A DNA stretch of 64,000 bases from Burkholderiales bacterium (lineage in GTDB: Bacteria > Pseudomonadota > Gammaproteobacteria > Burkholderiales > Casimicrobiaceae): the NCBI GenBank assembly GCA_905339295.1, contig CAJPFI010000017.1:62001-126000 (forward strand), given 5' to 3'. Below are positions 1 through 64,000 of this stretch, in pieces. The stretch's first letter is position 1. Each line of letters opens with the position of its first letter. The notes under the pieces are model-generated. The model did not search any database. It was not told the origin of the DNA and saw nothing but the letters and a program-made list of their open reading frames with translations. The translations under genes and the position numbers were made by a program.

Positions 1-239
1 AGCCGCGAGCCGAACACGCCGCGATTGTAGTTGCGGCGCAGCTGCCAGAGCTGCCAGCCGACGAGCAGCATCAGGAGCGCCACCATCGCGAGGTTGATGA
101 CGACCAGCGTGTCGTAGCCGCGCGCGAACAGGTCGGTGTTCTCGGCGGCGGTCGCGAGCAGGAACAGCCCGATCGCCGACAGGCACGCCGACGCGAGCAG
201 GAGCCAGCGCAGTCCGCGCGAGGTCAGGATTCCGCTCAC
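1..239 (-). CDS. ntrY: NtrY-like nitrogen-regulation sensor histidine kinase, N-terminal fragment
   Basis: Only the first 79 or so codons lie in the window; the gene runs off the left edge. It starts with GTG at 239, and that codon overlaps the TGA of the preceding DUF4390 gene in the arrangement GTGA, so translation is probably coupled. Two hydrophobic segments (about residues 9-30 and 46-64) are separated by a short periplasmic loop and followed by a basic stretch (LRRNYNRG). This is the start expected of NtrY-type membrane kinases, which phosphorylate the NtrX response regulator. No kinase domain is visible here, so the assignment rests on these segments and on the rsmB-DUF4390-ntrY order known from Betaproteobacteria. 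Confidence 0.7.
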   Translation of the reverse strand, partial: MSGILTSRGLRWLLLASACLSAIGLFLLATAAENTDLFARGYDTLVVINLAMVALLMLLVGWQLWQLRRNYNRGVFGSR

Positions 240-841
240 GGCGTGAACGCAAAGCGCTGCCAGTCGCTCGCGAGCTGCCACTCGCGCGATGCGAGCGCGT
301 TGACCTGGAACGGCTTCGGCAACTGGTTCACGTCGAGCCGCAGCCGCACCGCGGCGTCGTAGCGCGTTCCCTGCGCGAGCTCGCTCGCTCGCGCGACGGG
401 ACGCGACGTCACGCGCCCGATCAGCCGCTCGACCTCGTCGATCGAGCCGAGCGTCTGCGCGAAGAGCCCGCTCGCGACGCGGTACTGCTGCGCGAGCGGC
501 GCGTAGGAAACACGCCAGGTCGTCGCCGCCGAGACCACCTTCTCGTCCAGCCAGTACCAGCGCGGCCGCGAGATCTCCACCTCGAGCACGAAGTAGAGCG
601 GAACGCCCTTGCGCAGCGCCTCCTCGAGCGTCGGGTTGAACGAGAACTCGAACTCGGCGTTGAGCAGGACCTCGCCGTCCTCGACGCGCAGTTCGGCGGC
701 CTTGCCGGGGATCACGTCGGCCCGCGCGGGCGGCGCCGGAACGAGCGCGGCGAGCGCGAGCGCCGCGGCCAGCGCGAGCGCGCGCCGGCGCGGCGGCGCG
801 GTCGGGAGATCGTCTCGGGTCGGTGGGGTCCGGGGCATCAT
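236..841 (-). CDS. DUF4390 family exported protein
   Basis: A 201-residue protein. It begins with a twin-Arg-containing basic stretch and a long Ala/Leu hydrophobic segment ending in PARA, which looks like a signal peptide (cleavage near residue 38). The mature part contains the family features GKAAELRVEDGEVLLNAEF and RPRWYWLDEK and ends in a Trp-rich tail. Function is unknown. The gene sits between rsmB (65 bp upstream) and the ntrY-like kinase (4-bp overlap), the usual betaproteobacterial context, so a link to envelope sensing by NtrY is possible but unproven. Two adjacent ATG codons (841 and 838) could each serve as start. Confidence 0.8.
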   Translation of the reverse strand: MMPRTPPTRDDLPTAPPRRRALALAAALALAALVPAPPARADVIPGKAAELRVEDGEVLLNAEFEFSFNPTLEEALRKGVPLYFVLEVEISRPRWYWLDEKVVSAATTWRVSYAPLAQQYRVASGLFAQTLGSIDEVERLIGRVTSRPVARASELAQGTRYDAAVRLRLDVNQLPKPFQVNALASREWQLASDWQRFAFTP

Positions 842-906
842 GACTGCATCGGAGAGGCCCCGCGGCGTGCGTCCGGCTCGCGCGATGCGCAATGCGCGGC
901 CCTGCG

Positions 907-2199
907 TCACGCCTTGCGGAATCGCGCGTAGAAGAAGCCGTCCTGATTGTGGCGTGCGCCCGGCAGCGAAGGCAAGAGTTGGCCCCCGGACGCCTCGACT
1001 TCCGGCGGGAAGACGAGCATTTCGCGCAACGCGTCGGGCGTGCGGGCCGCGAACGCGCCGGCCTGCGCCTCGTTCTCCTCGACGAACACCGAGCAGGTCG
1101 CGTAGAGAAGCGTGCCTCCGCGGGCGAGGCAGCCCCAGAGCGCGTCGAGCATCGCGTGCTGCGCGGCCGCGAGCGCCGCGACGTCGGACGCGCGCCGCAG
1201 CCACTTCACGTCGGGGTGCCGACGCACGATGCCCGACGCCGTGCACGGGACGTCCGCGAGGATCCGGTCGTAGGGACGTCCGTCCCACCACGAGGCGGGC
1301 GCCGCCGCGTCGCCCGCGAGCACCTGGACGCGATCGCTCGCGAGTCGGAGCCGCGCGAGGTTCTCGGCCACGCGCGCGAGCCGCAATCCGTCGGTGTCCA
1401 GCGCGGTCAGCTCGACCGAGGCGCGCTCCAGGATGTGCGTCGCCTTGCCGCCGGGGGCCGCGCAGGCGTCGAGCACGCGTTCCGCGTCGCGCGCCCCCAG
1501 CAACGGGGCGGCAAGCTGCGCGCCCGCGTCCTGCACCGAGAACGCGCCGTCGTCGAACCCCGGGAGCTCGCGCAGCGGCCGCGGCGGCGCGACGATCAGT
1601 CCGGCCTCGCCCACCGGCTCGCACGCGATCCCCTGCGCGGCGAATCGCGAGGCGAGCCCGTCTCGCGCGCCCATGCGCACGTTGGCTCGCAGCGTGAGGG
1701 GCGGATGCTCGTTGCCCGCGGCGAGGATCGCCTCCCAATGCGCCGGCCAGTCGGCGCGCACGCGCCCGATCCACCAGCGCGGATGCGACCAGCGCGCGAC
1801 CGGCGTCGACGATGCGCGCGCGAGCACCGCCTCGCGCTCTCGCAGGAAGCGGCGCAGCAGCGCGTTGGCGAGTCGCTTCGCCTGCGGACGCACCGCGTCG
1901 CCGGCGGCGTCGACCGCGCGATCGACGACCGCGTGGGGCTCAGCGCGCATGTGCTCGAGCTGGTAGATCGCGACCGCGAGGATCGCGACCAGCCTCTCGT
2001 CGCCCGGCGGCTTGTGCGCGAGCTCGCGCACGATCGCCTCCAGCGTGCCCCAGTGCCGCAGCGTGCCGTAGACGATCTCGCGCACGAACGCGCGCGCGGG
2101 CGTCGCCTCGGCACCGGACGCCTCGAGCGCACGGGCGAGCGTTGCGCCGTTCATCACGCGCAGGATCGCGTCGGCCGCCTGCCGTTGCGAAAGGTCCAT
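907..2199 (-). CDS. rsmB: 16S rRNA (cytosine-967-C5) methyltransferase RsmB
   Basis: 430 residues, the usual RsmB length. An N-terminal NusB-like RNA-binding region (about 1-140) precedes a Rossmann-fold SAM methyltransferase domain with the SAM loop DACAAPGGKATH. Both active-site cysteines of m5C methyltransferases are visible, in PCTASGIVRRHPDVKW and in YATCSVFVEENE. It transfers a methyl group from SAM to C967 of 16S rRNA. It follows fmt with 15 bp between stop and start, so def-fmt-rsmB probably form one transcript, as in most proteobacteria. Confidence 0.95.
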   Translation of the reverse strand: MDLSQRQAADAILRVMNGATLARALEASGAEATPARAFVREIVYGTLRHWGTLEAIVRELAHKPPGDERLVAILAVAIYQLEHMRAEPHAVVDRAVDAAGDAVRPQAKRLANALLRRFLREREAVLARASSTPVARWSHPRWWIGRVRADWPAHWEAILAAGNEHPPLTLRANVRMGARDGLASRFAAQGIACEPVGEAGLIVAPPRPLRELPGFDDGAFSVQDAGAQLAAPLLGARDAERVLDACAAPGGKATHILERASVELTALDTDGLRLARVAENLARLRLASDRVQVLAGDAAAPASWWDGRPYDRILADVPCTASGIVRRHPDVKWLRRASDVAALAAAQHAMLDALWGCLARGGTLLYATCSVFVEENEAQAGAFAARTPDALREMLVFPPEVEASGGQLLPSLPGARHNQDGFFYARFRKA

Positions 2200-2214
2200 C
2201 GGACGGTTGCCGGA

Positions 2215-3180
2215 CTACGCCGTCCCGGCGTCACCGGCGCCCAGCCGGGAGCCCGCCGCAAGGGCCCGCCCCGCCGCGAACGCCGCGGCCGACATGCGGC
2301 GGCCGCCGGCCGGCTGGACGTCCTGGAGGCGCAGCGCACCGCCGCCCGCGTCGTCCCCGCAGGCGACATCGATGCCGGAAGCGGAGATTGCGAGGACCGT
2401 TCCGGGCTCGGCCCGCGCGCGTCGTTCGACCGGCTCCGCGCGCAAGACCTTGAGCGGCTCGCCGCCGAACGTGGCGTGCGCCCCGGGCACCGGGTCATAG
2501 GCGCGTACCTGCCGGTCGAGCGCGTCGGCGGGGCGCGTCCAGTCGATCGCCGCGTCGCGGCGGCCGATCTTCGGCGCGTAGGTCGCCCCGTCGGCCGGCT
2601 GGGGCGTCGACGCGAGCCGCCCGTCGCGCTCGAGGCGGGCGAGGACCGCGACGATCGCATGCGCGCCCGCGTCGGCGAGCCGGTCGTGCAGCGACGCCGA
2701 CGTCTCGCGCGGGCCGATCGGCACATCGACGGTCTCGATCATCGGCCCGGTGTCGAGCCCGGCGTCCATCTGCATGATCGTCACGCCGGTGGACCGGTCG
2801 CCCGCCTCGATCGCGCGGGCGATCGGCGCCGCGCCCCGCCACCGGGGGAGCTTCGATGCATGGATGTTGACGCAGCCGTGGCGTGGCCAGCCGAGGATCG
2901 CCTCGGGCAGGATCAGCCCGTAGGCGGCGACCACCAGGACGTCGAGCGGGATCGCGAGTGCCGCGGCGCGGCCCTCCGCGGACTTGAGCGTGGCCGGCTG
3001 CAGGACCGTGAGGCCCAGCGAGCCGGCCAGCGCCTTGACGGGCGAGGGCTCGAGCCTGAGGCCTCGTCCACTCGGACGATCGGGCTGCGCGAGGACGACC
3101 GGTATCGTGAACCCGGCGCGGGCGATCGCCTCGAGCGCCCGGGCGGCGAACGCGGGAGTGCCGGCGAAGCCGACGCGCAT
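2215..3180 (-). CDS. fmt: Methionyl-tRNA formyltransferase
   Basis: 321 residues. It begins MRVGFAGTPAFAARALEAI, the typical start of the formyl-transferase domain. It carries the conserved NIHASKLPRWRGAAPI catalytic region (Asn/His) and DTGPMI, with the smaller C-terminal OB-like domain from about residue 205. It formylates the amino group of Met on initiator tRNA using 10-formyl-tetrahydrofolate. It lies 21 bp downstream of def; the pair acts at the two ends of the N-formyl-Met cycle. Confidence 0.96.
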   Translation of the reverse strand: MRVGFAGTPAFAARALEAIARAGFTIPVVLAQPDRPSGRGLRLEPSPVKALAGSLGLTVLQPATLKSAEGRAAALAIPLDVLVVAAYGLILPEAILGWPRHGCVNIHASKLPRWRGAAPIARAIEAGDRSTGVTIMQMDAGLDTGPMIETVDVPIGPRETSASLHDRLADAGAHAIVAVLARLERDGRLASTPQPADGATYAPKIGRRDAAIDWTRPADALDRQVRAYDPVPGAHATFGGEPLKVLRAEPVERRARAEPGTVLAISASGIDVACGDDAGGGALRLQDVQPAGGRRMSAAAFAAGRALAAGSRLGAGDAGTA

Positions 3181-3201
3181 CGCGCGAAACGGCCCGCCGC
3201 G

Positions 3202-3702
3202 CTACCCGGCGAGCCGCTGCTTCTTGCGCAGCCTGCCGGTGAGCCGCGTCCGCTTGAGCGGTGACAGGTAGTCGACGAAGACCTTGCCCACCAGGTGGTC
3301 CATTTCATGCTGGATGCACACCGCGAGCAACCCCTCGGCGTCCAGTTCGAAGGGTTTCCCGTCGACGCCGGTCGCCCGGACGCGCACGCGCGCGGCGCGG
3401 ACGACCTTGTCGTAGTAGCCGGGCACCGACAGGCAGCCCTCCTCGCACTCGGCCTCGCCCTCGGCGAAGAGGATCTCGGGATCGATGAACACGCGCAGCT
3501 CGTCACGGGTTTCCGAAATGTCCATGACAATCACGCGCTTGTGCACGTCCACCTGGGTCGCGGCCAGCCCGATCCCGGGCGCCGCGTACATCGTTTCGGC
3601 CATGTCGCCAACGAGGCGCCGGATGTCCGGCGTGACCTTCCGGACGGGGACGGCGACCTTCCGGAGGCGCGGGTCGGGGTACTCGAGGATCGGAAGCAGC
3701 AT
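3202..3702 (-). CDS. def: Peptide deformylase
   Basis: 166 residues. All three deformylase motifs are present in order: GIGLAATQ (about 45-52), EGCLSVP with the metal-binding Cys, and QHEMDHLVG with the two metal-binding His and the catalytic Glu. It removes the N-formyl group from nascent proteins. It is the first gene of the minus-strand def-fmt-rsmB unit and is divergent from the LysM gene starting 105 bp away, so the 3703-3806 gap should hold promoters for both directions. Confidence 0.97.
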
Positions 3703-3806
3703 GTCTGCTGGACAAATGCATGTGCCGGATGCAGAATCGTCGGCAAGTCCTTATTTTGCGGCGGTTTAGGACATTCGCAAGACCCGCACCGCACGGAAGA
3801 GGTCTT

Positions 3807-4922
3807 ATGCGTCAACAGTTTAGCATGGGGAGGCGCCTCGCCCTCGCGCTCGTCGCCGGAGCGATCCTCGCCCCTCGCCCACTGCTCGCCGCCGACCCGG
3901 TCGCGATCGCCGACAATGCGCCGTCGTCGTACACGGTGCAAAAAGGCGACACCCTGTGGGCCATTTCCGGCCGGTTCCTCAAGGACCCGTGGCGATGGCC
4001 CGACGTATGGCGGATGAACCGCGAGCAGATCCGCAACCCGCACCGGATCTACCCGGGCGACGTGATCTCGCTCGACTACACGTCCGACGGCCAGCCGCGA
4101 CTGTCGATCGCGAGGAGTGCGGTGTCGGGCGAGGACCGCATGTCGCCCCGCGTCCGCACCGAGCCGATCGACGCGCAGGCGATCCCCAGCATTCCGCCCG
4201 GCGACATCGAGCCCTACCTGACGCGGCCGGTGATCACCGACGAGCCTGGGCTCGCGGACACCCCCGAGATCGTCGAGGGGCGCGACCGTGCGCGCGTCGT
4301 GCGCGGCGAGGGCGACCGGGTCTATGTCGTAGGCCTCGACCCGAAGCTGGGCGACCGCTGGCAGATCTACCGTCCGGGACGGGCGCTCGTCGCGCCGTCG
4401 GGCGAGGTGCTGGGCTACGAGAACCGCTACATCGGCGCGATCCGTGTCGATCGATTCGCCGACGTGTCGACCGTGCACATCACCAATGCGGTCGAGGAAG
4501 TGTTCATCGGCGATCGGCTGCTGCCGGTCCCGCGCGAGACGCTGATCAACTACGTTCCGCACGCGCCGGAGGCCGCGGTCGAGGGCCGCATCATCGCGTC
4601 ATACCGCAATGCCAGCGAGATGGGCCGCGGTTCGATCGTCGCGCTCGATCTCGGCGCGCGCAACGGCATGGAAGTCGGCCATGTGCTGGCGATCTACAAG
4701 ACCGTGCCGCAGATCAACGACCCGCGCCCGGACAAGGACCCGCCGCTGATGCTGCGGTTCCTCGACCAGACGACCACGTTCCTGCCGCAGAAGAAGCTCT
4801 CGGTTCCCGACGAGCGCGTGGGACTGTTGTTCGTGTTCCGCGTGTTCGACAAGGTCGCGTACGCCATGCTGCTCAACACGACCGATCCGGTCGTGGTGGG
4901 CGACGCGGTCCGGCGGCCGTAG
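3807..4922 (+). CDS. LysM-domain exported protein
   Basis: 371 residues from an ATG preceded by GGAAGAGG; an upstream in-frame extension lacks such a site. A signal peptide (about 1-28, ending LLAADP) is followed by one LysM peptidoglycan-binding domain: YTVQKGDTLWAISGRFLKD, then the Asn/Pro-rich half ending in YPGDVISL, about residues 33-82. The remaining 280 residues have no domain I recognise but contain repeated GDR/GDRVYV elements. The gene sits between def and dprA, as in other Betaproteobacteria. A cell-wall-associated role is inferred from LysM; no catalytic domain is seen. Confidence 0.85.
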   Translation: MRQQFSMGRRLALALVAGAILAPRPLLAADPVAIADNAPSSYTVQKGDTLWAISGRFLKDPWRWPDVWRMNREQIRNPHRIYPGDVISLDYTSDGQPRLSIARSAVSGEDRMSPRVRTEPIDAQAIPSIPPGDIEPYLTRPVITDEPGLADTPEIVEGRDRARVVRGEGDRVYVVGLDPKLGDRWQIYRPGRALVAPSGEVLGYENRYIGAIRVDRFADVSTVHITNAVEEVFIGDRLLPVPRETLINYVPHAPEAAVEGRIIASYRNASEMGRGSIVALDLGARNGMEVGHVLAIYKTVPQINDPRPDKDPPLMLRFLDQTTTFLPQKKLSVPDERVGLLFVFRVFDKVAYAMLLNTTDPVVVGDAVRRP

Positions 4923-4950
4923 CGCGCCCGCGGCGCAGGGCGCCGCGACG

Positions 4951-6039
4951 ATGAACCTGGCCGAGCGCGCCGAGGCCTGGGCCGCGATCGCCGCGGCCGC
5001 GCTGCCCACGCCCGCCGTGGTCGCGCTGCTCAAGGCCTTCGGGTCGCCCGAGGCGGTGATCGCGGCCTCGCGCGCGAGCGTTGCGGCCGTGGCGGGCGCC
5101 GCCGCCGGCGCGCGGCTCGCCGACCGCGATCCCGAACGGGCCGCGGCCACGCGCGCATGGCTCGCCGATCCGGCGCACCGCCTGCTGTCGTGGGACGACG
5201 AGGCCTACCCTCGCACGCTCCTCGAGTTGCCCGATCCGCCGCCGGTGCTCTTCGCCCTCGGGAACACCGGCCTGCTCTCGCGCGCGGCGATCGCGATCGT
5301 CGGCAGCCGGCAGGCGACGCCGCAGGGCGTCGAGGACGCCTGCGCGTTCGCGCGCACACTCGCCGAGGCGGGGCTCACCGTCGTCTCGGGCCTCGCGCAG
5401 GGGATCGACGCCGCCGCGCATCGCGGCGCGCTCGCCACCGCGGCGTCGACGATCGCCGTCATGGGCACCGGCCCCGACCGCATCTACCCCGCGAGCCAGC
5501 GCGACCTCGCCCACGCGATCGCCGCGCGCGGATGCATCGTCACGCAGTTCGCGCCCGGGACGCCCCCGCTCAAGGCCCACTTCCCGCAGCGCAACCGGAT
5601 CATCTCGGGACTGGCGAAGGGGGTGCTTGTGGTCGAGGCCGCGCCGCACTCCGGTTCGCTGATCACCGCGCGCCTCGCGGCCGAACAGGGGCGCGACGTG
5701 TTCGCGGTGCCGGGCTCGATCCACTCGCCGCTGTCCAAGGGCCCGCACCGCCTGATCCGCGACGGCGCGAAGCTCGTCGAGACCGCCCAGGACGTGCTCT
5801 CGGAACTGGGACTCGCGTCCGGGGGCCCGGCCGACGCGGGCGCCGCCGCCGGGACTCCGGACGGCGATCCCGTGCGCGACCGCCTGCTGGGCGCGATGGG
5901 GCACGGGCCGGTGGACCTCGACCGGCTGGTCGGCCGCACCGGTCTCGCCGCCGAGGCGATCGCCGCGGCGCTCGTGCATCTCGAGATCGACGGCCGCGTC
6001 TCGTCGCTGCCAGGCGGCCGCTGGGAGCGCCGCCGCTGA
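4951..6039 (+). CDS. dprA: DNA-processing protein DprA (Smf)
   Basis: 362 residues, close to E. coli Smf. An N-terminal helical region is followed by the Rossmann-like DprA domain with GSRQATPQGV, SGLAQGIDAAAHRGAL, GTGPDRIYPASQRDL and FPQRNRIISGL, then a C-terminal winged-helix-like tail. DprA protects incoming single-stranded DNA during natural transformation and loads RecA. Conservation of the whole protein fits a functional gene, although other competence genes are not in the window. It lies 28 bp after the LysM gene. Confidence 0.95.
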   Translation: MNLAERAEAWAAIAAAALPTPAVVALLKAFGSPEAVIAASRASVAAVAGAAAGARLADRDPERAAATRAWLADPAHRLLSWDDEAYPRTLLELPDPPPVLFALGNTGLLSRAAIAIVGSRQATPQGVEDACAFARTLAEAGLTVVSGLAQGIDAAAHRGALATAASTIAVMGTGPDRIYPASQRDLAHAIAARGCIVTQFAPGTPPLKAHFPQRNRIISGLAKGVLVVEAAPHSGSLITARLAAEQGRDVFAVPGSIHSPLSKGPHRLIRDGAKLVETAQDVLSELGLASGGPADAGAAAGTPDGDPVRDRLLGAMGHGPVDLDRLVGRTGLAAEAIAAALVHLEIDGRVSSLPGGRWERRR

Positions 6040-6137
6040 CCTCGCGCGCGCATGCGCGCGAGCGCACGCGCAGGTAAGCTTCCTTGCCCGTTCGCGAGCT
6101 CCTTCTGTAGTATCCGGCCTCCTTCGCCGACGCCCAC

Positions 6138-9050
6138 ATGGCCAAACGACTCGTCATCGCCGAGAAACCGTCCGTCGCCGCCGACATCGCGCGCGCGCTC
6201 GGCGGCTACACGCGCCAGGGCGACTATTTCGAGCGCGACGACTCCATCGTGGCGGCGGCCGTCGGCCACCTGCTCGAGATCGGGATGCCGGAGGACGAGG
6301 AGGTCAAGCGCGGCAAATGGACGTTCGCGCACCTGCCCGCGATCCCGTCCGCGTTCGCGCTGAAGCCGATCGAGAAGTCCGAGGACCGCCTCAAGACGCT
6401 GCTGCGGCTGATCAAGCGCAAGGACGTGGGGTCGATCGTGAACGCCTGCGACGCGGGGCGCGAAGGCGAGCTCATCTTCCGCTATCTGATCCAGTACGCG
6501 AAGACCGACAAGCCGATCCGCCGGCTGTGGCTGCAGTCGATGACCCCGGCGGCGATCCGCGAAGGCTTCGAGACGCTGCGCGACGACGCCGCGATGCTGC
6601 CGCTCGCCGACGCCGCGAAGTGCCGTTCCGAGTCCGACTGGCTCGTGGGAATCAACGGCACGCGCGCGATGACCGCGTTCAACTCGAAGGCGGGCGGCTT
6701 CCAGCTCACCACGGTCGGCCGGGTGCAGACGCCCACGCTCGCGATCCTGGTCGACCGCGAGGAGAGGATCCGCGCCTTCGTGCCGCGCGACTACTGGGAG
6801 ATCATCGGCACGTTCCGCGCGGCGGCCGGCGAGTACGCGGGCCGCTGGTTCGACGAGGCGTTCCGCAGGCCGGAGGCCGATCCCGACGCGCGTGCCGAGC
6901 GCCTTTGGGACGATGCGAAGGCGCAGGCGATCGCCGCGAGGTGCGCCGGCAGGCCGGGCGTGGTGAGCGAGGAGTCGAAGCCGTCGACGCAGAGCCCGCC
7001 GCTGCTCTACGACCTGACCACGCTGCAGCGCGAGGCGAACGGCCGCTTCGGCTTCTCGGCGCGCACGACGCTCTCGCTCGCGCAGGCGCTCTACGAGAAG
7101 CACAAGGCGCTGACCTACCCGCGCACCGACGCGCGCGCGCTGCCCGAGGACTACCTCGGCACCGTGAGGAAGACGCTCGAGATGCTCGGCGAGACCGCCG
7201 CGTACGGCACGCACGCGCGCCGCGTGCTGAAGGAGAAGTGGGTCCGGCCGAACAAGCGCATCTTCGACAACGCGAAGATCTCCGACCACTTCGCGATCAT
7301 CCCGACGCTCGCCACGCCGAAGCACCTCTCCGAGCACGAGCAGAGGCTCTACGACTTCGTCGTCAAGCGCTTCCTCGCGGTGTTCCATCCCGCGGCCGAG
7401 TTCCTCGTGACCACGCGCATCACGCGCGTCGAGGGCGAGCCGTTCAAGACCGAGGGCAAGGTGCTGGTCGAGCCGGGCTGGCTCGCGGTCTACGGGAAGG
7501 AAGCCGCAGGCGAGGACGCGTCGCTCGTTCCGGTCAAGCCGAACGAGAAGGTCGCGACCGCGAAGGTGGACGTCCAGAAGCAGACGACGCGCCCGCCGCC
7601 CCGCTACAACGAGGGCACGCTGCTCTCGGCGATGGAGGGCGCCGGCAAGTCGATCGAGGACGAGGAGCTGCGCGAGGCGATGCGCGAGAAGGGCCTGGGC
7701 ACGCCGGCCACGCGCGCGCAGATCATCGAGGGCCTGATCGGCGAGCGCTACGTCCACCGCGAGGGCCGGGAGCTGATCCCGACGGCCAAGGCGTTCTCGC
7801 TGATGACGCTGCTGCACGGGCTCGGCGTGCCCGAGTTGTTCAGCCCCGAGCTCACCGCCGACTGGGAGTTCCAGCTCGCCCAGATGGAGCGCGGCAAGCT
7901 CAAGCGTGCGGCGTTCATGAAGGAGATCGTCGCGATGACGAAGCGCATCGTCGCGCAGGCGAAGAACTACGAGAGCGACACGATCCCCGGCGACTTCGCG
8001 ACGCTCGCCGCGCCGTGCCCGAAGTGCGGCGGCGAGGTGCACGAGAAGTACCGCAAGTTCCAGTGCGTCGAATGCGATTTCGGCTTCTGGAAGATCATGG
8101 GCGGGCGGCAGCTCGAGCCGGACGAGGCCGACCGCCTGCTCCGCGAGCGCGAGATCGGCCCGCTCGACGGCTTCCGCAGCCGGCTCGGGCGGCCGTTCAG
8201 CGCGAAGCTCCGGCTGAACGATGCGAACGAGGTCGAATTCGACTTCGGGCCGCGCAACGGCGACGACGACGGCGAAGTGCCGGACTTCTCGGGCCAGGAC
8301 CCGCTCGGCAAGTGCCCGAAGTGCGGCAATCGCGTGTTCGAGACGCCTGCCGCATACGCGTGCGAGCGCGCGGTGGGTCCGGAGAAGACTTGCGACTTCC
8401 GCTCGGGACGCACGATCCTGCAGCGCGTCGTCGAGCGGGCGCAGATGGAGAAGCTGCTCGCCACCGGCAGGTCCGACCTCCTGCAGTTCGTGTCCGCGCG
8501 CACGCGCCGCCCGTTCTCCGCGTTCCTCGTGCGCCAGCCCGACGGCGCGGTCGGCTTCGAGTTCGAGAAGAAGGAGCGCCGCGCCGGCGCGCGCGGCGCC
8601 CGTTCGGCGCCGGCGGCGACCAGGGTGCTGGGCAAGCATCCCAAGGACGGCAAGCCGGTCGAGGTCTATGCCGGCCGCTACGGCCCGTACGTGAAGCACG
8701 GCGATGTCAACGCCACGATTCCCGAGCGCGAGCGCGCCGACACGATCACGCTCGACGAAGCGGTCGCGCTCGTCGACGAGAAGGCGGGACGATCGCCGTC
8801 GAGGCCCGCGCGCGCCACCGCGAAGGCGCGCGGGGTCGCGCGCGAACCGTCGCCGCCGGCGCGCAAGCGCACCGCCCGGTCGCCGTCGGCCGGCGCCGCC
8901 ACGCCTGCCGCGCGGGTGCCGCGGACCGCTACGGCGAAGACCGCCGTGAAGACGCCGCGCGGCACCGCGAAGGCGCGCACCGCGGCCGCGAGCCCGCGCG
9001 CGACGCCCGGGCCCCACACGGCGAAGAAGCGCTCGTCGCGCGGCAAGTGA
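6138..9050 (+). CDS. topB: DNA topoisomerase III (type IA)
   Basis: 970 residues. The N-terminal TOPRIM domain (MAKRLVIAEKPSVAADIARAL, then DAGREGELIFR) is followed by the type IA core with the catalytic Tyr in the LTYPRTDARALP motif near residue 326. C-terminal zinc-ribbon-like modules follow: CPKC...CVEC near residue 627, and a second CPKCG pair with a degenerate partner near 728. Then comes a Topo_C repeat-like segment (LGKHPKDGKPVEVYAGRYGPY). The last 90 or so residues form a low-complexity Lys/Arg/Ala/Pro tail that probably binds DNA non-specifically. It relaxes and decatenates DNA by single-strand passage. The length exceeds E. coli TopB (653 aa) because of the zinc modules and tail. 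Confidence 0.93.
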   Translation: MAKRLVIAEKPSVAADIARALGGYTRQGDYFERDDSIVAAAVGHLLEIGMPEDEEVKRGKWTFAHLPAIPSAFALKPIEKSEDRLKTLLRLIKRKDVGSIVNACDAGREGELIFRYLIQYAKTDKPIRRLWLQSMTPAAIREGFETLRDDAAMLPLADAAKCRSESDWLVGINGTRAMTAFNSKAGGFQLTTVGRVQTPTLAILVDREERIRAFVPRDYWEIIGTFRAAAGEYAGRWFDEAFRRPEADPDARAERLWDDAKAQAIAARCAGRPGVVSEESKPSTQSPPLLYDLTTLQREANGRFGFSARTTLSLAQALYEKHKALTYPRTDARALPEDYLGTVRKTLEMLGETAAYGTHARRVLKEKWVRPNKRIFDNAKISDHFAIIPTLATPKHLSEHEQRLYDFVVKRFLAVFHPAAEFLVTTRITRVEGEPFKTEGKVLVEPGWLAVYGKEAAGEDASLVPVKPNEKVATAKVDVQKQTTRPPPRYNEGTLLSAMEGAGKSIEDEELREAMREKGLGTPATRAQIIEGLIGERYVHREGRELIPTAKAFSLMTLLHGLGVPELFSPELTADWEFQLAQMERGKLKRAAFMKEIVAMTKRIVAQAKNYESDTIPGDFATLAAPCPKCGGEVHEKYRKFQCVECDFGFWKIMGGRQLEPDEADRLLREREIGPLDGFRSRLGRPFSAKLRLNDANEVEFDFGPRNGDDDGEVPDFSGQDPLGKCPKCGNRVFETPAAYACERAVGPEKTCDFRSGRTILQRVVERAQMEKLLATGRSDLLQFVSARTRRPFSAFLVRQPDGAVGFEFEKKERRAGARGARSAPAATRVLGKHPKDGKPVEVYAGRYGPYVKHGDVNATIPERERADTITLDEAVALVDEKAGRSPSRPARATAKARGVAREPSPPARKRTARSPSAGAATPAARVPRTATAKTAVKTPRGTAKARTAAASPRATPGPHTAKKRSSRGK

Positions 9051-9126
9051 CGAGCGCGCACGATTCGGCGCGGTCGCGCGCGTGCGCCGGGCACGCACCG
9101 CGCCCCGCCGGCGAACAGGGCCGTCG

Positions 9127-10149
9127 ATGAAGCGCTGCATCGTCGTGTTGGTGTCGAGCTATCCGCAGGTCTCCGAGACCTACATCAAGAACGAGGTCGA
9201 CGCGCTCGCGCAGGATTACGACGTCGAGCTGGTGGCCTTCCAGGCGGGCAGCTATCCGTATCGCACGCGCCGCCCGCACATCGTCATCAACCAGGAAAAC
9301 CAGCACAACGTCATCGAGTACCTCAGGCGGCTCAGGCCCGCCGCCCTGCACGGCCATTACCTCATCCAGATCCCGAGCCTCCTGCAGATCGCGCAGCTGC
9401 TGGGCGTTCCGTTCACGATTCGCGCGCACTCGTTCGACGTGCTGGGCGACAGGACGGCTCGCCAGGACGCGGCGCGCGCGGACCCGGGCGGACCGACCTT
9501 CTTCGAGCGCGCGGCGCAATCCGCGCTGTTCCGCGGCGTCCTCTGCTTTCCGTTCATGCGCGAGCGGCTGGTCGCCGCCGGGCTCCCCGCCGACCGGGTG
9601 TTCGCGTGCAATCCGGTGATCGACGTCCACCGCTTCCGCGACCGCGGGCCCAACGGAAGCGCCGTGATGAACGTCGGCGCGGTCATTCCGAAGAAGAACA
9701 TGGGCGATTTCGTCGCGCTGTCGCGGCTCGTGCCCGAGCGGCAGTTCAACCTCTACGCGCTCGGCTACCAGAGCAAGCGCCTCGCGGACCTCAACCGCGA
9801 GACCGGCGGACGCGTGACCTTCGTGCCGCCGGTCGACCCCGAGGACATGCCGCCCGAGTACAAGAAGCACGCGTGGCTGGCCTACACCGCGTCGCTCGAG
9901 AAGGCCACGGTCGGCTGGCCGATGGCGCTGATCGAGGCGATGGCGTCGGGCGTCGGGGCGTGCATGCAGAACGTCCGGCCCGATCTCGCCGACTACGTCG
10001 GGGACGCCGGGATCCTGTTCGACACGCCGCGCGACCTCGTCGACCGGCTGCGACACGACCCGACGCCGCAGGAACGCGAGCGCGGCTTCGCCTGGGCCGA
10101 GCAGTTCGATTTCCGCCGCGAACTGCCGCTGCTCACCCGCCTCTGGTGA
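9127..10149 (+). CDS. Family 4-type glycosyltransferase
   Basis: 340 residues. The N-terminal half opens with MKRCIVVLVSSYPQVSETYI, typical of GT-B fold enzymes that start by recognising the acceptor. The C-terminal half carries NVGAVIPKKNMGDFVAL and the E-x7-E-like stretch EKATVGWPMALIEAMASG used for nucleotide-sugar binding. Donor and acceptor cannot be told from sequence. The ATG at 9127 was chosen because the family start aligns there. It is 76 bp downstream of topB and tail-to-tail with the pseudogene remnant that follows, which overlaps its last codons. It is an isolated accessory gene, probably for cell-surface glycan synthesis. Confidence 0.8.
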   Translation: MKRCIVVLVSSYPQVSETYIKNEVDALAQDYDVELVAFQAGSYPYRTRRPHIVINQENQHNVIEYLRRLRPAALHGHYLIQIPSLLQIAQLLGVPFTIRAHSFDVLGDRTARQDAARADPGGPTFFERAAQSALFRGVLCFPFMRERLVAAGLPADRVFACNPVIDVHRFRDRGPNGSAVMNVGAVIPKKNMGDFVALSRLVPERQFNLYALGYQSKRLADLNRETGGRVTFVPPVDPEDMPPEYKKHAWLAYTASLEKATVGWPMALIEAMASGVGACMQNVRPDLADYVGDAGILFDTPRDLVDRLRHDPTPQERERGFAWAEQFDFRRELPLLTRLW

Positions 10150-10525
10150 CGGGACGCGCCTGTCCCGGCACGCGCGCCGCGGGCGTCGGCGGCATGTCAC
10201 CCTGCTGCGGCGCGCAGAATGCGATGCCCTCGGCCGCCCGGTTCGTCGCCGTCGTGAACCGCCGATACGCGCATTCGGCCGCAACCGCCGTGCGGATGTG
10301 CGAGCACGTCGGAGCGAACGCGACCGTGAAGAAGCGACAGGCCGGCAGCGTCCCCGCTCCCGGCGCGCCGAATGCCGGAATGCTCGCTCCGGTGCGCGCG
10401 AGCGCGCGGCCGCAGGCGCCCGCGTCCCGCGCGGCGATCTCGCCCGGATCGGCGGAAGCGGGATGGTGGCCGAAACCGACGTTCGGATGCGCGACCGCCG
10501 CCTGCGCGTTCACGATGCCGCGGCC
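10133..10525 (-). pseudogene. Decayed 3' end of a secreted-protein gene (C-terminal repeat domain)
   Basis: Reading the minus strand from 10525 gives GRGIVNAQAAV, resembling the end of a subtilisin-type catalytic domain. A degraded copy of a C-terminal repeat known from secreted proteases and other exported proteins follows: ADPGEIAARDAGA, ARTGASIPAFGAP, PACRFFTVAFAPTCSHIRTA, AAEC and EGIAFCAP. In intact copies the repeat usually reads like 'HYFxTA', 'WxRTG', 'PVCRF', 'SHFYTA'; here several aromatic residues are replaced. Upstream the frame continues into antisense of the next gene without any protease motif or plausible start, so the 5' part is gone. The gene remnant fills most of the 604-bp gap 10150-10753. 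Confidence 0.5.
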
Positions 10526-10694
10526 GTGGCGAAAGCGATCGCAACGCTGGCGCGCGCGGCCGGGGCAGGGGCCGATGAGGCATCGAGACACCTCCGGGAG
10601 TCGATGCCGGGCCCTCCGGCACCCCGGGCATCTCGACGTCGGGCCGCGCGCGCATCCCGGCCGCGATATTGCACTCGCCAAATTCCATGTTAGT

Positions 10695-10712
10695 CTGCCA
10701 ACATTCTGGCAG
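10695..10712. promoter_or_regulatory. Short perfect dyad upstream of the phosphate-compound cassette
   Basis: CTGCCA (10695-10700) and TGGCAG (10707-10712) form a perfect 6-bp dyad with a 6-nt centre. It lies in a locally AT-rich stretch 42 bp before the first gene of the TIM-barrel/G1PDH/DeoR set. A weak TTGCAC at 10669 could be a -35 but no good -10 accompanies it. An operator for the DeoR-type regulator encoded in the same cassette is one possibility; no matching dyad was found at the second promoter region near 13700. Confidence 0.25.
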
Positions 10713-10753
10713 TGGGGCCCGCTCGCGCCCGCCGTGCGCCTCCGGAGACGACC

Positions 10754-11440
10754 GTGGACTTCATCTTCATGCTGACCCGCCAGGATCGCACGATCGACGA
10801 CGCCGAAGATGTCATTGATTCGGTGAGCGATCTTGGCGTCCGCCACATCGGTTTCAAGGATGTCGGCGTGCCGCGCGCAACGCTCGAGCGCGTCGTCGAG
10901 CGCATCCGCGCACGCCGGGGCGTCTGTTACCTGGAAGTGGTAAGTACAACACCCGAGGCGGTCAGCGCGTCGCTCGCCGCCGGCGCCGCGCTGGGCGTCG
11001 ACTGCATCCTGGGCGGCACCGACCTCGACACCGCGAGGCGCGTGCTCGGCACCTGCGCCGGCTATTTCCCGTTTCCCGGCCGCCCGGCCGGCCATCCCAC
11101 CCGGCTGGACGGCACGCCGGGCGAGGTCGAGCGCGACGCGCGGCGCGCGCGCGAGTGCGGTTGCGGCGGCGTCGACCTGCTCGCGTACCGCGCCACCGAG
11201 GCCGATCCGCTCGCGCTCGTGCGTGCGGCGAGGCGCGGCGTCGGCGACGGCCGCCTGATCGTCGCGGGCAGCGTCCATTCGACCGAGCAGATCCACGCGC
11301 TCGCGGCCGCCGGTGCCGATGCATTCACGATCGGCTCCGCGGTGTTCGACGGGACGTTCTCGCCGACGAAGGGCTCGCTGCGCGGCCAGATCCTGGCCGT
11401 TCTCGACGCCTGCGACAGCGCGCCGGCGATGGCGGGATGA
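10754..11440 (+). CDS. Phosphate-binding TIM-barrel protein of unknown specificity
   Basis: 228 residues from a GTG preceded by GGAG at suitable distance; the upstream in-frame extension is Arg/Pro-rich and unlikely. The C-terminal strand-loop LIVAGSVHSTEQIHALAAAG followed by GADAFTIGSAVFDG is the standard phosphate-binding motif of HisA/HisF/PcrB/NanE-type (beta/alpha)8 barrels. ILGGTDLD and HIGFKDVG lie on earlier strands. I cannot assign a reaction. Its stop overlaps the ATG of the next gene (ATGA), so it is co-translated with the glycerol-1-phosphate-dehydrogenase-like enzyme and should act on the same phosphorylated substrate or product. Some barrels of this class (PcrB) use glycerol-1-phosphate, but the PcrB active-site pattern is not evident. 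Confidence 0.7.
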   Translation: MDFIFMLTRQDRTIDDAEDVIDSVSDLGVRHIGFKDVGVPRATLERVVERIRARRGVCYLEVVSTTPEAVSASLAAGAALGVDCILGGTDLDTARRVLGTCAGYFPFPGRPAGHPTRLDGTPGEVERDARRARECGCGGVDLLAYRATEADPLALVRAARRGVGDGRLIVAGSVHSTEQIHALAAAGADAFTIGSAVFDGTFSPTKGSLRGQILAVLDACDSAPAMAG

Positions 11441-12807
11441 ACGGCGATGCCGATCCGCGCGTCGCGCGCCGCGGCCCGCGCGCGACGGCCGCGATGACGC
11501 GTGACCCGGGCCGGCGCGATCCGATCGCCGCGCTGCTCGCCGGCGAGTGGGTCGATCCGGACAGCGGCCGCACCTCCGGCGTCGAGATCGCGGCGATCGC
11601 GATCGAGCGCAGCCTGCGCGGACAGGAGGCCGATCTCGTCGCCTCGCTCGCCCTCGGTCCCCGCCTCGCCGTGGTGAGCGACGCGGTCACCCACGAGGTG
11701 CTCGGCGCGCGCATCGAGCGCGTGCTCGCGCCGCTCGCGCGGGTCGACCCGGTCGTGCTGCCGCGCGATCCGCACGCCGACCTGGCGACCGTCGAGGCGG
11801 TGCGCACCCGGAGCGCGCATGCCGACGCGCTGATCGCGGTCGGCTCGGGCACGATCAACGACCTGGCCAAGTACGCCGCGGCGCGCGACGGCAAGCCGTA
11901 CGCGGTGTTCGCGACCGCGCCGTCGATGAACGGGTACACGTCGGCCAACGCCGCGATCACCGTCGACGGCCACAAGAAGACGCTGCCGGCCACGCTCGCG
12001 CGCGGCGTGTTCGTCGATCTCGCGGTGCTTGCCGCGTCGCCGCCGCGCATGATCCGGGCCGGACTGGGCGACTCGCTGTGTCGCCCGACGGCGCAGGTCG
12101 ACTGGCTGCTGTCGCACCACCTGCTCGGCACCGGCTACCGCACCGCGCCGTTCGCGCTGCTCGAGGACGACGAGCCCGCGCTGCTCGATGCGCCCGAGGC
12201 GCTCCTCGACCGCGACCTCGACGCGATGCGCGCGCTCGCGCGCACGCTGGTGCTGTCGGGACTCGGCATGACGCTGTGCGGCGGCAGCCATCCGGCGAGC
12301 CAGGGCGAGCACCTGATCAGCCATTACCTCGACATGCGCGCGCCGGCGGGCGGCCCCGCGAACCTGCACGGCGAGCAGGTCGCGGTGGCCACGATGACGA
12401 TGGCGAGGATCCAGGAGACGATGCTCGACGCGCCGGCGCCGGTGTTCCGCGCATCGACCGTCGACGCGCGCGCTCTCGAGGATCACTTCGGCCGCGAAGT
12501 CGGTGCCGCGTGCTGGCGGGATTTCGCGCCGAAGCGGCTCGACGCCGCGGGCGCGGCCGCGCTGTCCGAGCGGGCGGCGTCCACGTGGGAGGCGATGCGC
12601 CGCGGCGCGGAGGCGGTCCGGCTGCCCGCGGATCGACTCGCGTCGGTGATGCGGCGCGCCGGCGGCCCGGTCACCCCGGCCGACCTCGGCGTCGACGCCG
12701 TGACCTGGGCGGGCGCCGTGCGCCACGCGCGCTTCCTGCGCGACCGGTACACGTTCCTCGACCTCGCCGACGACGCCGGCATGCTGTCGCCGCGCCTGCT
12801 CGCGTGA
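11437..12807 (+). CDS. sn-glycerol-1-phosphate dehydrogenase-like (AraM/EgsA, iron-type ADH superfamily)
   Basis: 456 residues from the coupled ATG at 11437; an in-frame ATG at 11494 is the alternative. The NAD-binding motif GSGTINDLAKYAA is near residue 142. Metal ligands expected for the family are visible: Asp in GLGDSLCRPTAQVDW (about 212), His in GGSHPASQGEHLISH (about 285-291), and His in LHGEQVAVATM (about 311). These match the G1P-dehydrogenase branch rather than ordinary glycerol dehydrogenases. Enzymes of this family interconvert dihydroxyacetone phosphate and sn-glycerol-1-phosphate with NAD(P)H. In a bacterium without archaeal lipids, a catabolic direction is plausible. The Lys commonly seen after GD in this family is Arg here (CRPT), which could affect specificity. 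Confidence 0.78.
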   Translation: MNGDADPRVARRGPRATAAMTRDPGRRDPIAALLAGEWVDPDSGRTSGVEIAAIAIERSLRGQEADLVASLALGPRLAVVSDAVTHEVLGARIERVLAPLARVDPVVLPRDPHADLATVEAVRTRSAHADALIAVGSGTINDLAKYAAARDGKPYAVFATAPSMNGYTSANAAITVDGHKKTLPATLARGVFVDLAVLAASPPRMIRAGLGDSLCRPTAQVDWLLSHHLLGTGYRTAPFALLEDDEPALLDAPEALLDRDLDAMRALARTLVLSGLGMTLCGGSHPASQGEHLISHYLDMRAPAGGPANLHGEQVAVATMTMARIQETMLDAPAPVFRASTVDARALEDHFGREVGAACWRDFAPKRLDAAGAAALSERAASTWEAMRRGAEAVRLPADRLASVMRRAGGPVTPADLGVDAVTWAGAVRHARFLRDRYTFLDLADDAGMLSPRLLA

Positions 12808-12861
12808 CGTCGCGGCGGCCGCTGCCGCTATGATGGGCGCCCCGGTCCGTCACCCCACGCC

Positions 12862-13659
12862 ATGTCGAAACCCGCGGCTCCCCCGCACGCCCGCCTCCCG
12901 CAGCGGGAGCGTCACGCCCAGATCCTCGCGATGCTGCGCCGGGACGGCATCGTGCGCATCGCCACGCTCGCGACGACGTTCGGGGTCACGACCGAGACCG
13001 CGCGCCGCGACCTCGACGAGCTCGCGGAGAGCGGTGCGCTGCAGCGCACCTACGGCGGCGGCGCGAGCCAGTCGCTCATCGACGAGCCCGGCATCGGGCT
13101 GCGCGGCCTCGTCCACGCCCCGGAGCGCCAGCGGATCGCGGCCGCAGCGGCGCTGCTGGTCGAGCCCGGCGATGCGCTGATGATCGACGCCGGCTCGACG
13201 ACGAGCCTGTTCGCCTCCGCGCTCGCGGTGCGCAACCTGCACCTGACGGTCGTGACGAACTGCCTGCCGGTCGCGACCGCGCTGGGCGCCGGCGAGCGAT
13301 GCCGCGTCATCCTGTGCCCGGGCGACTACGTCCCGCGCGAGGCCGGCGTCTTCGGCACCGAGACCGCGGCGTTCCTGCGCCGCTTCCAGGCCAACAAGGC
13401 CTTCGTCGGCGCGGGGGGCGTGACGGCCAACGGCCTGACCGACGCCGATTCGTCCGCCTGCGCAGTCAAGCGCACGATGCTGGAGCGCGCCGACCGGTCG
13501 ATCCTGCTCGTCGACAGCTCCAAGTTCGACGTGGTCCAGTTCGAGCGCATCGCCGCGCTCGCCGATCTCGACGACCTGATCACCGAGGTCGCGCCGCCGC
13601 GCCGGCTCGGCGCCGCGCTGAAGGGCGCCGGCGTCGCGGTCAGGCTCGCGCCGCGCTAG
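12862..13659 (+). CDS. DeoR/GlpR-family transcriptional regulator
   Basis: 265 residues. An N-terminal DeoR-type helix-turn-helix (RHAQILAMLRRDGIVRIATLA ... TTETARRDLDEL, about 13-65) is followed by the DeoR sensor domain with the phosphate-sugar-binding IDAGSTTSLF (about 110) and ILLVDSSKFD near the end. Such proteins are repressors released by a phosphorylated metabolite of the pathway they control. Its position between the dehydrogenase (54 bp upstream) and the ABC transporter genes suggests it controls both, with a phosphorylated intermediate of this cassette as effector (inference). Confidence 0.9.
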   Translation: MSKPAAPPHARLPQRERHAQILAMLRRDGIVRIATLATTFGVTTETARRDLDELAESGALQRTYGGGASQSLIDEPGIGLRGLVHAPERQRIAAAAALLVEPGDALMIDAGSTTSLFASALAVRNLHLTVVTNCLPVATALGAGERCRVILCPGDYVPREAGVFGTETAAFLRRFQANKAFVGAGGVTANGLTDADSSACAVKRTMLERADRSILLVDSSKFDVVQFERIAALADLDDLITEVAPPRRLGAALKGAGVAVRLAPR

Positions 13660-13673
13660 CGCGGAACCTCCGA

Positions 13674-13753
13674 CGGATGTGGGGGTTACAACGTCCGCCG
13701 GCCCCCTCCCCGCTCGGACTGCCGCCGCGGCGTGTTGGGGAGTACCACATCCG
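13674..13753. repeat. Spaced 9-bp inverted repeat in the transporter promoter region
   Basis: CGGATGTGG (13674-13682) and its exact complement CCACATCCG (13745-13753) flank a 62-bp spacer between the DeoR gene and the substrate-binding-protein gene. Spaced half-sites of this kind can support looping by a tetrameric repressor. No biochemical support; a chance match in a GC-rich region cannot be excluded. Confidence 0.3.
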
Positions 13754-13756
13754 GCA

Positions 13757-13785
13757 TTGTGATCCCCATTTCCGCGTGTTATCGT
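13757..13785 (+). promoter_or_regulatory. Candidate sigma-70 promoter for the ABC transporter operon
   Basis: TTGTGA (13757-13762), 17-bp spacer, TATCGT (13780-13785), about 90 bp upstream of the substrate-binding-protein start. Each hexamer matches consensus at four of six positions. The inverted repeat at 13674/13745 ends directly upstream of the -35. Confidence 0.3.
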
Positions 13786-13875
13786 CGCCGCGCGAGGCCG
13801 CGGTTTCCCCCGCCTCGGATACGCCCGCGCGTCAGCCGATCCGCGGGTTTCCGGCAACTCGAGGAGCACACGGTC

Positions 13876-14892
13876 ATGACGAAACGGAACGCGGGATGGA
13901 GGCTCTTGTGCGCGGTTGCGTTGCTGCTGTCCTGCACCGCCGCCCGCGCGGGCGAGATCACGGTGTACACGGCGCTCGAGGAAGACGACGCGCGCGTCTA
14001 CCTCGCCTCGTTCGCCAAGGCGAAGCCCGACATCAAGGTCAACCTGCTTCGGCTGTCGACCGGGGACCTGGTGGCGAGGATCCTCGCGGAGAAGGCCAAT
14101 CCGCGGCACGACGTCGTCTGGGGCACCGCGCTGACCCAGCTGAACGATCCGCGCCTCCTCGAGATGGCCGAGCCCTACAGGCCGGCCGGCATCGATTCGG
14201 TCAAGTCGGCGTTCAAGGATCCCGCGAACCGCTGGTTCGCGACGACCGGGTACTTCGCCGGCTTCTGCGTCAACACCGAGGAGCTCAGGAAGCGCAACCT
14301 GCCGATGCCGACGTCGTGGCAGGACCTTCTCAATCCGGTGTACAAGGGCCAGATCGTCATGCCCAACGCGGCGAGCTCGGGCACGGGCTACCTGCAGATC
14401 GTGAGCCTGCTGCAGATGAAGGGCGAGGAGAAGGGCTGGCAGTTCCTGAAGGACCTCGACCGGAACATGGCGCAGTACATCAAGTCGGGCTCGCGCCCGT
14501 GCAAGATGGCCGCCACCGGCGAGTACGCGATCGGCCTCTCGTTCGCGTTCTCCGGGGTCAAGCAGATCATGGAGGGCTACCCGATCAAGCTCGTGATCCC
14601 TTCCGAGGGCGCGGGCTACGAGATCGAGGTGAGCATGCTGATGAAGTCGTCGAGGAACAAGGCGGACGCGAAGCAGTTCCTCGACTGGCTGCTCACGCTC
14701 GACGCGGCGAAGCTCTACGGCGAACGCTCCGAGATGTCCTCGGTGCCCGGCGCGAAGCCGACCGAGGCGGTGCTGAAGGCCGGACTGCCCGCGGACGTGT
14801 CGACGGTCCTGTTCAAACAGATGGATTTCGAGGCGTCGGCGAAGAACAAGGACCGCATCGTTGCCGAGTGGAAGCAGAAGATCGAGCGCTGA
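13876..14892 (+). CDS. ABC transporter periplasmic substrate-binding protein (2-aminoethylphosphonate/iron class)
   Basis: 338 residues from an ATG preceded by GAGGAGCAC. A signal peptide (LLCAVALLLSCTAARA, about 1-25) leads into a type II periplasmic binding fold starting GEITVYTALEEDDARVYL, typical of the Fe3+/putrescine/phosphonate class. Members with this start and with FATTGYFAGFCVNTEE are usually annotated as putative 2-aminoethylphosphonate binders; relatives of the same class also bind hexose phosphates. No phosphonate-degrading gene (phnW, phnX, phnA) is nearby, and the cassette instead holds a glycerol-1-phosphate-dehydrogenase-like enzyme, so a phosphate ester ligand is a fair alternative. 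Confidence 0.82.
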   Translation: MTKRNAGWRLLCAVALLLSCTAARAGEITVYTALEEDDARVYLASFAKAKPDIKVNLLRLSTGDLVARILAEKANPRHDVVWGTALTQLNDPRLLEMAEPYRPAGIDSVKSAFKDPANRWFATTGYFAGFCVNTEELRKRNLPMPTSWQDLLNPVYKGQIVMPNAASSGTGYLQIVSLLQMKGEEKGWQFLKDLDRNMAQYIKSGSRPCKMAATGEYAIGLSFAFSGVKQIMEGYPIKLVIPSEGAGYEIEVSMLMKSSRNKADAKQFLDWLLTLDAAKLYGERSEMSSVPGAKPTEAVLKAGLPADVSTVLFKQMDFEASAKNKDRIVAEWKQKIER

Positions 14893-14995
14893 TCGAGCGG
14901 GCCGGCGGGCGCCCCCGCGTCCGCCGGGCTTCCCGGGCAAGCGCGCCTGGGCGTCGCCGCGGCGCCTGACGCGGCGACTTCCGCGGGGCTGAACG

Positions 14996-15979
14996 ATGTA
15001 CCTGTCGCTTCGCGGCATCACGAAGTCGTTCGACGGCGTCAAGGCGCTCGCCGGCGTGAGCCTCGACATCGAGGAGGGCGAGTTCGTCTGCTTCCTCGGC
15101 CCCTCCGGCTGCGGCAAGACGACGCTCCTGCGGATCATCGCCGGACTGGAGACGCCCGACGCCGCGGAGATACGGTTCGCCGGCCGCGATCTCACCGACA
15201 TCCCGGCGCGCGAGCGCAACTTCGGGATCGTCTTCCAGTCCTATTCGCTGTTTCCGAACATGACCGTGGCGCGCAACATCGCGTACGGGCTCGAGTGCCG
15301 AAAGTGGCGCCGCGAGGACATCCCGGGCCGCGTCATCTCGATGCTGGCGCTCGTGAACCTCTCCGATCAGGCCGCGAAGTTCCCGCACCAGCTTTCCGGC
15401 GGCCAGCAGCAGCGCGTGGCGCTCGCCCGCGCGCTCGCGCCCAGGCCCGCCGTGCTCCTGCTCGACGAGCCGCTCTCGGCCCTCGACGCCAAGGTGCGCG
15501 AGGACCTGCGCGCCGAGATCAAGGACCTGCAGTCGCGGCTGCGGATCACGACGATCATGGTCACGCACGACCAGCACGAGGCGATGGAGGTCGCCGACCG
15601 CATCGTCGTGATGGACCGCGGCAGGATCGAGCAGATCGGCCGCCCGGTGGAGCTCTACGAACGCCCGGCGAACCGGTTCGTCGCCGGCTTTCTGGGACGC
15701 ATGAACCTCGTCCGCGACGTCCACGGCCATGCGCTCGCCGGCATCCGGCCCGAGCACGTCGAGCTCTGCGCCGGAAGCGAAGCCCCGCACGAGCGGCGAA
15801 CCGGCCGCGTCTCGCGCAGCGTGTTCCTCGGAAGCATCACGCGCGTCACGCTCAGCGTCGACGGGCAGGACCTGACGCTCGAGGTGCAGGGCAGGCGCGA
15901 CGACCTCGCGCCGGGCGCCGAGATCGCCGTCCGCATCCCGGCGCGCGCGCTCGTGCGGCTCGACGACGGGCTGCCATGA
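14996..15979 (+). CDS. ABC transporter ATP-binding protein (FbpC/PhnT class)
   Basis: 327 residues. Walker A GPSGCGKTT (about 38-46), signature LSGGQQQRVALARAL (about 134), Walker B VLLLDEPLSALD, switch His in VMVTHDQ-like MVTHDQHEAM. A C-terminal TOBE-like domain (from about 235) resembles that of iron and phosphonate importers. It powers the importer formed with the binding protein upstream (104 bp gap) and the permease downstream (ATGA overlap). Confidence 0.92.
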   Translation: MYLSLRGITKSFDGVKALAGVSLDIEEGEFVCFLGPSGCGKTTLLRIIAGLETPDAAEIRFAGRDLTDIPARERNFGIVFQSYSLFPNMTVARNIAYGLECRKWRREDIPGRVISMLALVNLSDQAAKFPHQLSGGQQQRVALARALAPRPAVLLLDEPLSALDAKVREDLRAEIKDLQSRLRITTIMVTHDQHEAMEVADRIVVMDRGRIEQIGRPVELYERPANRFVAGFLGRMNLVRDVHGHALAGIRPEHVELCAGSEAPHERRTGRVSRSVFLGSITRVTLSVDGQDLTLEVQGRRDDLAPGAEIAVRIPARALVRLDDGLP

Positions 15980-17667
15980 CCGCTACCGTCCCGGCCCGGC
16001 CTTCGCCGGCGCCGGCCCGCGGGTTCGACACCGACCGGCTCGCCGTCTGGGGGCTGGCCGCCGCGGTGGTCGTGCCGCTCCTGCTGTTCGTCGCGCTGCC
16101 GCTGTTCGCGATCCTGCGGACGTCGTTCATCACCCCGGAGGGCGACATCGGGCTCGCGAACTACGCGCGCGAGTTCGCGAGCCCGAAGTTCTCGCGCATC
16201 GTCGCGAACAGCTTCGCCGTCTCGCTGACGACGACGGCGATCACCGTCGTGATGGCGTACCTGTTCGCCTACGCGCTCAAGCGCACCGCCATGCCGTTCA
16301 AGCGGACCTGCGGCGCCATCGCCCTGCTGCCGCTGTACGCGCCGTCGCTCGTGCAGGCGCTCGGCATCCTGTTCCTGTTCGGCCGCAACGGCATCGTGAA
16401 CCGGACGTTCGACCTCGATATCGACATCTACGGGTTCTGGGGCATCGTCATCGCCGACGTCCTCTACAGCTTCCCGCACGCGTTCCTTATCCTGTCGGCG
16501 GCGCTGGCGGTCGGCGACGCGCGCCTCTACGAGTCGGCGAGGATGCTCGGCGCCGGCTCCGCGCGGATCTTCCGCACGATCACGCTGCCGTCGACGCGAT
16601 TCGGGATCCTGTCGGCGATCTTCGTCGTCTTCACGATCGTCATCACCGACTTCGGCAACCCGATGGTGATCGGCGCCGACTACACGGTGCTCGCGACCGA
16701 GATCTACAATCAGGTGTCCGGGCAGGGGCGAATGGAGCTCGGCGCGGTGATCGGCGTCGTCCTGCTCGTACCGGCGGCGATCGCGGTGATCGTCGAGCGA
16801 ATGATCATGCGCGGCAACCAGGCGTCGATCACCGACGGCTCGCAGCCGCTCTCGATCGGCCGCAATGCGCGGCGCGACAGGGTCGCGCTCGCGTACGCGG
16901 CGGTCGTTTGCCTGGCCATCGCGTCGATCGTCGCGATCGTGTTCGTCGCGAGCTTCGTCACGCTGTGGCCCTACAACATGCACCTTTCGTTCCGCCACTA
17001 CCGCTTCGAGGTGCAGAACGGCATCGCGCCGCTGTGGACCAGCGTCGTCGTGTCGCTGATGGCCGCGGTCGTCGGCGTCGTCGCGACCGTGTCGGCGGCC
17101 TGCGTGTCGCGCTGGCTGAAGCCGCTGCACGCCCAGGCGCTCTACTTCATGTCCGTCCTGCCGGCGGCCGTGCCGGGCATGGTTCTGGGGCTCGGCTACA
17201 TCCTCGTGTTCAACGATCCGGCCAATCCGCTCGAGTTCCTGTACGGCACGCTCGCGATCCTGGCGATCTGCAACGTCTATCACTACCACGCGCAGGGCTA
17301 CCTGATCGCGAGCACGAGCGTCGGTCAGGTGAGCCGCGTGTTCGACGAGACCTCGACCTGTCTCGGCGCGGGCATGCTGCGGACGCTGCGCTCGGTGATC
17401 CTGCCGATCGTGGCGCCTTCGATCGCCAGCATCGCGGTGTTCTACTTCGTGCGCAGCATGGTCACGCTGTCGGCGGTCATCTTCCTGGTGACGCCGGCAA
17501 CGCAGCTCGCCGCGGTCTCGGTGCTGCTGCTCGACGACTCCGGCAACCAGAACCAGGCGGCCGCGTTCTCGGTGTGCATCATGCTGATCGTCGCGGCGGC
17601 GCTGGGACTGTTCCACGGGCTGGCAGGACTGCGCGCTCGCCGCCGGGCGCAACGACCGGCAGGCTGA
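15976..17667 (+). CDS. ABC transporter permease, fused double-domain type (FbpB/PhnU class)
   Basis: 563 residues from an ATG overlapping the stop of the ATPase gene. About 12 membrane segments are arranged as two homologous halves. Each half has a binding-protein-dependent-transport EAA-like loop: ESARMLGAGSARIFRTITLP in the first, and the FDETSTCLGAGMLRTLRSVILP region in the second. A single fused permease is normal for iron and 2-aminoethylphosphonate importers of this class, so no second permease gene is expected. It closes the cassette; the next gene begins 160 bp further on. Confidence 0.9.
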   Translation: MTATVPARPSPAPARGFDTDRLAVWGLAAAVVVPLLLFVALPLFAILRTSFITPEGDIGLANYAREFASPKFSRIVANSFAVSLTTTAITVVMAYLFAYALKRTAMPFKRTCGAIALLPLYAPSLVQALGILFLFGRNGIVNRTFDLDIDIYGFWGIVIADVLYSFPHAFLILSAALAVGDARLYESARMLGAGSARIFRTITLPSTRFGILSAIFVVFTIVITDFGNPMVIGADYTVLATEIYNQVSGQGRMELGAVIGVVLLVPAAIAVIVERMIMRGNQASITDGSQPLSIGRNARRDRVALAYAAVVCLAIASIVAIVFVASFVTLWPYNMHLSFRHYRFEVQNGIAPLWTSVVVSLMAAVVGVVATVSAACVSRWLKPLHAQALYFMSVLPAAVPGMVLGLGYILVFNDPANPLEFLYGTLAILAICNVYHYHAQGYLIASTSVGQVSRVFDETSTCLGAGMLRTLRSVILPIVAPSIASIAVFYFVRSMVTLSAVIFLVTPATQLAAVSVLLLDDSGNQNQAAAFSVCIMLIVAAALGLFHGLAGLRARRRAQRPAG

Positions 17668-17827
17668 CTGCGCGCCCTGCGCTCGGCCCGCGCTGCCCGT
17701 GCCGGACTTTGGCTAGAATGACGCCCTGCGGCGCGCCGCCTTCCCCGCCGCCGGCGCGTGTGTCCGAATCGGCGCAGCTTCCTCCTGGCCCGCAGACGGG
17801 CCCCGCCCGCGTCTGCGCACGCTGACC

Positions 17828-18730
17828 ATGAACGTCCTTTTCATCGTGACGCGCAACGAGGCCGAGTTGCTCCGCCTCAACATCGCCCACCACCTCGCAT
17901 GGGGATTCGACCATGTCGCGATCGCCGACAACGAGAGCGACGACGCGACACCGGACGTCATCCGCGACCTGGGCGACGCCGCGACCTCGATGCGAATTCC
18001 CGCTCCGAAGGAGCGTTTCGCGGCGCTCCGCCAACTCATCCTCAGGATCGAGAGCCTGCACGGGCCGGTCGGATGGGTCGCCGTCTCCGACACCGACGAG
18101 TTCTGGTGGCACCCGGGCGGCGACCTTCGCGGCACGCTCGCGCGCCTGCCGCCCGACGTGCTCGGATTCAATGCCCAGCAGAAGCTGTTCCTGCCGACGG
18201 CGCTGGATCCGGACGAGGGTCCGGTGTATTGCCGGCGGACCTACCGCTCCGCCGGCCCCGACAGCCCGCTGCACACGAGCTACCGGCGGGGCAAGTCGAT
18301 CTACCGCGGCGCGTGGGCGCGCGCGCACGAGGTCGACGACCCCCATTACTGCGTCTCGATTCCGCCCGAGCGGTGGCGCAGCACCTCGCGCGCGCTCGTC
18401 CATCACTACATGATCGACGGCGAGGACAGCTTCGTGCAGAAGGTCACCTCGCGCATGCGATGGAACCCGTCGCTGCGGCAGGTGGCCGCCGAGAGGCGCG
18501 CGCTCCGCGACGACGAGGCGGCGAACTTCAATTTCCGCGGGTTCAAGCGGGTCTGGTGGGACATCTACGCGACCGCGGGCGATGCCGGACTGCGCAGCTA
18601 CTACAGGTCGGGCTACCTGATCTCCGCGCAGGCGCTGCCCGTTCACCTGTCGAAGGGCGATCTCGTCCTTGACCGCGAGTTCGCCGACTTCGCGCGCACG
18701 CGCCACGACGCGCCCAGGCCGGCCGCCTGA
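17828..18730 (+). CDS. Family 2-type glycosyltransferase
   Basis: 300 residues. It starts MNVLFIVTRNEAELLRLNIAHHL, the usual opening of the Glyco_tranf_2_4 family, with the DxD-type metal site in VAVSDTDEFWW near residue 90 and a conserved VHHYMIDG. Substrates are unknown; relatives act on cell-surface polysaccharides. The gene ends 7 bp from the stop of the convergent sulfotransferase gene. A TAGAAT hexamer at 17714 with no clear -35 may be its promoter. Confidence 0.75.
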   Translation: MNVLFIVTRNEAELLRLNIAHHLAWGFDHVAIADNESDDATPDVIRDLGDAATSMRIPAPKERFAALRQLILRIESLHGPVGWVAVSDTDEFWWHPGGDLRGTLARLPPDVLGFNAQQKLFLPTALDPDEGPVYCRRTYRSAGPDSPLHTSYRRGKSIYRGAWARAHEVDDPHYCVSIPPERWRSTSRALVHHYMIDGEDSFVQKVTSRMRWNPSLRQVAAERRALRDDEAANFNFRGFKRVWWDIYATAGDAGLRSYYRSGYLISAQALPVHLSKGDLVLDREFADFARTRHDAPRPAA

Positions 18731-18737
18731 CGGGAGG

Positions 18738-19589
18738 TCAGCCCGCGCCCGCGGCGGTGTCGCTGCCGAGCCCCGGGCGCCATTCGAGCGCGCGTCCGCC
18801 GAACCGCTCGGCGCAGGCCGCGATCTCGTCGCCGAAGATGTCCATGAGCCGACGCTCGACACCGGGCGGCATCGCCAGCTTCCAGGCGTTCCTCTTGCGG
18901 TTGTAGTCCGGCGCAATCGAGACGGCGGCGCCGCGAAGGCCGACGAACGCGAGGATCTCGTCGCGCACGCGCACCGGATCGTCAGCGATGTCCTCGAGGA
19001 ACCAGTAGCCGGCCGCGCCCGGCGGCACGGCCGCCGACCACTTCGCCCAGATCCGCGTCGGGTACGAGCGCTCGGCGTGCTCGGGTTGCGCGGCGAGCGC
19101 GGCCACGCGCGACGCGTCCAGCAGCTCCGCCTGCGTCGCCTGGCCCTTTCGCACGCGCATGCACAGCGCGCTCCACAGCCGTCGCACCGGATGCCTCAGC
19201 AGCAGCACGTAGCGCGCCCCGGGACATTCGCGGACCGCCGCCTCGATCTCCCGCGCGCCCGCCATCGCGTAGTTGGGCGAGACATCGCCGGACACGAGCC
19301 CGTCCTTCATCGCGAACAACGCGCGGTACCACGCGGCATCCGCGCCGCGGCCGCGCCCGCCCTCGAACGCGCGAACGAACGCCCGATCGCGGGGCGAGAG
19401 GTCCGCTCGCCGTTTCAGCTCCTCGACACGGTGCAGGTTGAATGCCGTGAACGGATCGCCGCAGAAGTAATTGAGCTCCTTGATCGGCGTCATCCACGCG
19501 CCCGCCGCATGCGAGCACTGATCGTGGAGCCAGCCGGTGCCGGCCTTCTCCATCCCGATGCAGAGGAAGTCGGGGCCGCGACCGGCCAT
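18738..19589 (-). CDS. Sulfotransferase-domain protein
   Basis: 283 residues. The N-terminal CIGMEKAGTGWL loop is the 5'-phosphosulfate-binding (P-loop-like) motif of PAPS-dependent sulfotransferases, and YVLLLRHPVRRLWSAL near residue 130 matches the 3'-phosphate-binding motif. It would transfer sulfate from PAPS to a hydroxyl group, perhaps on a surface glycan made with the neighbouring convergent glycosyltransferase (inference). It lies 67 bp downstream of gyrB on the same strand but is not part of the usual gyrB neighbourhood. Confidence 0.75.
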   Translation of the reverse strand: MAGRGPDFLCIGMEKAGTGWLHDQCSHAAGAWMTPIKELNYFCGDPFTAFNLHRVEELKRRADLSPRDRAFVRAFEGGRGRGADAAWYRALFAMKDGLVSGDVSPNYAMAGAREIEAAVRECPGARYVLLLRHPVRRLWSALCMRVRKGQATQAELLDASRVAALAAQPEHAERSYPTRIWAKWSAAVPPGAAGYWFLEDIADDPVRVRDEILAFVGLRGAAVSIAPDYNRKRNAWKLAMPPGVERRLMDIFGDEIAACAERFGGRALEWRPGLGSDTAAGAG

Positions 19590-19656
19590 CGATTGCTCGC
19601 GCGCGGGTGCGGCGCCCGCGATCAGGCGGGGATCTCCCGCCGGGCCGCAGCGCCGC

Positions 19657-22233
<2,577 letters not shown>

Positions 22234-23337
22234 TCAGATGCGCATCGGCATCACGACGTACTTGAAGTCGTCGCGGCCGGGCATCGTGACGAGCGCGCTC
22301 GAGTTCGCGTCGCCGAACGCGATGGCGACCTCGGCGCTGTCGATGTTCTGAAGCACGCCGAGCAGGTAGGTGATGTTGAAGCCGATGTCGAGCCCCTCGC
22401 CCTTGTAGTCGACCTCGAGCTCCTCTTCGGCTTCCTCCTGCTCGCTGTTCGAGCAGATGATCCGCAGCTGGTCCGCGGCCAGCACCAGGCGCACGCCGCG
22501 GAACTTCTCGTTCGACAGGATCGCCGCGCGCTGAAGCGCCGAGAGAAGGACGTTGCGGTCCAGCGTGACCGACTTGGTATGCCCGACCGGAATGACGCGG
22601 TTGTAGTCGGGGAACTTGCCGTCGACGACCTTCGAGACCAGTTCCACGTTCGCGAACCGGAAGCGCACCTGGTTCGCGAGGATGTCGATCGACACCGGAT
22701 CGTCGCCGTCGGTGAGGAGCTTCCCGAGTTCGAGGACCGTCTTGCGAGGCAGGATCACGTCCTGCCGCGTGTAGTCACCGTCGACCGCCAGGCTCGCCCA
22801 CGACAGCCGATGACCGTCGGTCGCGACGGCCTGCAGCGACCCGCGGTCGATGACCAGCAGCATCCCGTTGAGGTAGTAGCGGATGTCCTGCTGCGCCATC
22901 GCGAACTCGACCAGCCGGAACAGCGCCCTCAGGTCCTTCTGCGGCAGCGACAGCGACTGCAGCTTCTCCTGGCCCAGGCTGATGCGCGGGTAGTCGCCGG
23001 CGGCAAGCGTCTGCAGGTTGAAGCGTGAACGGCCGGCCTTCACCGTCATCCGGTTTCCCGTCACCTCGACGTTGAGCGCGGCGTCGTCGGGAAGCGCGCG
23101 CAGCAGGTCCTGGAGCTTGCGCGCCGACACCGTGGTCGGCGCACCGTTCTTCGCCTGGCACTCGGCGAGCGCCGTGATCTGCATCTCGAGATCGGTCGCC
23201 GTGAGTTCCAGCGCGCCGTCCTTCGGCTGGATCAGCACGTTCGCGAGGATCGGCAGCGTGTGGCGGCGCTCGACGATGCCCGATACGGCCTGAAGGGGCT
23301 TCAGCAGCGCGTCGCGTGCGATCTGTTTGAGTTGCAT
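22234..23337 (-). CDS. dnaN: DNA polymerase III beta sliding clamp
   Basis: 367 residues from the ATG at 23337 (an in-frame TTG two codons upstream is less likely). MQLKQIARDALLKPL, RRHTLPILANVLI and the C-terminal VMPMRI tail are typical of the clamp. It forms the ring that tethers polymerase III to DNA. It lies between dnaA and gyrB on the minus strand and is probably transcribed both from dnaA and from its own promoter at 23511-23539. Confidence 0.97.
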   Translation of the reverse strand: MQLKQIARDALLKPLQAVSGIVERRHTLPILANVLIQPKDGALELTATDLEMQITALAECQAKNGAPTTVSARKLQDLLRALPDDAALNVEVTGNRMTVKAGRSRFNLQTLAAGDYPRISLGQEKLQSLSLPQKDLRALFRLVEFAMAQQDIRYYLNGMLLVIDRGSLQAVATDGHRLSWASLAVDGDYTRQDVILPRKTVLELGKLLTDGDDPVSIDILANQVRFRFANVELVSKVVDGKFPDYNRVIPVGHTKSVTLDRNVLLSALQRAAILSNEKFRGVRLVLAADQLRIICSNSEQEEAEEELEVDYKGEGLDIGFNITYLLGVLQNIDSAEVAIAFGDANSSALVTMPGRDDFKYVVMPMRI

Positions 23338-23500
23338 TGTCAAAGACCAAGACTGGTTAATAGGAGACGTCCCCGCACCGGGAAAAGGCCGCTTTTCTTC
23401 GACGGGTCAGCAGGTTGGCGACGGTATCCCGGGTCGGAGAAGCGCGGGATCGTCGGTGGATCTTTTGGGGACGGTCCGGCAAACCTGAGAAAATGCCATT

Positions 23501-23539
23501 TAATCCACAAATTATAAGCCAAAACCCCCCTGCCTTCCA
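23501..23539 (-). promoter_or_regulatory. Candidate dnaN promoter with adjacent DnaA-box-like site
   Basis: On the minus strand a perfect TATAAT lies at 23516-23511, 17 bp after TGGAAG (23539-23534). Just downstream, plus-strand TAATCCACA (23501-23509) differs from the DnaA box TTATCCACA at one base. The surrounding 23490-23525 is the most AT-rich stretch of the dnaA-dnaN gap (23338-23589) and could also be the unwinding region of a bipartite origin. Nothing else is seen in this gap. Confidence 0.5.
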
Positions 23540-23589
23540 GCGGCCCGGCGCCCCCAAAACTATCGTGCCGTCCCAGCCTCGGCGCCGGA

Positions 23590-25002
23590 TCAGCTGCGAA
23601 GCACCTGGAGCAGGAAATTGACGTCGTGGTTGAGGTCGGGAAGGGTCTCCCGCAGCTTGGCGATCTGCCGGCACGCGTGCAGCACCGTCGTGTGGTCGCG
23701 GCCGCCGAAGTTGCTGCCGATCTCGGGCAGCGAGAGCTGCGTCAGCTCCTTGGCGAGCGCCATCGCCACCTGGCGCGGCCGGGCGATCGCGCGCGATCGC
23801 TTCTTCGAATGCATCTCCGAGGGCCGGATCTTGTAGTAGTCGGCCACGGTCTTCTGGATGTTCTCGACCGAGATCTGGCGGTTCTGGACCGCCAGCAGGT
23901 CGCGCAGCGCCTCCTTGGCGACGGTGAGGGTGATCTCCTGCGCGTGGAAGTTGGCGTAGGCGACGATGCGCTTGAGCGCGCCCTCGAGCTCGCGGACGTT
24001 GCTGCGGATGTGCTTGGCGACGAAGAACGCCACCTGCTCGTCCAGCCGCACGCGCGACTGCTGCGCCTTGGCGAGCAGGATCGCCACGCGCATCTCGAGC
24101 TCGGGCGGCTCGAGCGCCACCGTGAGGCCCCAGCCGAAACGGGAGATCAGGCGCTCCTCGATGCCGGCGATCTCCTTCGGGTAGGTGTCGCAGGTGATGA
24201 CCACCTGCTTGTGGCCCTCGATCAGCGTGTTGAACAGGTAGAAGAATTCCTCCTGCGTGCGGCTCTTGCCGCCGAAGAACTGGATATCGTCGATCAGGAG
24301 CAGGTCGAGCGAGCGGTAGTAGCGCTTGAACTCGTCGAACGCCTTGTGCTGGTAGGCGCGGACGACGTCGGACACATAGGTCTCCGCGTGGATGTAGCGG
24401 ATCTTTGCCGACGGCTCGCGCTTCAGGATGTCGTGGCCGATCGCCTGGATCAGGTGCGTCTTGCCGAGGCCCACGCCACCGTAGACGAACAGCGGGTTGT
24501 AGGAAGTCGGGTGCTCGGCGACCTGCAGCCCCGCCGCGCGGGCGAGTTGGTTGGCCTTGCCGGTCACGAAGGACGCGAACGTGAACGTGCCGTTGAGGCT
24601 TGTGGGCTCGATCCGGCGCGGCAGGAACGCGGCGGGTCGTGCGGGCTCGCGGGGCGCGGCTTCAGGGGCCTCCGGTGCCCGTTCGTCGTCGATCGGAGGG
24701 GGAAACGGGGAAGCGGGGGCGTCGATGGACGCGGCTGTCGCGCCAGCCGGCTCGGCCAGCGCGTACTCGATGGCGAGCGGCGCGCCGGCCGCCTCGCGCG
24801 CCAGCGTCGCGATGCGCGTGCCGAATCGGTCCTTGACCCACTGCAGGACGAAGCGGTTGGGTGCCCGGAGCCTGAGCGATCCCTCTCCGGGCTCGACGGC
24901 GAGCGGCCGGATCCAGGTCGCGAACTGCTGGGGCGTGAGTTCCCTCTCGAAGACGGACAGGCAGGCCGTCCACGCGGCGGGCGTCGGGGTGGATGCTGAC
25001 AT
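23590..25002 (-). CDS. dnaA: Chromosomal replication initiator DnaA
   Basis: 470 residues from the ATG at 25002 (family start [19 protein letters not shown]); upstream in-frame codons are not conserved. Domain I (about 1-90), a Pro/Ala-rich linker (about 95-150), the AAA+ domain with Walker [11 protein letters not shown] and Walker [11 protein letters not shown], and the C-terminal helix-turn-helix with [15 protein letters not shown]. It binds DnaA boxes and opens the origin. The two consensus boxes at 25123 and 25153 lie within its own predicted promoter, so autoregulation is likely. Confidence 0.97.
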
Positions 25003-25076
25003 CGTGCTGGGGGCGAGATCGCCGGCCGTTCTTGTGTGCCTGGGCTTCCCCGGAGGCGGCCTTGCGGACAAAACGG

Positions 25077-25120
25077 ACGGGCGCCCCGCCGGAAGCATCG
25101 ACCTCGGGCGGGGCGCCCGT
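25077..25120 (-). repeat. 14-bp perfect inverted repeat in the dnaA leader
   Basis: ACGGGCGCCCCGCC (25077-25090) pairs exactly with GGCGGGGCGCCCGT (25107-25120) around a 16-nt loop. If dnaA is transcribed from the promoter at 25131-25159, the hairpin lies in the 5' leader of dnaA mRNA. No U-run follows in either direction, so an intrinsic terminator is unlikely; a structural or protein-binding role is possible. Confidence 0.55.
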
Positions 25121-25122
25121 GG

Positions 25123-25161
25123 TTATGCACATTCTAGCGGCCGACGAGGCAGTTATCCACA
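25123..25161 (-). promoter_or_regulatory. Two DnaA boxes overlapping a predicted dnaA promoter
   Basis: TTATGCACA (25123-25131) and TTATCCACA (25153-25161) both fit the DnaA-box consensus TTATNCACA and have the same orientation. On the minus strand, TGGATA (25159-25154) and TAGAAT (25136-25131) with a 17-bp spacer form a plausible promoter for dnaA. The -35 lies inside one box and the -10 touches the other, so DnaA binding would block RNA polymerase. Confidence 0.6.
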
Positions 25162-25272
25162 GCAGCTTCCGGGCGCCGCGCGGCGTATCCGGCGCTCGCC
25201 GGCCCCTGCGGCGATTGCGTGATAGTGAATGCTCGCGTCATGCCCCCGGTCCATCCCCCCGGAGCGCATTCC

Positions 25273-25302
25273 TTGACAGAAATGGCATCAACGCGTTCTA
25301 AT
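25273..25302 (+). promoter_or_regulatory. rpmH-rnpA promoter
   Basis: A perfect -35 TTGACA (25273-25278), 18-bp spacer and TCTAAT (25297-25302, five of six) lie about 35 bp upstream of rpmH. Expected transcription start is near 25309, downstream of the only ATG codons that could extend rnpA upstream. Confidence 0.75.
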
Positions 25303-25336
25303 ACAAGGCTTTTTCCCATACCGGCTCGGACCTGCC

Positions 25337-25471
25337 ATGAAGCGCACCTTCCAACCCTCGAAGATCCGCCGCGCGCGGAACCACGGCTTTCGGGCCCGCA
25401 TGAAGACCGTTGGCGGGCGAAAGGTGCTCTCGGCGCGTCGCGCCAAGGGCCGCGTCCGGCTTTCCGCCTGA
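25337..25471 (+). CDS. rpmH: 50S ribosomal protein L34
   Basis: 44 codons, the standard L34 length: begins [20 protein letters not shown] and ends GRVRLSA, highly basic. It is a component of the large ribosomal subunit. It is the first gene of the rpmH-rnpA-yidD-yidC operon and its stop codon overlaps the predicted rnpA start. Confidence 0.98.
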
Positions 25472-25848
25472 CCGTTCGCGCCGACCTCCGCAGCCGTCCG
25501 CCGAAGGGCGAGCGACGCTACCGGCTGACCGGCGTCGGGTCGTTCGAAGCGCTGTTTCGCGCCGGGCGCCGCCATCATGGCCGATGGATCGAACTCGTGG
25601 TCGTGACCGCCGGCCGCGCGCCGGGCCGGGTCGGCCTGGTGGTCGGCCGCAAGGCGCTGCCCCGGGCCGTGGATCGCAATCGCTTCAAGCGCAAGGTGCG
25701 CGAGATCCTTCGGCGGGCTCGCCCTGGGATCGAGTCGTGGGACATGATCGTGCGACTCAAGCGCCCGGCAACCGGACCGGAATTACGCGCCGCGACGGAC
25801 GAAGCCGATCGACTGATCGCCCGGCTCCGCGAGACGCCCACTGCCTGA
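25468..25848 (+). CDS. rnpA: Ribonuclease P protein component, apparent CTG start
   Basis: [48 protein letters not shown] and SWDMIVRLK match the RnpA family, including the RNR-type RNA-binding motif. It assists the RNase P RNA in 5' maturation of tRNA. There is no ATG, GTG or TTG in frame between rpmH and the conserved domain. The CTG at 25468, overlapping the rpmH stop as CTGA, gives a 126-residue protein of normal length. The nearest standard in-frame starts (ATG at 25282 and 25219) lie upstream of the predicted transcription start and would make a protein whose first part fully overlaps rpmH in another frame. Confidence 0.88.
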
Positions 25849-25858
25849 GCCCGATACG

Positions 25859-26068
25859 GTGAAGCAAGTCCTTACTGCCGCAATCCGCGGCTACCAGTAC
25901 GTGTTGCGGCCGATGCTCGGCAACAACTGCCGGTTCTTCCCGAGTTGCTCGGACTACGCGCGCGAAGCGATCGAGCGCCACGGCGCCGCGAAAGGCAGCT
26001 GGCTCGCGACCAAACGGATCTGTCGCTGCCACCCCTATCACCCCGGCGGCTACGACCCGGTTCCCTGA
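25859..26068 (+). CDS. yidD: Membrane protein insertion efficiency factor YidD
   Basis: 69 residues from a GTG 11 bp after rnpA. The conserved core is [23 protein letters not shown] followed by [15 protein letters not shown], with the family's cysteines. It is a small membrane-associated factor that helps YidC-dependent insertion. Position between rnpA and yidC is universal in proteobacteria. Confidence 0.95.
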
Positions 26069-26117
26069 TGATCCCGGCGGCCACCCCGCACCGACGCCGG
26101 GGACGCGCAAGGAAACG

Positions 26118-27830
26118 ATGGATACGCAACGCCTGATCCTGTTCGTCATCTTCTCGTTCTCGCTCCTGATGCTGTGGGACGCGTGGAACCGCGAGGTGAA
26201 TCCGCCGCCGCCGCTGCCGGCGAAGTCCGCGAGCGTCCCGGACAAGCCGGCGGACATCCCGACGCCGACGATGCCGCAGGGCGCGCAGGCGATTCCGGGT
26301 TCGGCGCCCGCGGGCGCGCCTCCCGCGATTCCCGGGCCGGCGACGGCCGCCGCCGCGGCACGGCTGGTGGTCGTCAAGACCGACCTGTACACGGCCGAGA
26401 TCGATCCGCTGGGCGGCGTGATCGTGCAGGTCGCGCTCGCGCAGCACCGTGACGCATTCGACAAGTCGAAGCCGTACCTTGCGCTGCAGCGCAACGGCGA
26501 GCGGACCTTCGTCGCGCAGGCCGGCCTCCTGGGCGAGGGAATGCCGAACCACCGCACGCCCTACGAGGTGCTTCCGGGGCCGCGAGAGCTGGCGCCGGGC
26601 GCCGACAAGCTCGAGGTGAAGCTCGCGGCGAGCGCCGCCAACGGCGACAGGATCCTCCAGACGCTCACGTTCCATCGCGACAGCTACCTGATCGACGCGA
26701 CGTTCGACGTCTCCCACGCGGGCGCGCCGGCGGCCGCGCCGTACGCCTATTTCCAGCTCACGCGCGACACCAAGTACGCGGTGCCGCAGAACTCGATGGC
26801 GCCGGCGGCCTACGTCGGTCCGGTCGTCTACAACGCGACCGACCACTTCAAGAAGGTCGAGCCCTCGGAGATCGACAAGCTCGCCGCCGACCCGAACCGC
26901 AAGTCGCCGTATGCGAGGACCGCCGACAACGGCTGGGTCGGGATGCTCGAGCACTACTTCGTCGCGGCGTGGCTGCCTTCCGACGACAGGAAGCTGCCCC
27001 GCGAGTTCTACACGCGCAAGCTCGACGGCGGCCTGTACGCTGCGGGCGTGATCGTGCCGCTCGCCGCGGCGGCGCCCGGCGCGACCGCGCAGGTCACGGT
27101 GCCGCTGTTCGTCGGTCCGCAGGACCAGGACTTGCTGAAGAAGGTCGCGGCCGGCCTCGACCTGTCGGTCGACTACGGCATCTTCACCGTGATTGCGGCG
27201 CCGCTGTTCTGGCTGCTCAAGTGGCTGCACGGCCACATCGGCAACTGGGGCTGGGCGATCGTCGTGATGACCATCATGATCAAGGGCGCGTTCTATCCGC
27301 TGAACGCCGCCGCCGCGCGCTCGATGGGCAAGATGAAGCTCGTCGCGCCGAAGCTGAAGGCGCTGCAGGAGCAGTACGCGAACGATAAGCAGCAGCTCCA
27401 GATGAAGATGATGGAGCTTTACCGGCAGGAGAAGATCAACCCGCTGGGCGGCTGCCTGCCGATCCTCGTGCAGATCCCCGTGTTCATCGCGCTGTACTGG
27501 GTGCTGCTGTCCGCCGTCGAGTTGCGCCACGCGCCCTGGGTCGGCTGGATCCAGGATCTCTCGGCACCGGACCCGTGGTACATCCTGCCGGTCATCTACG
27601 CGGTGACCGCATGGGCGCAGGTGAAGCTCTCGCCGACGCCGATCACCGATCCGGTGCAGGCGAAGATCTTCCAGATCATGCCGATCGCCTTCTCGGTGCT
27701 GTTCCTGTTCTTCCCGTCCGGGCTGGTGCTCTACTGGCTCGTGAACAACATCCTGCAGATCGCCCAGCAGTGGCAGGTCAACCGGATGCTCGAGAAGGAG
27801 CAGGCGCTCGCGCTCGCGAAGCGGCGCTGA
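26118..27830 (+). CDS. yidC: Membrane protein insertase YidC
   Basis: 570 residues. An N-terminal membrane anchor (MDTQRLILFVIFSFSLLML) and Pro-rich linker lead into the large periplasmic P1 domain (about 85-340). The conserved C-terminal insertase domain has five membrane segments, the cytoplasmic helical hairpin (KLVAPKLKALQEQYANDKQQ) and GGCLPILVQIPVFIALYWVL. It inserts proteins into the inner membrane, including the F0 subunits a and c encoded later in this window. The ATG at 26118 is preceded by AAGGAAA. Confidence 0.97.
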   Translation: MDTQRLILFVIFSFSLLMLWDAWNREVNPPPPLPAKSASVPDKPADIPTPTMPQGAQAIPGSAPAGAPPAIPGPATAAAAARLVVVKTDLYTAEIDPLGGVIVQVALAQHRDAFDKSKPYLALQRNGERTFVAQAGLLGEGMPNHRTPYEVLPGPRELAPGADKLEVKLAASAANGDRILQTLTFHRDSYLIDATFDVSHAGAPAAAPYAYFQLTRDTKYAVPQNSMAPAAYVGPVVYNATDHFKKVEPSEIDKLAADPNRKSPYARTADNGWVGMLEHYFVAAWLPSDDRKLPREFYTRKLDGGLYAAGVIVPLAAAAPGATAQVTVPLFVGPQDQDLLKKVAAGLDLSVDYGIFTVIAAPLFWLLKWLHGHIGNWGWAIVVMTIMIKGAFYPLNAAAARSMGKMKLVAPKLKALQEQYANDKQQLQMKMMELYRQEKINPLGGCLPILVQIPVFIALYWVLLSAVELRHAPWVGWIQDLSAPDPWYILPVIYAVTAWAQVKLSPTPITDPVQAKIFQIMPIAFSVLFLFFPSGLVLYWLVNNILQIAQQWQVNRMLEKEQALALAKRR

Positions 27831-27851
27831 CCGCGCCTCGACCGTCGCCCG

Positions 27852-27880
27852 GCGAAGCCCTCCCTCGCGGAGGGCTTCGC
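27852..27880 (+). terminator. Hairpin after yidC
   Basis: GCGAAGCCCTCC (27852-27863) and GGAGGGCTTCGC (27869-27880) form a perfect 12-bp stem with a 5-nt loop, 21 bp past the yidC stop and 37 bp before mnmE. No T-run follows, so it may reduce rather than stop read-through into mnmE, or protect the yidC mRNA 3' end. Confidence 0.5.
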
Positions 27881-27916
27881 GCATCCGGAGCGCGCGAGCC
27901 GCGATAAGCTAGCCCC

Positions 27917-29311
27917 GTGAAGGCCGCACCGACGGATCGGGACCCCGACACGATCGCCGCGATCGCCACGCCGCCGGGCCGCGGCGGCATCGGCATCGTG
28001 CGCGTGTCCGGCGCTGCAAGACGCGTCGAAGCGATCGTGTCGGGTGTCGTCGGCCGGACGCTCGAGCCGCGCGTCGCGACCTACGCGACCTTTCGCGGCA
28101 CGCTCGGCGAGCCGATCGACCGGGGACTCGCGATCCTGTTCGCCGCGCCGGCGTCCACCACCGGCGAGACCGTGGCCGAATTCCAGGGTCACGGCAGCCC
28201 GGCGGCGATGCGACTCGTGCTGGCGCGCTGCCTCGAGCTGGGCGCGCGGCTCGCCGAGCCGGGCGAGTTCACGAAGCGGGCGTTCATCAACGGCAAGCTC
28301 GATCTCGCCCAGGCGGAGAGCGTCGCCGACCTGATCGACGCTGCGAGCGCGACCGCCGCGCGCGCAGCCGCGCGAAGCCTCGCCGGCGAGTTCTCGCGCG
28401 AGGTGCGCGCGATCGTCGACGCCGTCACCGAACTTCGGATGTTCACGGAGGCGACGCTCGACTTTCCCGACGAGGACATCGAGTTCGTGCGCGCGTCGGA
28501 CGCGTCGGGGCGCCTCGCGCGCCTGCGCGCGAGCCTCGACGCGCTGCTCGCGCGCGCCGCGACCGGCGCGCGGCTCAACGCGGGACTGGCGGTGGTGCTC
28601 GTCGGCCGCCCCAACGTCGGCAAGTCGAGCCTGATGAACCGGCTCGCGCGCGACGATGTTGCGATCGTCGCGGCGGTTCCGGGAACGACGCGCGACACCG
28701 TCGAGCGCGCGGTCGAGATCGGCGGCATTCCGCTCACGGTCGTCGACACCGCGGGTCTCCGCGCGACGGGCGACACGGTCGAGCGGCTCGGCATCGCGCG
28801 CACCTGGGCGGCGGTCGAGCGTGCCGATCTCGCCCTCGTGCTGGTCGACGCACGCGAGTCGGGCGACGGGTTGCACGACGAGGACCGCGCGATCCTCGCG
28901 GAGTTGCCGGCGGGCCTGCCGCACATCGTCGTCCACAACAAGGCGGACCTGGCGGGGCGCGAGCCGCGCACCGACCGTGGCGCGGGCACGGGGGCGCGCG
29001 CCCACGTCTGGCTGTCCGCGCTGACCGGCGCGGGCGTCGACCTGCTGGAGGGCGAGGTGCTCTCGATCGCTGGGGTGGACAGCGCGGGCGAGGACGCGTT
29101 CATCGCGCGCGAGCGGCACCTTGCCGCGCTGCACGCCGCGGCGGCGCGCCTTCGCGCCGCCGCGGAACTCCTCGCGCTCGACCGACCCCCGCTCGAGCTC
29201 TACGCCGAGGAGTTGCGCGAGGCGCAGAACGCGCTCGCGTCGATCACGGGCGCGTTCACCGCCGACGATCTGCTGGGCGTCATCTTCTCGCGCTTCTGCA
29301 TCGGCAAGTGA
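27917..29311 (+). CDS. mnmE: tRNA modification GTPase MnmE (TrmE)
   Basis: 464 residues from a GTG start. The N-terminal folate-binding domain (TIAAIATPPGRGGIGIVRVSG) is followed by a helical domain. The inserted G domain carries G1 GRPNVGKSSLMN, G2/G3 PGTTRD and VDTAGLR, and G4 NKAD. The C-terminal FCIGK motif carries the catalytic Cys. With MnmG (encoded at 37860) it makes the carboxymethylaminomethyl group on U34 of certain tRNAs. Confidence 0.97.
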   Translation: MKAAPTDRDPDTIAAIATPPGRGGIGIVRVSGAARRVEAIVSGVVGRTLEPRVATYATFRGTLGEPIDRGLAILFAAPASTTGETVAEFQGHGSPAAMRLVLARCLELGARLAEPGEFTKRAFINGKLDLAQAESVADLIDAASATAARAAARSLAGEFSREVRAIVDAVTELRMFTEATLDFPDEDIEFVRASDASGRLARLRASLDALLARAATGARLNAGLAVVLVGRPNVGKSSLMNRLARDDVAIVAAVPGTTRDTVERAVEIGGIPLTVVDTAGLRATGDTVERLGIARTWAAVERADLALVLVDARESGDGLHDEDRAILAELPAGLPHIVVHNKADLAGREPRTDRGAGTGARAHVWLSALTGAGVDLLEGEVLSIAGVDSAGEDAFIARERHLAALHAAAARLRAAAELLALDRPPLELYAEELREAQNALASITGAFTADDLLGVIFSRFCIGK

Positions 29312-29477
29312 CCGGCGGCGCCGGCCGGACCGCCGCCGGCGCGCTCCGGGGGGGACGGCGACCGGCTTGCCGCGCGCACACGCGCGCAGGCGCCGTTCCC
29401 TGTATCGTTATGCGATGCGTCCAGCGCGCGCGGTTCGTCCGCGACGGCCAGGGACGCTCGTTTGGGAGGCCGTCCCG

Positions 29478-30443
29478 ATGAAACCGCACCGTGCATGGCC
29501 CGCCGCACTCGTGCTTGCCGCAGCCCTCGCCGCAGCGCCCGCGCTCGCCATCGACCAGATGAAGATCATGGTTCCGGCGGGCCCGGGCGGCGGGTTCGAC
29601 CAGACTGGGCGCAACCTCGGCGCCGCGATGCAGGCCGCCGGCGCGGTAAGGAACATCCAGTACGAGAACAAGGGCGGCGCCGGCGGCGCGATCGGTCTTG
29701 CCCAGTTCGTCAACGCGAGCAAAGGCGATCCGAACGCGCTGATCGTCTCGGGCATGGTCACCGTCGGCGCGACGCACCTCAACAGGAGCCCGATGTCGCT
29801 CGCGAACACGACGCCGGTCGCGCGCCTGACCGCGGAAGCCGAAGCGATCATCGTTCCCGCGTCCTCCCCGATCAGGAACGCGAAGGACCTCCTCGCGGCG
29901 ATCAAGGCGAACCCGGGCGCCGTGAGCTTCTCGGGCGGATCGGCCGGCGGTACAGACCACATCCTGGCCGGCCTGCTCGCGAAGGAGGCGGGAATCGACC
30001 CGGGCAAGGTCAACTACGTCCCGTTCACGAGCGGCGCCGAGGCGGTCGCGGCCGTGCTGGGCGGCCAGGTGACGGCGGGGATCTCGGGCATCGGCGAGTT
30101 CTCGCAGCACATCAGGGCGGGCCGCGTTCGCGCGCTCGCCGTATCCGGCGCCGAGCGGGTCGCAGGCGCCGACATCCCGACGCTCAGGGAACAGGGCGTC
30201 GACATCGAGCTCGTCAACTGGCGCGGGGTGTTCGGCCCGCCGGGGATCACGGCCGAGCAGCGGAAGGCGCTGATCGCGGCGGTCGAGGCGGGCATCGCCA
30301 ACGCGAAGTGGAAGGAAACGCTCGTCAAGCTCGACTGGAGCTCCTACGTGTTGACCGGCGACGCCTTCAGTGGCTTCGTCGAGCAGGAGAGCAAGCGCGT
30401 CGGCGCGATCCTCGACAGCCTGAACCTGGGTGCGAAGAAGTAG
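29478..30443 (+). CDS. tctC: Tripartite tricarboxylate transporter substrate-binding protein (Bug/TctC)
   Basis: 321 residues. A clear signal peptide (to APALA, about residue 25) precedes IDQMKIMVPAGPGGGFDQTGR, the Bug-family start with the GGG(F)DxxxR loop that contacts a carboxylate, then NKGGAGG and SGGSAGGTDH. It delivers its ligand to the TctA/TctB membrane proteins encoded next. The ligand (citrate, another tricarboxylate or another organic acid) cannot be read from sequence. It is 166 bp after mnmE and starts a new transcription unit of five or more genes. Confidence 0.92.
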   Translation: MKPHRAWPAALVLAAALAAAPALAIDQMKIMVPAGPGGGFDQTGRNLGAAMQAAGAVRNIQYENKGGAGGAIGLAQFVNASKGDPNALIVSGMVTVGATHLNRSPMSLANTTPVARLTAEAEAIIVPASSPIRNAKDLLAAIKANPGAVSFSGGSAGGTDHILAGLLAKEAGIDPGKVNYVPFTSGAEAVAAVLGGQVTAGISGIGEFSQHIRAGRVRALAVSGAERVAGADIPTLREQGVDIELVNWRGVFGPPGITAEQRKALIAAVEAGIANAKWKETLVKLDWSSYVLTGDAFSGFVEQESKRVGAILDSLNLGAKK

Positions 30444-30497
30444 CCGGCCGGCCGTGCGCGTCCCCCCGCGCGGTCGCCTGTGGACACGGGCGCACGG

Positions 30498-30974
30498 ATG
30501 ACTCCCGGCGGGCGCGACAAGGGCGCGATCGCCGTTTCGCTCGCGCTCGTCGCGCTCGCGCTTTTCGTCTTCGGACAGCTTCCGTCGATCCCGGCCGACG
30601 GCGGCTACTCGGTCCTGGGGCCGCGCTTCGCGCCGATGCTCGTCGGCGTCGGGCTCCTCGCGGTCGGCCTGATGCTGCTGCGCCAGGCGCTCGCCGGCGG
30701 CTGGCGCGCGATGCCGCCGCCGCCCGACGAGCCGCTGCACCGGCCAGCGTTCCTGTGGATCGCGGGCGGCATGGCCCTGCACATGGCGATCATCGGCACG
30801 GTCGGCTTCACGCTCGCCTCGACGCTGCTGTTCGTTCTGGTCGCGCGCGGATTCGGCAGCCGCCGGCCGGCGCACGACGCGATCGTCGGTGCCGTCCTCG
30901 CCGCGTCGGTGTTCCTGTTCTTCACGCGCATCCTCCGGCTCGCATTGCCTGCGAGCCCGCTCGGAGGGCTGTGA
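30498..30974 (+). CDS. tctB: Tripartite tricarboxylate transporter small membrane subunit TctB
   Basis: 158 residues from the ATG at 30498; a GTG at 30480 is a possible alternative start. Four predicted membrane helices (around 13-33, 48-68, 92-112 and 123-143) with a hydrophilic Pro-rich loop between helices 2 and 3, the usual TctB layout. It lies between tctC (54 bp) and tctA (10 bp). Confidence 0.85.
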
Positions 30975-30984
30975 GGGTGGCGTG

Positions 30985-32481
30985 ATGGGCGGACTCGACG
31001 GACTCGCGGGCGGCTTCGCCATCGCGTTCACCGCGGCGAACCTCGCGTGGGCTTTCGTCGGTTGCCTGCTCGGCACGGCCGTCGGCGTGCTGCCGGGCGT
31101 CGGCCCCGCGGTGACCATCGCGCTCCTGCTGCCGCTCACGACGCAGCTCGAGGCCACGTCGGCGCTGATCATGTTCTGCGGCGTCTACTACGGGGCGATG
31201 TACGGCGGGTCGACCACGTCGATCCTGCTCAACAGTCCGGGCGAATCGGCGTCGATCGCGACCACGCTCGAAGGCAATGCGATGGCGCGGCGCGGACGCG
31301 CCGGCGCGGCGCTCGCGACGGCGGCGATCGGATCGTTCGTCGCCGGGACCGTCTCGACGGTGCTCGTGACGCTCGTCGCGCCGCCGGTGGCCGAGTGGGG
31401 ACTGTCGTTCGGGCCGCCCGAGAAGTTCGCACTGATGGTGCTCGCGTTCATGACGATCTCCGCGGTGCTCGGGCACTCGGCGCTGCGCGGATTCGCGAGC
31501 CTGTTCGTCGGCCTGTTCATCGGACTGATCGGGACCGACGTGATGTCCGGCCAGATCCGCTTCGCGCTCGGCCTCCAGGAGCTCTACGACGGCATCGATG
31601 TCGTGGTCGTCGCGGTCGGCCTGTTCGCGGTCGGCGAGACGCTCCACGTCGCGAGCCACGAGCGTCGCGTCGTCGAGACGGTCGAAAGGATCAGGGGCTC
31701 GCTGTGGATGAGCGGGCGCGACTTCCGGCGCTCCGTCGGCCCGTGGCTGCGCGGCACGGCGATCGGCTTCCCGTTCGGCACGATGCCCGCGGGCGGCGCC
31801 GAGATCCCGACGTTCCTGTCGTACGCGACCGAGAAGCGACTGTGCAAGGGCCCGGACAGGTTCGGCGAGGGCGCGATCGAAGGCGTGGCCGGCCCCGAGG
31901 CCGCGAACAACGCCTCGGTGACCGCCGCATTGATCCCGCTGCTCACGCTCGGGCTGCCGACGTCGGCGACGGCCGCGATCATCCTCACCGGCTTCCAGCA
32001 GTACGGCATCCAGCCCGGGCCGCTGCTGTTCGCGACGCAGGCCGATCTCGTCTGGGCGCTGATCGCGAGCCTCTACCTCGGCAACGTGATGCTTCTGGTG
32101 CTGAACCGGCCGATGGCCGGCGTGTGGGCGAAGCTCCTCACGATCCCCAGGCCGATGCTCTACGCAGGGATCGTCGTATTCGCGACGATAGGCGCCTACG
32201 GGATGCGCAATTCCTGGTTCGACCTTTTCCTGCTGCTGTTGTTCGGCCTCCTGGGCTATGCGATGAAGCGCAGCGACATCCCGGTCGCGCCTTGCCTCGT
32301 CGGCATGATCCTGGGCCCGCGCGCCGACACCGAGTTGCGCCGGGCGCTGCAGATCAGCCAGAGTGATTTCTCGGTGTTCCTGACGCGGCCGATCTCGGCG
32401 GCGCTCCTCGCGTTCGCCGTGCTGCTCGTCGCCGCGCCGGTGCTGGTGCGCCGGCACAACGCGCGGCGCGGACGGGCCTGA
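30985..32481 (+). CDS. tctA: Tripartite tricarboxylate transporter large membrane subunit TctA
   Basis: 498 residues from the ATG at 30985 (GTG at 30982 also possible). About 11-12 membrane helices. Typical TctA motifs are [35 protein letters not shown] and, in the repeat half, [21 protein letters not shown]. It is the channel subunit driven by the proton or sodium gradient. Confidence 0.94.
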
Positions 32482-32488
32482 CCGCGCC

Positions 32489-33568
32489 ATGGCGAGTCCG
32501 GCGAGCGGGCGACTCGCGCTCGCGGCGCGCTGGGGCGCCGCGATCGCGGTCGGCGTCGCGGCCGGCGGGCTCTGCGCATTGTTGCGCACGCCGATTCCGT
32601 GGATGCTCGGGCCGCTGTTCGCGGTCGCGTTCCTGCGCATCGCAGGCGCGCCGGTCGAGGCGCCGGTGTCGGCGCGCTACGCGGGCCAGTGGATCATCGG
32701 CAGCGCGCTCGGCCTGTACTTCACGCCCCGCGTCGTCCACGAGATCGCCGGGGTCTGGCCCCTGCTCGCGGCCGGGGCGCTGTTCGCGATCGCCCTGGGC
32801 TACATCTCGGGAATCGCGCTCGCGCGGATGGCCGGGCTCGACAAGACGACCGGCGTCTTCGCGAGCGTGCCCGGTGGCGCAGCGGAGATGGCCACGCTGG
32901 GCGAGCGATTCGGCGGCCGCATGGACCGCATCTCGGCGGCGCAGAGCCTGCGCATCCTGATCGTCGTCGCCATTGTCCCGGGCTCGATCACCGCGCTCGG
33001 CATCCATGGCGCGGATCCGTACGTGCAGGGCGCGACGGGCGTCGAGGCCGGAGGCCTCGCGCTCCTGCTCGCGGCGACGTTGGCGGGCGGACTGGCGTTC
33101 CAGCGCCTCGGGGTTCCGAACGCGTTCGTGCTGGGCTCGCTCGGCGTCTCGATCCTCCTGACCGCGTTCCGGGTCGACCTGTCGGCAATGCCGCCCGCCG
33201 TGTCGAACGCCGGGCAGTTGCTGCTCGGGTGCGCGTTGGGATCGCGCTTCCAGCCCGATTTCCTGCGTGGCGCGCATCGATTCGTCGCCGCGGTCGCGCT
33301 GACGGTCGTCCTGTCGATCGTCCTGTCCGCGGCATTCGGCGTCGCGCTCGCCTGGGCCGCGGCGCTCAATCCGGCAACGCTCGTGCTCGGCACCGCGCCA
33401 GGCGGCATCGCCGAGATGTGCATCACCGCAAAGGTGCTGCAGCTGGGCGTGCCGCTCGTCACCGCATTCCATGTCACGCGGCTGGTCGTGCTGCTGCTCG
33501 CCACGCCGCTGGTGTTCGCGCAGGCGCGGCGGTGGTACCGTGCGCACGGCACGAGGAGATCGCCGTGA
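32489..33568 (+). CDS. AbrB-family (PF05145-type) membrane protein
   Basis: 359 residues with about 10 membrane helices in two related halves, each holding a PGG-x-x-EM element: SVPGGAAEMATLGERFGG near residue 125 and GTAPGGIAEMCITAKVL near 300. The family was named after E. coli AbrB and is often mis-described as a transcription regulator or ammonia monooxygenase; sequence shows an integral membrane protein, probably a transporter. It follows tctA by 7 bp and overlaps the next gene (GTGA), so it belongs to the same transcript as the tricarboxylate transporter. Confidence 0.85.
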   Translation: MASPASGRLALAARWGAAIAVGVAAGGLCALLRTPIPWMLGPLFAVAFLRIAGAPVEAPVSARYAGQWIIGSALGLYFTPRVVHEIAGVWPLLAAGALFAIALGYISGIALARMAGLDKTTGVFASVPGGAAEMATLGERFGGRMDRISAAQSLRILIVVAIVPGSITALGIHGADPYVQGATGVEAGGLALLLAATLAGGLAFQRLGVPNAFVLGSLGVSILLTAFRVDLSAMPPAVSNAGQLLLGCALGSRFQPDFLRGAHRFVAAVALTVVLSIVLSAAFGVALAWAAALNPATLVLGTAPGGIAEMCITAKVLQLGVPLVTAFHVTRLVVLLLATPLVFAQARRWYRAHGTRRSP

Positions 33569-34362
33569 GCTGGGATCCGCAGCAGTATCTCGAGTTCGAG
33601 GACCATCGGCTGCGTCCGGCGATCGACCTGCTCGCGCGCGTGCCGCTCGCCGCGCCGCGAACGGTGGTCGACCTGGGTTGCGGCACGGGATACGTCACGC
33701 GACTCCTCGCGAAGCGCTGGCCGGACGCCGGCATCGTCGGCATCGACAACTCGGAGCCGATGCTCGCGAAGGCGCGCGCCGCCTGCGCCGGACTGCCCCG
33801 CGTCGCCCTCGAGCTGCGCGACCTTGCCGCCTGGACGCCCGCGGCGCCCGTCGACCTCGTCTTCAGCAATGCCGCGCTGCACTGGCTGCCGGACCATGCT
33901 TCGTTGCTTCCGCGCGTCGCGGGTGCGGTTGCGGCGGGCGGCGCGCTCGCGGTGCAGATGCCCGGCAACTTCGGCGCTCCGTCGCACACGGCGGTCGCCG
34001 ACATCGCGTCGAGCGAGCGTTGGCGCGTTCGGCTCGGATCCGCGGTGCGCGAGGCGCCGGTCGCCTCGCCCGAGCAGTACCTGCGCTGGCTCGCGCCGCA
34101 TTGCGCGAGCGTGGATGTCTGGGAGACGAGCTACCTGCAGCGGCTCTCCGCGCGCGAGGACGGCGAGCATCCGGTCGTCTCGTTCGTCTCGGGCACGTGG
34201 CTCGTGCCGTTCCTCGAGCGGCTCGAAGGCGACGCGGGTGCGCGTACCGCCTTCCTGGGCGACTACCGGGAGCGCATCGCGCGCGCCTATCCGGCGGAAC
34301 GCGACGGCAGCACGCTGTTCCCGTTCCGCCGCGTGTTCATCGTCGCGACGATGCGGAGCTGA
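33565..34362 (+). CDS. tam: Trans-aconitate 2-methyltransferase-like SAM methyltransferase
   Basis: 265 residues from a GTG overlapping the previous stop. It begins SWDPQQYLEFEDHRLRPAIDLL, matching the Tam N-terminus, with the SAM-binding motif VVDLGCGTGYVTRLLAKRWP (about 32-52), IDNSEPML, and NAALHWLPDH. Tam methylates trans-aconitate, an inhibitor of aconitase formed spontaneously from cis-aconitate. Location in the tricarboxylate-transporter transcript supports a tricarboxylate-related role. The substrate has not been shown here. Confidence 0.82.
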   Translation: MSWDPQQYLEFEDHRLRPAIDLLARVPLAAPRTVVDLGCGTGYVTRLLAKRWPDAGIVGIDNSEPMLAKARAACAGLPRVALELRDLAAWTPAAPVDLVFSNAALHWLPDHASLLPRVAGAVAAGGALAVQMPGNFGAPSHTAVADIASSERWRVRLGSAVREAPVASPEQYLRWLAPHCASVDVWETSYLQRLSAREDGEHPVVSFVSGTWLVPFLERLEGDAGARTAFLGDYRERIARAYPAERDGSTLFPFRRVFIVATMRS

Positions 34363-34510
34363 GCGCGTCGCGCGTCCGCGCGATTGGTCAGGCCATTTGT
34401 CCGCCCCGCATCGCGCCCGGCGAGGCGTGTCGGGCGTGCTAGATTGACGCGACGCCGCGGAGTGACGAAGCATCGCGCCGCGCTCCTCCCCCGCGTTACG
34501 ATCGAGCCCG

Positions 34511-36361
34511 ATGAACCCGCCCGAGTCCCTCGCCGCACTTGCCGCTTCAGTCGCGGCGCCCGACCACGTCAAGCATCGCCGCCTGCTCCATTGGGTGCGC
34601 GGGATCGCGGAGCTCGCGAAGCCCGACCGCATCGTCTGGTGCGACGGCAGCCAGGCCGAGTACGACGCGCTTTGCGCCGGGATGGTCGACTCGGGGACGA
34701 TGAAGCGCCTCGACCCCGCGAAGCGGCCGGCGAGCTACCTCGCGTGCTCGGACCCGTCCGACGTCGCGCGCGTCGAGGACCGCACCTTCATCTGCAGCGA
34801 GCGCGAGGAGGACGCGGGCCCGACCAACAACTGGCGCGCGCCCGACGAGATGCGCGCGACGCTCCTCGACCTCTTCGACGGGTCGATGCGCGGCCGGACG
34901 ATGTACGTCGTGCCGTTCTCGATGGGGCCGCTCGGCAGCCACATCGCGCAGATCGGCGTCGAGGTCTCCGACAGTCCGTACGTCGTCGTCAACATGAAGC
35001 TGATGACGCGCATGGGGCAGGCCGTCTGCGACGCGCTCGGCGCCGACGGCGATTTCGTGCCCTGCGTGCACTCGGTCGGCGCGCCACTCGCGCCGGGCCA
35101 GCGCGACGTCGCATGGCCGTGCAACCGCGAGGCCAAGTACATCGTGCACTTCCCGGAGACGAGGGAGATCTGGTCGTACGGGTCCGGCTACGGCGGCAAC
35201 GCGCTGCTCGGCAAGAAATGCCTCGCGCTGCGCATCGCCTCCGTGATGGGCCGCGACGAGGGCTGGCTCGCCGAGCACATGCTGATCCTCGGCGTGGCCT
35301 CGCCGGCGGGCGACAAGCGCTACGTCGCGGCGGCGTTCCCGAGCGCGTGCGGCAAGACCAATTTCGCGATGCTGATCCCGCCGCCCGGGTTCGAGGGCTG
35401 GAAGGTCACGACGATCGGCGACGACATCGCGTGGCTCAAGCCCGGCCCCGACGGTCATTTCCGTGCGATCAACCCCGAGGCGGGCTACTTCGGCGTGGCG
35501 CCGGGGACGTCCTGGGAGTCGAACCGCAACGCGATGGAGACGCTCAGGGCGAACGTGATCTTCACCAACGTCGCGCTGACCGACGACGGCGACGTCTGGT
35601 GGGAAGGTCTCACCAGGGATCCGCCGGCGCACCTGGTCGACTGGCAGGGCAGGGACTGGACGCCGGCGGACGGGAAGGCGGGCCGCAAGGCTGCGCATCC
35701 GAACGCGCGCTTCACGGTGTCGGCGATGCAGTGTCCGTCGCTCGATCCCGCGTGGGACGATCCCGCCGGCGTGCCGGTCTCGGCGTTCGTGTTCGGGGCG
35801 CGGCGCTCGGACACCGTACCGCTGGTCGTCGAGGCGCCGACCTGGGAGCGCGGGGTGTACATGGCCGCGACGATGGGGTCGGAAATGACCGCCGCGGCAT
35901 CCGGAACCGTCGGCGAGGTCCGGCGCGACCCGTTCGCGATGCTGCCGTTCTGCGGCTACCACGTGGGCGACTACTTCGCGCACTGGCTCGCGATGGGCAA
36001 GCGGATCGCGCACCCGCCGCGGATCTACACGGTCAACTGGTTCCGCAAGGACCGCGAGGGCAGGTTCGTCTGGCCGGGATTCGGGCAGAACATGCGCGTG
36101 CTCAAGTGGATCTTCGAGCGCTGCGAGGGCACCGCGCGCGGGCGCGAGACGCCGCTCGGCATCTGCCCGGAGTTCGACGACCTCGACTGGGCAGGATTCG
36201 AGTTTGCGCCGGAGCTCTTCGCGCAGGCGACGGGCGTCGACGTCGAGTCCTGGCAGCGCGAACTGGCGGCGCACGACGAACTCTTCGCGCGCGTCGGCGA
36301 CAAGCAGCCGGGCGCGCTGGCGCACGAGAGGATTCAATTGGCCGGGCGACTGTCGCGCTAG
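34511..36361 (+). CDS. pckG: Phosphoenolpyruvate carboxykinase (GTP)
   Basis: 616 residues, normal for the GTP-dependent enzyme. Motifs include the P-loop-like [16 protein letters not shown] with the reactive Cys near residue 282, [10 protein letters not shown] with metal-binding Asp, and NYGNxW-like [21 protein letters not shown]. It decarboxylates oxaloacetate to phosphoenolpyruvate for gluconeogenesis. The 148-bp gap upstream contains an extended -10 (TGCTAGATT at 34437-34445) 65 bp before the start, so it is probably transcribed separately from tam. Confidence 0.97.
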
Positions 36362-36462
36362 ATCACGACAGTAAACACTTACTTACTAGGCGGCGCCCCG
36401 TGGGACCGTCGCCGCATCCCGTCCTCGCGCATCCGGCGCCCTTCGAGGTCGGCGCCACGCCG

Positions 36463-36478
36463 CGTTTCACGTGGAACC
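36463..36478. promoter_or_regulatory. parS: parS centromere site 1
   Basis: CGTTTCACGTGGAACC contains the parS core GTTtCACGTGgAAC; outside the two variable inner positions only the outermost bases depart from TGTTNCACGTGNAACA. It lies in the 248-bp gap between pckG and the EamA gene, about 4 kb from parAB. ParB would bind here. The rest of that gap holds nothing else I can identify. Confidence 0.8.
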
Positions 36479-36609
36479 GACCTCGCGGCGGGTACCGACG
36501 GTCGCGAACCGAGGCGCAGTAACGCGCGGGCAGGCGACACGATCCTGCTCGTGTCGCGGGTTGAGGCGCCAGCGGGTTCCTGGCTGCGGTGTGCACTTTG
36601 AAGACCTTC

Positions 36610-37671
36610 ATGTCCCCGCAGCGTGTCGGCATCGGCTTCGCCCTTCTGTCCGCGGCGTTGTTCGGCGCGAGCACGCCCATCGCCAAGCGGTTGCTGGCGT
36701 CGGTGGATCCGTGGGTGCTGGCGGGGATTCTCTACCTGGGCGCAGGTGTCGGGCTGGCCATCGTGGATCGGCTGCGTCGGCTGATGCGCCTGCCCGGCGT
36801 CGAGGCCCCGCTGCGGCGCCCGGACTTCCCGCGGCTCGCGATCGCCATTGCCTTCGGCGGGATCCTGGCACCCGTCCTGCTCATGTTCGGGCTGGCGCGT
36901 TCCGATGCGGCGGGCGCGTCGCTCCTCCTCAATGTCGAGGGACTGGCGACGATGGCCATCGCGTGGATCGCCTTTCGGGAGAACGTCGACCGACGTCTCG
37001 TGGCGGGCGCGCTGGCGATCGTTTCCGGCGGCGTGGTGCTCGGCTGGGGCGGCGAGGTTTCGACGCAGGGAGGCGCGTTGCTGATCGTCGGGGCGTGCCT
37101 CTGCTGGGGGATCGACAACAACGTGACGCGCGGGCTCGCGGCCGCCGATCCGGTCCGGATCGCGACGATCAAGGGTCTCGTCGCAGGGACCGTCAACCTC
37201 GCGTTGGGGCTTTGGAGCGGCGCTCCGATGCCGGACGCGGACGCCATCGGGGCGACGGCGGCGGTCGGTTTCCTGGGCTATGGTGTCAGCCTCGTCCTGT
37301 TCGTGCTCGGGCTGCGGCACCTGGGCACGGCGCGGACGGCGGCGTACTTCTCGCTCGCGCCGTTCGTCGGGGCGCTCGTTGCGATCGTGCTGCTTGGCGA
37401 GCCGGTCACGGCACGCCTGCTGCTGGCCGGCGCGCTGATGGGCGCCGGGCTCTGGCTCCACCTGGCCGAGCGACACGACCACGAGCACGCGCACGACGCG
37501 AGCGACCACGAGCATCGGCATCGGCACGACGAGCACCACCGCCATGACCACGGTGCGGAGGTGCCCGCGGGCGAGGCGCACTCCCATCGGCACCGGCACG
37601 CGCCCATCGTCCACCGCCATTCCCATTATCCCGACCTCCACCATCGGCACCGGCACGGGCGCACGCTGTGA
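36610..37671 (+). CDS. EamA/DMT-family transporter with histidine-rich C-terminal tail
   Basis: 353 residues from the ATG at 36610; a GTG at 36589 would add seven residues. Ten predicted membrane helices in two EamA repeats (GFALLSAALFGASTPIAKRLL in the first, GACLCWGIDNNVTRGLA in the second) are followed by a tail of about 60 residues from residue 293. This tail is dominated by His with Asp/Glu/Arg (runs such as DHEHRHRHDEHHRHDH and HSHRHRHAPIVHRHSH). The core family exports or imports small metabolites; the tail looks like a metal-binding segment, suggesting a Ni, Co, Zn or Cu link (inference). It is flanked by the two parS sites. Confidence 0.85.
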   Translation: MSPQRVGIGFALLSAALFGASTPIAKRLLASVDPWVLAGILYLGAGVGLAIVDRLRRLMRLPGVEAPLRRPDFPRLAIAIAFGGILAPVLLMFGLARSDAAGASLLLNVEGLATMAIAWIAFRENVDRRLVAGALAIVSGGVVLGWGGEVSTQGGALLIVGACLCWGIDNNVTRGLAAADPVRIATIKGLVAGTVNLALGLWSGAPMPDADAIGATAAVGFLGYGVSLVLFVLGLRHLGTARTAAYFSLAPFVGALVAIVLLGEPVTARLLLAGALMGAGLWLHLAERHDHEHAHDASDHEHRHRHDEHHRHDHGAEVPAGEAHSHRHRHAPIVHRHSHYPDLHHRHRHGRTL

Positions 37672-37761
37672 CGCCGGGGGGAAGGGCACCGCCGATGGCG
37701 CGCCGGATCGGACGAGAGTCGCCCAACACGGGACGGACGGGTTCCGGCGTTCCCCCCGGCG

Positions 37762-37777
37762 CGTTTCACGTGGAACA
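37762..37777. promoter_or_regulatory. parS: parS centromere site 2
   Basis: CGTTTCACGTGGAACA matches TGTTNCACGTGNAACA at every defined position except the first. It lies between the EamA gene and mnmG, about 2.7 kb upstream of parA, and has the same core as the site at 36463. The 188-bp gap (37672-37859) otherwise holds only a TAGAAT hexamer at 37806, possibly part of the mnmG promoter. Confidence 0.85.
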
Positions 37778-37859
37778 CCGGCGCGCGTCGGCGGCCGGAC
37801 TGGGCTAGAATAGAAGACGGGGGCGGTCAACGGCAAATCGGCATTTATTCATTGTAATC

Positions 37860-39746
37860 ATGGACTTCGGAAACAGATTCGGCGTAATCGTCGTCGGGGG
37901 TGGCCACGCAGGCACCGAGGCGGCGCTCGCGTCGGCGCGGACCGGGGTCGCCACGCTGCTCCTGACGCACAGCATCGAGACGCTGGGCCAGATGTCGTGC
38001 AACCCGTCGATCGGGGGCATCGGCAAGGGGCATCTGGTGCGCGAGGTCGACGCGCTCGGCGGCGCGATGGCAATCGCCACCGACGAGGCCGGCATCCAGT
38101 TCCGGACGCTCAACGCGAGCAAGGGGCCGGCGGTGCGGGCGACGCGGGCGCAAGCCGACCGCATCCTCTACAAGGCCGCGATCCGGCACCGTCTCGAGAA
38201 CCAGCCGAACCTGACGCTGTTCCAGCAGGCGGTCGACGACCTGGTGGTCGACGGGGACAGGGTCACCGGCGTCGTGACGCAGATCGGGCTGCGCTTCCTC
38301 GCCGACGCGGTCGTGCTCACGACCGGCACGTTCCTGTCCGGGCTGATCCACATCGGATCGAAGAACTACGAGGCCGGCCGCGCCGGCGACCCCCCGGCGA
38401 AGCGACTCGGCGCCGCGTTGCGCGAGCGGGCGCTGCCGGCGGGGCGGCTGAAGACCGGCACGCCGCCGAGACTGGACGGGCGCACGATCGACTTCGCGCG
38501 CCTCGAGGCGCAGCCCGGCGACGACCCGGAGCCGGTGTTCTCGTTCATGGGCGCGCGCGCGATGCATCCGGAACAGCGCCCGTGCTGGATCACGCGCACG
38601 ACCGCGGCGACACACGAGATCATCCGCGGCGCGCTCGACCGCTCGCCGTTGTACACCGGCGCGATCCAGGGCGTGGGGCCGCGCTACTGCCCTTCGATCG
38701 AGGACAAGGTCGTGCGCTTCGCCGCGCGCGACTCGCACCAGGTGTTCCTCGAGCCCGAAGGGCTCACGACGCACGAGATCTATCCGAACGGCGTATCGAC
38801 GTCGCTGCCGTTCGACGTGCAGATTGCGTTGGTGCGCTCGCTGCCGGGGTGCGAGCGCGCGCACATCCTGCGCCCCGGCTATGCGATCGAGTACGACTAC
38901 TTCGATCCGCGCGCGCTGCACGGTACGCTCGAGACCAAGGCGATGCACGGCCTGTATTTCGCGGGGCAGATCAACGGCACCACCGGCTACGAGGAAGCGG
39001 CGGCGCAGGGCCTGCTCGCGGGCGTGAACGCCGCGCGCCATTCGCGCGGCGAGGAAGGCTGGTGCCCGCGGCGCGACGAGGCGTATCTCGGCGTGCTCGT
39101 CGACGATCTCGTCACACGCGGCGTGTCGGAGCCCTACCGGATGTTCACGTCGCGCGCCGAGTACCGGCTGCAGCTGCGCGAGGACAATGCGGACCTGCGC
39201 CTCACCGAGCACGGCCGCCGGCTCGGGCTGGTCGACGACGCGCGCTGGGACGCCTTCTCGCGCAAGCGCGACGCGGTCGCGCGCGAGATCGCGCGCATGA
39301 CGTCGACCCAGGTGAACCCGAACGTGGTCGCGCATCACGAGATCGAGCGTGTCGTCGGCGCGCAGCTCAACGGGGCGCACACGCTCGCGGACCTGCTGCG
39401 CCGTCCCGGGGTCGACTACGCGACGCTGATGACGCTGCCCGGCGCCGGCGCGCCGGTGGACGATGCCGCCGCCGAGCAGGTCGAGGTGTCGATCAAGTAC
39501 GCCGGCTACATCGAGCGGCAGAAGGACGAGATCGCGCGCGCGCTGGCGCAGGAGGAAACGAGACTGCCGGCCGACCTCGACTACCGGGCGGTGCGCGGGC
39601 TGTCGATCGAGGTCCAGCAGCGCCTGAACCAGCAGCGTCCCGACACGATCGGCCAGGCGGCGCGCATGCAGGGCATCACGCCCGCGGCAATCTCGCTGCT
39701 GCTCGTTCACCTGAAACGCGGCATCGCCGGGGAGAACGCGGCGTGA
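37860..39746 (+). CDS. mnmG: tRNA uridine-5-carboxymethylaminomethyl modification enzyme MnmG (GidA)
   Basis: 628 residues. FAD-binding [15 protein letters not shown] near the N-terminus, [33 protein letters not shown] and the conserved KTGTPPR and [14 protein letters not shown]. It is the partner of MnmE in U34 modification of tRNA. It starts the mnmG-rsmG-parA-parB series; its stop overlaps the GTG of rsmG. Confidence 0.98.
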
Positions 39747-40411
39747 CCGGCGTCGACGCGCTCGAGGCGACGGCGCTCGACGCCGGGCTCGCGCGCCTGG
39801 GCGTCGCGCTCCCGGCGGGCGGACGCGCAAAGCTCGCCGCGCATCTCGCGCTGCTTGCGAAATGGAACCGGACCTACAACCTCACCGCGATCCGCGAGCC
39901 GGAGCGGATGGTGACGCACCATGCGCTCGACTCGCTCGCGGTGCTGCCGCACCTGCCGGCGCGCGGCGGGATCTCGGTTCTCGATGTCGGAAGCGGCGGC
40001 GGATTGCCCGGCATCCCGATCGCGATCGCGCGCCCCGATGCGCGCGTCGCGCTGGTCGACTCGAATCACAAGAAGGCGACGTTCCTCGCGCAGGCGGCGA
40101 TCGAACTGTCGCTTCCGAACGTCGAGGCCGTCGCGAGCCGCGTGGAGGACTACGCGCCGGCGCGCAAGTTCGACGTCGTGATCTCGCGCGCGTTCTCCGA
40201 CCTCGCGACGTTCGCGCGTCTCGGGCGGACGCACCTCGCCGCCGGCGGGCGGCTGTACGCGATGAAGGGCGTGCATCCGGACGAGGAACTCGACCAGCTT
40301 CCCGGCGACGTCGAGGTGGTCGCGGCGCACCGGCTCGACGTGCCCGGCCTCGACGGCGCGCGACACCTGATTGTCATGCGTGTCGTGGGTGTCTTGGGGT
40401 CAGAGCCGTAA
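39743..40411 (+). CDS. rsmG: 16S rRNA (guanine-527-N7) methyltransferase RsmG
   Basis: 222 residues from a GTG overlapping the mnmG stop (GTGA). Family motifs [33 protein letters not shown] (SAM binding), [12 protein letters not shown] and SRAFSDL. It methylates G527 of 16S rRNA. The last six codons (VLGSEP) and the stop lie inside the left arm of the 26-bp inverted repeat described separately, so the C-terminus has probably been changed by that element. Confidence 0.96.
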
Positions 40412-40472
40412 TACGGCCCGCCGCGTGACCCGGCCTCACGTTCCAACCGTATTGCGGCTCTGACCCCAAGAC
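40391..40472. repeat. Large inverted repeat between rsmG and parA
   Basis: The left arm 40391-40416 starts GTCTTGGGGTCAGAGCCG and the right arm 40447-40472 ends CGGCTCTGACCCCAAGAC; 25 of 26 positions pair around a 30-nt loop. The left arm covers the end of rsmG including its stop, and the right arm ends three bases before the parA ATG. The GGGGTCAGAGCC-type arm resembles dispersed palindromic repeats seen in other betaproteobacterial genomes (from memory, not verified). In RNA it would form a stable hairpin that could end rsmG transcription or hide the parA ribosome site, which has no clear Shine-Dalgarno sequence. Confidence 0.75.
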
Positions 40473-40475
40473 CCC

Positions 40476-41288
40476 ATGCCCCGCATCATCGCGATCGCGA
40501 ACCAGAAGGGCGGCGTCGGCAAGACGACGACCGCGGTGAACCTCGCGGCGAGCCTGGTCGCGATGAACCGGCGCGTCCTTCTGGTCGACCTCGATCCGCA
40601 GGGAAACGCGACCACCGGCGCGGGCGTCGACAAGCGCGCGCTGCCGGCCACGGTCTACCAGGTGCTGCTGGGCGAGCGGAAGATCGCCGACGTGCGCGTC
40701 GCCTCGCCGACGGGCGGCTTCGATCTCGTGCCCGCGAACCGCGAGCTCGCCGGCGCCGAGGTCGAGCTGGTCGACCTGCCCGAGCGCGAGATGCGGCTGA
40801 AGGACGCGCTCGCCGAGGCGCTGTCGCAGATGAAGGTCGCGATCGGCGAAGTCGCGGCCGAGTACGACTTCGTCCTGCTCGACTGCCCGCCGTCGCTGTC
40901 GCTGCTCACGCTGAACGGGCTGTGCGCGGCCGACAGCGTGCTGATTCCGATGCAGTGCGAGTACTACGCGCTCGAGGGGCTGTCCGACCTCGTGCAGACG
41001 GTGAAGAGGGTGCGCGCGCACCTCAACCCGAGGCTCGAGATCGAGGGACTGCTGCGAACCATGGTCGATCCGCGCAACACGCTCGCGCAGAACGTCGCGG
41101 CCGAGCTCGAGAAGCATTTCGGCGACAAGCTCTACCGCACCGTCGTGCCGCGCAACGTGAGGCTCGCGGAGGCGCCGTCGCACGGCGTGCCGGTCCTGAA
41201 GCTCGAGGCGCAGTCGAAGGGCGCGCAGGCGTACCTCGCGCTCGCCGGCGAGGTTCTGCGCAGGATGGAAGCGAGGGAGGCGGCGTGA
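40476..41288 (+). CDS. parA: Chromosome-partitioning ATPase ParA (Soj)
   Basis: 270 residues. It begins MPRIIAIANQKGGVGKTTTAVNL with the deviant Walker A motif; Walker A' and B follow (VDLDPQGNATTG, FVLLDCPPSLSLL). It binds DNA non-specifically as an ATP dimer and moves ParB-parS complexes. It starts directly after the inverted repeat and is followed after 58 bp by parB. Confidence 0.97.
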   Translation: MPRIIAIANQKGGVGKTTTAVNLAASLVAMNRRVLLVDLDPQGNATTGAGVDKRALPATVYQVLLGERKIADVRVASPTGGFDLVPANRELAGAEVELVDLPEREMRLKDALAEALSQMKVAIGEVAAEYDFVLLDCPPSLSLLTLNGLCAADSVLIPMQCEYYALEGLSDLVQTVKRVRAHLNPRLEIEGLLRTMVDPRNTLAQNVAAELEKHFGDKLYRTVVPRNVRLAEAPSHGVPVLKLEAQSKGAQAYLALAGEVLRRMEAREAA

Positions 41289-41346
41289 GGCCCGCCGCCG
41301 GCGCGCGACGCTGCGCGATGCGGAATTTGCACGACGAGGAGGCGGC

Positions 41347-42210
41347 ATGATCCGACCGAAGGGGCTGGGGCGCGGGCTCGACGCGCTGCTTGCCGGCACC
41401 GACGACGCGGCGCGGTCGGCCGAGGCGCTGCAGTCGCTTCCGATCGACCGGCTGAGACCCGGACGCTACCAGCCGCGCACGAGGATGGACGAGGGTTCGC
41501 TCGCCGAGCTCGCCCTCTCGATCCGCGAGCAGGGTGTGATGCAGCCGATCCTCGTGCGTCCCGTCGAGGGCGGCCGCTTCGAGATCATCGCCGGCGAGCG
41601 GCGTTGGCGCGCGGCGCAGCAGGCGGGGCTGCGCGAGGTGCCGGCGCTGGTCAGGGCGGTGCCCGACCAGTCGGCGCTCGCGCTCGCGCTGATCGAGAAC
41701 ATCCAGCGCGAAGACCTGAACCCGATCGAGGAAGCGCACGGGCTGAAAAGACTGATCGACGAGTTCGGCATCACGCACGACGCGGCGGCGAAGGCGGTCG
41801 GGCGCTCGCGCAGCGCGGTGACCAACCTGCTGCGGCTCACGCAACTGCCGAAGGCGGTGCAGGACTACGTACAGGACGGCGCGATCGACATGGGCCACGC
41901 GCGCGCGCTGCTCGCGCTGCCGGGCGCTCAACAGACCGCCGCCGCCGTGCGCGTCGTCAACGGCGGGCTGTCGGTGCGCGAGACCGAGCGGCTCGTCCAC
42001 GGGCTCCTTCACCCCGCGAAACGCGCCGCGCGCCGCCGCGCCCACGCGCGCGACGCCGACACGATCCGGCTGGAGAACGACATCGCCGAGGCGCTCGGCG
42101 CGACGGTGGCCATCGAGGCGAAGCCAGGCGGCAAGGGCCGCATCGTGATCGTCTACTCGAGCCTCGAGCAACTCGACGGGATCGTCGCGCGGCTGAAGGG
42201 CGCACCGTGA
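41347..42210 (+). CDS. parB: Chromosome-partitioning protein ParB (Spo0J)
   Basis: 287 residues. It opens KGLGRGLDALL, then the ParB/Srx nuclease-like domain with CTP-binding motifs GRYQPRTRMDEGSLAELALSI, GERRWRAAQQAGL and ENIQREDLNPIEEA. The helix-turn-helix KAVGRSRSAVTNLLRL and a C-terminal dimerisation domain follow. It clamps onto parS; two sites are present at 36463 and 37762. RBS GACGAGGAGGCGGC precedes the ATG. Confidence 0.97.
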   Translation: MIRPKGLGRGLDALLAGTDDAARSAEALQSLPIDRLRPGRYQPRTRMDEGSLAELALSIREQGVMQPILVRPVEGGRFEIIAGERRWRAAQQAGLREVPALVRAVPDQSALALALIENIQREDLNPIEEAHGLKRLIDEFGITHDAAAKAVGRSRSAVTNLLRLTQLPKAVQDYVQDGAIDMGHARALLALPGAQQTAAAVRVVNGGLSVRETERLVHGLLHPAKRAARRRAHARDADTIRLENDIAEALGATVAIEAKPGGKGRIVIVYSSLEQLDGIVARLKGAP

Positions 42211-42304
42211 TCCCCGCCGCCTGGCGAAACTTTCGGGGGCGCCGCGGGTCGACTGCACAGGGCCGCGCGCGAAGCGCCCTGGCTTGCCGTGCTAGGATTT
42301 TCTC

Positions 42305-42715
42305 ATGACCCTGTTTCGCCGCCTCCTGATTGCTCTCCTCGTTTTCGCGCTGCCTTGGCAGGGCGCGATGGCGTCGTCGCGCTGGCTGTGCGTCGCGATG
42401 TCGGACGCGCCGTCAGGCGTGGTCGCGCCCCACGCTTCGCAAGGGGCGCAGGGGGGGCACGCAACCGCGATGCACGCCGCGCACGACGCCCACGCTTCGC
42501 CCACGGCCCACCCGGCGGCGCATCACGGCCCCTCGGACGGCGCACACGACGGCGGCTGCAACCTGTGCGCCGCATGCTCGGTCACCGCGGCCGCCCCGCC
42601 CGCGCCCGTCGTTGTCGGCGCGATCGATGTTGCCGGCGCGTACTTCCCCGCGCTTCTCGTGCCTGTTCCGCGCGTCGTCGCGGACGGCCTCGAGCGTCCG
42701 CCCCGAACCGCTTGA
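42305..42715 (+). CDS. Exported His-rich small protein, first gene of the copper operon
   Basis: 136 residues. Signal peptide or anchor at 1-23 (LLIALLVFALPWQGAMA), then a His/Ala-rich segment (HAAHDAHASPTAHPAAHH, about 52-72) and a CNLCAACS cysteine cluster near residue 85. Related to small exported proteins of the DUF2946 type often found at the start of metal-efflux operons. A periplasmic copper-binding role is inferred. An extended -10 (TGCTAGGAT, 42290-42298) ends only 6 bp before the ATG, so a promoter there would give an almost leaderless mRNA. Confidence 0.7.
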   Translation: MTLFRRLLIALLVFALPWQGAMASSRWLCVAMSDAPSGVVAPHASQGAQGGHATAMHAAHDAHASPTAHPAAHHGPSDGAHDGGCNLCAACSVTAAAPPAPVVVGAIDVAGAYFPALLVPVPRVVADGLERPPRTA

Positions 42716-42829
42716 TCCCGGCATCGCCGGTCGCCTGACCGGCTGATCGGACGCGCTCGCCGCCCACGCGGCAGGCGCGTCGCATGCGACGTCGCCACTG
42801 TGGCGTCGCCGTTCGCGGGAGTCGAGGTC

Positions 42830-43117
42830 ATGGTTCGAATCGTTGTCTGTGTGCTTGCCGGCGCCACGCTCGTGCCGCCGGCCCTGGCGGCCGACGCCAC
42901 CGCTGCGCCGGAGGCCGTCCCTGCCCCGCGTACGCCGCCGGCGTATGTGTCCGCGTTCACCGACTACCGCGCGTGGCGCGAGCCGGCACTCGTCCCCTGG
43001 AGGCGCGCCAACGAAGAGGTCGGTCGGCTGGGCGGCCATGCGGGCCACCTGCGCGGCGATGCGGCGCCCACGGCGAAGGACGAGGCGCGCAGCGATCGTC
43101 CTGCGGAGAAGCGATGA
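42830..43117 (+). CDS. Small exported protein of unknown function
   Basis: 95 residues from the ATG at 42830. Signal peptide MVRIVVCVLAGATLVPPALA, then a hydrophilic part with PAYVSAFTDYRAWREP and PWRRANEEVGRLGGHAGH. Small proteins with the 'AF..Y....EP...WR..N..V..LGGH.GH' pattern occur next to outer-membrane factors of copper and RND efflux operons; function unknown. Its stop overlaps the start of the next gene (ATGA), so the two are translated together. Confidence 0.7.
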   Translation: MVRIVVCVLAGATLVPPALAADATAAPEAVPAPRTPPAYVSAFTDYRAWREPALVPWRRANEEVGRLGGHAGHLRGDAAPTAKDEARSDRPAEKR

Positions 43118-44520
43118 TGCTCGCCCGACGAATCCTGGTGACGATGGGGGTCGCGGCGCTCGCCGGCTGCACGACGTTCTCGCCCGATGGTGGGCGCGGC
43201 GACGTCGAACGACTGGTGGCCGATCGCATCGGAACCCCTGCGCGCGTCCTCACGCAGGCCGGCGATGCGAGCGCGCAACGCACGGCAGTGGAGATGCGGC
43301 TTGCCGAGGTGCTGACGGCGGAAAGCGCGGTCGAGATCGCGCTCCTCTACCAGCCCGCGCTGCAGGTCCGGCTCGCCGAGCTGGGGCTCGCCGAAGCGGA
43401 CCTCGTCCAGGCCGGCCGCCTGCGCAACCCGGTGTTCGCCTATTCCAACAAGCGGCACGCAGACGTCGTCGAGATCGAGCGCGCGGTACTGGTCAACGTC
43501 GCTGCGCTGGTGATGAGGCCGCTCGCCCTCGACATCGGTGAGCGGCGCTTCGCGCAAGCGAAGCTCGTCGCCGCGGCGGACATCGTTCAGGCCGCCGGCG
43601 CCGTGCGCCAGGCGTGGATCCGAGCGGTCGCCGCGCAGGAACGCCTCGTCTACGACGAGCAGGTAATGGGTGCGGCTGAAGCAGCGAGCGAGCTCTCACG
43701 CCGCATGGCCGAGGTCGGCAATTTCAGCAAGCTCGCGCAGCTGCGCGAGCACGCGTTCTATGCGGATGCGGCGGCGGCGCTCGCGCGATCGCGCCACCTC
43801 GCGCTCACCGAGCGCGAGCGGCTCGCGCGCCTGCTCGGGCTCCCCGATGGCGGGGCGGCGTTGCGCCTGCCGCCGCGCTTGCCGGACCTGCCGGCGACTG
43901 CCCTCGAAGGCGGAACGAGCGAACAGGTGGCGATGGACCGGCGCCTCGACGTGCGAATTGCAAGCGCTGAGGCCGAGAGCCTCGCGCGCGCGCTCGGGCT
44001 CACGCGCGCGACGCGTTTCGTCAACGTGCTCGAGGTCGGCTATGCGAACACGTCGGCAACCGGCGAGCCGCGCGCCGACGGCTACGAGATCGAGCTCGAG
44101 CTGCCGCTGTTCGATTTCGGCGACGCGAAGGTGGCCCGCGCGGAGATTCGCTACCGCCAGGCGCTGGCCGGCGCTGCCGACGTGGCGGTCAACGCCCGCT
44201 CCGAGGTCCGCGAGGCGTACTCGGCGTATCGCACCGCGCTCGACCTCGCGAAGCACTACCGGGACGAGATCGTGCCGCTGCGCCGGCGCATCGCCGACGA
44301 GATGCTGCTCCGCTACAACGGCATGCTCACCGGCGTGTTCGAGCTTCTCGCCGACGCACGCGTCCAGTCGGCGACGGTCGCGGCGTCGATCGACGCGACG
44401 CGCGACTTCTGGCTCGCCGAGTCCGCGCTCCAGCTCGCCCTCGCGGGCCGCTCGTCCGGCGCCATGCCCACGCTGGGCCGCTCCTCCCCTCCTGCCGCCG
44501 AACCGGCGGGCGGCCACTGA
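43114..44520 (+). CDS. TolC/CusC-type outer-membrane efflux protein
   Basis: 468 residues. A lipoprotein signal (LVTMGVAALAGC, lipobox Cys about 19) is followed by two outer-membrane-efflux repeats rich in long helices (AEVLTAESAVEIALLYQPALQ in the first, EIELELPLFDFGDAKVARAE in the second). It forms the outer-membrane channel of a tripartite pump. No RND pump or membrane-fusion gene is in the window, so it must either work with a pump encoded elsewhere or serve another copper-export route with the P-type ATPase. Confidence 0.88.
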   Translation: MMLARRILVTMGVAALAGCTTFSPDGGRGDVERLVADRIGTPARVLTQAGDASAQRTAVEMRLAEVLTAESAVEIALLYQPALQVRLAELGLAEADLVQAGRLRNPVFAYSNKRHADVVEIERAVLVNVAALVMRPLALDIGERRFAQAKLVAAADIVQAAGAVRQAWIRAVAAQERLVYDEQVMGAAEAASELSRRMAEVGNFSKLAQLREHAFYADAAAALARSRHLALTERERLARLLGLPDGGAALRLPPRLPDLPATALEGGTSEQVAMDRRLDVRIASAEAESLARALGLTRATRFVNVLEVGYANTSATGEPRADGYEIELELPLFDFGDAKVARAEIRYRQALAGAADVAVNARSEVREAYSAYRTALDLAKHYRDEIVPLRRRIADEMLLRYNGMLTGVFELLADARVQSATVAASIDATRDFWLAESALQLALAGRSSGAMPTLGRSSPPAAEPAGGH

Positions 44521-44534
44521 CCGGACGCGCCGAG

Positions 44535-45923
44535 ATGAATCCTCGACGCAGGCAGTTCCTCTCGACCGCAGGTGCCGCCGCGCTCGGCGCCGCCACTGTC
44601 AATCGCGCCGCGATGGCCGCGCTCCCCGACGCGCCGACGCAGGCGTCGCCGCGCATGCAACCGCCTCTCGCCCCGCCGAACGGCCGGCCGTACAACCCGG
44701 TCGTGACGCTCAACGGGTGGACACTGCCCTGGCGCATGCGCGATGGCTGGAAGGAATTCCACCTGGTCGCCGAGCCGGTCGTGCGCGAGATCGCGCCAGG
44801 CATGAAGGCGAACCTGTGGGGCTACAACGGCCAGAGCCCGGGCCCCACGATCGAGGCGGTCGAAGGCGACCGCGTGCGGCTCTGCGTGACCAACCGGCTG
44901 CCCGAGCACACGACGATCCACTGGCACGGAATGATCCTGCCCTCCGGCATGGACGGCGTCGGCGGCCTCACGCAACCGCAGATCGGCGTGGGGAAGACCT
45001 TCGTTTACGAGTTCCTGCTGACCAAGTCGGGCACCTTCATGTACCACCCGCACGCCGACGAGATGACGCAGATGGCGATGGGGATGATGGGGATGTTCAT
45101 CGTCCATCCGAAGGACCCGCGGCGCTACCGCGTCGACCGCGACTTCTGCTTCCTGATCAATGCCTACGACATCGACCCGGGCAGCTACACGCCGCGCGTG
45201 AATACGATGCTCGACTTCAACCTGTGGACCTGGAACAGCCGCGCGTTCCCGGGCATCGATCACCTGCCGTGCCGCCTCGGCGACCGCGTGCGCATCCGCT
45301 TCGGCAACCTGACGATGACGAGCCACCCGATCCACATGCACGGCTATGACTTCGAGGTGACCTGCACCGATGGCGGCTGGGTGCCCAAGGCGGCGCGCTG
45401 GCCGGAGGTCACGATCGACGTCGGCGTCGGGCAGATGCGTGCTTTCGAGTTCGACGCGGTCCATCCGGGCGACTGGGCATTCCACTGCCACAAGTCGCAC
45501 CACACGATGAATGCGATGGGGCACGACGTGCCGACGATGATCGGCGTCGACCACCGCGACGTGGTGCGCCGGATCCAGAACCTGATTCCCGACTACATGG
45601 TGATGGGAGAACGCGGAATGGCGGACATGGGAGAGATGGAGATGGCGCTGCCCGACAACACGCTGCCGATGATGACCGGGCAGGGACCGTTCGGCCCGCT
45701 CGAGATGGGGGGCATGTTCACCGTGGTCAAGGTGCGCGCCGACCAGAAGCCCGGTGACTACGGCGATCCGGGTTGGTACCGGCACCCGGCGGGGACGCAA
45801 GCCTACGAGTGGACCGGCGCGCTCGCCGAGGCAGCGCGGGCGAAGCCGGCGGAATCGTCATCGGTCGCGGGAGAGGCCGTGCCGCTGACGGTCCGAAAGG
45901 GAGGCACGCATCATGGGCACTGA
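44535..45923 (+). CDS. Periplasmic multicopper oxidase (CopA/CueO type)
   Basis: 462 residues. It begins with RRRQFLSTAGAAALG, a Tat-like twin-arginine signal. All four copper motifs are present: HWHG (about 133), HPHAD (about 176), HPIHMHG (about 264) and HCHKSHHTMNAM (about 315). The last lacks the usual HCH-xxx-HxxxGM spacing in detail but keeps the His-Cys-His core and a Met. Met-rich segments (MTQMAMGMMGM, MADMGEMEM) could bind Cu(I). It probably oxidises Cu(I) to less toxic Cu(II) in the periplasm. 14 bp separate it from the TolC-type gene. Confidence 0.92.
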   Translation: MNPRRRQFLSTAGAAALGAATVNRAAMAALPDAPTQASPRMQPPLAPPNGRPYNPVVTLNGWTLPWRMRDGWKEFHLVAEPVVREIAPGMKANLWGYNGQSPGPTIEAVEGDRVRLCVTNRLPEHTTIHWHGMILPSGMDGVGGLTQPQIGVGKTFVYEFLLTKSGTFMYHPHADEMTQMAMGMMGMFIVHPKDPRRYRVDRDFCFLINAYDIDPGSYTPRVNTMLDFNLWTWNSRAFPGIDHLPCRLGDRVRIRFGNLTMTSHPIHMHGYDFEVTCTDGGWVPKAARWPEVTIDVGVGQMRAFEFDAVHPGDWAFHCHKSHHTMNAMGHDVPTMIGVDHRDVVRRIQNLIPDYMVMGERGMADMGEMEMALPDNTLPMMTGQGPFGPLEMGGMFTVVKVRADQKPGDYGDPGWYRHPAGTQAYEWTGALAEAARAKPAESSSVAGEAVPLTVRKGGTHHGH

Positions 45924-46407
45924 TCTCCGCCTGGTCCTGCTCGGGCTGGCGGCCGTGGTGCCGGACGGTCCCGCGCTTGCCCATGGTGAGGCCCACGCCG
46001 CGTCGCCGAAGCGCGCGAGCGCCGCACCCGGGCAGACCCGGTTCGGCATCGCGGGCGATCCGGCGAGGGCAACTCGCACGGTGGTGGTCGAGATGTCCGA
46101 CCAGATGCGCTTTTCACCCGAGGCGCTGGTCGTCAAGCGCAATGAAACGGTGCGATTCGTCGTTCGCAACCGGGGTTCCGTCATGCACGAGATGGCGATC
46201 GGAACGCCGGAGGAGCTCGCCGAGCACGCCGCATTGATGAAGCGTTTCCCGGACATGGAGCACGACGCGCCGCACATGGCGCACGTGAAGCCCGGCGCGT
46301 CCGGCGAGATCGTCTGGAATTTCAACCGCGCCGGCACGTTCGAGTTCGCGTGCCTGGCCCTCGGGCATTTCGAGGCCGGCATGATCGGGCGCGCCGTCGT
46401 ACGCTAG
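45913..46407 (+). CDS. Cupredoxin-like periplasmic copper protein
   Basis: 164 residues; the start overlaps the end of the oxidase gene by 11 bp. An N-terminal export signal ends at LAHG. The cupredoxin fold carries the type-1 site residues His (VMHEMAIG, about 94), Cys (FACLALGH, about 144), His four residues later and a terminal Met (EAGM). It also has a His/Met-rich loop (MEHDAPHMAH). Likely role: copper carrier or electron partner for the oxidase. Confidence 0.88.
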   Translation: MGTDLRLVLLGLAAVVPDGPALAHGEAHAASPKRASAAPGQTRFGIAGDPARATRTVVVEMSDQMRFSPEALVVKRNETVRFVVRNRGSVMHEMAIGTPEELAEHAALMKRFPDMEHDAPHMAHVKPGASGEIVWNFNRAGTFEFACLALGHFEAGMIGRAVVR

Positions 46408-46418
46408 AGGAGACCGCG

Positions 46419-46889
46419 ATGGATCGAAGGACAATGTTGAGAATTGCCGCGATAGGCGCCGCGTCCGTGGCGTTGCCCGCACGCGCCGCCGCGTTGCCGG
46501 CGGTCCGGGTGTTCAAGTCCCCGACCTGCGGCTGCTGCACGGGCTGGGTCGCGCACTTGCGCGAGCAGGGGTTCACAGTGGCCGTCGAGGACGTCGGCAA
46601 CGCCGCCGCCCGCGCGCGGCTCGGCATCAGCGAGAAGCTCGGCTCCTGCCACACGGCCGAGGTGGCTGGCTATGCGATAGAGGGCCACGTTCCCGCGGCG
46701 GACGTCAAGCGGCTGCTCGCCTCGCGCCCGCGCGCCCGCGGTCTGGCCGTGCCGGGCATGCCGATCGGATCGCCCGGCATGGAGTCCGGCGGCCGCCGCG
46801 ACGCCTACGAAGTCCTGTTGGTGCGAATCGACGGATCGACGTCCGTCTTTGCCTCGTATCCCGCCGCGACCGCGCGCAAATCGACCTGA
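46419..46889 (+). CDS. DUF411 metal-binding protein
   Basis: 156 residues from an ATG preceded by GAGGAGA. Signal peptide (to RAAALP), then VFKSPTCGCCTGWVAHLREQG with the CGCC pair, KLGSCHTAEVAGYAIEGHVPA and PGMPIGSPGME, the hallmark DUF411 motifs. Members are periplasmic and common in copper-resistance operons; the CxCC and Met groups suggest Cu(I) binding. Exact role unknown. Confidence 0.92.
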   Translation: MDRRTMLRIAAIGAASVALPARAAALPAVRVFKSPTCGCCTGWVAHLREQGFTVAVEDVGNAAARARLGISEKLGSCHTAEVAGYAIEGHVPAADVKRLLASRPRARGLAVPGMPIGSPGMESGGRRDAYEVLLVRIDGSTSVFASYPAATARKST

Positions 46890-46904
46890 CACGGAGACCA
46901 GACG

Positions 46905-47249
46905 ATGAGAGCCACGATGACCCTCCTGCTGGCAGCGACCGTTGCATCGTCGCCGGCGTTCTCGCAGGGCTCGAGCGAGCACCAGTCGCACCACGCGGCC
47001 GGTAACCCGACGACGACGTCCGCCGCCGCGATGAGTGACGGTGAGGTGCGCAAGGTCGACAAGGAGCAGCGCAAGATCACGCTCAAGCACGGCCCGATAG
47101 CGAACCTCGACATGCCACCGATGACGATGGTGTTCCGTGCCGCCGACCCGGCGATGGTCGAGCGCGTCAAGGCGGGCGACAAGGTCCGCTTCTCGGCGGA
47201 AAAGGTCGGCGGGGAGTACACGGTCACGCGCATCGAGCCGTCGAAATGA
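46905..47249 (+). CDS. CusF-like periplasmic copper chaperone
   Basis: 114 residues. Signal peptide (to SPAFSQ), a His-rich spacer, then the CusF OB-fold domain: GEVRKVDKEQRKITLKHGPI and LDMPPMTMVFRA with the His, Trp-position and two Met ligand region, ending in DKVRFSAEK. CusF-type proteins hand Cu(I)/Ag(I) to efflux systems. It is the last gene of the plus-strand copper operon, 21 bp from the end of the convergent P-type ATPase gene. Confidence 0.9.
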   Translation: MRATMTLLLAATVASSPAFSQGSSEHQSHHAAGNPTTTSAAAMSDGEVRKVDKEQRKITLKHGPIANLDMPPMTMVFRAADPAMVERVKAGDKVRFSAEKVGGEYTVTRIEPSK

Positions 47250-47270
47250 CCGACGGCGGCGCGCACGATC

Positions 47271-49580
47271 TCATAGCTTGACGCGATTCAGGCGCAATGC
47301 GTTCGTCACCACCGACACCGAGCTGAGCGCCATGGCGGCGCCGGCGATGATCGGCGACAGCAGCAGGCCGAACGCAGGGTAGAGCACGCCCGCGGCGATC
47401 GGAATGCCGAGCGCGTTGTAGCCGAAGGCGAAGACGAGGTTCTGCCGGATGTTGCGCATCGTGGCGCGCGACAGCACGGCGGCGCGCGCAATGCCCCGGA
47501 GGTCTCCTTTCACGAGCGTCACTCCCGCGCTTTCCATGGCCACGTCGGTGCCGGTGCCCATCGCGATGCCGACGTCGGCCTGCGCCAGCGCCGGCGCGTC
47601 GTTGATGCCGTCGCCCGCCATGGCGACCTTGCGGCCTTGGGCCTGGAGTCGCTTGACGTGGCCCGCCTTGTCGGCGGGCAGGACTTCGGCGAACACCTCG
47701 TCGATGCCCAGTTGGCGGGCCACGGCGTCCGCGGTGCTGCGTGAATCGCCGGTGAGCATCGCGACGCGCACGCCGGTGTGCTTCAGGGCCGCAATGGCCG
47801 GCGGCGTGCCTTCCTTGATCGGATCGGCCACCGCGGCCATTCCGGCCGCCTTGCCATCGATCGAGAAGAACACCACCGTCTTGGCGTCCGAACGCCAGGC
47901 TTCGGCGCGGCCTTCCCAACGCCGGACGTCGACATCCCGCTGGGCAAGAAAGCCGCGCGCACCGACGAGCACGCGCTTGCCGTCGACGTCGGCGGATACG
48001 CCGAGCCCATTGACCGCCTCGAATGACGAGACCGCTCTCGGGGTCAGACCCCGCGCTTTGGCGCCCTCCACGATCGCCAGCCCTATCGGATGCTCGGAGA
48101 GCTGCTCCACCCCTGCCACCACCGCGAGCGCCTCGTCTTCGGAAACGCCCTCCGCGACGAAGTCGGTCAGCGCCGGGCGTCCCAAAGTCAGGGTGCCGGT
48201 CTTGTCCACGACGACGACGTCGACGTCACGCATCCGCTCGATGGCTTCGGCGTTTCGAAACAGGATGCCGGAGCGCGCGCCCTGTCCCATGGCCACCGTC
48301 ATCGAGATGGGCGTGGCGAGGCCGACGGCGCAGGGGCACGCGATGATCAGTACCGCAATGGCGTTCAGGAGCGCGTAAGCGAGCTTCGGCTCAGGACCGA
48401 GGAACCACCATGCCACCGCCGTGGCGAGCGCGATGGCGACCACGATCTGGACGAAGTAGGCCGCGATGATGTCCGCGAGCCGCTGGATGGGCGCCCGCGT
48501 GCGTTGCGCTTCGCCCACCATGTGAACGATTCGCGCCAGCAGCGTGTCCGCGCCTACGCGCTCGGCCCGGATGACCAGCGAGCCGTTGCCGTTCACGGTC
48601 GCGCCGGTGACCTTGCTGCCCGGGTCCTTGGCCACCGGAACGGGCTCGCCGGTGATCATGGACTCGTCCACGCGACTCGCGCCCTCGAGGACCGAGCCGT
48701 CCACGGGCACCTTCTCGCCCGGCTTCACCCGCAGCCGATCGCCGACGACCACGCTTTCGAGCGGCACCTGCTCCTCGATCCCGTCGTCGCGCAAGCGCCA
48801 GGCGAGGTTGGGCGCGAGCTTCAGCAACTGTTGTATCGCCTGGCTGGTCTGGCCCATCGCGCGAAGCTGCAGCACGTCGCCCAGGATCACCAGCGTCACG
48901 ATCACCGCTGCCGCCTCGAAATAGGTCCCGACCGCACCGTCGTGCTCACGAAAGTCCGGCGGAAACAGGTCGGGCAGGAACACGGCGGCGAGGCTGAACA
49001 CGTAGGCCAGCGACACGCCGAGCCCGATCAGCGTGTACATGTTCAGCGCGCGATGCGCGAGGGAGAACCAGAACTTGCGAAGGATCGGCCATCCGACCCA
49101 CAGCACGACCGGAGTGCCGAGCACCAACTCGATCCATCCGCGCGGCCGCGGCTGGAGGCCGAACGGGTCATGGATGCCGACCATCGGCGACATCGCGAGG
49201 ACGACGAGTGGGATCGACAACGCGATGCCGATCCACAGCCGGCGCGTGAGATCGCGCAACTCCGAGTCGTCCGCTTCCGCCGAACCGGCGACCGGAACAA
49301 GCGCCATGCCGCATTTGGGGCAGCTGCCGGGTTGCGGACTCCGAACTTCCGGATGCATCGGGCACGTGTATTCGGCGGCGGGGGGCGCAACCGGGGACAT
49401 CGGTATCAGCGTCATGCCGCACTTCGGACAACTGCCCGGCGCGTCCCGCACGATCTCCGGGTGCATCGGGCAGGTGTAGCGTCTGCCGGCGGGACCCGGC
49501 GGCGTCGCCGCAGCGGCCGGGCCCGTGTGCCGGTGTTCGTGAGCGTGCCTTTCCTGCGAACGGTTCGCGTCTGTCTTCAT
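47271..49580 (-). CDS. copA: Copper-translocating P1B-type ATPase with twin metal-binding domains
   Basis: 769 residues from the ATG at 49580. The N-terminus holds two copies of a Cys-rich heavy-metal-binding module (YTCPMHPEI...CPKCGMTL, about 26-52, and a second at about 61-87) preceded by a His-rich start. Eight membrane helices follow, with the CPC ion site [12 protein letters not shown], phosphorylation site [15 protein letters not shown] and [10 protein letters not shown]. It exports Cu(I) (or Ag(I)) from the cytoplasm. It overlaps the preceding gene by 4 bp (ATGA) and ends the minus-strand operon. Confidence 0.94.
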
Positions 49581-50107
49581 GTCGGTCCCTTCGTGCGCCC
49601 GTGCGGGGGCAGGAGTTGCCGTGACGTCCGCGTGCCGAACAGCACCGGGCTCAGCGCGCGAAGGGCGCCGACCATCGCCGCCGGCAGGATGATCCACTGC
49701 AGCAGCGGGGATAGGCCGATACCGAAGACCAGGGGCATGCCCGCCGCGTAGCCCCAGTTGCCGGCACGGTAGACGTTGTACCACTCGCTCCACGCGGTGA
49801 ATGCCGTTGCGCCGATGACGACGATGGCGCCGCCAGTCCACGGACGCGATGTCGGCCAGTCGGCGCTCCGCAACGCAATCCCGGCCACGGCGTACATCGC
49901 ACCCGCAATCATGACGTCACCGACCGAGCAATGGAGCAGCGCCCATGCGATCGTCGGACCCTCTTCAACAGCCCAGAGGGTGTAGAGCCGGACCTGCGCG
50001 ATTTCCCACACCAGGTTCGAACCGAAGATTAGCAGCGACCAGAGGCCGGCGCGCATCAGGACCGGGCGCAATTCTTCGCCGCGTGACGTGCCGAAGGGCA
50101 AGGCCAT
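49577..50107 (-). CDS. Uncharacterised membrane protein co-translated with the copper ATPase
   Basis: 176 residues, four or five hydrophobic segments (about 18-40, 52-78, 92-108, 120-152), with [30 protein letters not shown] and [17 protein letters not shown] do not recognise the family. The conserved-looking Glu, His and Asp inside membrane segments could be functional. Its stop overlaps the ATPase start (ATGA), so the two are translationally coupled, and the methyltransferase-like gene lies 17 bp upstream. Confidence 0.75.
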
Positions 50108-50124
50108 CGGTCGGTTCGATTCGG

Positions 50125-50760
50125 TCAGGAACGAAGGCTCGGGAAGAAGGCCGGCGTGCGCGCCGCGTATTGCCGGAAGTCCTCGCCGAACTCGGCTTCG
50201 GCGTCGCGCTCCTCGCGTCTGGCGAGGAGCACGTACATGACGACCAGGACGGGGAACATCGCCAGCGTGACCAGCGTCGGCCACTGCACCAGGAACCCGA
50301 GCATGATGAGCACGAAGCCCGCGTATTGCGGATGGCGCAGGCGTGCATAGGGGCCCGTCGTGGCCAGGCGGTGCACCCGCTGCGCGCCGTAGAGGACTCG
50401 CCACGCTGCCGACAGGAGCCAGAAGCCCGCGCCGATCAGCATGAAACTCAGGATGTGAAAGGGCCCGAAGTGCGGGTTGACGCGCCCGCCGAAAAACATC
50501 TCCGGCAAGTGGCCGGCATCGTGACTCGTCCAGTCGATCCCCGGGAAGCGTGAAGTCAGCCACCCCGAAAGGAGGTAGATCGTCAGCGGGAAGCCGTACA
50601 TCTCGGTGAACAGCGCGACCAGGAAAGCGGAAAAGGCGCCGAACGACCGCCAATCGCGCCGCGATTGCGGTTTCGCGAAGCTGAAGGCAAACAGGATGAA
50701 CACGAGCGAATTGACGATCACCAGCGACCAGAGTCCATACGCGGGCATGGGAGGACTCAT
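50125..50760 (-). CDS. Membrane-bound methyltransferase-family protein (isoprenylcysteine methyltransferase/PEMT type)
   Basis: 211 residues with five or so membrane helices. The C-terminal half holds [20 protein letters not shown] and the [25 protein letters not shown] ending, the SAM-binding signature of the ICMT/PEMT superfamily (RHPxY ... EE ... FG..Y). Substrate unknown; lipid, isoprenoid or protein Cys methylation are all known for relatives. It overlaps the DUF2933 gene by 4 bp. Genes of this pair recur in metal-resistance loci, but I know of no demonstrated role in copper handling. Confidence 0.82.
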
Positions 50761-51086
50761 GGATGTCCCCCATGCTTCGTAGGGGACCCGCCCTTCGGGC
50801 CGGCGCTCGCGTCTGGGATACCGGCCGGCCCGTTCTCGTCGGACCCGGCATCGCCCCTTTCGCGCCCGCTTCCTCTATCGCGATGCCTGGGGTGGCCGCC
50901 GTGGCCGCCATGCATGAAGACGTGCATCAGCGGACAGGCCGCCAGGATGAGCCAGGGCAACCACGGGAGGACGTGAGCCCGATGCTCCGCGAGCAGGAAG
51001 AAGGCGCCGATCGACGCGAAGGCCACAAACGCCCATTTCGCCCGTCGGGGCCATGCATCGTCGTCATGTCGGTGTTTTTCCGTCAT
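50757..51086 (-). CDS. DUF2933 family small membrane protein
   Basis: 109 residues from the ATG at 51086 ([13 protein letters not shown]). Two hydrophobic segments (about 14-32 and 38-54) end in [15 protein letters not shown], the typical DUF2933 signature with Cys, Met and His, followed by a hydrophilic Gly/Pro-rich tail ending KHGGHP. The His/Met/Cys cluster after the second helix could bind metal. Co-translated with the methyltransferase-family gene. Confidence 0.8.
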
Positions 51087-51108
51087 CGCGCACTCCTTTG
51101 CATGACGG

Positions 51109-51891
51109 TCATCGATCGGGGCGGAAGTCGCGGACCCGCCCTTCCTCGGCACGGCGCCGGGGCTGCGCTTCGCTCGTCGCCGGCACCCGCGCCGACCCTG
51201 CGTGTTGCAGGCCGCGCCAAGCCAGGTGCTCGTACACGCTCGTCCAGTACATGCCGAACGTGAATCCGAAAACGAGCTCCTCCAGGGGAATGCCGAGAGG
51301 TCGCACGCTGATCAGCTGCGGCAGATTCCACACGCTTTCGATGTATCCGGGCGCGAATCCGACCAGCGCCAGCATGAAGGCCGCGTAATAGCCGAGAAAG
51401 ATGAAGCCGCCCACCACGGTCTTGCGCGCAAGGTCCGGACGGCAGAACGCCGTGGCGATTGCACCCGCCGCCAAGGCGACGACGGCGGGGTAGATCGGGT
51501 TCCAGGGCAAGCCGTAGAGCGCGAGAAACACCAGGACCGGTGCAGACAGCGCGGCGCGATGCCAGCGGTGCCGGCTCCTTTCCCGTTCTCGCACGGGCAA
51601 TGGTGCCATCCGTCGCCTCGTGAAGACGTCGTAGAGCACCGTGCCCGTCCCGCCGATCGCGAAGGAGAACACCAGGCTCTCGATATCGAAACCGGTCCGT
51701 TGAGCCAGGTCGAGCAGACTGGGCGGGTTCCAGTATTCCGGGACGAATAGCGGCTCGGTGAGCCCGAACATCATGGTGGCGAGGCTCGCCCGCCACATCA
51801 CCGAACGAACGGCGGGAGCCAGCAGCCACAGCACGAACCACGGCAACAGAAACGCCCCCGACCACACTATCCACACGTAGCGAAAGTCCAC
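51109..51891 (-). CDS. Lycopene-cyclase-domain-like membrane protein
   Basis: 260 residues with seven predicted helices. The pattern of short helices and the repeated Pro-Glu elements (LTEPLFVPEYWNPPS in the first half, GIPLEELVFGFTFGMYW in the second) resembles the CrtYc/CrtYd heterodimeric lycopene cyclase domain. No carotenoid gene is in the window and the gene lies in the copper operon, so carotenoid synthesis is not supported. It may act on another isoprenoid or be a structural relative. The last 30 residues are Arg-rich. Confidence 0.7.
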   Translation of the reverse strand: MDFRYVWIVWSGAFLLPWFVLWLLAPAVRSVMWRASLATMMFGLTEPLFVPEYWNPPSLLDLAQRTGFDIESLVFSFAIGGTGTVLYDVFTRRRMAPLPVRERERSRHRWHRAALSAPVLVFLALYGLPWNPIYPAVVALAAGAIATAFCRPDLARKTVVGGFIFLGYYAAFMLALVGFAPGYIESVWNLPQLISVRPLGIPLEELVFGFTFGMYWTSVYEHLAWRGLQHAGSARVPATSEAQPRRRAEEGRVRDFRPDR

Positions 51892-51979
51892 GTCGTGCCT
51901 TCGTGACCGCAGTCTTGCGGCGCGTGCCGAGCTGCTGGTATCACCACCCGTATGCGATCGCCCCCGGGGCGTCCCGCGC

Positions 51980-52348
51980 TCACTTGCGCGGCGCCTTCTG
52001 CATCGGCATGCCCTGCATCATCAGGTGATGCTCCGTCATCATCTGGTCCATCATCAGCTGCATCAGCTTCTGGTGCTCCGCGATCCATTCCCTCTGCTCC
52101 TGCGGCGTCATGCCATCGCGCGGCTTCATCGCCTGCATCCTTCCCATCGTTTCCTGCATCATGTTCATGTGGTCCTGCATAAACTTGTCGCGCTCGGCGC
52201 CTTGGGCCTTCTCGGCCGCGGCGAGCTTGAGCTTCTGCTCCTGCAGCCGCTGCGTGATCAGCCGCTGGCCTTCGTCCTGTCCCGCGAGGGACGACAACGG
52301 GATGGCGGCGAATGCGATCAAGGCGGCAGTGGTGATGAAGCGTTTCAT
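51980..52348 (-). CDS. Periplasmic Met-rich small protein
   Basis: 122 residues. Signal peptide (to SLAGQ, about 22), then a helical, Gln/Lys/Met-rich protein with clusters such as HMNMMQETMGRMQAM and MMDQMMTEHHLMMQGMPMQ. Met/His-rich helical periplasmic proteins bind Cu(I)/Ag(I), which fits the operon. No catalytic domain. The next upstream gene encodes a DUF5676-like membrane protein, 56 bp away. Confidence 0.75.
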   Translation of the reverse strand: MKRFITTAALIAFAAIPLSSLAGQDEGQRLITQRLQEQKLKLAAAEKAQGAERDKFMQDHMNMMQETMGRMQAMKPRDGMTPQEQREWIAEHQKLMQLMMDQMMTEHHLMMQGMPMQKAPRK

Positions 52349-52404
52349 GGTCGAACTCCTCGTCAAATGGGTTGGAACATCTAATGCTCGGGAGCTGGCT
52401 CTGC

Positions 52405-52695
52405 TCAAGCGGTCCCCGAACGGCGGGCGAACACGTTGTACGAAGCGGCGAGCAGGGCGCCGATGGCGAAGCTCACGACCGCCGCGCTGATCAGTCCGCC
52501 GAAGAATTGAGCCAATGTCAGCGGGCGGCCTCCCGGCGGCTTCAGCAGCGCCAGGTCCAGTCCGTGGAACCACGCGTTGAAGAAGCCGATCGTCGCCTCC
52601 GGCGACAGGAAGACGGCAAGCGCACATACGCAATACACGACCGAAAACGTCGCGGCGGCCGCAAGTCCGAATGGCCAAGGGTGAAGTCGATTCAT
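52405..52695 (-). CDS. DUF5676-like two-helix membrane protein
   Basis: 96 residues with two strong membrane helices (about 8-30 and 64-86) and a loop containing PEATIGFFNAWFHGLDLALL. Small proteins with this shape are common in copper/silver resistance loci; function unknown. Confidence 0.7.
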   Translation of the reverse strand: MNRLHPWPFGLAAAATFSVVYCVCALAVFLSPEATIGFFNAWFHGLDLALLKPPGGRPLTLAQFFGGLISAAVVSFAIGALLAASYNVFARRSGTA

Positions 52696-52809
52696 GATCG
52701 TCCTCCAGTACGGGTGGCAAACCGCGAATCATCGCCACGCGCATGGGTCGGGGGGATGGTTTGCTCGCGGGACGAGTCTCGCTCGTGCGGCATCACGCGT
52801 TCGACGAGA

Positions 52810-53286
52810 TCATTTCGCCGGTGCAGCGTCACTACCCTTCGGCGCTCGAACAATCCCAAGCTGATCCATCATCATCAGCTGCATGGTCTGGAGGATCTCG
52901 ATCCCCCGCAGCAGCAGTTGCACCGACGTCTCCGAATCGACGAGCGTGCCGCCCGAGACCGCCGCGCCACTTCGCGCGCCGGCCGTCATCTGCCCGCTCT
53001 GCAACATCCGGGTCATGAGTCCCATGCCCTCCTGCATGACCTTTCGATGCTCCGCCATGAGCCGTTGCCGCTCCTCCGTCGTCGCGGCATTCATCATCCG
53101 GTCGTGGAGCGCCAGCATCCTCTGCAACTGGTGGTCCATCTCGGCCATGGCCTTCGCATGCGCGGCTGAGTGAGCCGTAGCCTTCGTCGGTGGCGCAGGC
53201 GCGCCGGCGACCTGAGCGGAAGCAGGGGCGGCGACCAGCAGAAACGCGATCCCGAAGGCGACGCCAAGCAAGGGGTTCATGAACAT
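52810..53286 (-). CDS. Periplasmic Met/His-rich helical protein
   Basis: 158 residues (ATG at 53286; an internal ATG two codons on is equally good). Signal peptide to ASAQ (about 25), then MDHQLQRMLALHDRMMNAATTEERQRLMAEHR and MGLMTRMLQ with spaced Met and His on amphipathic helices, resembling but longer than the other Met-rich protein of the operon (51980-52348). Probably a second copper-binding periplasmic protein. Confidence 0.72.
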   Translation of the reverse strand: MFMNPLLGVAFGIAFLLVAAPASAQVAGAPAPPTKATAHSAAHAKAMAEMDHQLQRMLALHDRMMNAATTEERQRLMAEHRKVMQEGMGLMTRMLQSGQMTAGARSGAAVSGGTLVDSETSVQLLLRGIEILQTMQLMMMDQLGIVRAPKGSDAAPAK

Positions 53287-53390
53287 CTCCGTAATGGGTC
53301 GAAACCCGTCACGCGCGCAAGCGACTTGCGCGCAGCCGAGCGCGTGCGCGGGCGCGACGCGAGCGTGCCCGGCACCAACCTCAGGACGGA

Positions 53391-53792
53391 TTACAGCGTC
53401 AGGCGGAGGAAACGCAGGAAGGGCGGAGCTGCACGCGGTGGCTGCGTCACCGACCGCAGGCGGAGAGCTGGCGCAGTACTAGGTGAGGGACCGACCGCGT
53501 AGCCGGTGGCAGCGACGAAATGCGGCTGGCTTTCCTCCGACGCGAGGACAGCCAGGTTATTTGCGACAACGGGAACCGCTTCGGCGCAGACCCTGGCGCA
53601 ATCCGGAACCGGGCCGTCGTGGCCAACACCCTGATGGACGGCGACGTCAGCCGAGTGCGTGAGTGCAACGTCCCACCCGCAGGCGTTGACCACTCCGACG
53701 AGCAGCGCAAGGATCCACACGCCCAACACGGCCGAAGACAGCCCCTTGCGGTGCCGGGCCGCATTCAAACGCGATGCCGACGTCGATGCCAC
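53391..53792 (-). CDS. Small exported or anchored protein at the head of the minus-strand copper operon
   Basis: 133 residues. One hydrophobic segment (about 20-38, VLGVWILALLVGVVNACGW) is followed by a short hydrophilic domain with Cys pairs (PDCARVCAEAVPVV) and a basic C-terminus. No family recognised. The position, first in the minus-strand gene series, and the Cys residues suggest metal or redox function, but a spurious frame cannot be fully excluded. Confidence 0.5.
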   Translation of the reverse strand: MASTSASRLNAARHRKGLSSAVLGVWILALLVGVVNACGWDVALTHSADVAVHQGVGHDGPVPDCARVCAEAVPVVANNLAVLASEESQPHFVAATGYAVGPSPSTAPALRLRSVTQPPRAAPPFLRFLRLTL

Positions 53793-54234
53793 GCGGATAG
53801 CCTAGCAGGCTGGCTATGCCATGGGTAGGGGCGTCTTGCCTCCCACTCAGCCCGAGTTGACTGGGGTCAAGAGGGGTGGCAACTCAAGGAACCCGAGTTC
53901 GCCGGAACGGTCACGGCGCGCCTTGGATTGCGCGGCATCCGTGCGATCGCGCACGGTTCCCTCGGGCGCTACGCCCTCGACGCAAGGAGGTCGTGACCTC
54001 GAGCGCTCAGCATTCCGGCCGCAGCCTGCGACCAGCGCCAGGCAAGCCAACCATCTACCGGTCGCGAGGCCGTTTCCCGCGCACGCTGTCGCCCGATATC
54101 GCCGCGCTCGATGTCAGGCAGCACGGCGCCCATCGCGACCAACGCGCTCCTGCTGGAGCGCACGCGGCGCGCCGATTCGCACGGAGCCGACGCCGACGCC
54201 CGCCGCGACGCAATCGCGTCGCGACGGGTCGCTG
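53793..54234. other. 442-bp gap at the right edge of the copper island
   Basis: No convincing gene. The start of this region must contain the promoter of the minus-strand copper operon, but no clear -35/-10 or CueR-type dyad was found. A weak 6-bp dyad GAGTTG/CAACTC (53854-53885) is the only structure noticed. Several open frames are short, basic and unlike any family. Confidence 0.5.
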
Positions 54235-54741
54235 CTACCCCAACTGCTTCAGCATCGTCTCAGCGTCGGAGACCTCGAACTTGCCCGGCGCCTCGATGTT
54301 GAGCGTCCTGACCACGCCGTCGTCGACCAGCATCGAGAAGCGCTGGCAGCGCATGCCCATCCCGGCGACGGAGCGGTCGAGCTCGAGTCCGAGCGCCTTC
54401 ACGTAATCGGCGTTGCCGTCGCCCAGCATCCGGATCTTGTCTCCGGTCTTCTGGTCGCGCGCCCACGCGCCCATCACGAACGCGTCGTTGACCGACACGC
54501 ACGCGATCGTGTCGACGCCCTTCGCCTTCAGCTTGTCGTGGTTCGCGAGATACGACGGGACATGCTTGGCCGAGCAGGTCGGCGTGAAGGCGCCTGGCAG
54601 GCCGAACACGACGACCTTCCTGCCGCGCGTCAGGTCCTCGACGCTTACGGTGTTGGGACCGATCGAGCAGCCGTCCTTCTCGACCTCGAAGTATTCCCTC
54701 AGCGTTCCGGCGGGCAGTCTGTCGCCGACCTTGATCGTCAT
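54235..54741 (-). CDS. Peroxiredoxin, Prx5/AhpE-like (glutaredoxin-type partner)
   Basis: 168 residues. It starts MTIKVGDRLPAGTLREYFE; peroxidatic Cys in GLPGAFTPTCSAKHVPSY (about 56), then CVSVNDAFVMGAWARDQ and GMRCQRFSMLVDDG. It reduces hydrogen peroxide and organic hydroperoxides with thiol partners. It is divergent from the beta-propeller gene to its right, with a 199-bp gap between, and is not in an obvious operon. Confidence 0.93.
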   Translation of the reverse strand: MTIKVGDRLPAGTLREYFEVEKDGCSIGPNTVSVEDLTRGRKVVVFGLPGAFTPTCSAKHVPSYLANHDKLKAKGVDTIACVSVNDAFVMGAWARDQKTGDKIRMLGDGNADYVKALGLELDRSVAGMGMRCQRFSMLVDDGVVRTLNIEAPGKFEVSDAETMLKQLG

Positions 54742-54940
54742 GGTGCGTCTCTCCAGCGGGGGTGGACGGGCGGGGGCATGGCGCCCGCGCCTGCGGGGAG
54801 TCGAGGATCGCAGCGAGCGGCGCCAATGACAAGCCCGGCGGTTGCGGGGGAACCGCGCCCGGCGTAGCGTGCCCCTACCTTGCGTCCGGGCGCGCCGCCT
54901 CCCGCCGGCGAGGGGCGCAAGGATGCCACGGAGATCCGCC

Positions 54941-56086
54941 ATGCCGACCACGACCCGGAACGCGCGCCCGCCCGCACGGCGCATCACGCTTCTCGTCGCG
55001 ACGCGCAAGGGCCTGTGGACGCTCGTGAGCGACACCGCACGCAGCCGCTGGACGCTCGCCGGGCCGCGTTTCCTCGGCCACAACGTCCATCACGCGATCG
55101 TCGACCCGCGCGACGGCAGGACCTGGCTCGCGGCCGCACGCACCGGGCACCTCGGGCCGACCGTGTTCCGCTCGTCCGACCGCGGACGCACGTGGACCGA
55201 GGCCGCGAAGCCGCCCGCCTTCCGGTCCGGGTCGGGACGCACGGTCGACCACACGTTCTGGCTGACGCCGGGTCACGCGAGCGAGGCCGGCGCCTGGTAC
55301 GCCGGGACGTCGCCGCAGGGATTGTTCCGCTCGACCGACGGCGGGGCGACCTGGACCGGCGTCGCCGGCTTCAACGAGCATCCGCAACGCAAGGCATGGT
55401 GCGGCGGCGACCAGGACGGCACGCCCGACGGCCCGAAGATGCACTCGGTCCTCGTGGATCCGCGCGACCCGAAGCACCTGTACGTCGGCATGTCGAGCGG
55501 CGGGGTGTTCGAGTCGACCGACGCAGGCGCCGACTGGGCGCCGCTCAATCGCGGCGTGCGCGCCGACTTCCTGCCCGATCCCGCGCCGGCGTTCGGTCAC
55601 GACCCGCACTGCCTGCGCTTCGCCGGCGGCAATCCGGACCGGTTGTGGCAGCAGAACCACTGCGGGCTCTACCGGCTCGACCGGCCGGCGGTCGACTGGC
55701 TGGACATCGGCGGGAGCATGCCGAAACGAGTCGGCGCGGTCGGCTTCCCGATCGTCGCGCATCCGCGCGACCCGGACACGGCGTGGATTTTCCCGATGGA
55801 CGGCACCGACGTGTGGCCGCGCACCTCGCCTGGCGGCAGGCCCGCCGCCTACCGGACGCTCGACGGCGGGAGCACCTGGCGCCGGCAGGACAAGGGCCTG
55901 CCCGCGTCGCAGGCGTGGTGGACCGTCAAGCGGCAGGCGATGACCGCGGATGCGCGCGAACCGGTCGGCGTCTATGTCGGGACGACGTCCGGCGAGCTGT
56001 GGGGCAGCCGAGACGAGGGGCGCACGTGGCGCTGCCTCGCGCGCAACCTGCCCCAGATCCAGGCCGTCGAGGCATCCGGTGGGTGA
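54941..56086 (+). CDS. BNR/sialidase-type beta-propeller protein
   Basis: 381 residues from the ATG at 54941 (GGAG 7 nt upstream); an ATG at 54923 is in frame. No signal peptide. Asp-box (BNR) repeats S-x-D-x-G-x-T-W occur several times: SSDRGRTWTEA, STDGGATWTGV, STDAGADWAPL, TLDGGSTWRR, SRDEGRTWRCL. This is a beta-propeller related to sialidase and photosystem-assembly folds, but catalytic Arg residues of sialidases are not evident. Next to it, a few bases on, is a MoaD/ThiS-like gene; this pairing recurs in diverse bacteria, function unknown. Confidence 0.82.
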   Translation: MPTTTRNARPPARRITLLVATRKGLWTLVSDTARSRWTLAGPRFLGHNVHHAIVDPRDGRTWLAAARTGHLGPTVFRSSDRGRTWTEAAKPPAFRSGSGRTVDHTFWLTPGHASEAGAWYAGTSPQGLFRSTDGGATWTGVAGFNEHPQRKAWCGGDQDGTPDGPKMHSVLVDPRDPKHLYVGMSSGGVFESTDAGADWAPLNRGVRADFLPDPAPAFGHDPHCLRFAGGNPDRLWQQNHCGLYRLDRPAVDWLDIGGSMPKRVGAVGFPIVAHPRDPDTAWIFPMDGTDVWPRTSPGGRPAAYRTLDGGSTWRRQDKGLPASQAWWTVKRQAMTADAREPVGVYVGTTSGELWGSRDEGRTWRCLARNLPQIQAVEASGG

Positions 56087-56093
56087 TCTCGCG

Positions 56094-56393
56094 ATGATCG
56101 CCCGTTACCGCGTCCGCATCCCGTCGCCGCTGCGCTCGTACACGCGCGGGCACGACGAGGTGATCGTGACGCTCCCCGAGCTGTCGCCGGACCACGGGCC
56201 GCCGTTGCGCGCGATCATCGCCGCCCTCGATTCGTCGTTCCCCGGCATCCGCTTCCGGATGGTCGACGAGCAGGGGAAGCTCCGCCCGCACATCGCGATC
56301 TTCCTCGGCCCCAAGGCGGTCCGCGACCTCGGGACGCCGGTTGCGCCCGACACCGACGTGATGATCGTGGCGGCGCTCTCCGGGGGCGACTGA
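56094..56393 (+). CDS. MoaD/ThiS-family small protein paired with the beta-propeller
   Basis: 99 residues from the ATG at 56094; a GTG at 56079 would overlap the end of the propeller gene. The beta-grasp pattern of MoaD/ThiS is visible (YRVRIPSPLRSYTRG, LRPHIAIFLGPKAVRDLG, TDVMIVAALSGG). The end reads LSGGD, so the diglycine that would be activated is one residue short of the C-terminus. Sulfur carriers end exactly in GG, so either the Asp is removed or the protein is not a conventional carrier. Its partner is the propeller gene upstream. Confidence 0.8.
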   Translation: MIARYRVRIPSPLRSYTRGHDEVIVTLPELSPDHGPPLRAIIAALDSSFPGIRFRMVDEQGKLRPHIAIFLGPKAVRDLGTPVAPDTDVMIVAALSGGD

Positions 56394-56530
56394 CCGACCG
56401 TCTCCGTCGTTCGCGCCGGGGGGGGCGCGCGCCGCCTCGGCGCTCGACGCGCAGCAGCATCGAACGCCCGTTCTCCCGCGGTCGCCCGGGCGTCGCGCGA
56501 CCGCCACGGGCCGCTGCGCCGCAACATTCC

Positions 56531-56560
56531 TTGCCCGGAATGGTGCACCGACAGTACAAT
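56531..56560 (+). promoter_or_regulatory. Candidate atp operon promoter
   Basis: TTGCCC (56531-56536), 18-bp spacer, TACAAT (56555-56560), about 52 bp upstream of atpI. The -10 matches five of six positions. It lies in the gap 56394-56611, which holds no gene. Confidence 0.5.
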
Positions 56561-56611
56561 CCGAAAGTTTGCTTCGCTCGCCGGTTTGCGCCCGAGGTCG
56601 AGGGCGCCGGC

Positions 56612-56980
56612 GTGACACCTCCGCTCAAGTCCAAGCCGATCCGCACCGTTCTCGCCTGGCAGGCGCTCGCGACCCTCGCGATCGCCGCCGGCGCGGGCGT
56701 GTGGGCCGGCGGACACGCAGCGCTGTCCGCGGCGCTGGGCGGACTGGTCACGCTGTCCTCGACCGTGGTCTACGCGTTCGTGCTGGGGATCGGACAGACC
56801 GCTTCCGCCGGCGCCACGGTCGTCACGATGCTGCGCGCGGAGGGGGCGAAGATCCTCGTGATCATCGTCCAGCTCTGGCTGGTGCTGGCGACGTACCGGG
56901 ACGTCGTGCCGGCGGCGCTGTTCGCTGCCTTCGTGGTCACGGTATTGCTGTTCAGCACGGCTTTTTTGTCGCGCGAGTAA
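56612..56980 (+). CDS. atpI: ATP synthase subunit I (AtpI)
   Basis: 122 residues from a GTG at 56612, chosen because the family start aligns there (an upstream in-frame TTG lies in the predicted promoter). Four hydrophobic segments (about 14-30, 34-58, 70-95, 98-115). Weakly conserved; assists assembly of the c-ring and Mg2+ homeostasis. First gene of the atp operon, 18 bp before atpB. Confidence 0.82.
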   Translation: MTPPLKSKPIRTVLAWQALATLAIAAGAGVWAGGHAALSAALGGLVTLSSTVVYAFVLGIGQTASAGATVVTMLRAEGAKILVIIVQLWLVLATYRDVVPAALFAAFVVTVLLFSTAFLSRE

Positions 56981-56998
56981 CCGGAAAGACACGTTCCC

Positions 56999-58148
<1,150 letters not shown>

Positions 58149-58195
58149 CCCTTCCCCGGGGCACGAACCCAGGCATCGGAAAGAAGGGAGCCGTC

Positions 58196-58666
58196 ATGAA
58201 CATCAACCTGACGCTGCTCATGCAGGCCGTCGCGTTCGCGGCGTTCATCTGGTTCACGGCCAGGTTCGTCTGGCCGCCCCTGATGCGCGCGATCGAGTCC
58301 CGCCGCAAGGAGATCGCCGACGGCCTCGCCGCCGGCGAGCAGGGCCGCCAGAACCTGTCGAGCGCCGAGAAGCGCGTGGCCGACCTGATGGCCGAGGCGA
58401 AAGGCCGGGCCGCGGAGATCGTCGCGCAGGGCGAGAAGTTCAGGTCCGAGACGATCGACCACGCGAAGGTCGAGGCGAAGGCCGAGGCCGACCGCATCGT
58501 GGCCGCCGCCAAGTCGGAGATCGCGCAGGAAGTCGCGCGCGCCAGGGAGTCGCTGCGCGACGCGGTCGCCAGCCTGGCGGTCGCGGGCGCCGAGAAGATC
58601 CTGAAGCGCGAGGTCGACGCGAAGGCGCACGCCGACCTGCTGCGCGAGATCCAGGCGCAGCTCTAG
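58196..58666 (+). CDS. atpF: ATP synthase F0 subunit b
   Basis: 156 residues. An N-terminal membrane helix ([23 protein letters not shown]) is followed by a long Ala/Lys/Glu-rich helical stalk. It dimerises as the peripheral stalk. RBS GAAGGGAG; 47 bp after atpE. Confidence 0.96.
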
Positions 58667-58682
58667 GACGCCGGGACACGCC

Positions 58683-59219
58683 ATGGCCGAACTGACCACA
58701 GTCGCGCGCCCGTACGCCGAGGCGGCGTTCGACATCGCGCGCGGGAAGAACGCGCTGCCCGCGTGGTCGACCATGCTCGAGCTCGTCGCGTCCGTCGCGA
58801 CCGACCCGCGCGTGAGCGAGGCGCTCGCGAGCCCGAAGCTCGGCGACGCGGAGAAGGAGTCGCTGTTCCTCTCCGTGTGCGGCGAGCGGCTCGACGCCGA
58901 CGCGAGGAGCCTGGTGCGCGTGCTGATCGAGTCCGATCGCATCGGGCTCGCCCGCGAGATCCGCGAGCTCTACGAGAAGCGCCGAAACGACGCCGAGGGC
59001 GTGGCGCGCGCGCTGATCGAGAGCGCGCTGCCCGTGTCGGACGCCGAGCTCGCCGACCTCACGTCCGCGCTCCAGCGCCGCTTCGGCCGGCGCATCGAGG
59101 CGACCGTGCGCGCGGCCCCGGAGCTCATCGGCGGCGCGCGCATCACGGTGGGCGACACGGTGATCGACGCCTCGGTGCAGGGCCGGCTCGCCGTCATGGC
59201 GACCGACCTCACGGCCTGA
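58683..59219 (+). CDS. atpH: ATP synthase F1 subunit delta
   Basis: 178 residues. It begins MAELTTVARPYAEAAFDIA, the usual delta start, and ends ELIGGARITVGDTVIDASVQGRL, typical of the C-terminus that binds subunit b. It joins F1 to the peripheral stalk. A 140-bp gap before atpA contains no gene. Confidence 0.96.
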   Translation: MAELTTVARPYAEAAFDIARGKNALPAWSTMLELVASVATDPRVSEALASPKLGDAEKESLFLSVCGERLDADARSLVRVLIESDRIGLAREIRELYEKRRNDAEGVARALIESALPVSDAELADLTSALQRRFGRRIEATVRAAPELIGGARITVGDTVIDASVQGRLAVMATDLTA

Positions 59220-59359
59220 GCGGAGCGATGGCGTACCCGTCGACACCCGGTTTTTCGATGCATCTGCCGCCGGAAACCGACGGGCGCCGCCCGCGGCTCG
59301 CGCGACATGCCAACGGGCGATAGCGCCTTCCCGCGCTCGTCCGCACCCAAGAGGGCACC

Positions 59360-60901
<1,542 letters not shown>

Positions 60902-60906
60902 TCCCG

Positions 60907-60960
60907 CGCGGCCGCTTTCGGCCGCGACGCCGGCCGCCTTCCGCCCGCGTGCGGAAGGCG
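60907..60960 (+). terminator. Two consecutive hairpins between atpA and atpG
   Basis: The first has an 8-bp stem (60907-60914 with 60919-60926, loop CTTT). The second has a 10-bp stem (CGCCTTCCGC 60935-60944 with GCGGAAGGCG 60951-60960, 6-nt loop). They lie within the 97-bp gap after atpA. No T-run follows, so they are more likely mRNA-processing or stability elements that set the ratio of alpha to gamma than full terminators. Confidence 0.45.
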
Positions 60961-60998
60961 AGGCGGGATCGGACCACAGGACACTCGGGACGACAGGC

Positions 60999-63366
<2,368 letters not shown>

Positions 63367-63523
63367 CCGTCGGAGGGCGGCGCGCGATCCGGCCGGAGCG
63401 CCGGCGTGGCGACGAGGTGCGCCCGACACGCCGGCGATCGACCGGTCCATATGTCGCGGCGATGCGGACGGATGATGCGACGACCCGGCTTTCGGGACGG
63501 CGACAGGAGCGACGGGACACACG

Positions 63524-63946
63524 ATGGCAGCCACGATGAAAGTCGATATCGTCAGCGCGGAAGAGCAGATCTTCTCGGGCGACGCGGAGTTCGTCGTGCT
63601 GCCGGGAATCATGGGCGAGCTCGGCATCTACCCGCGCCACACGCCGCTGTTCACCGAGATCAAGCCGGGCGCCGTGCGCATGAAGGTGCCCAACCAGGAG
63701 CGCGAGGAGCTGGTGTTCGTGATGGGCGGCTACCTCGAGGTGCAGCCGCACGCGGTCACGGTGCTCGCCGACACGGCGATCCGCGCGAAGGACCTGGACG
63801 AGAAGGCCGCGCTCGAGGCCAAGCGGGCGGCCGAAGAGGCGATGCAGAACAAGACGTCGAAGGAGGAGATCGCCCAGGCCGAGGCCGAGCTCGCGACCGC
63901 GCTCGCGCAGCTCGAGGCGATCCGCAAGCTGCGCCACCGCGCCTGA
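63524..63946 (+). CDS. atpC: ATP synthase F1 subunit epsilon
   Basis: 140 residues. A beta-sandwich ([24 protein letters not shown], then [19 protein letters not shown]) is followed by two C-terminal helices ([27 protein letters not shown]). It couples rotation to catalysis and inhibits hydrolysis. 157 bp after atpD with no gene between; last gene in the window. Confidence 0.96.
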
Positions 63947-63960
63947 CGGCGAGGCGCACC

Positions 63961-63981
63961 GGGGTACCGTCGCGGCACCCC
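63961..63981 (+). terminator. Hairpin after atpC
   Basis: GGGGTaCCG and CGGcACCCC (63961-63969 and 63973-63981) pair around TCG with one mismatch, 15 bp past the atpC stop and followed by a short CTCTCC tract. It may end the atp transcript; the window closes 19 bp later. Confidence 0.4.
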
Positions 63982-64000
63982 TCTCCGGCGGGAGTCGGAG

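Follow-up and report, generated by a model that had tools for sequence, protein, structure and literature searches.

Bacterial ABC uptake of glycerol phosphate is represented by the GpxB and UgpB systems, for which recycling of lipid backbones has been proposed, and according to the available portion of that work UgpB of Phaeobacter binds sn-glycerol-1-phosphate (G1P) as well as G3P (PMC12718374). GpxB is of PhnD type (3.A.1.9) and UgpB of CUT1 type, whereas the importer reported here is of SBP_bac_6/AfuA-PhnS2 type with a fused permease; the same portion of the paper describes neither a catabolic dehydrogenase nor a TIM barrel as part of the GpxB system (PMC12718374). PhnS2-T2-U2, a putative importer of aminoethylphosphonate (AEP), has the same subunit make-up as our locus, including the fused permease, and AfuABC (hexose phosphate) and P5PAB (pyridoxal phosphate) share the fold class of its binding protein. 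Among enzymes, EgsA and AraM share a fold family and metal ligands with the dehydrogenase of the locus, and GGGP synthase/PcrB is a G1P-using, phosphate-binding TIM barrel. In literature searches, no title or abstract opening joined a TIM barrel, dehydrogenase and importer of the kinds found together here.

The cassette lies at positions 10754-17667 of the window (the whole 64-kb stretch of DNA analysed), with all six genes on the plus strand, and we consider it roughly 60% probable, judging from sequence comparisons, that it is a DeoR-controlled nutrient cassette that would import and use a small polyol phosphate monoester. Genes for a phosphate-type TIM-barrel enzyme (10754..11440, GTG start) and a G1PDH-like dehydrogenase (11437..12807) are followed by those for a DeoR/GlpR-family regulator (12862..13659), a periplasmic binding protein (13876..14892), an importer ATPase (14996..15979; ABC_tran and TOBE_2) and an importer permease whose two halves are fused (15976..17667; two BPD_transp_1 stretches). 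Coordinates and family assignments bear out the make-up given in the preliminary description, including a complete importer on one strand. That description also placed ATGA overlaps in each half; the ATPase/permease overlap is clear, but the one between the TIM-barrel and dehydrogenase genes hinges on the chosen start, because an in-frame ATG, closer to the onset of the conserved part, also occurs at 11494.

Neighbourhood analysis, which had been proposed as a check on the gene set, found the same six genes, in unchanged order, in five further genomes or contigs (L034, in which a contig end cuts the permease, L037, L038, L039 and L060) and rearranged in two more (L065 and L070). The cassette is therefore conserved beyond chance, in close and distant relatives. 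For this count L047, L048, L049, L050 and L054, which are contigs of L033, L036, L035, L039 and L038, were counted once. Other copies are partial: contig ends cut L033, L035 and L040, L036 has no binding protein and only a small part of the ATPase, L041 has no dehydrogenase, and L063 carries the binding-protein gene and the beginning of an ATPase gene ∼8.6 kb from the TIM-barrel gene.

The regulator exceeds the Pfam cut-offs of both HTH_DeoR (58.3 bits) and DeoRC (154.3 bits), and an 18-bp inverted repeat, ATGTT-N8-AACAT, which is a candidate DeoR operator, precedes the TIM-barrel/dehydrogenase unit (10687..10704, plus strand). The repeat is conserved in L033, L034 and L036-L040, where it starts 40-62 bp before the TIM-barrel gene (in the window, 67 bp); L063, L065 and L070 lack the exact repeat ahead of this gene. 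Using a motif matrix built from 10 relatives, with the window excluded, this repeat is the top place in the 64-kb window (29.1 bits), and a related, less perfect copy in the gap between the DeoR and binding-protein genes (13677..13694, plus strand) is second (15.7 bits), with none of the 63749 window places outside both sites scoring as high as the latter. Before the binding-protein gene, the TIM-promoter motif is likewise the best remaining place in L039 and L060 and the second in L037; the matrix does not recover it there in L034 and L041. Both units of the cassette are apparently under one DeoR switch, in which DeoR would bind the related repeats until a phosphorylated intermediate releases it.

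For the TIM barrel, Pfam gives no match at E <= 0.001. Its AlphaFold2 model (pLDDT 92.7) retrieved, among the 50 best Foldseek rows, pyruvate kinase at rank 1 together with RPE, TrpA, HisA, OMP decarboxylase and PcrB, with TM to query of 0.56-0.66. Residues K35-D36, E61, D141 and R146 are invariant over 56 rows; L064 and L102 were excluded from alignment A2 because the matched stretch crossed a stop. We considered and rejected a GGGP synthase/PcrB assignment: the match to TIGR01768 is weak (21.9 bits against a cut-off of 113.25) and covers residues 149-199 only, the PcrB structure with G1P (4nae) stands at Foldseek rank 33, and structurally the protein is no closer to this family than to RPE, TrpA and HisA.

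The dehydrogenase is well above the Pfam cut-off for Fe-ADH_2 (110.3 vs 28 bits), and alignments show that Asp212, His292 and His311, which we take to be the metal ligands of the family, are all retained, as the preliminary description had noted. It differs from EgsA and AraM in its low score against the EgsA equivalog model PRK00843 (162.2 vs 413 bits, NCBIfam), in its TIM-barrel partner and in an Asn165/Arg216 signature, found in 49 of the 55 rows of our alignment, at positions where relatives of known structure carry Asp and Lys/Asn (L054 was dropped from this alignment because it is a copy of L038). Asn165 replaces the Asp of the SxDG motif, which is present in 5/5 aligned PDB sequences (two of them near-identical) and in six outgroup rows, and which is presumably a family-defining residue. 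A quick tree of the alignment has long outgroup branches and gives weak support (17) to the TIM-linked group.

A scan that took the TIM barrel as its query retained 80 loci, and 40 of these have a G1PDH-like gene no more than 5.5 kb from the TIM-barrel gene; this is no census, because the 80 are the best of 535 confirmed loci (the five duplicate contigs above do count among them). Among these 40 pairs from the best 80 of 535, 39 are on the same strand and 32 lie within 150 bp, and they occur in Alpha-, Beta- and Gammaproteobacteria (the last with one locus) and in Myxococcota, hence in two phyla. Counting against the proposed cassette function, eight of the 40, seven of them from Myxococcota, have no match to importer or kinase references nearby, and four of these are on contigs <7 kb. 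The preliminary description rightly listed the TIM barrel as a member but gave it little weight; within the cassette, the greatest novelty lies in the TIM-barrel/dehydrogenase pair. The oxidation step is not indispensable, however, since one assembly (G009; 96% complete, 9% contaminated) retains the importer, DeoR and TIM-barrel genes with no dehydrogenase match at E <= 1e-10.

The binding protein, which we place in a phosphate-ester clade of the AfuA/PhnS2 superfamily from its models, pocket residues and tree position, is not of PhnD type, matching only SBP_bac_6, SBP_bac_1 and SBP_bac_11 at E <= 0.001. Its nearest solved structures are 8x1a, AfuA (4r72) and P5PA (6wce). The phosphate contacts of AfuA and P5PA are mostly kept (T62 for Ser37, G63, S168-G169-T170 and G205), although AfuA Thr60 aligns with Ala85. 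Ten cassette-type binding proteins, including L041 and L063, group in a single clade (95/99), separate from that of the AEP-type proteins (100/100), in a tree built without L055, L056 and L058 (24-26% identity). Nine further relatives were inspected, namely five plasmid loci chosen among 40 listed of 602 records and four loci from genome searches; seven have a homologue of a phosphatase or ethanolamine-phosphate phospho-lyase, plus a DeoR gene, alongside, and L147 and L148 have no match to the phosphatase or DeoR references. Given the largely retained phosphate pocket and these neighbours, the cargo is likely to be a phosphate ester. In the proposed pathway, the importer would take up a polyol phosphate monoester of about phospholipid head-group size, the dehydrogenase would use NAD(P)+ to oxidise the carbon adjoining the phosphate-bearing carbon, as its family and metal ligands suggest, and the TIM barrel, as an isomerase, epimerase or aldolase, may turn the keto-phosphate so formed (either DHAP or some longer 1-phospho-2-ketose) into a compound that central metabolism can use.

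The preliminary description held that the system imports and oxidises G1P or a similar phosphate ester; the ester stands as likely cargo, but its identity as G1P is not established by a dehydrogenase with a different signature and 162 of 413 bits. G1P is nevertheless the likeliest single substrate, at odds well short of even. Equally tentative is the full reading in which the cassette encodes a G1P importer, a true G1P dehydrogenase yielding DHAP and a TIM barrel acting on DHAP. It is consistent with the family and metal ligands of the dehydrogenase, and with a pocket that fits a small phosphate ester and in which 3 of the 14 positions compared differ from those of phosphoethanolamine-linked relatives. 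Elsewhere the TIM barrel accompanies a DUF1537-kinase/PdxA route, the expected product of which is also DHAP. Against it stand the Asn165/Arg216 signature and low EgsA score, the fact that after DHAP no further dedicated enzyme is needed, and a UgpB above its cut-off in the same genome. FGGY kinases, found in 18 of the 40 pair loci (best 80 of 535), likewise argue against G1P, and they point to polyols phosphorylated inside the cell; the one representative compared, from L063, has xylulokinase and glycerol kinase as its closest matches. No pointer was found to archaeal lipid debris, suggested earlier as the source, and sn-Gro-1-P is also present in phosphatidylglycerol and lipoteichoic acid, as stated in the available part of a published account (PMC7086022). 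If the cargo is G1P, these bacterial polymers and lipids could be its source just as archaeal lipid could.

About as likely as G1P, taken together, are the phosphates of erythritol, threitol or a pentitol, which would be imported phosphorylated here and as free polyols by the kinase-bearing relatives. Besides the FGGY kinases, this possibility draws on HAD-IIB-type phosphatases in 15/40 and class II aldolases in 6/40 of the pair loci (best 80 of 535), the sole aldolase examined (L065) being of the fuculose/ribulose-1-phosphate kind. It also draws on dehydrogenase relatives with the same Asn/Arg signature on alphaproteobacterial plasmids (L028-L031), which have an FGGY-type kinase nearby in 4/4 cases and HAD-IIB, GlpD-like and sugar-importer genes in 3/4. 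On the other side, the pocket differs little from that of the phosphoethanolamine-linked relatives, whose presumed ligand is smaller. FGGY is missing from 4/5 PhnS2-type loci and from 18/35 other pair loci (present in 1/5 vs 17/35; best 80 of 535), but the explanation that PhnS2-type loci dispense with a kinase since their cargo arrives phosphorylated was rejected, as the two proportions do not differ significantly (Fisher p 0.36, 0.056 and 0.36 at three flank limits). An attempt to name the polyol from sister importers was also abandoned: the binding proteins of L077 and L063 show no more than distant similarity to sugar/trehalose/sorbitol and polyamine types.

It is improbable that the cassette is an AEP or other phosphonate importer merely adjoining unrelated enzymes. 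The three putative AEP-importer models do match best, and the binding protein has 40-43% identity to seven PhnS2 members, but all three subunits miss the NCBIfam equivalog cut-offs (binding protein, TIGR03261, 361.8 vs 392.75 bits; ATPase, TIGR03265, 416.1 vs 457.7; permease, TIGR03262, 550.4 vs 593.25). No phosphonate-cleaving gene was found by Pfam among the six genes or the scanned flanking genes, DeoR and the enzymes taking the place of phn genes, and the set is conserved together with the TIM-barrel/dehydrogenase pair. Position 60 is Leu in 19/19 rows of the wider clade, including the window, vs Asp in 7/7 AEP-type rows. AEP-type rows also have Trp126 (6/7) and Asp249 (5/7), where the window has Tyr126 and Glu249, but these do not tell the ligands apart because both occur in the AEP-type L131, with annotated phnW/phnA/phnY neighbours; the residue case therefore rests on Asp60. 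Within the seven-row AEP-type group, L131 and L135 have PhnW, PhnA and PhnY homologues alongside, L138 has PhnW only, L141 has a weak PhnY match, and L139, L140 and L142 have no homologue of the three. L135 is a separate paralogue in the source genome itself (41% identity). From the cut-offs, absent phn genes, missing Asp60 and this paralogue, the importer, although it belongs to the PhnS2-T2-U2 class, probably does not serve plain AEP uptake, as had been argued before. A hexose-phosphate importer like AfuABC is more improbable still, for although AfuA is among the three closest solved structures, only one of its three sugar contacts is kept (His205, Asp206 and Glu229 correspond to Phe225, Ser226 and Glu249), and alanine mutants of His205 and Asp206 abolish binding, as reported in the accessible text of PMC4546632.

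A bolder and more speculative reading, which we think has a small but real chance, is that the locus encodes a third, unrelated class of G1P importer together with the whole intracellular route, comprising the Asn/Arg dehydrogenase and a TIM barrel from a new phosphate-binding family with a second role in the DUF1537-kinase/PdxA acid-sugar route. Such a system might feed on phosphatidylglycerol and lipoteichoic-acid head groups, in parallel to sister importers associated with phosphoethanolamine, which is the phosphatidylethanolamine head group. Because its reaction was not found in the libraries searched, the TIM-barrel/dehydrogenase pair marks a metabolic step that is now open to direct assay. 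Annotation could also be corrected, both for importer relatives listed merely as substrate-binding proteins and for related dehydrogenases called sn-glycerol-1-phosphate dehydrogenases despite their different signature. More broadly, the importer clade points to a possible route for bacterial uptake of phospholipid head groups.

The cassette occupies 10754-17667 on the plus strand; the assembly (4.03 Mb, 98% complete) has it on contig 17. Its six genes encode, in order, a TIM barrel without a family name, a dehydrogenase resembling glycerol-1-phosphate dehydrogenase (G1PDH), a DeoR regulator, a binding protein, an ATPase and a fused permease. The preliminary description placed ATGA overlaps inside each half; one does join the ATPase and permease genes, while the TIM-barrel/dehydrogenase overlap requires a dehydrogenase start at 11437 and disappears with the alternative in-frame ATG at 11494. 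The DeoR and binding-protein genes are separated by 216 bp, and the cassette is flanked by glycosyltransferase genes. It may be near the chromosome origin, because a minus-strand ORF at 19657-25098, which we take to be GyrB-like, precedes ORFs of dnaN/dnaA size.

The gene set was expected to be kept together in other genomes, and a neighbourhood check bore this out. All six genes occur in the same order in four loci from the genus or family of the host (L034, with a permease truncated at a contig end, L037, L038 and L039) and in L060, from a Rhodospirillales MAG. The importer is divergently oriented in L070, the set is rearranged in L065 and accompanied by a kinase, a HAD protein and a class II aldolase, and of the six genes L041 lacks the dehydrogenase, for which a search of its genome assembly found no match elsewhere. 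The TIM-barrel gene was detected at ≥63% identity in 9 of 60 relatives searched, some with incomplete assemblies (7/21 within the genus, 2/15 in the family's other genera and 0/24 elsewhere in the order); its distribution is thus patchy and accessory. The best-conserved member is the binding protein, at 80-88% to family members.

An 18-bp inverted repeat, ATGTT-N8-AACAT, precedes the TIM-barrel gene in 8 of 10 genus or family loci, the window included, with degenerate forms in L035 and L041. It recurs at this position in L060 and L082 and nearly so in L077, and the exact repeat is absent there from L063, L065 and L070. When both strands of the 64-kb window were scanned with a matrix built from ten relatives, the window excluded, the highest-scoring places were the TIM-barrel promoter (29.1) and the gap between the DeoR and binding-protein genes (15.7), ahead of an unrelated place at 8.5. 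The top scores of 20 Markov shuffles of the window averaged 10.2 and reached 18.5 once, so the score in the gap is not by itself decisive; the position of the match is. In a leave-one-out test of seven loci, the gap was the top place outside the TIM-barrel promoter in the window, L039 and L060, second in L037 and sixth in L038, with nothing notable in the gaps of L034 and L041. We infer from these matches that both units would form one regulon, with DeoR as the putative binder of the repeat.

Asp212, His292 and His311 are all present in the dehydrogenase; its SxDG motif, however, has Asn165 in place of the Asp, and position 216 is Arg. This Asn/Arg pair is found in 49 of 55 aligned rows; the six outgroup rows have Asp at 165 and Lys (four), Asn or Met at 216, and five aligned PDB sequences also have Asp at 165. 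Judged by this signature, the enzyme belongs to a separate subfamily, and EgsA/AraM would be no guide to its substrate.

The AlphaFold2 model of the TIM-barrel protein is a confident barrel (pLDDT 92.7). Its best Foldseek matches are pyruvate kinase, ribulose-phosphate epimerase, TrpA, HisA, OMP decarboxylase and PcrB (PcrB with bound sn-glycerol-1-phosphate, G1P, ranks 33rd), and none of the 50 listed is a close relative (TM to query ≤0.66). The protein may work by acid-base chemistry on a phosphorylated carbonyl substrate, to judge from its GS/G phosphate site and its invariant strand-end residues (K35-D36, E61, D141 and R146). Parsimoniously, this substrate would be DHAP or a similar 1-phospho-2-ketose, which the different entry routes encoded around the barrel (below) would all yield. 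The barrel is fused in frame to a cupin domain in Aminobacter (L026, 6995-8035), and the Gluconobacter version (L025) is followed by a separate cupin gene. A distant relative (28%) adjoins a YqeG-type HAD phosphatase on a Staphylococcus warneri plasmid (L045, 6992-7654).

A collection scan confirmed at least 535 TIM-barrel relatives. Among the best 80 of these, a G1PDH-like gene lies within 5.5 kb in 40, on the same strand in 39 and within 150 bp in 32. These 40 loci come from Alphaproteobacteria (23), Betaproteobacteria (7), Gammaproteobacteria (1), unclassed Pseudomonadota (2) and Myxococcota (7), and carry nearby genes for DeoR (25), FGGY kinase (18), HAD (15) or class II aldolase (6). In eight of them (L061, L066, L074, L076, L085, L095, L102 and L119; seven from Myxococcota, L095 unclassed) the pair is 4-31 bp apart and no importer or kinase reference matched nearby, four of these contigs being shorter than 7 kb. 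A DUF1537 kinase with PdxA was found in none of the 40 loci having the dehydrogenase and in 12 of the 40 without it, all titled Streptomyces. In these 12 the two genes lie directly 5' of the TIM barrel (for example L079, 7776-10651), and plasmids of Aminobacter, Gemmobacter and Roseateles carry the same trio.

The solved structures nearest to the binding protein are 8x1a, AfuA (4r72) and P5PA (6wce); AfuA and P5PA came through purification with ligand still bound. When ligand contacts described in PMC4546632 and PMC8427247 were mapped, the phosphate site proved largely retained except for AfuA Thr60, but AfuA's His205/Asp206 are replaced by Phe225/Ser226. All three importer subunits match models of putative aminoethylphosphonate (AEP) importers, each below cut-off. 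A 26-row tree places the ten cassette-type binding proteins in a single clade (95/99), apart from a clade of seven AEP-type proteins (100/100). Every one of those seven carries Asp at position 60, where the other 19 rows carry Leu; Trp126 occurs in six of the seven and Asp249 in five, and L131, whose neighbours are annotated phnW, phnA and phnY, has Tyr126 and Glu249 as in the window. Elsewhere in the host genome (L135; contig 10, 1-16000), homologues of PhnW, PhnA and PhnY accompany an AEP-type paralogue at 41% identity, a likely aminoethylphosphonate/phosphonoacetate route.

The safest statement is that the cassette imports and oxidises a small polyol phosphate. This keeps the broader part of the original proposal, of G1P or a similar phosphate ester; G1P itself now stands about level with C4-C5 polyol phosphates as cargo. 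G1P suits the pocket size and the dehydrogenase family, whereas UgpB, which the host genome also encodes, the Asn/Arg signature of the dehydrogenase and the relatives that carry a kinase favour another cargo. Archaeal lipids carry G1P. Phosphatidylglycerol and lipoteichoic acid carry it likewise, as stated in PMC7086022. G1P uptake would be less new here, because PMC12718374 already reports it for GpxB and UgpB, although both are unrelated to the cassette's binding protein.

Nine further importer relatives, five from plasmid loci and four from genome searches, bear on the family as a whole. Seven lie beside DeoR together with a HAD or HisN-type phosphatase or an ethanolamine-phosphate phospho-lyase homologue. 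The lyase homologue accompanies the importer in L128 (4232-9633) and L137 (7321-13315), matching 6tor at E values of 9.6e-102 and 2.4e-105, and these two systems probably take up and break down phosphoethanolamine; L127 (2730-10672) is one of the phosphatase loci, its importer lying beside a HisN-type enzyme, and also encodes the ethanolamine ammonia-lyase EutBC. The neighbouring phosphatases and phospho-lyases point to the cassette importer belonging to a family for head-group-sized phosphate esters, one branch of which probably serves phosphoethanolamine.
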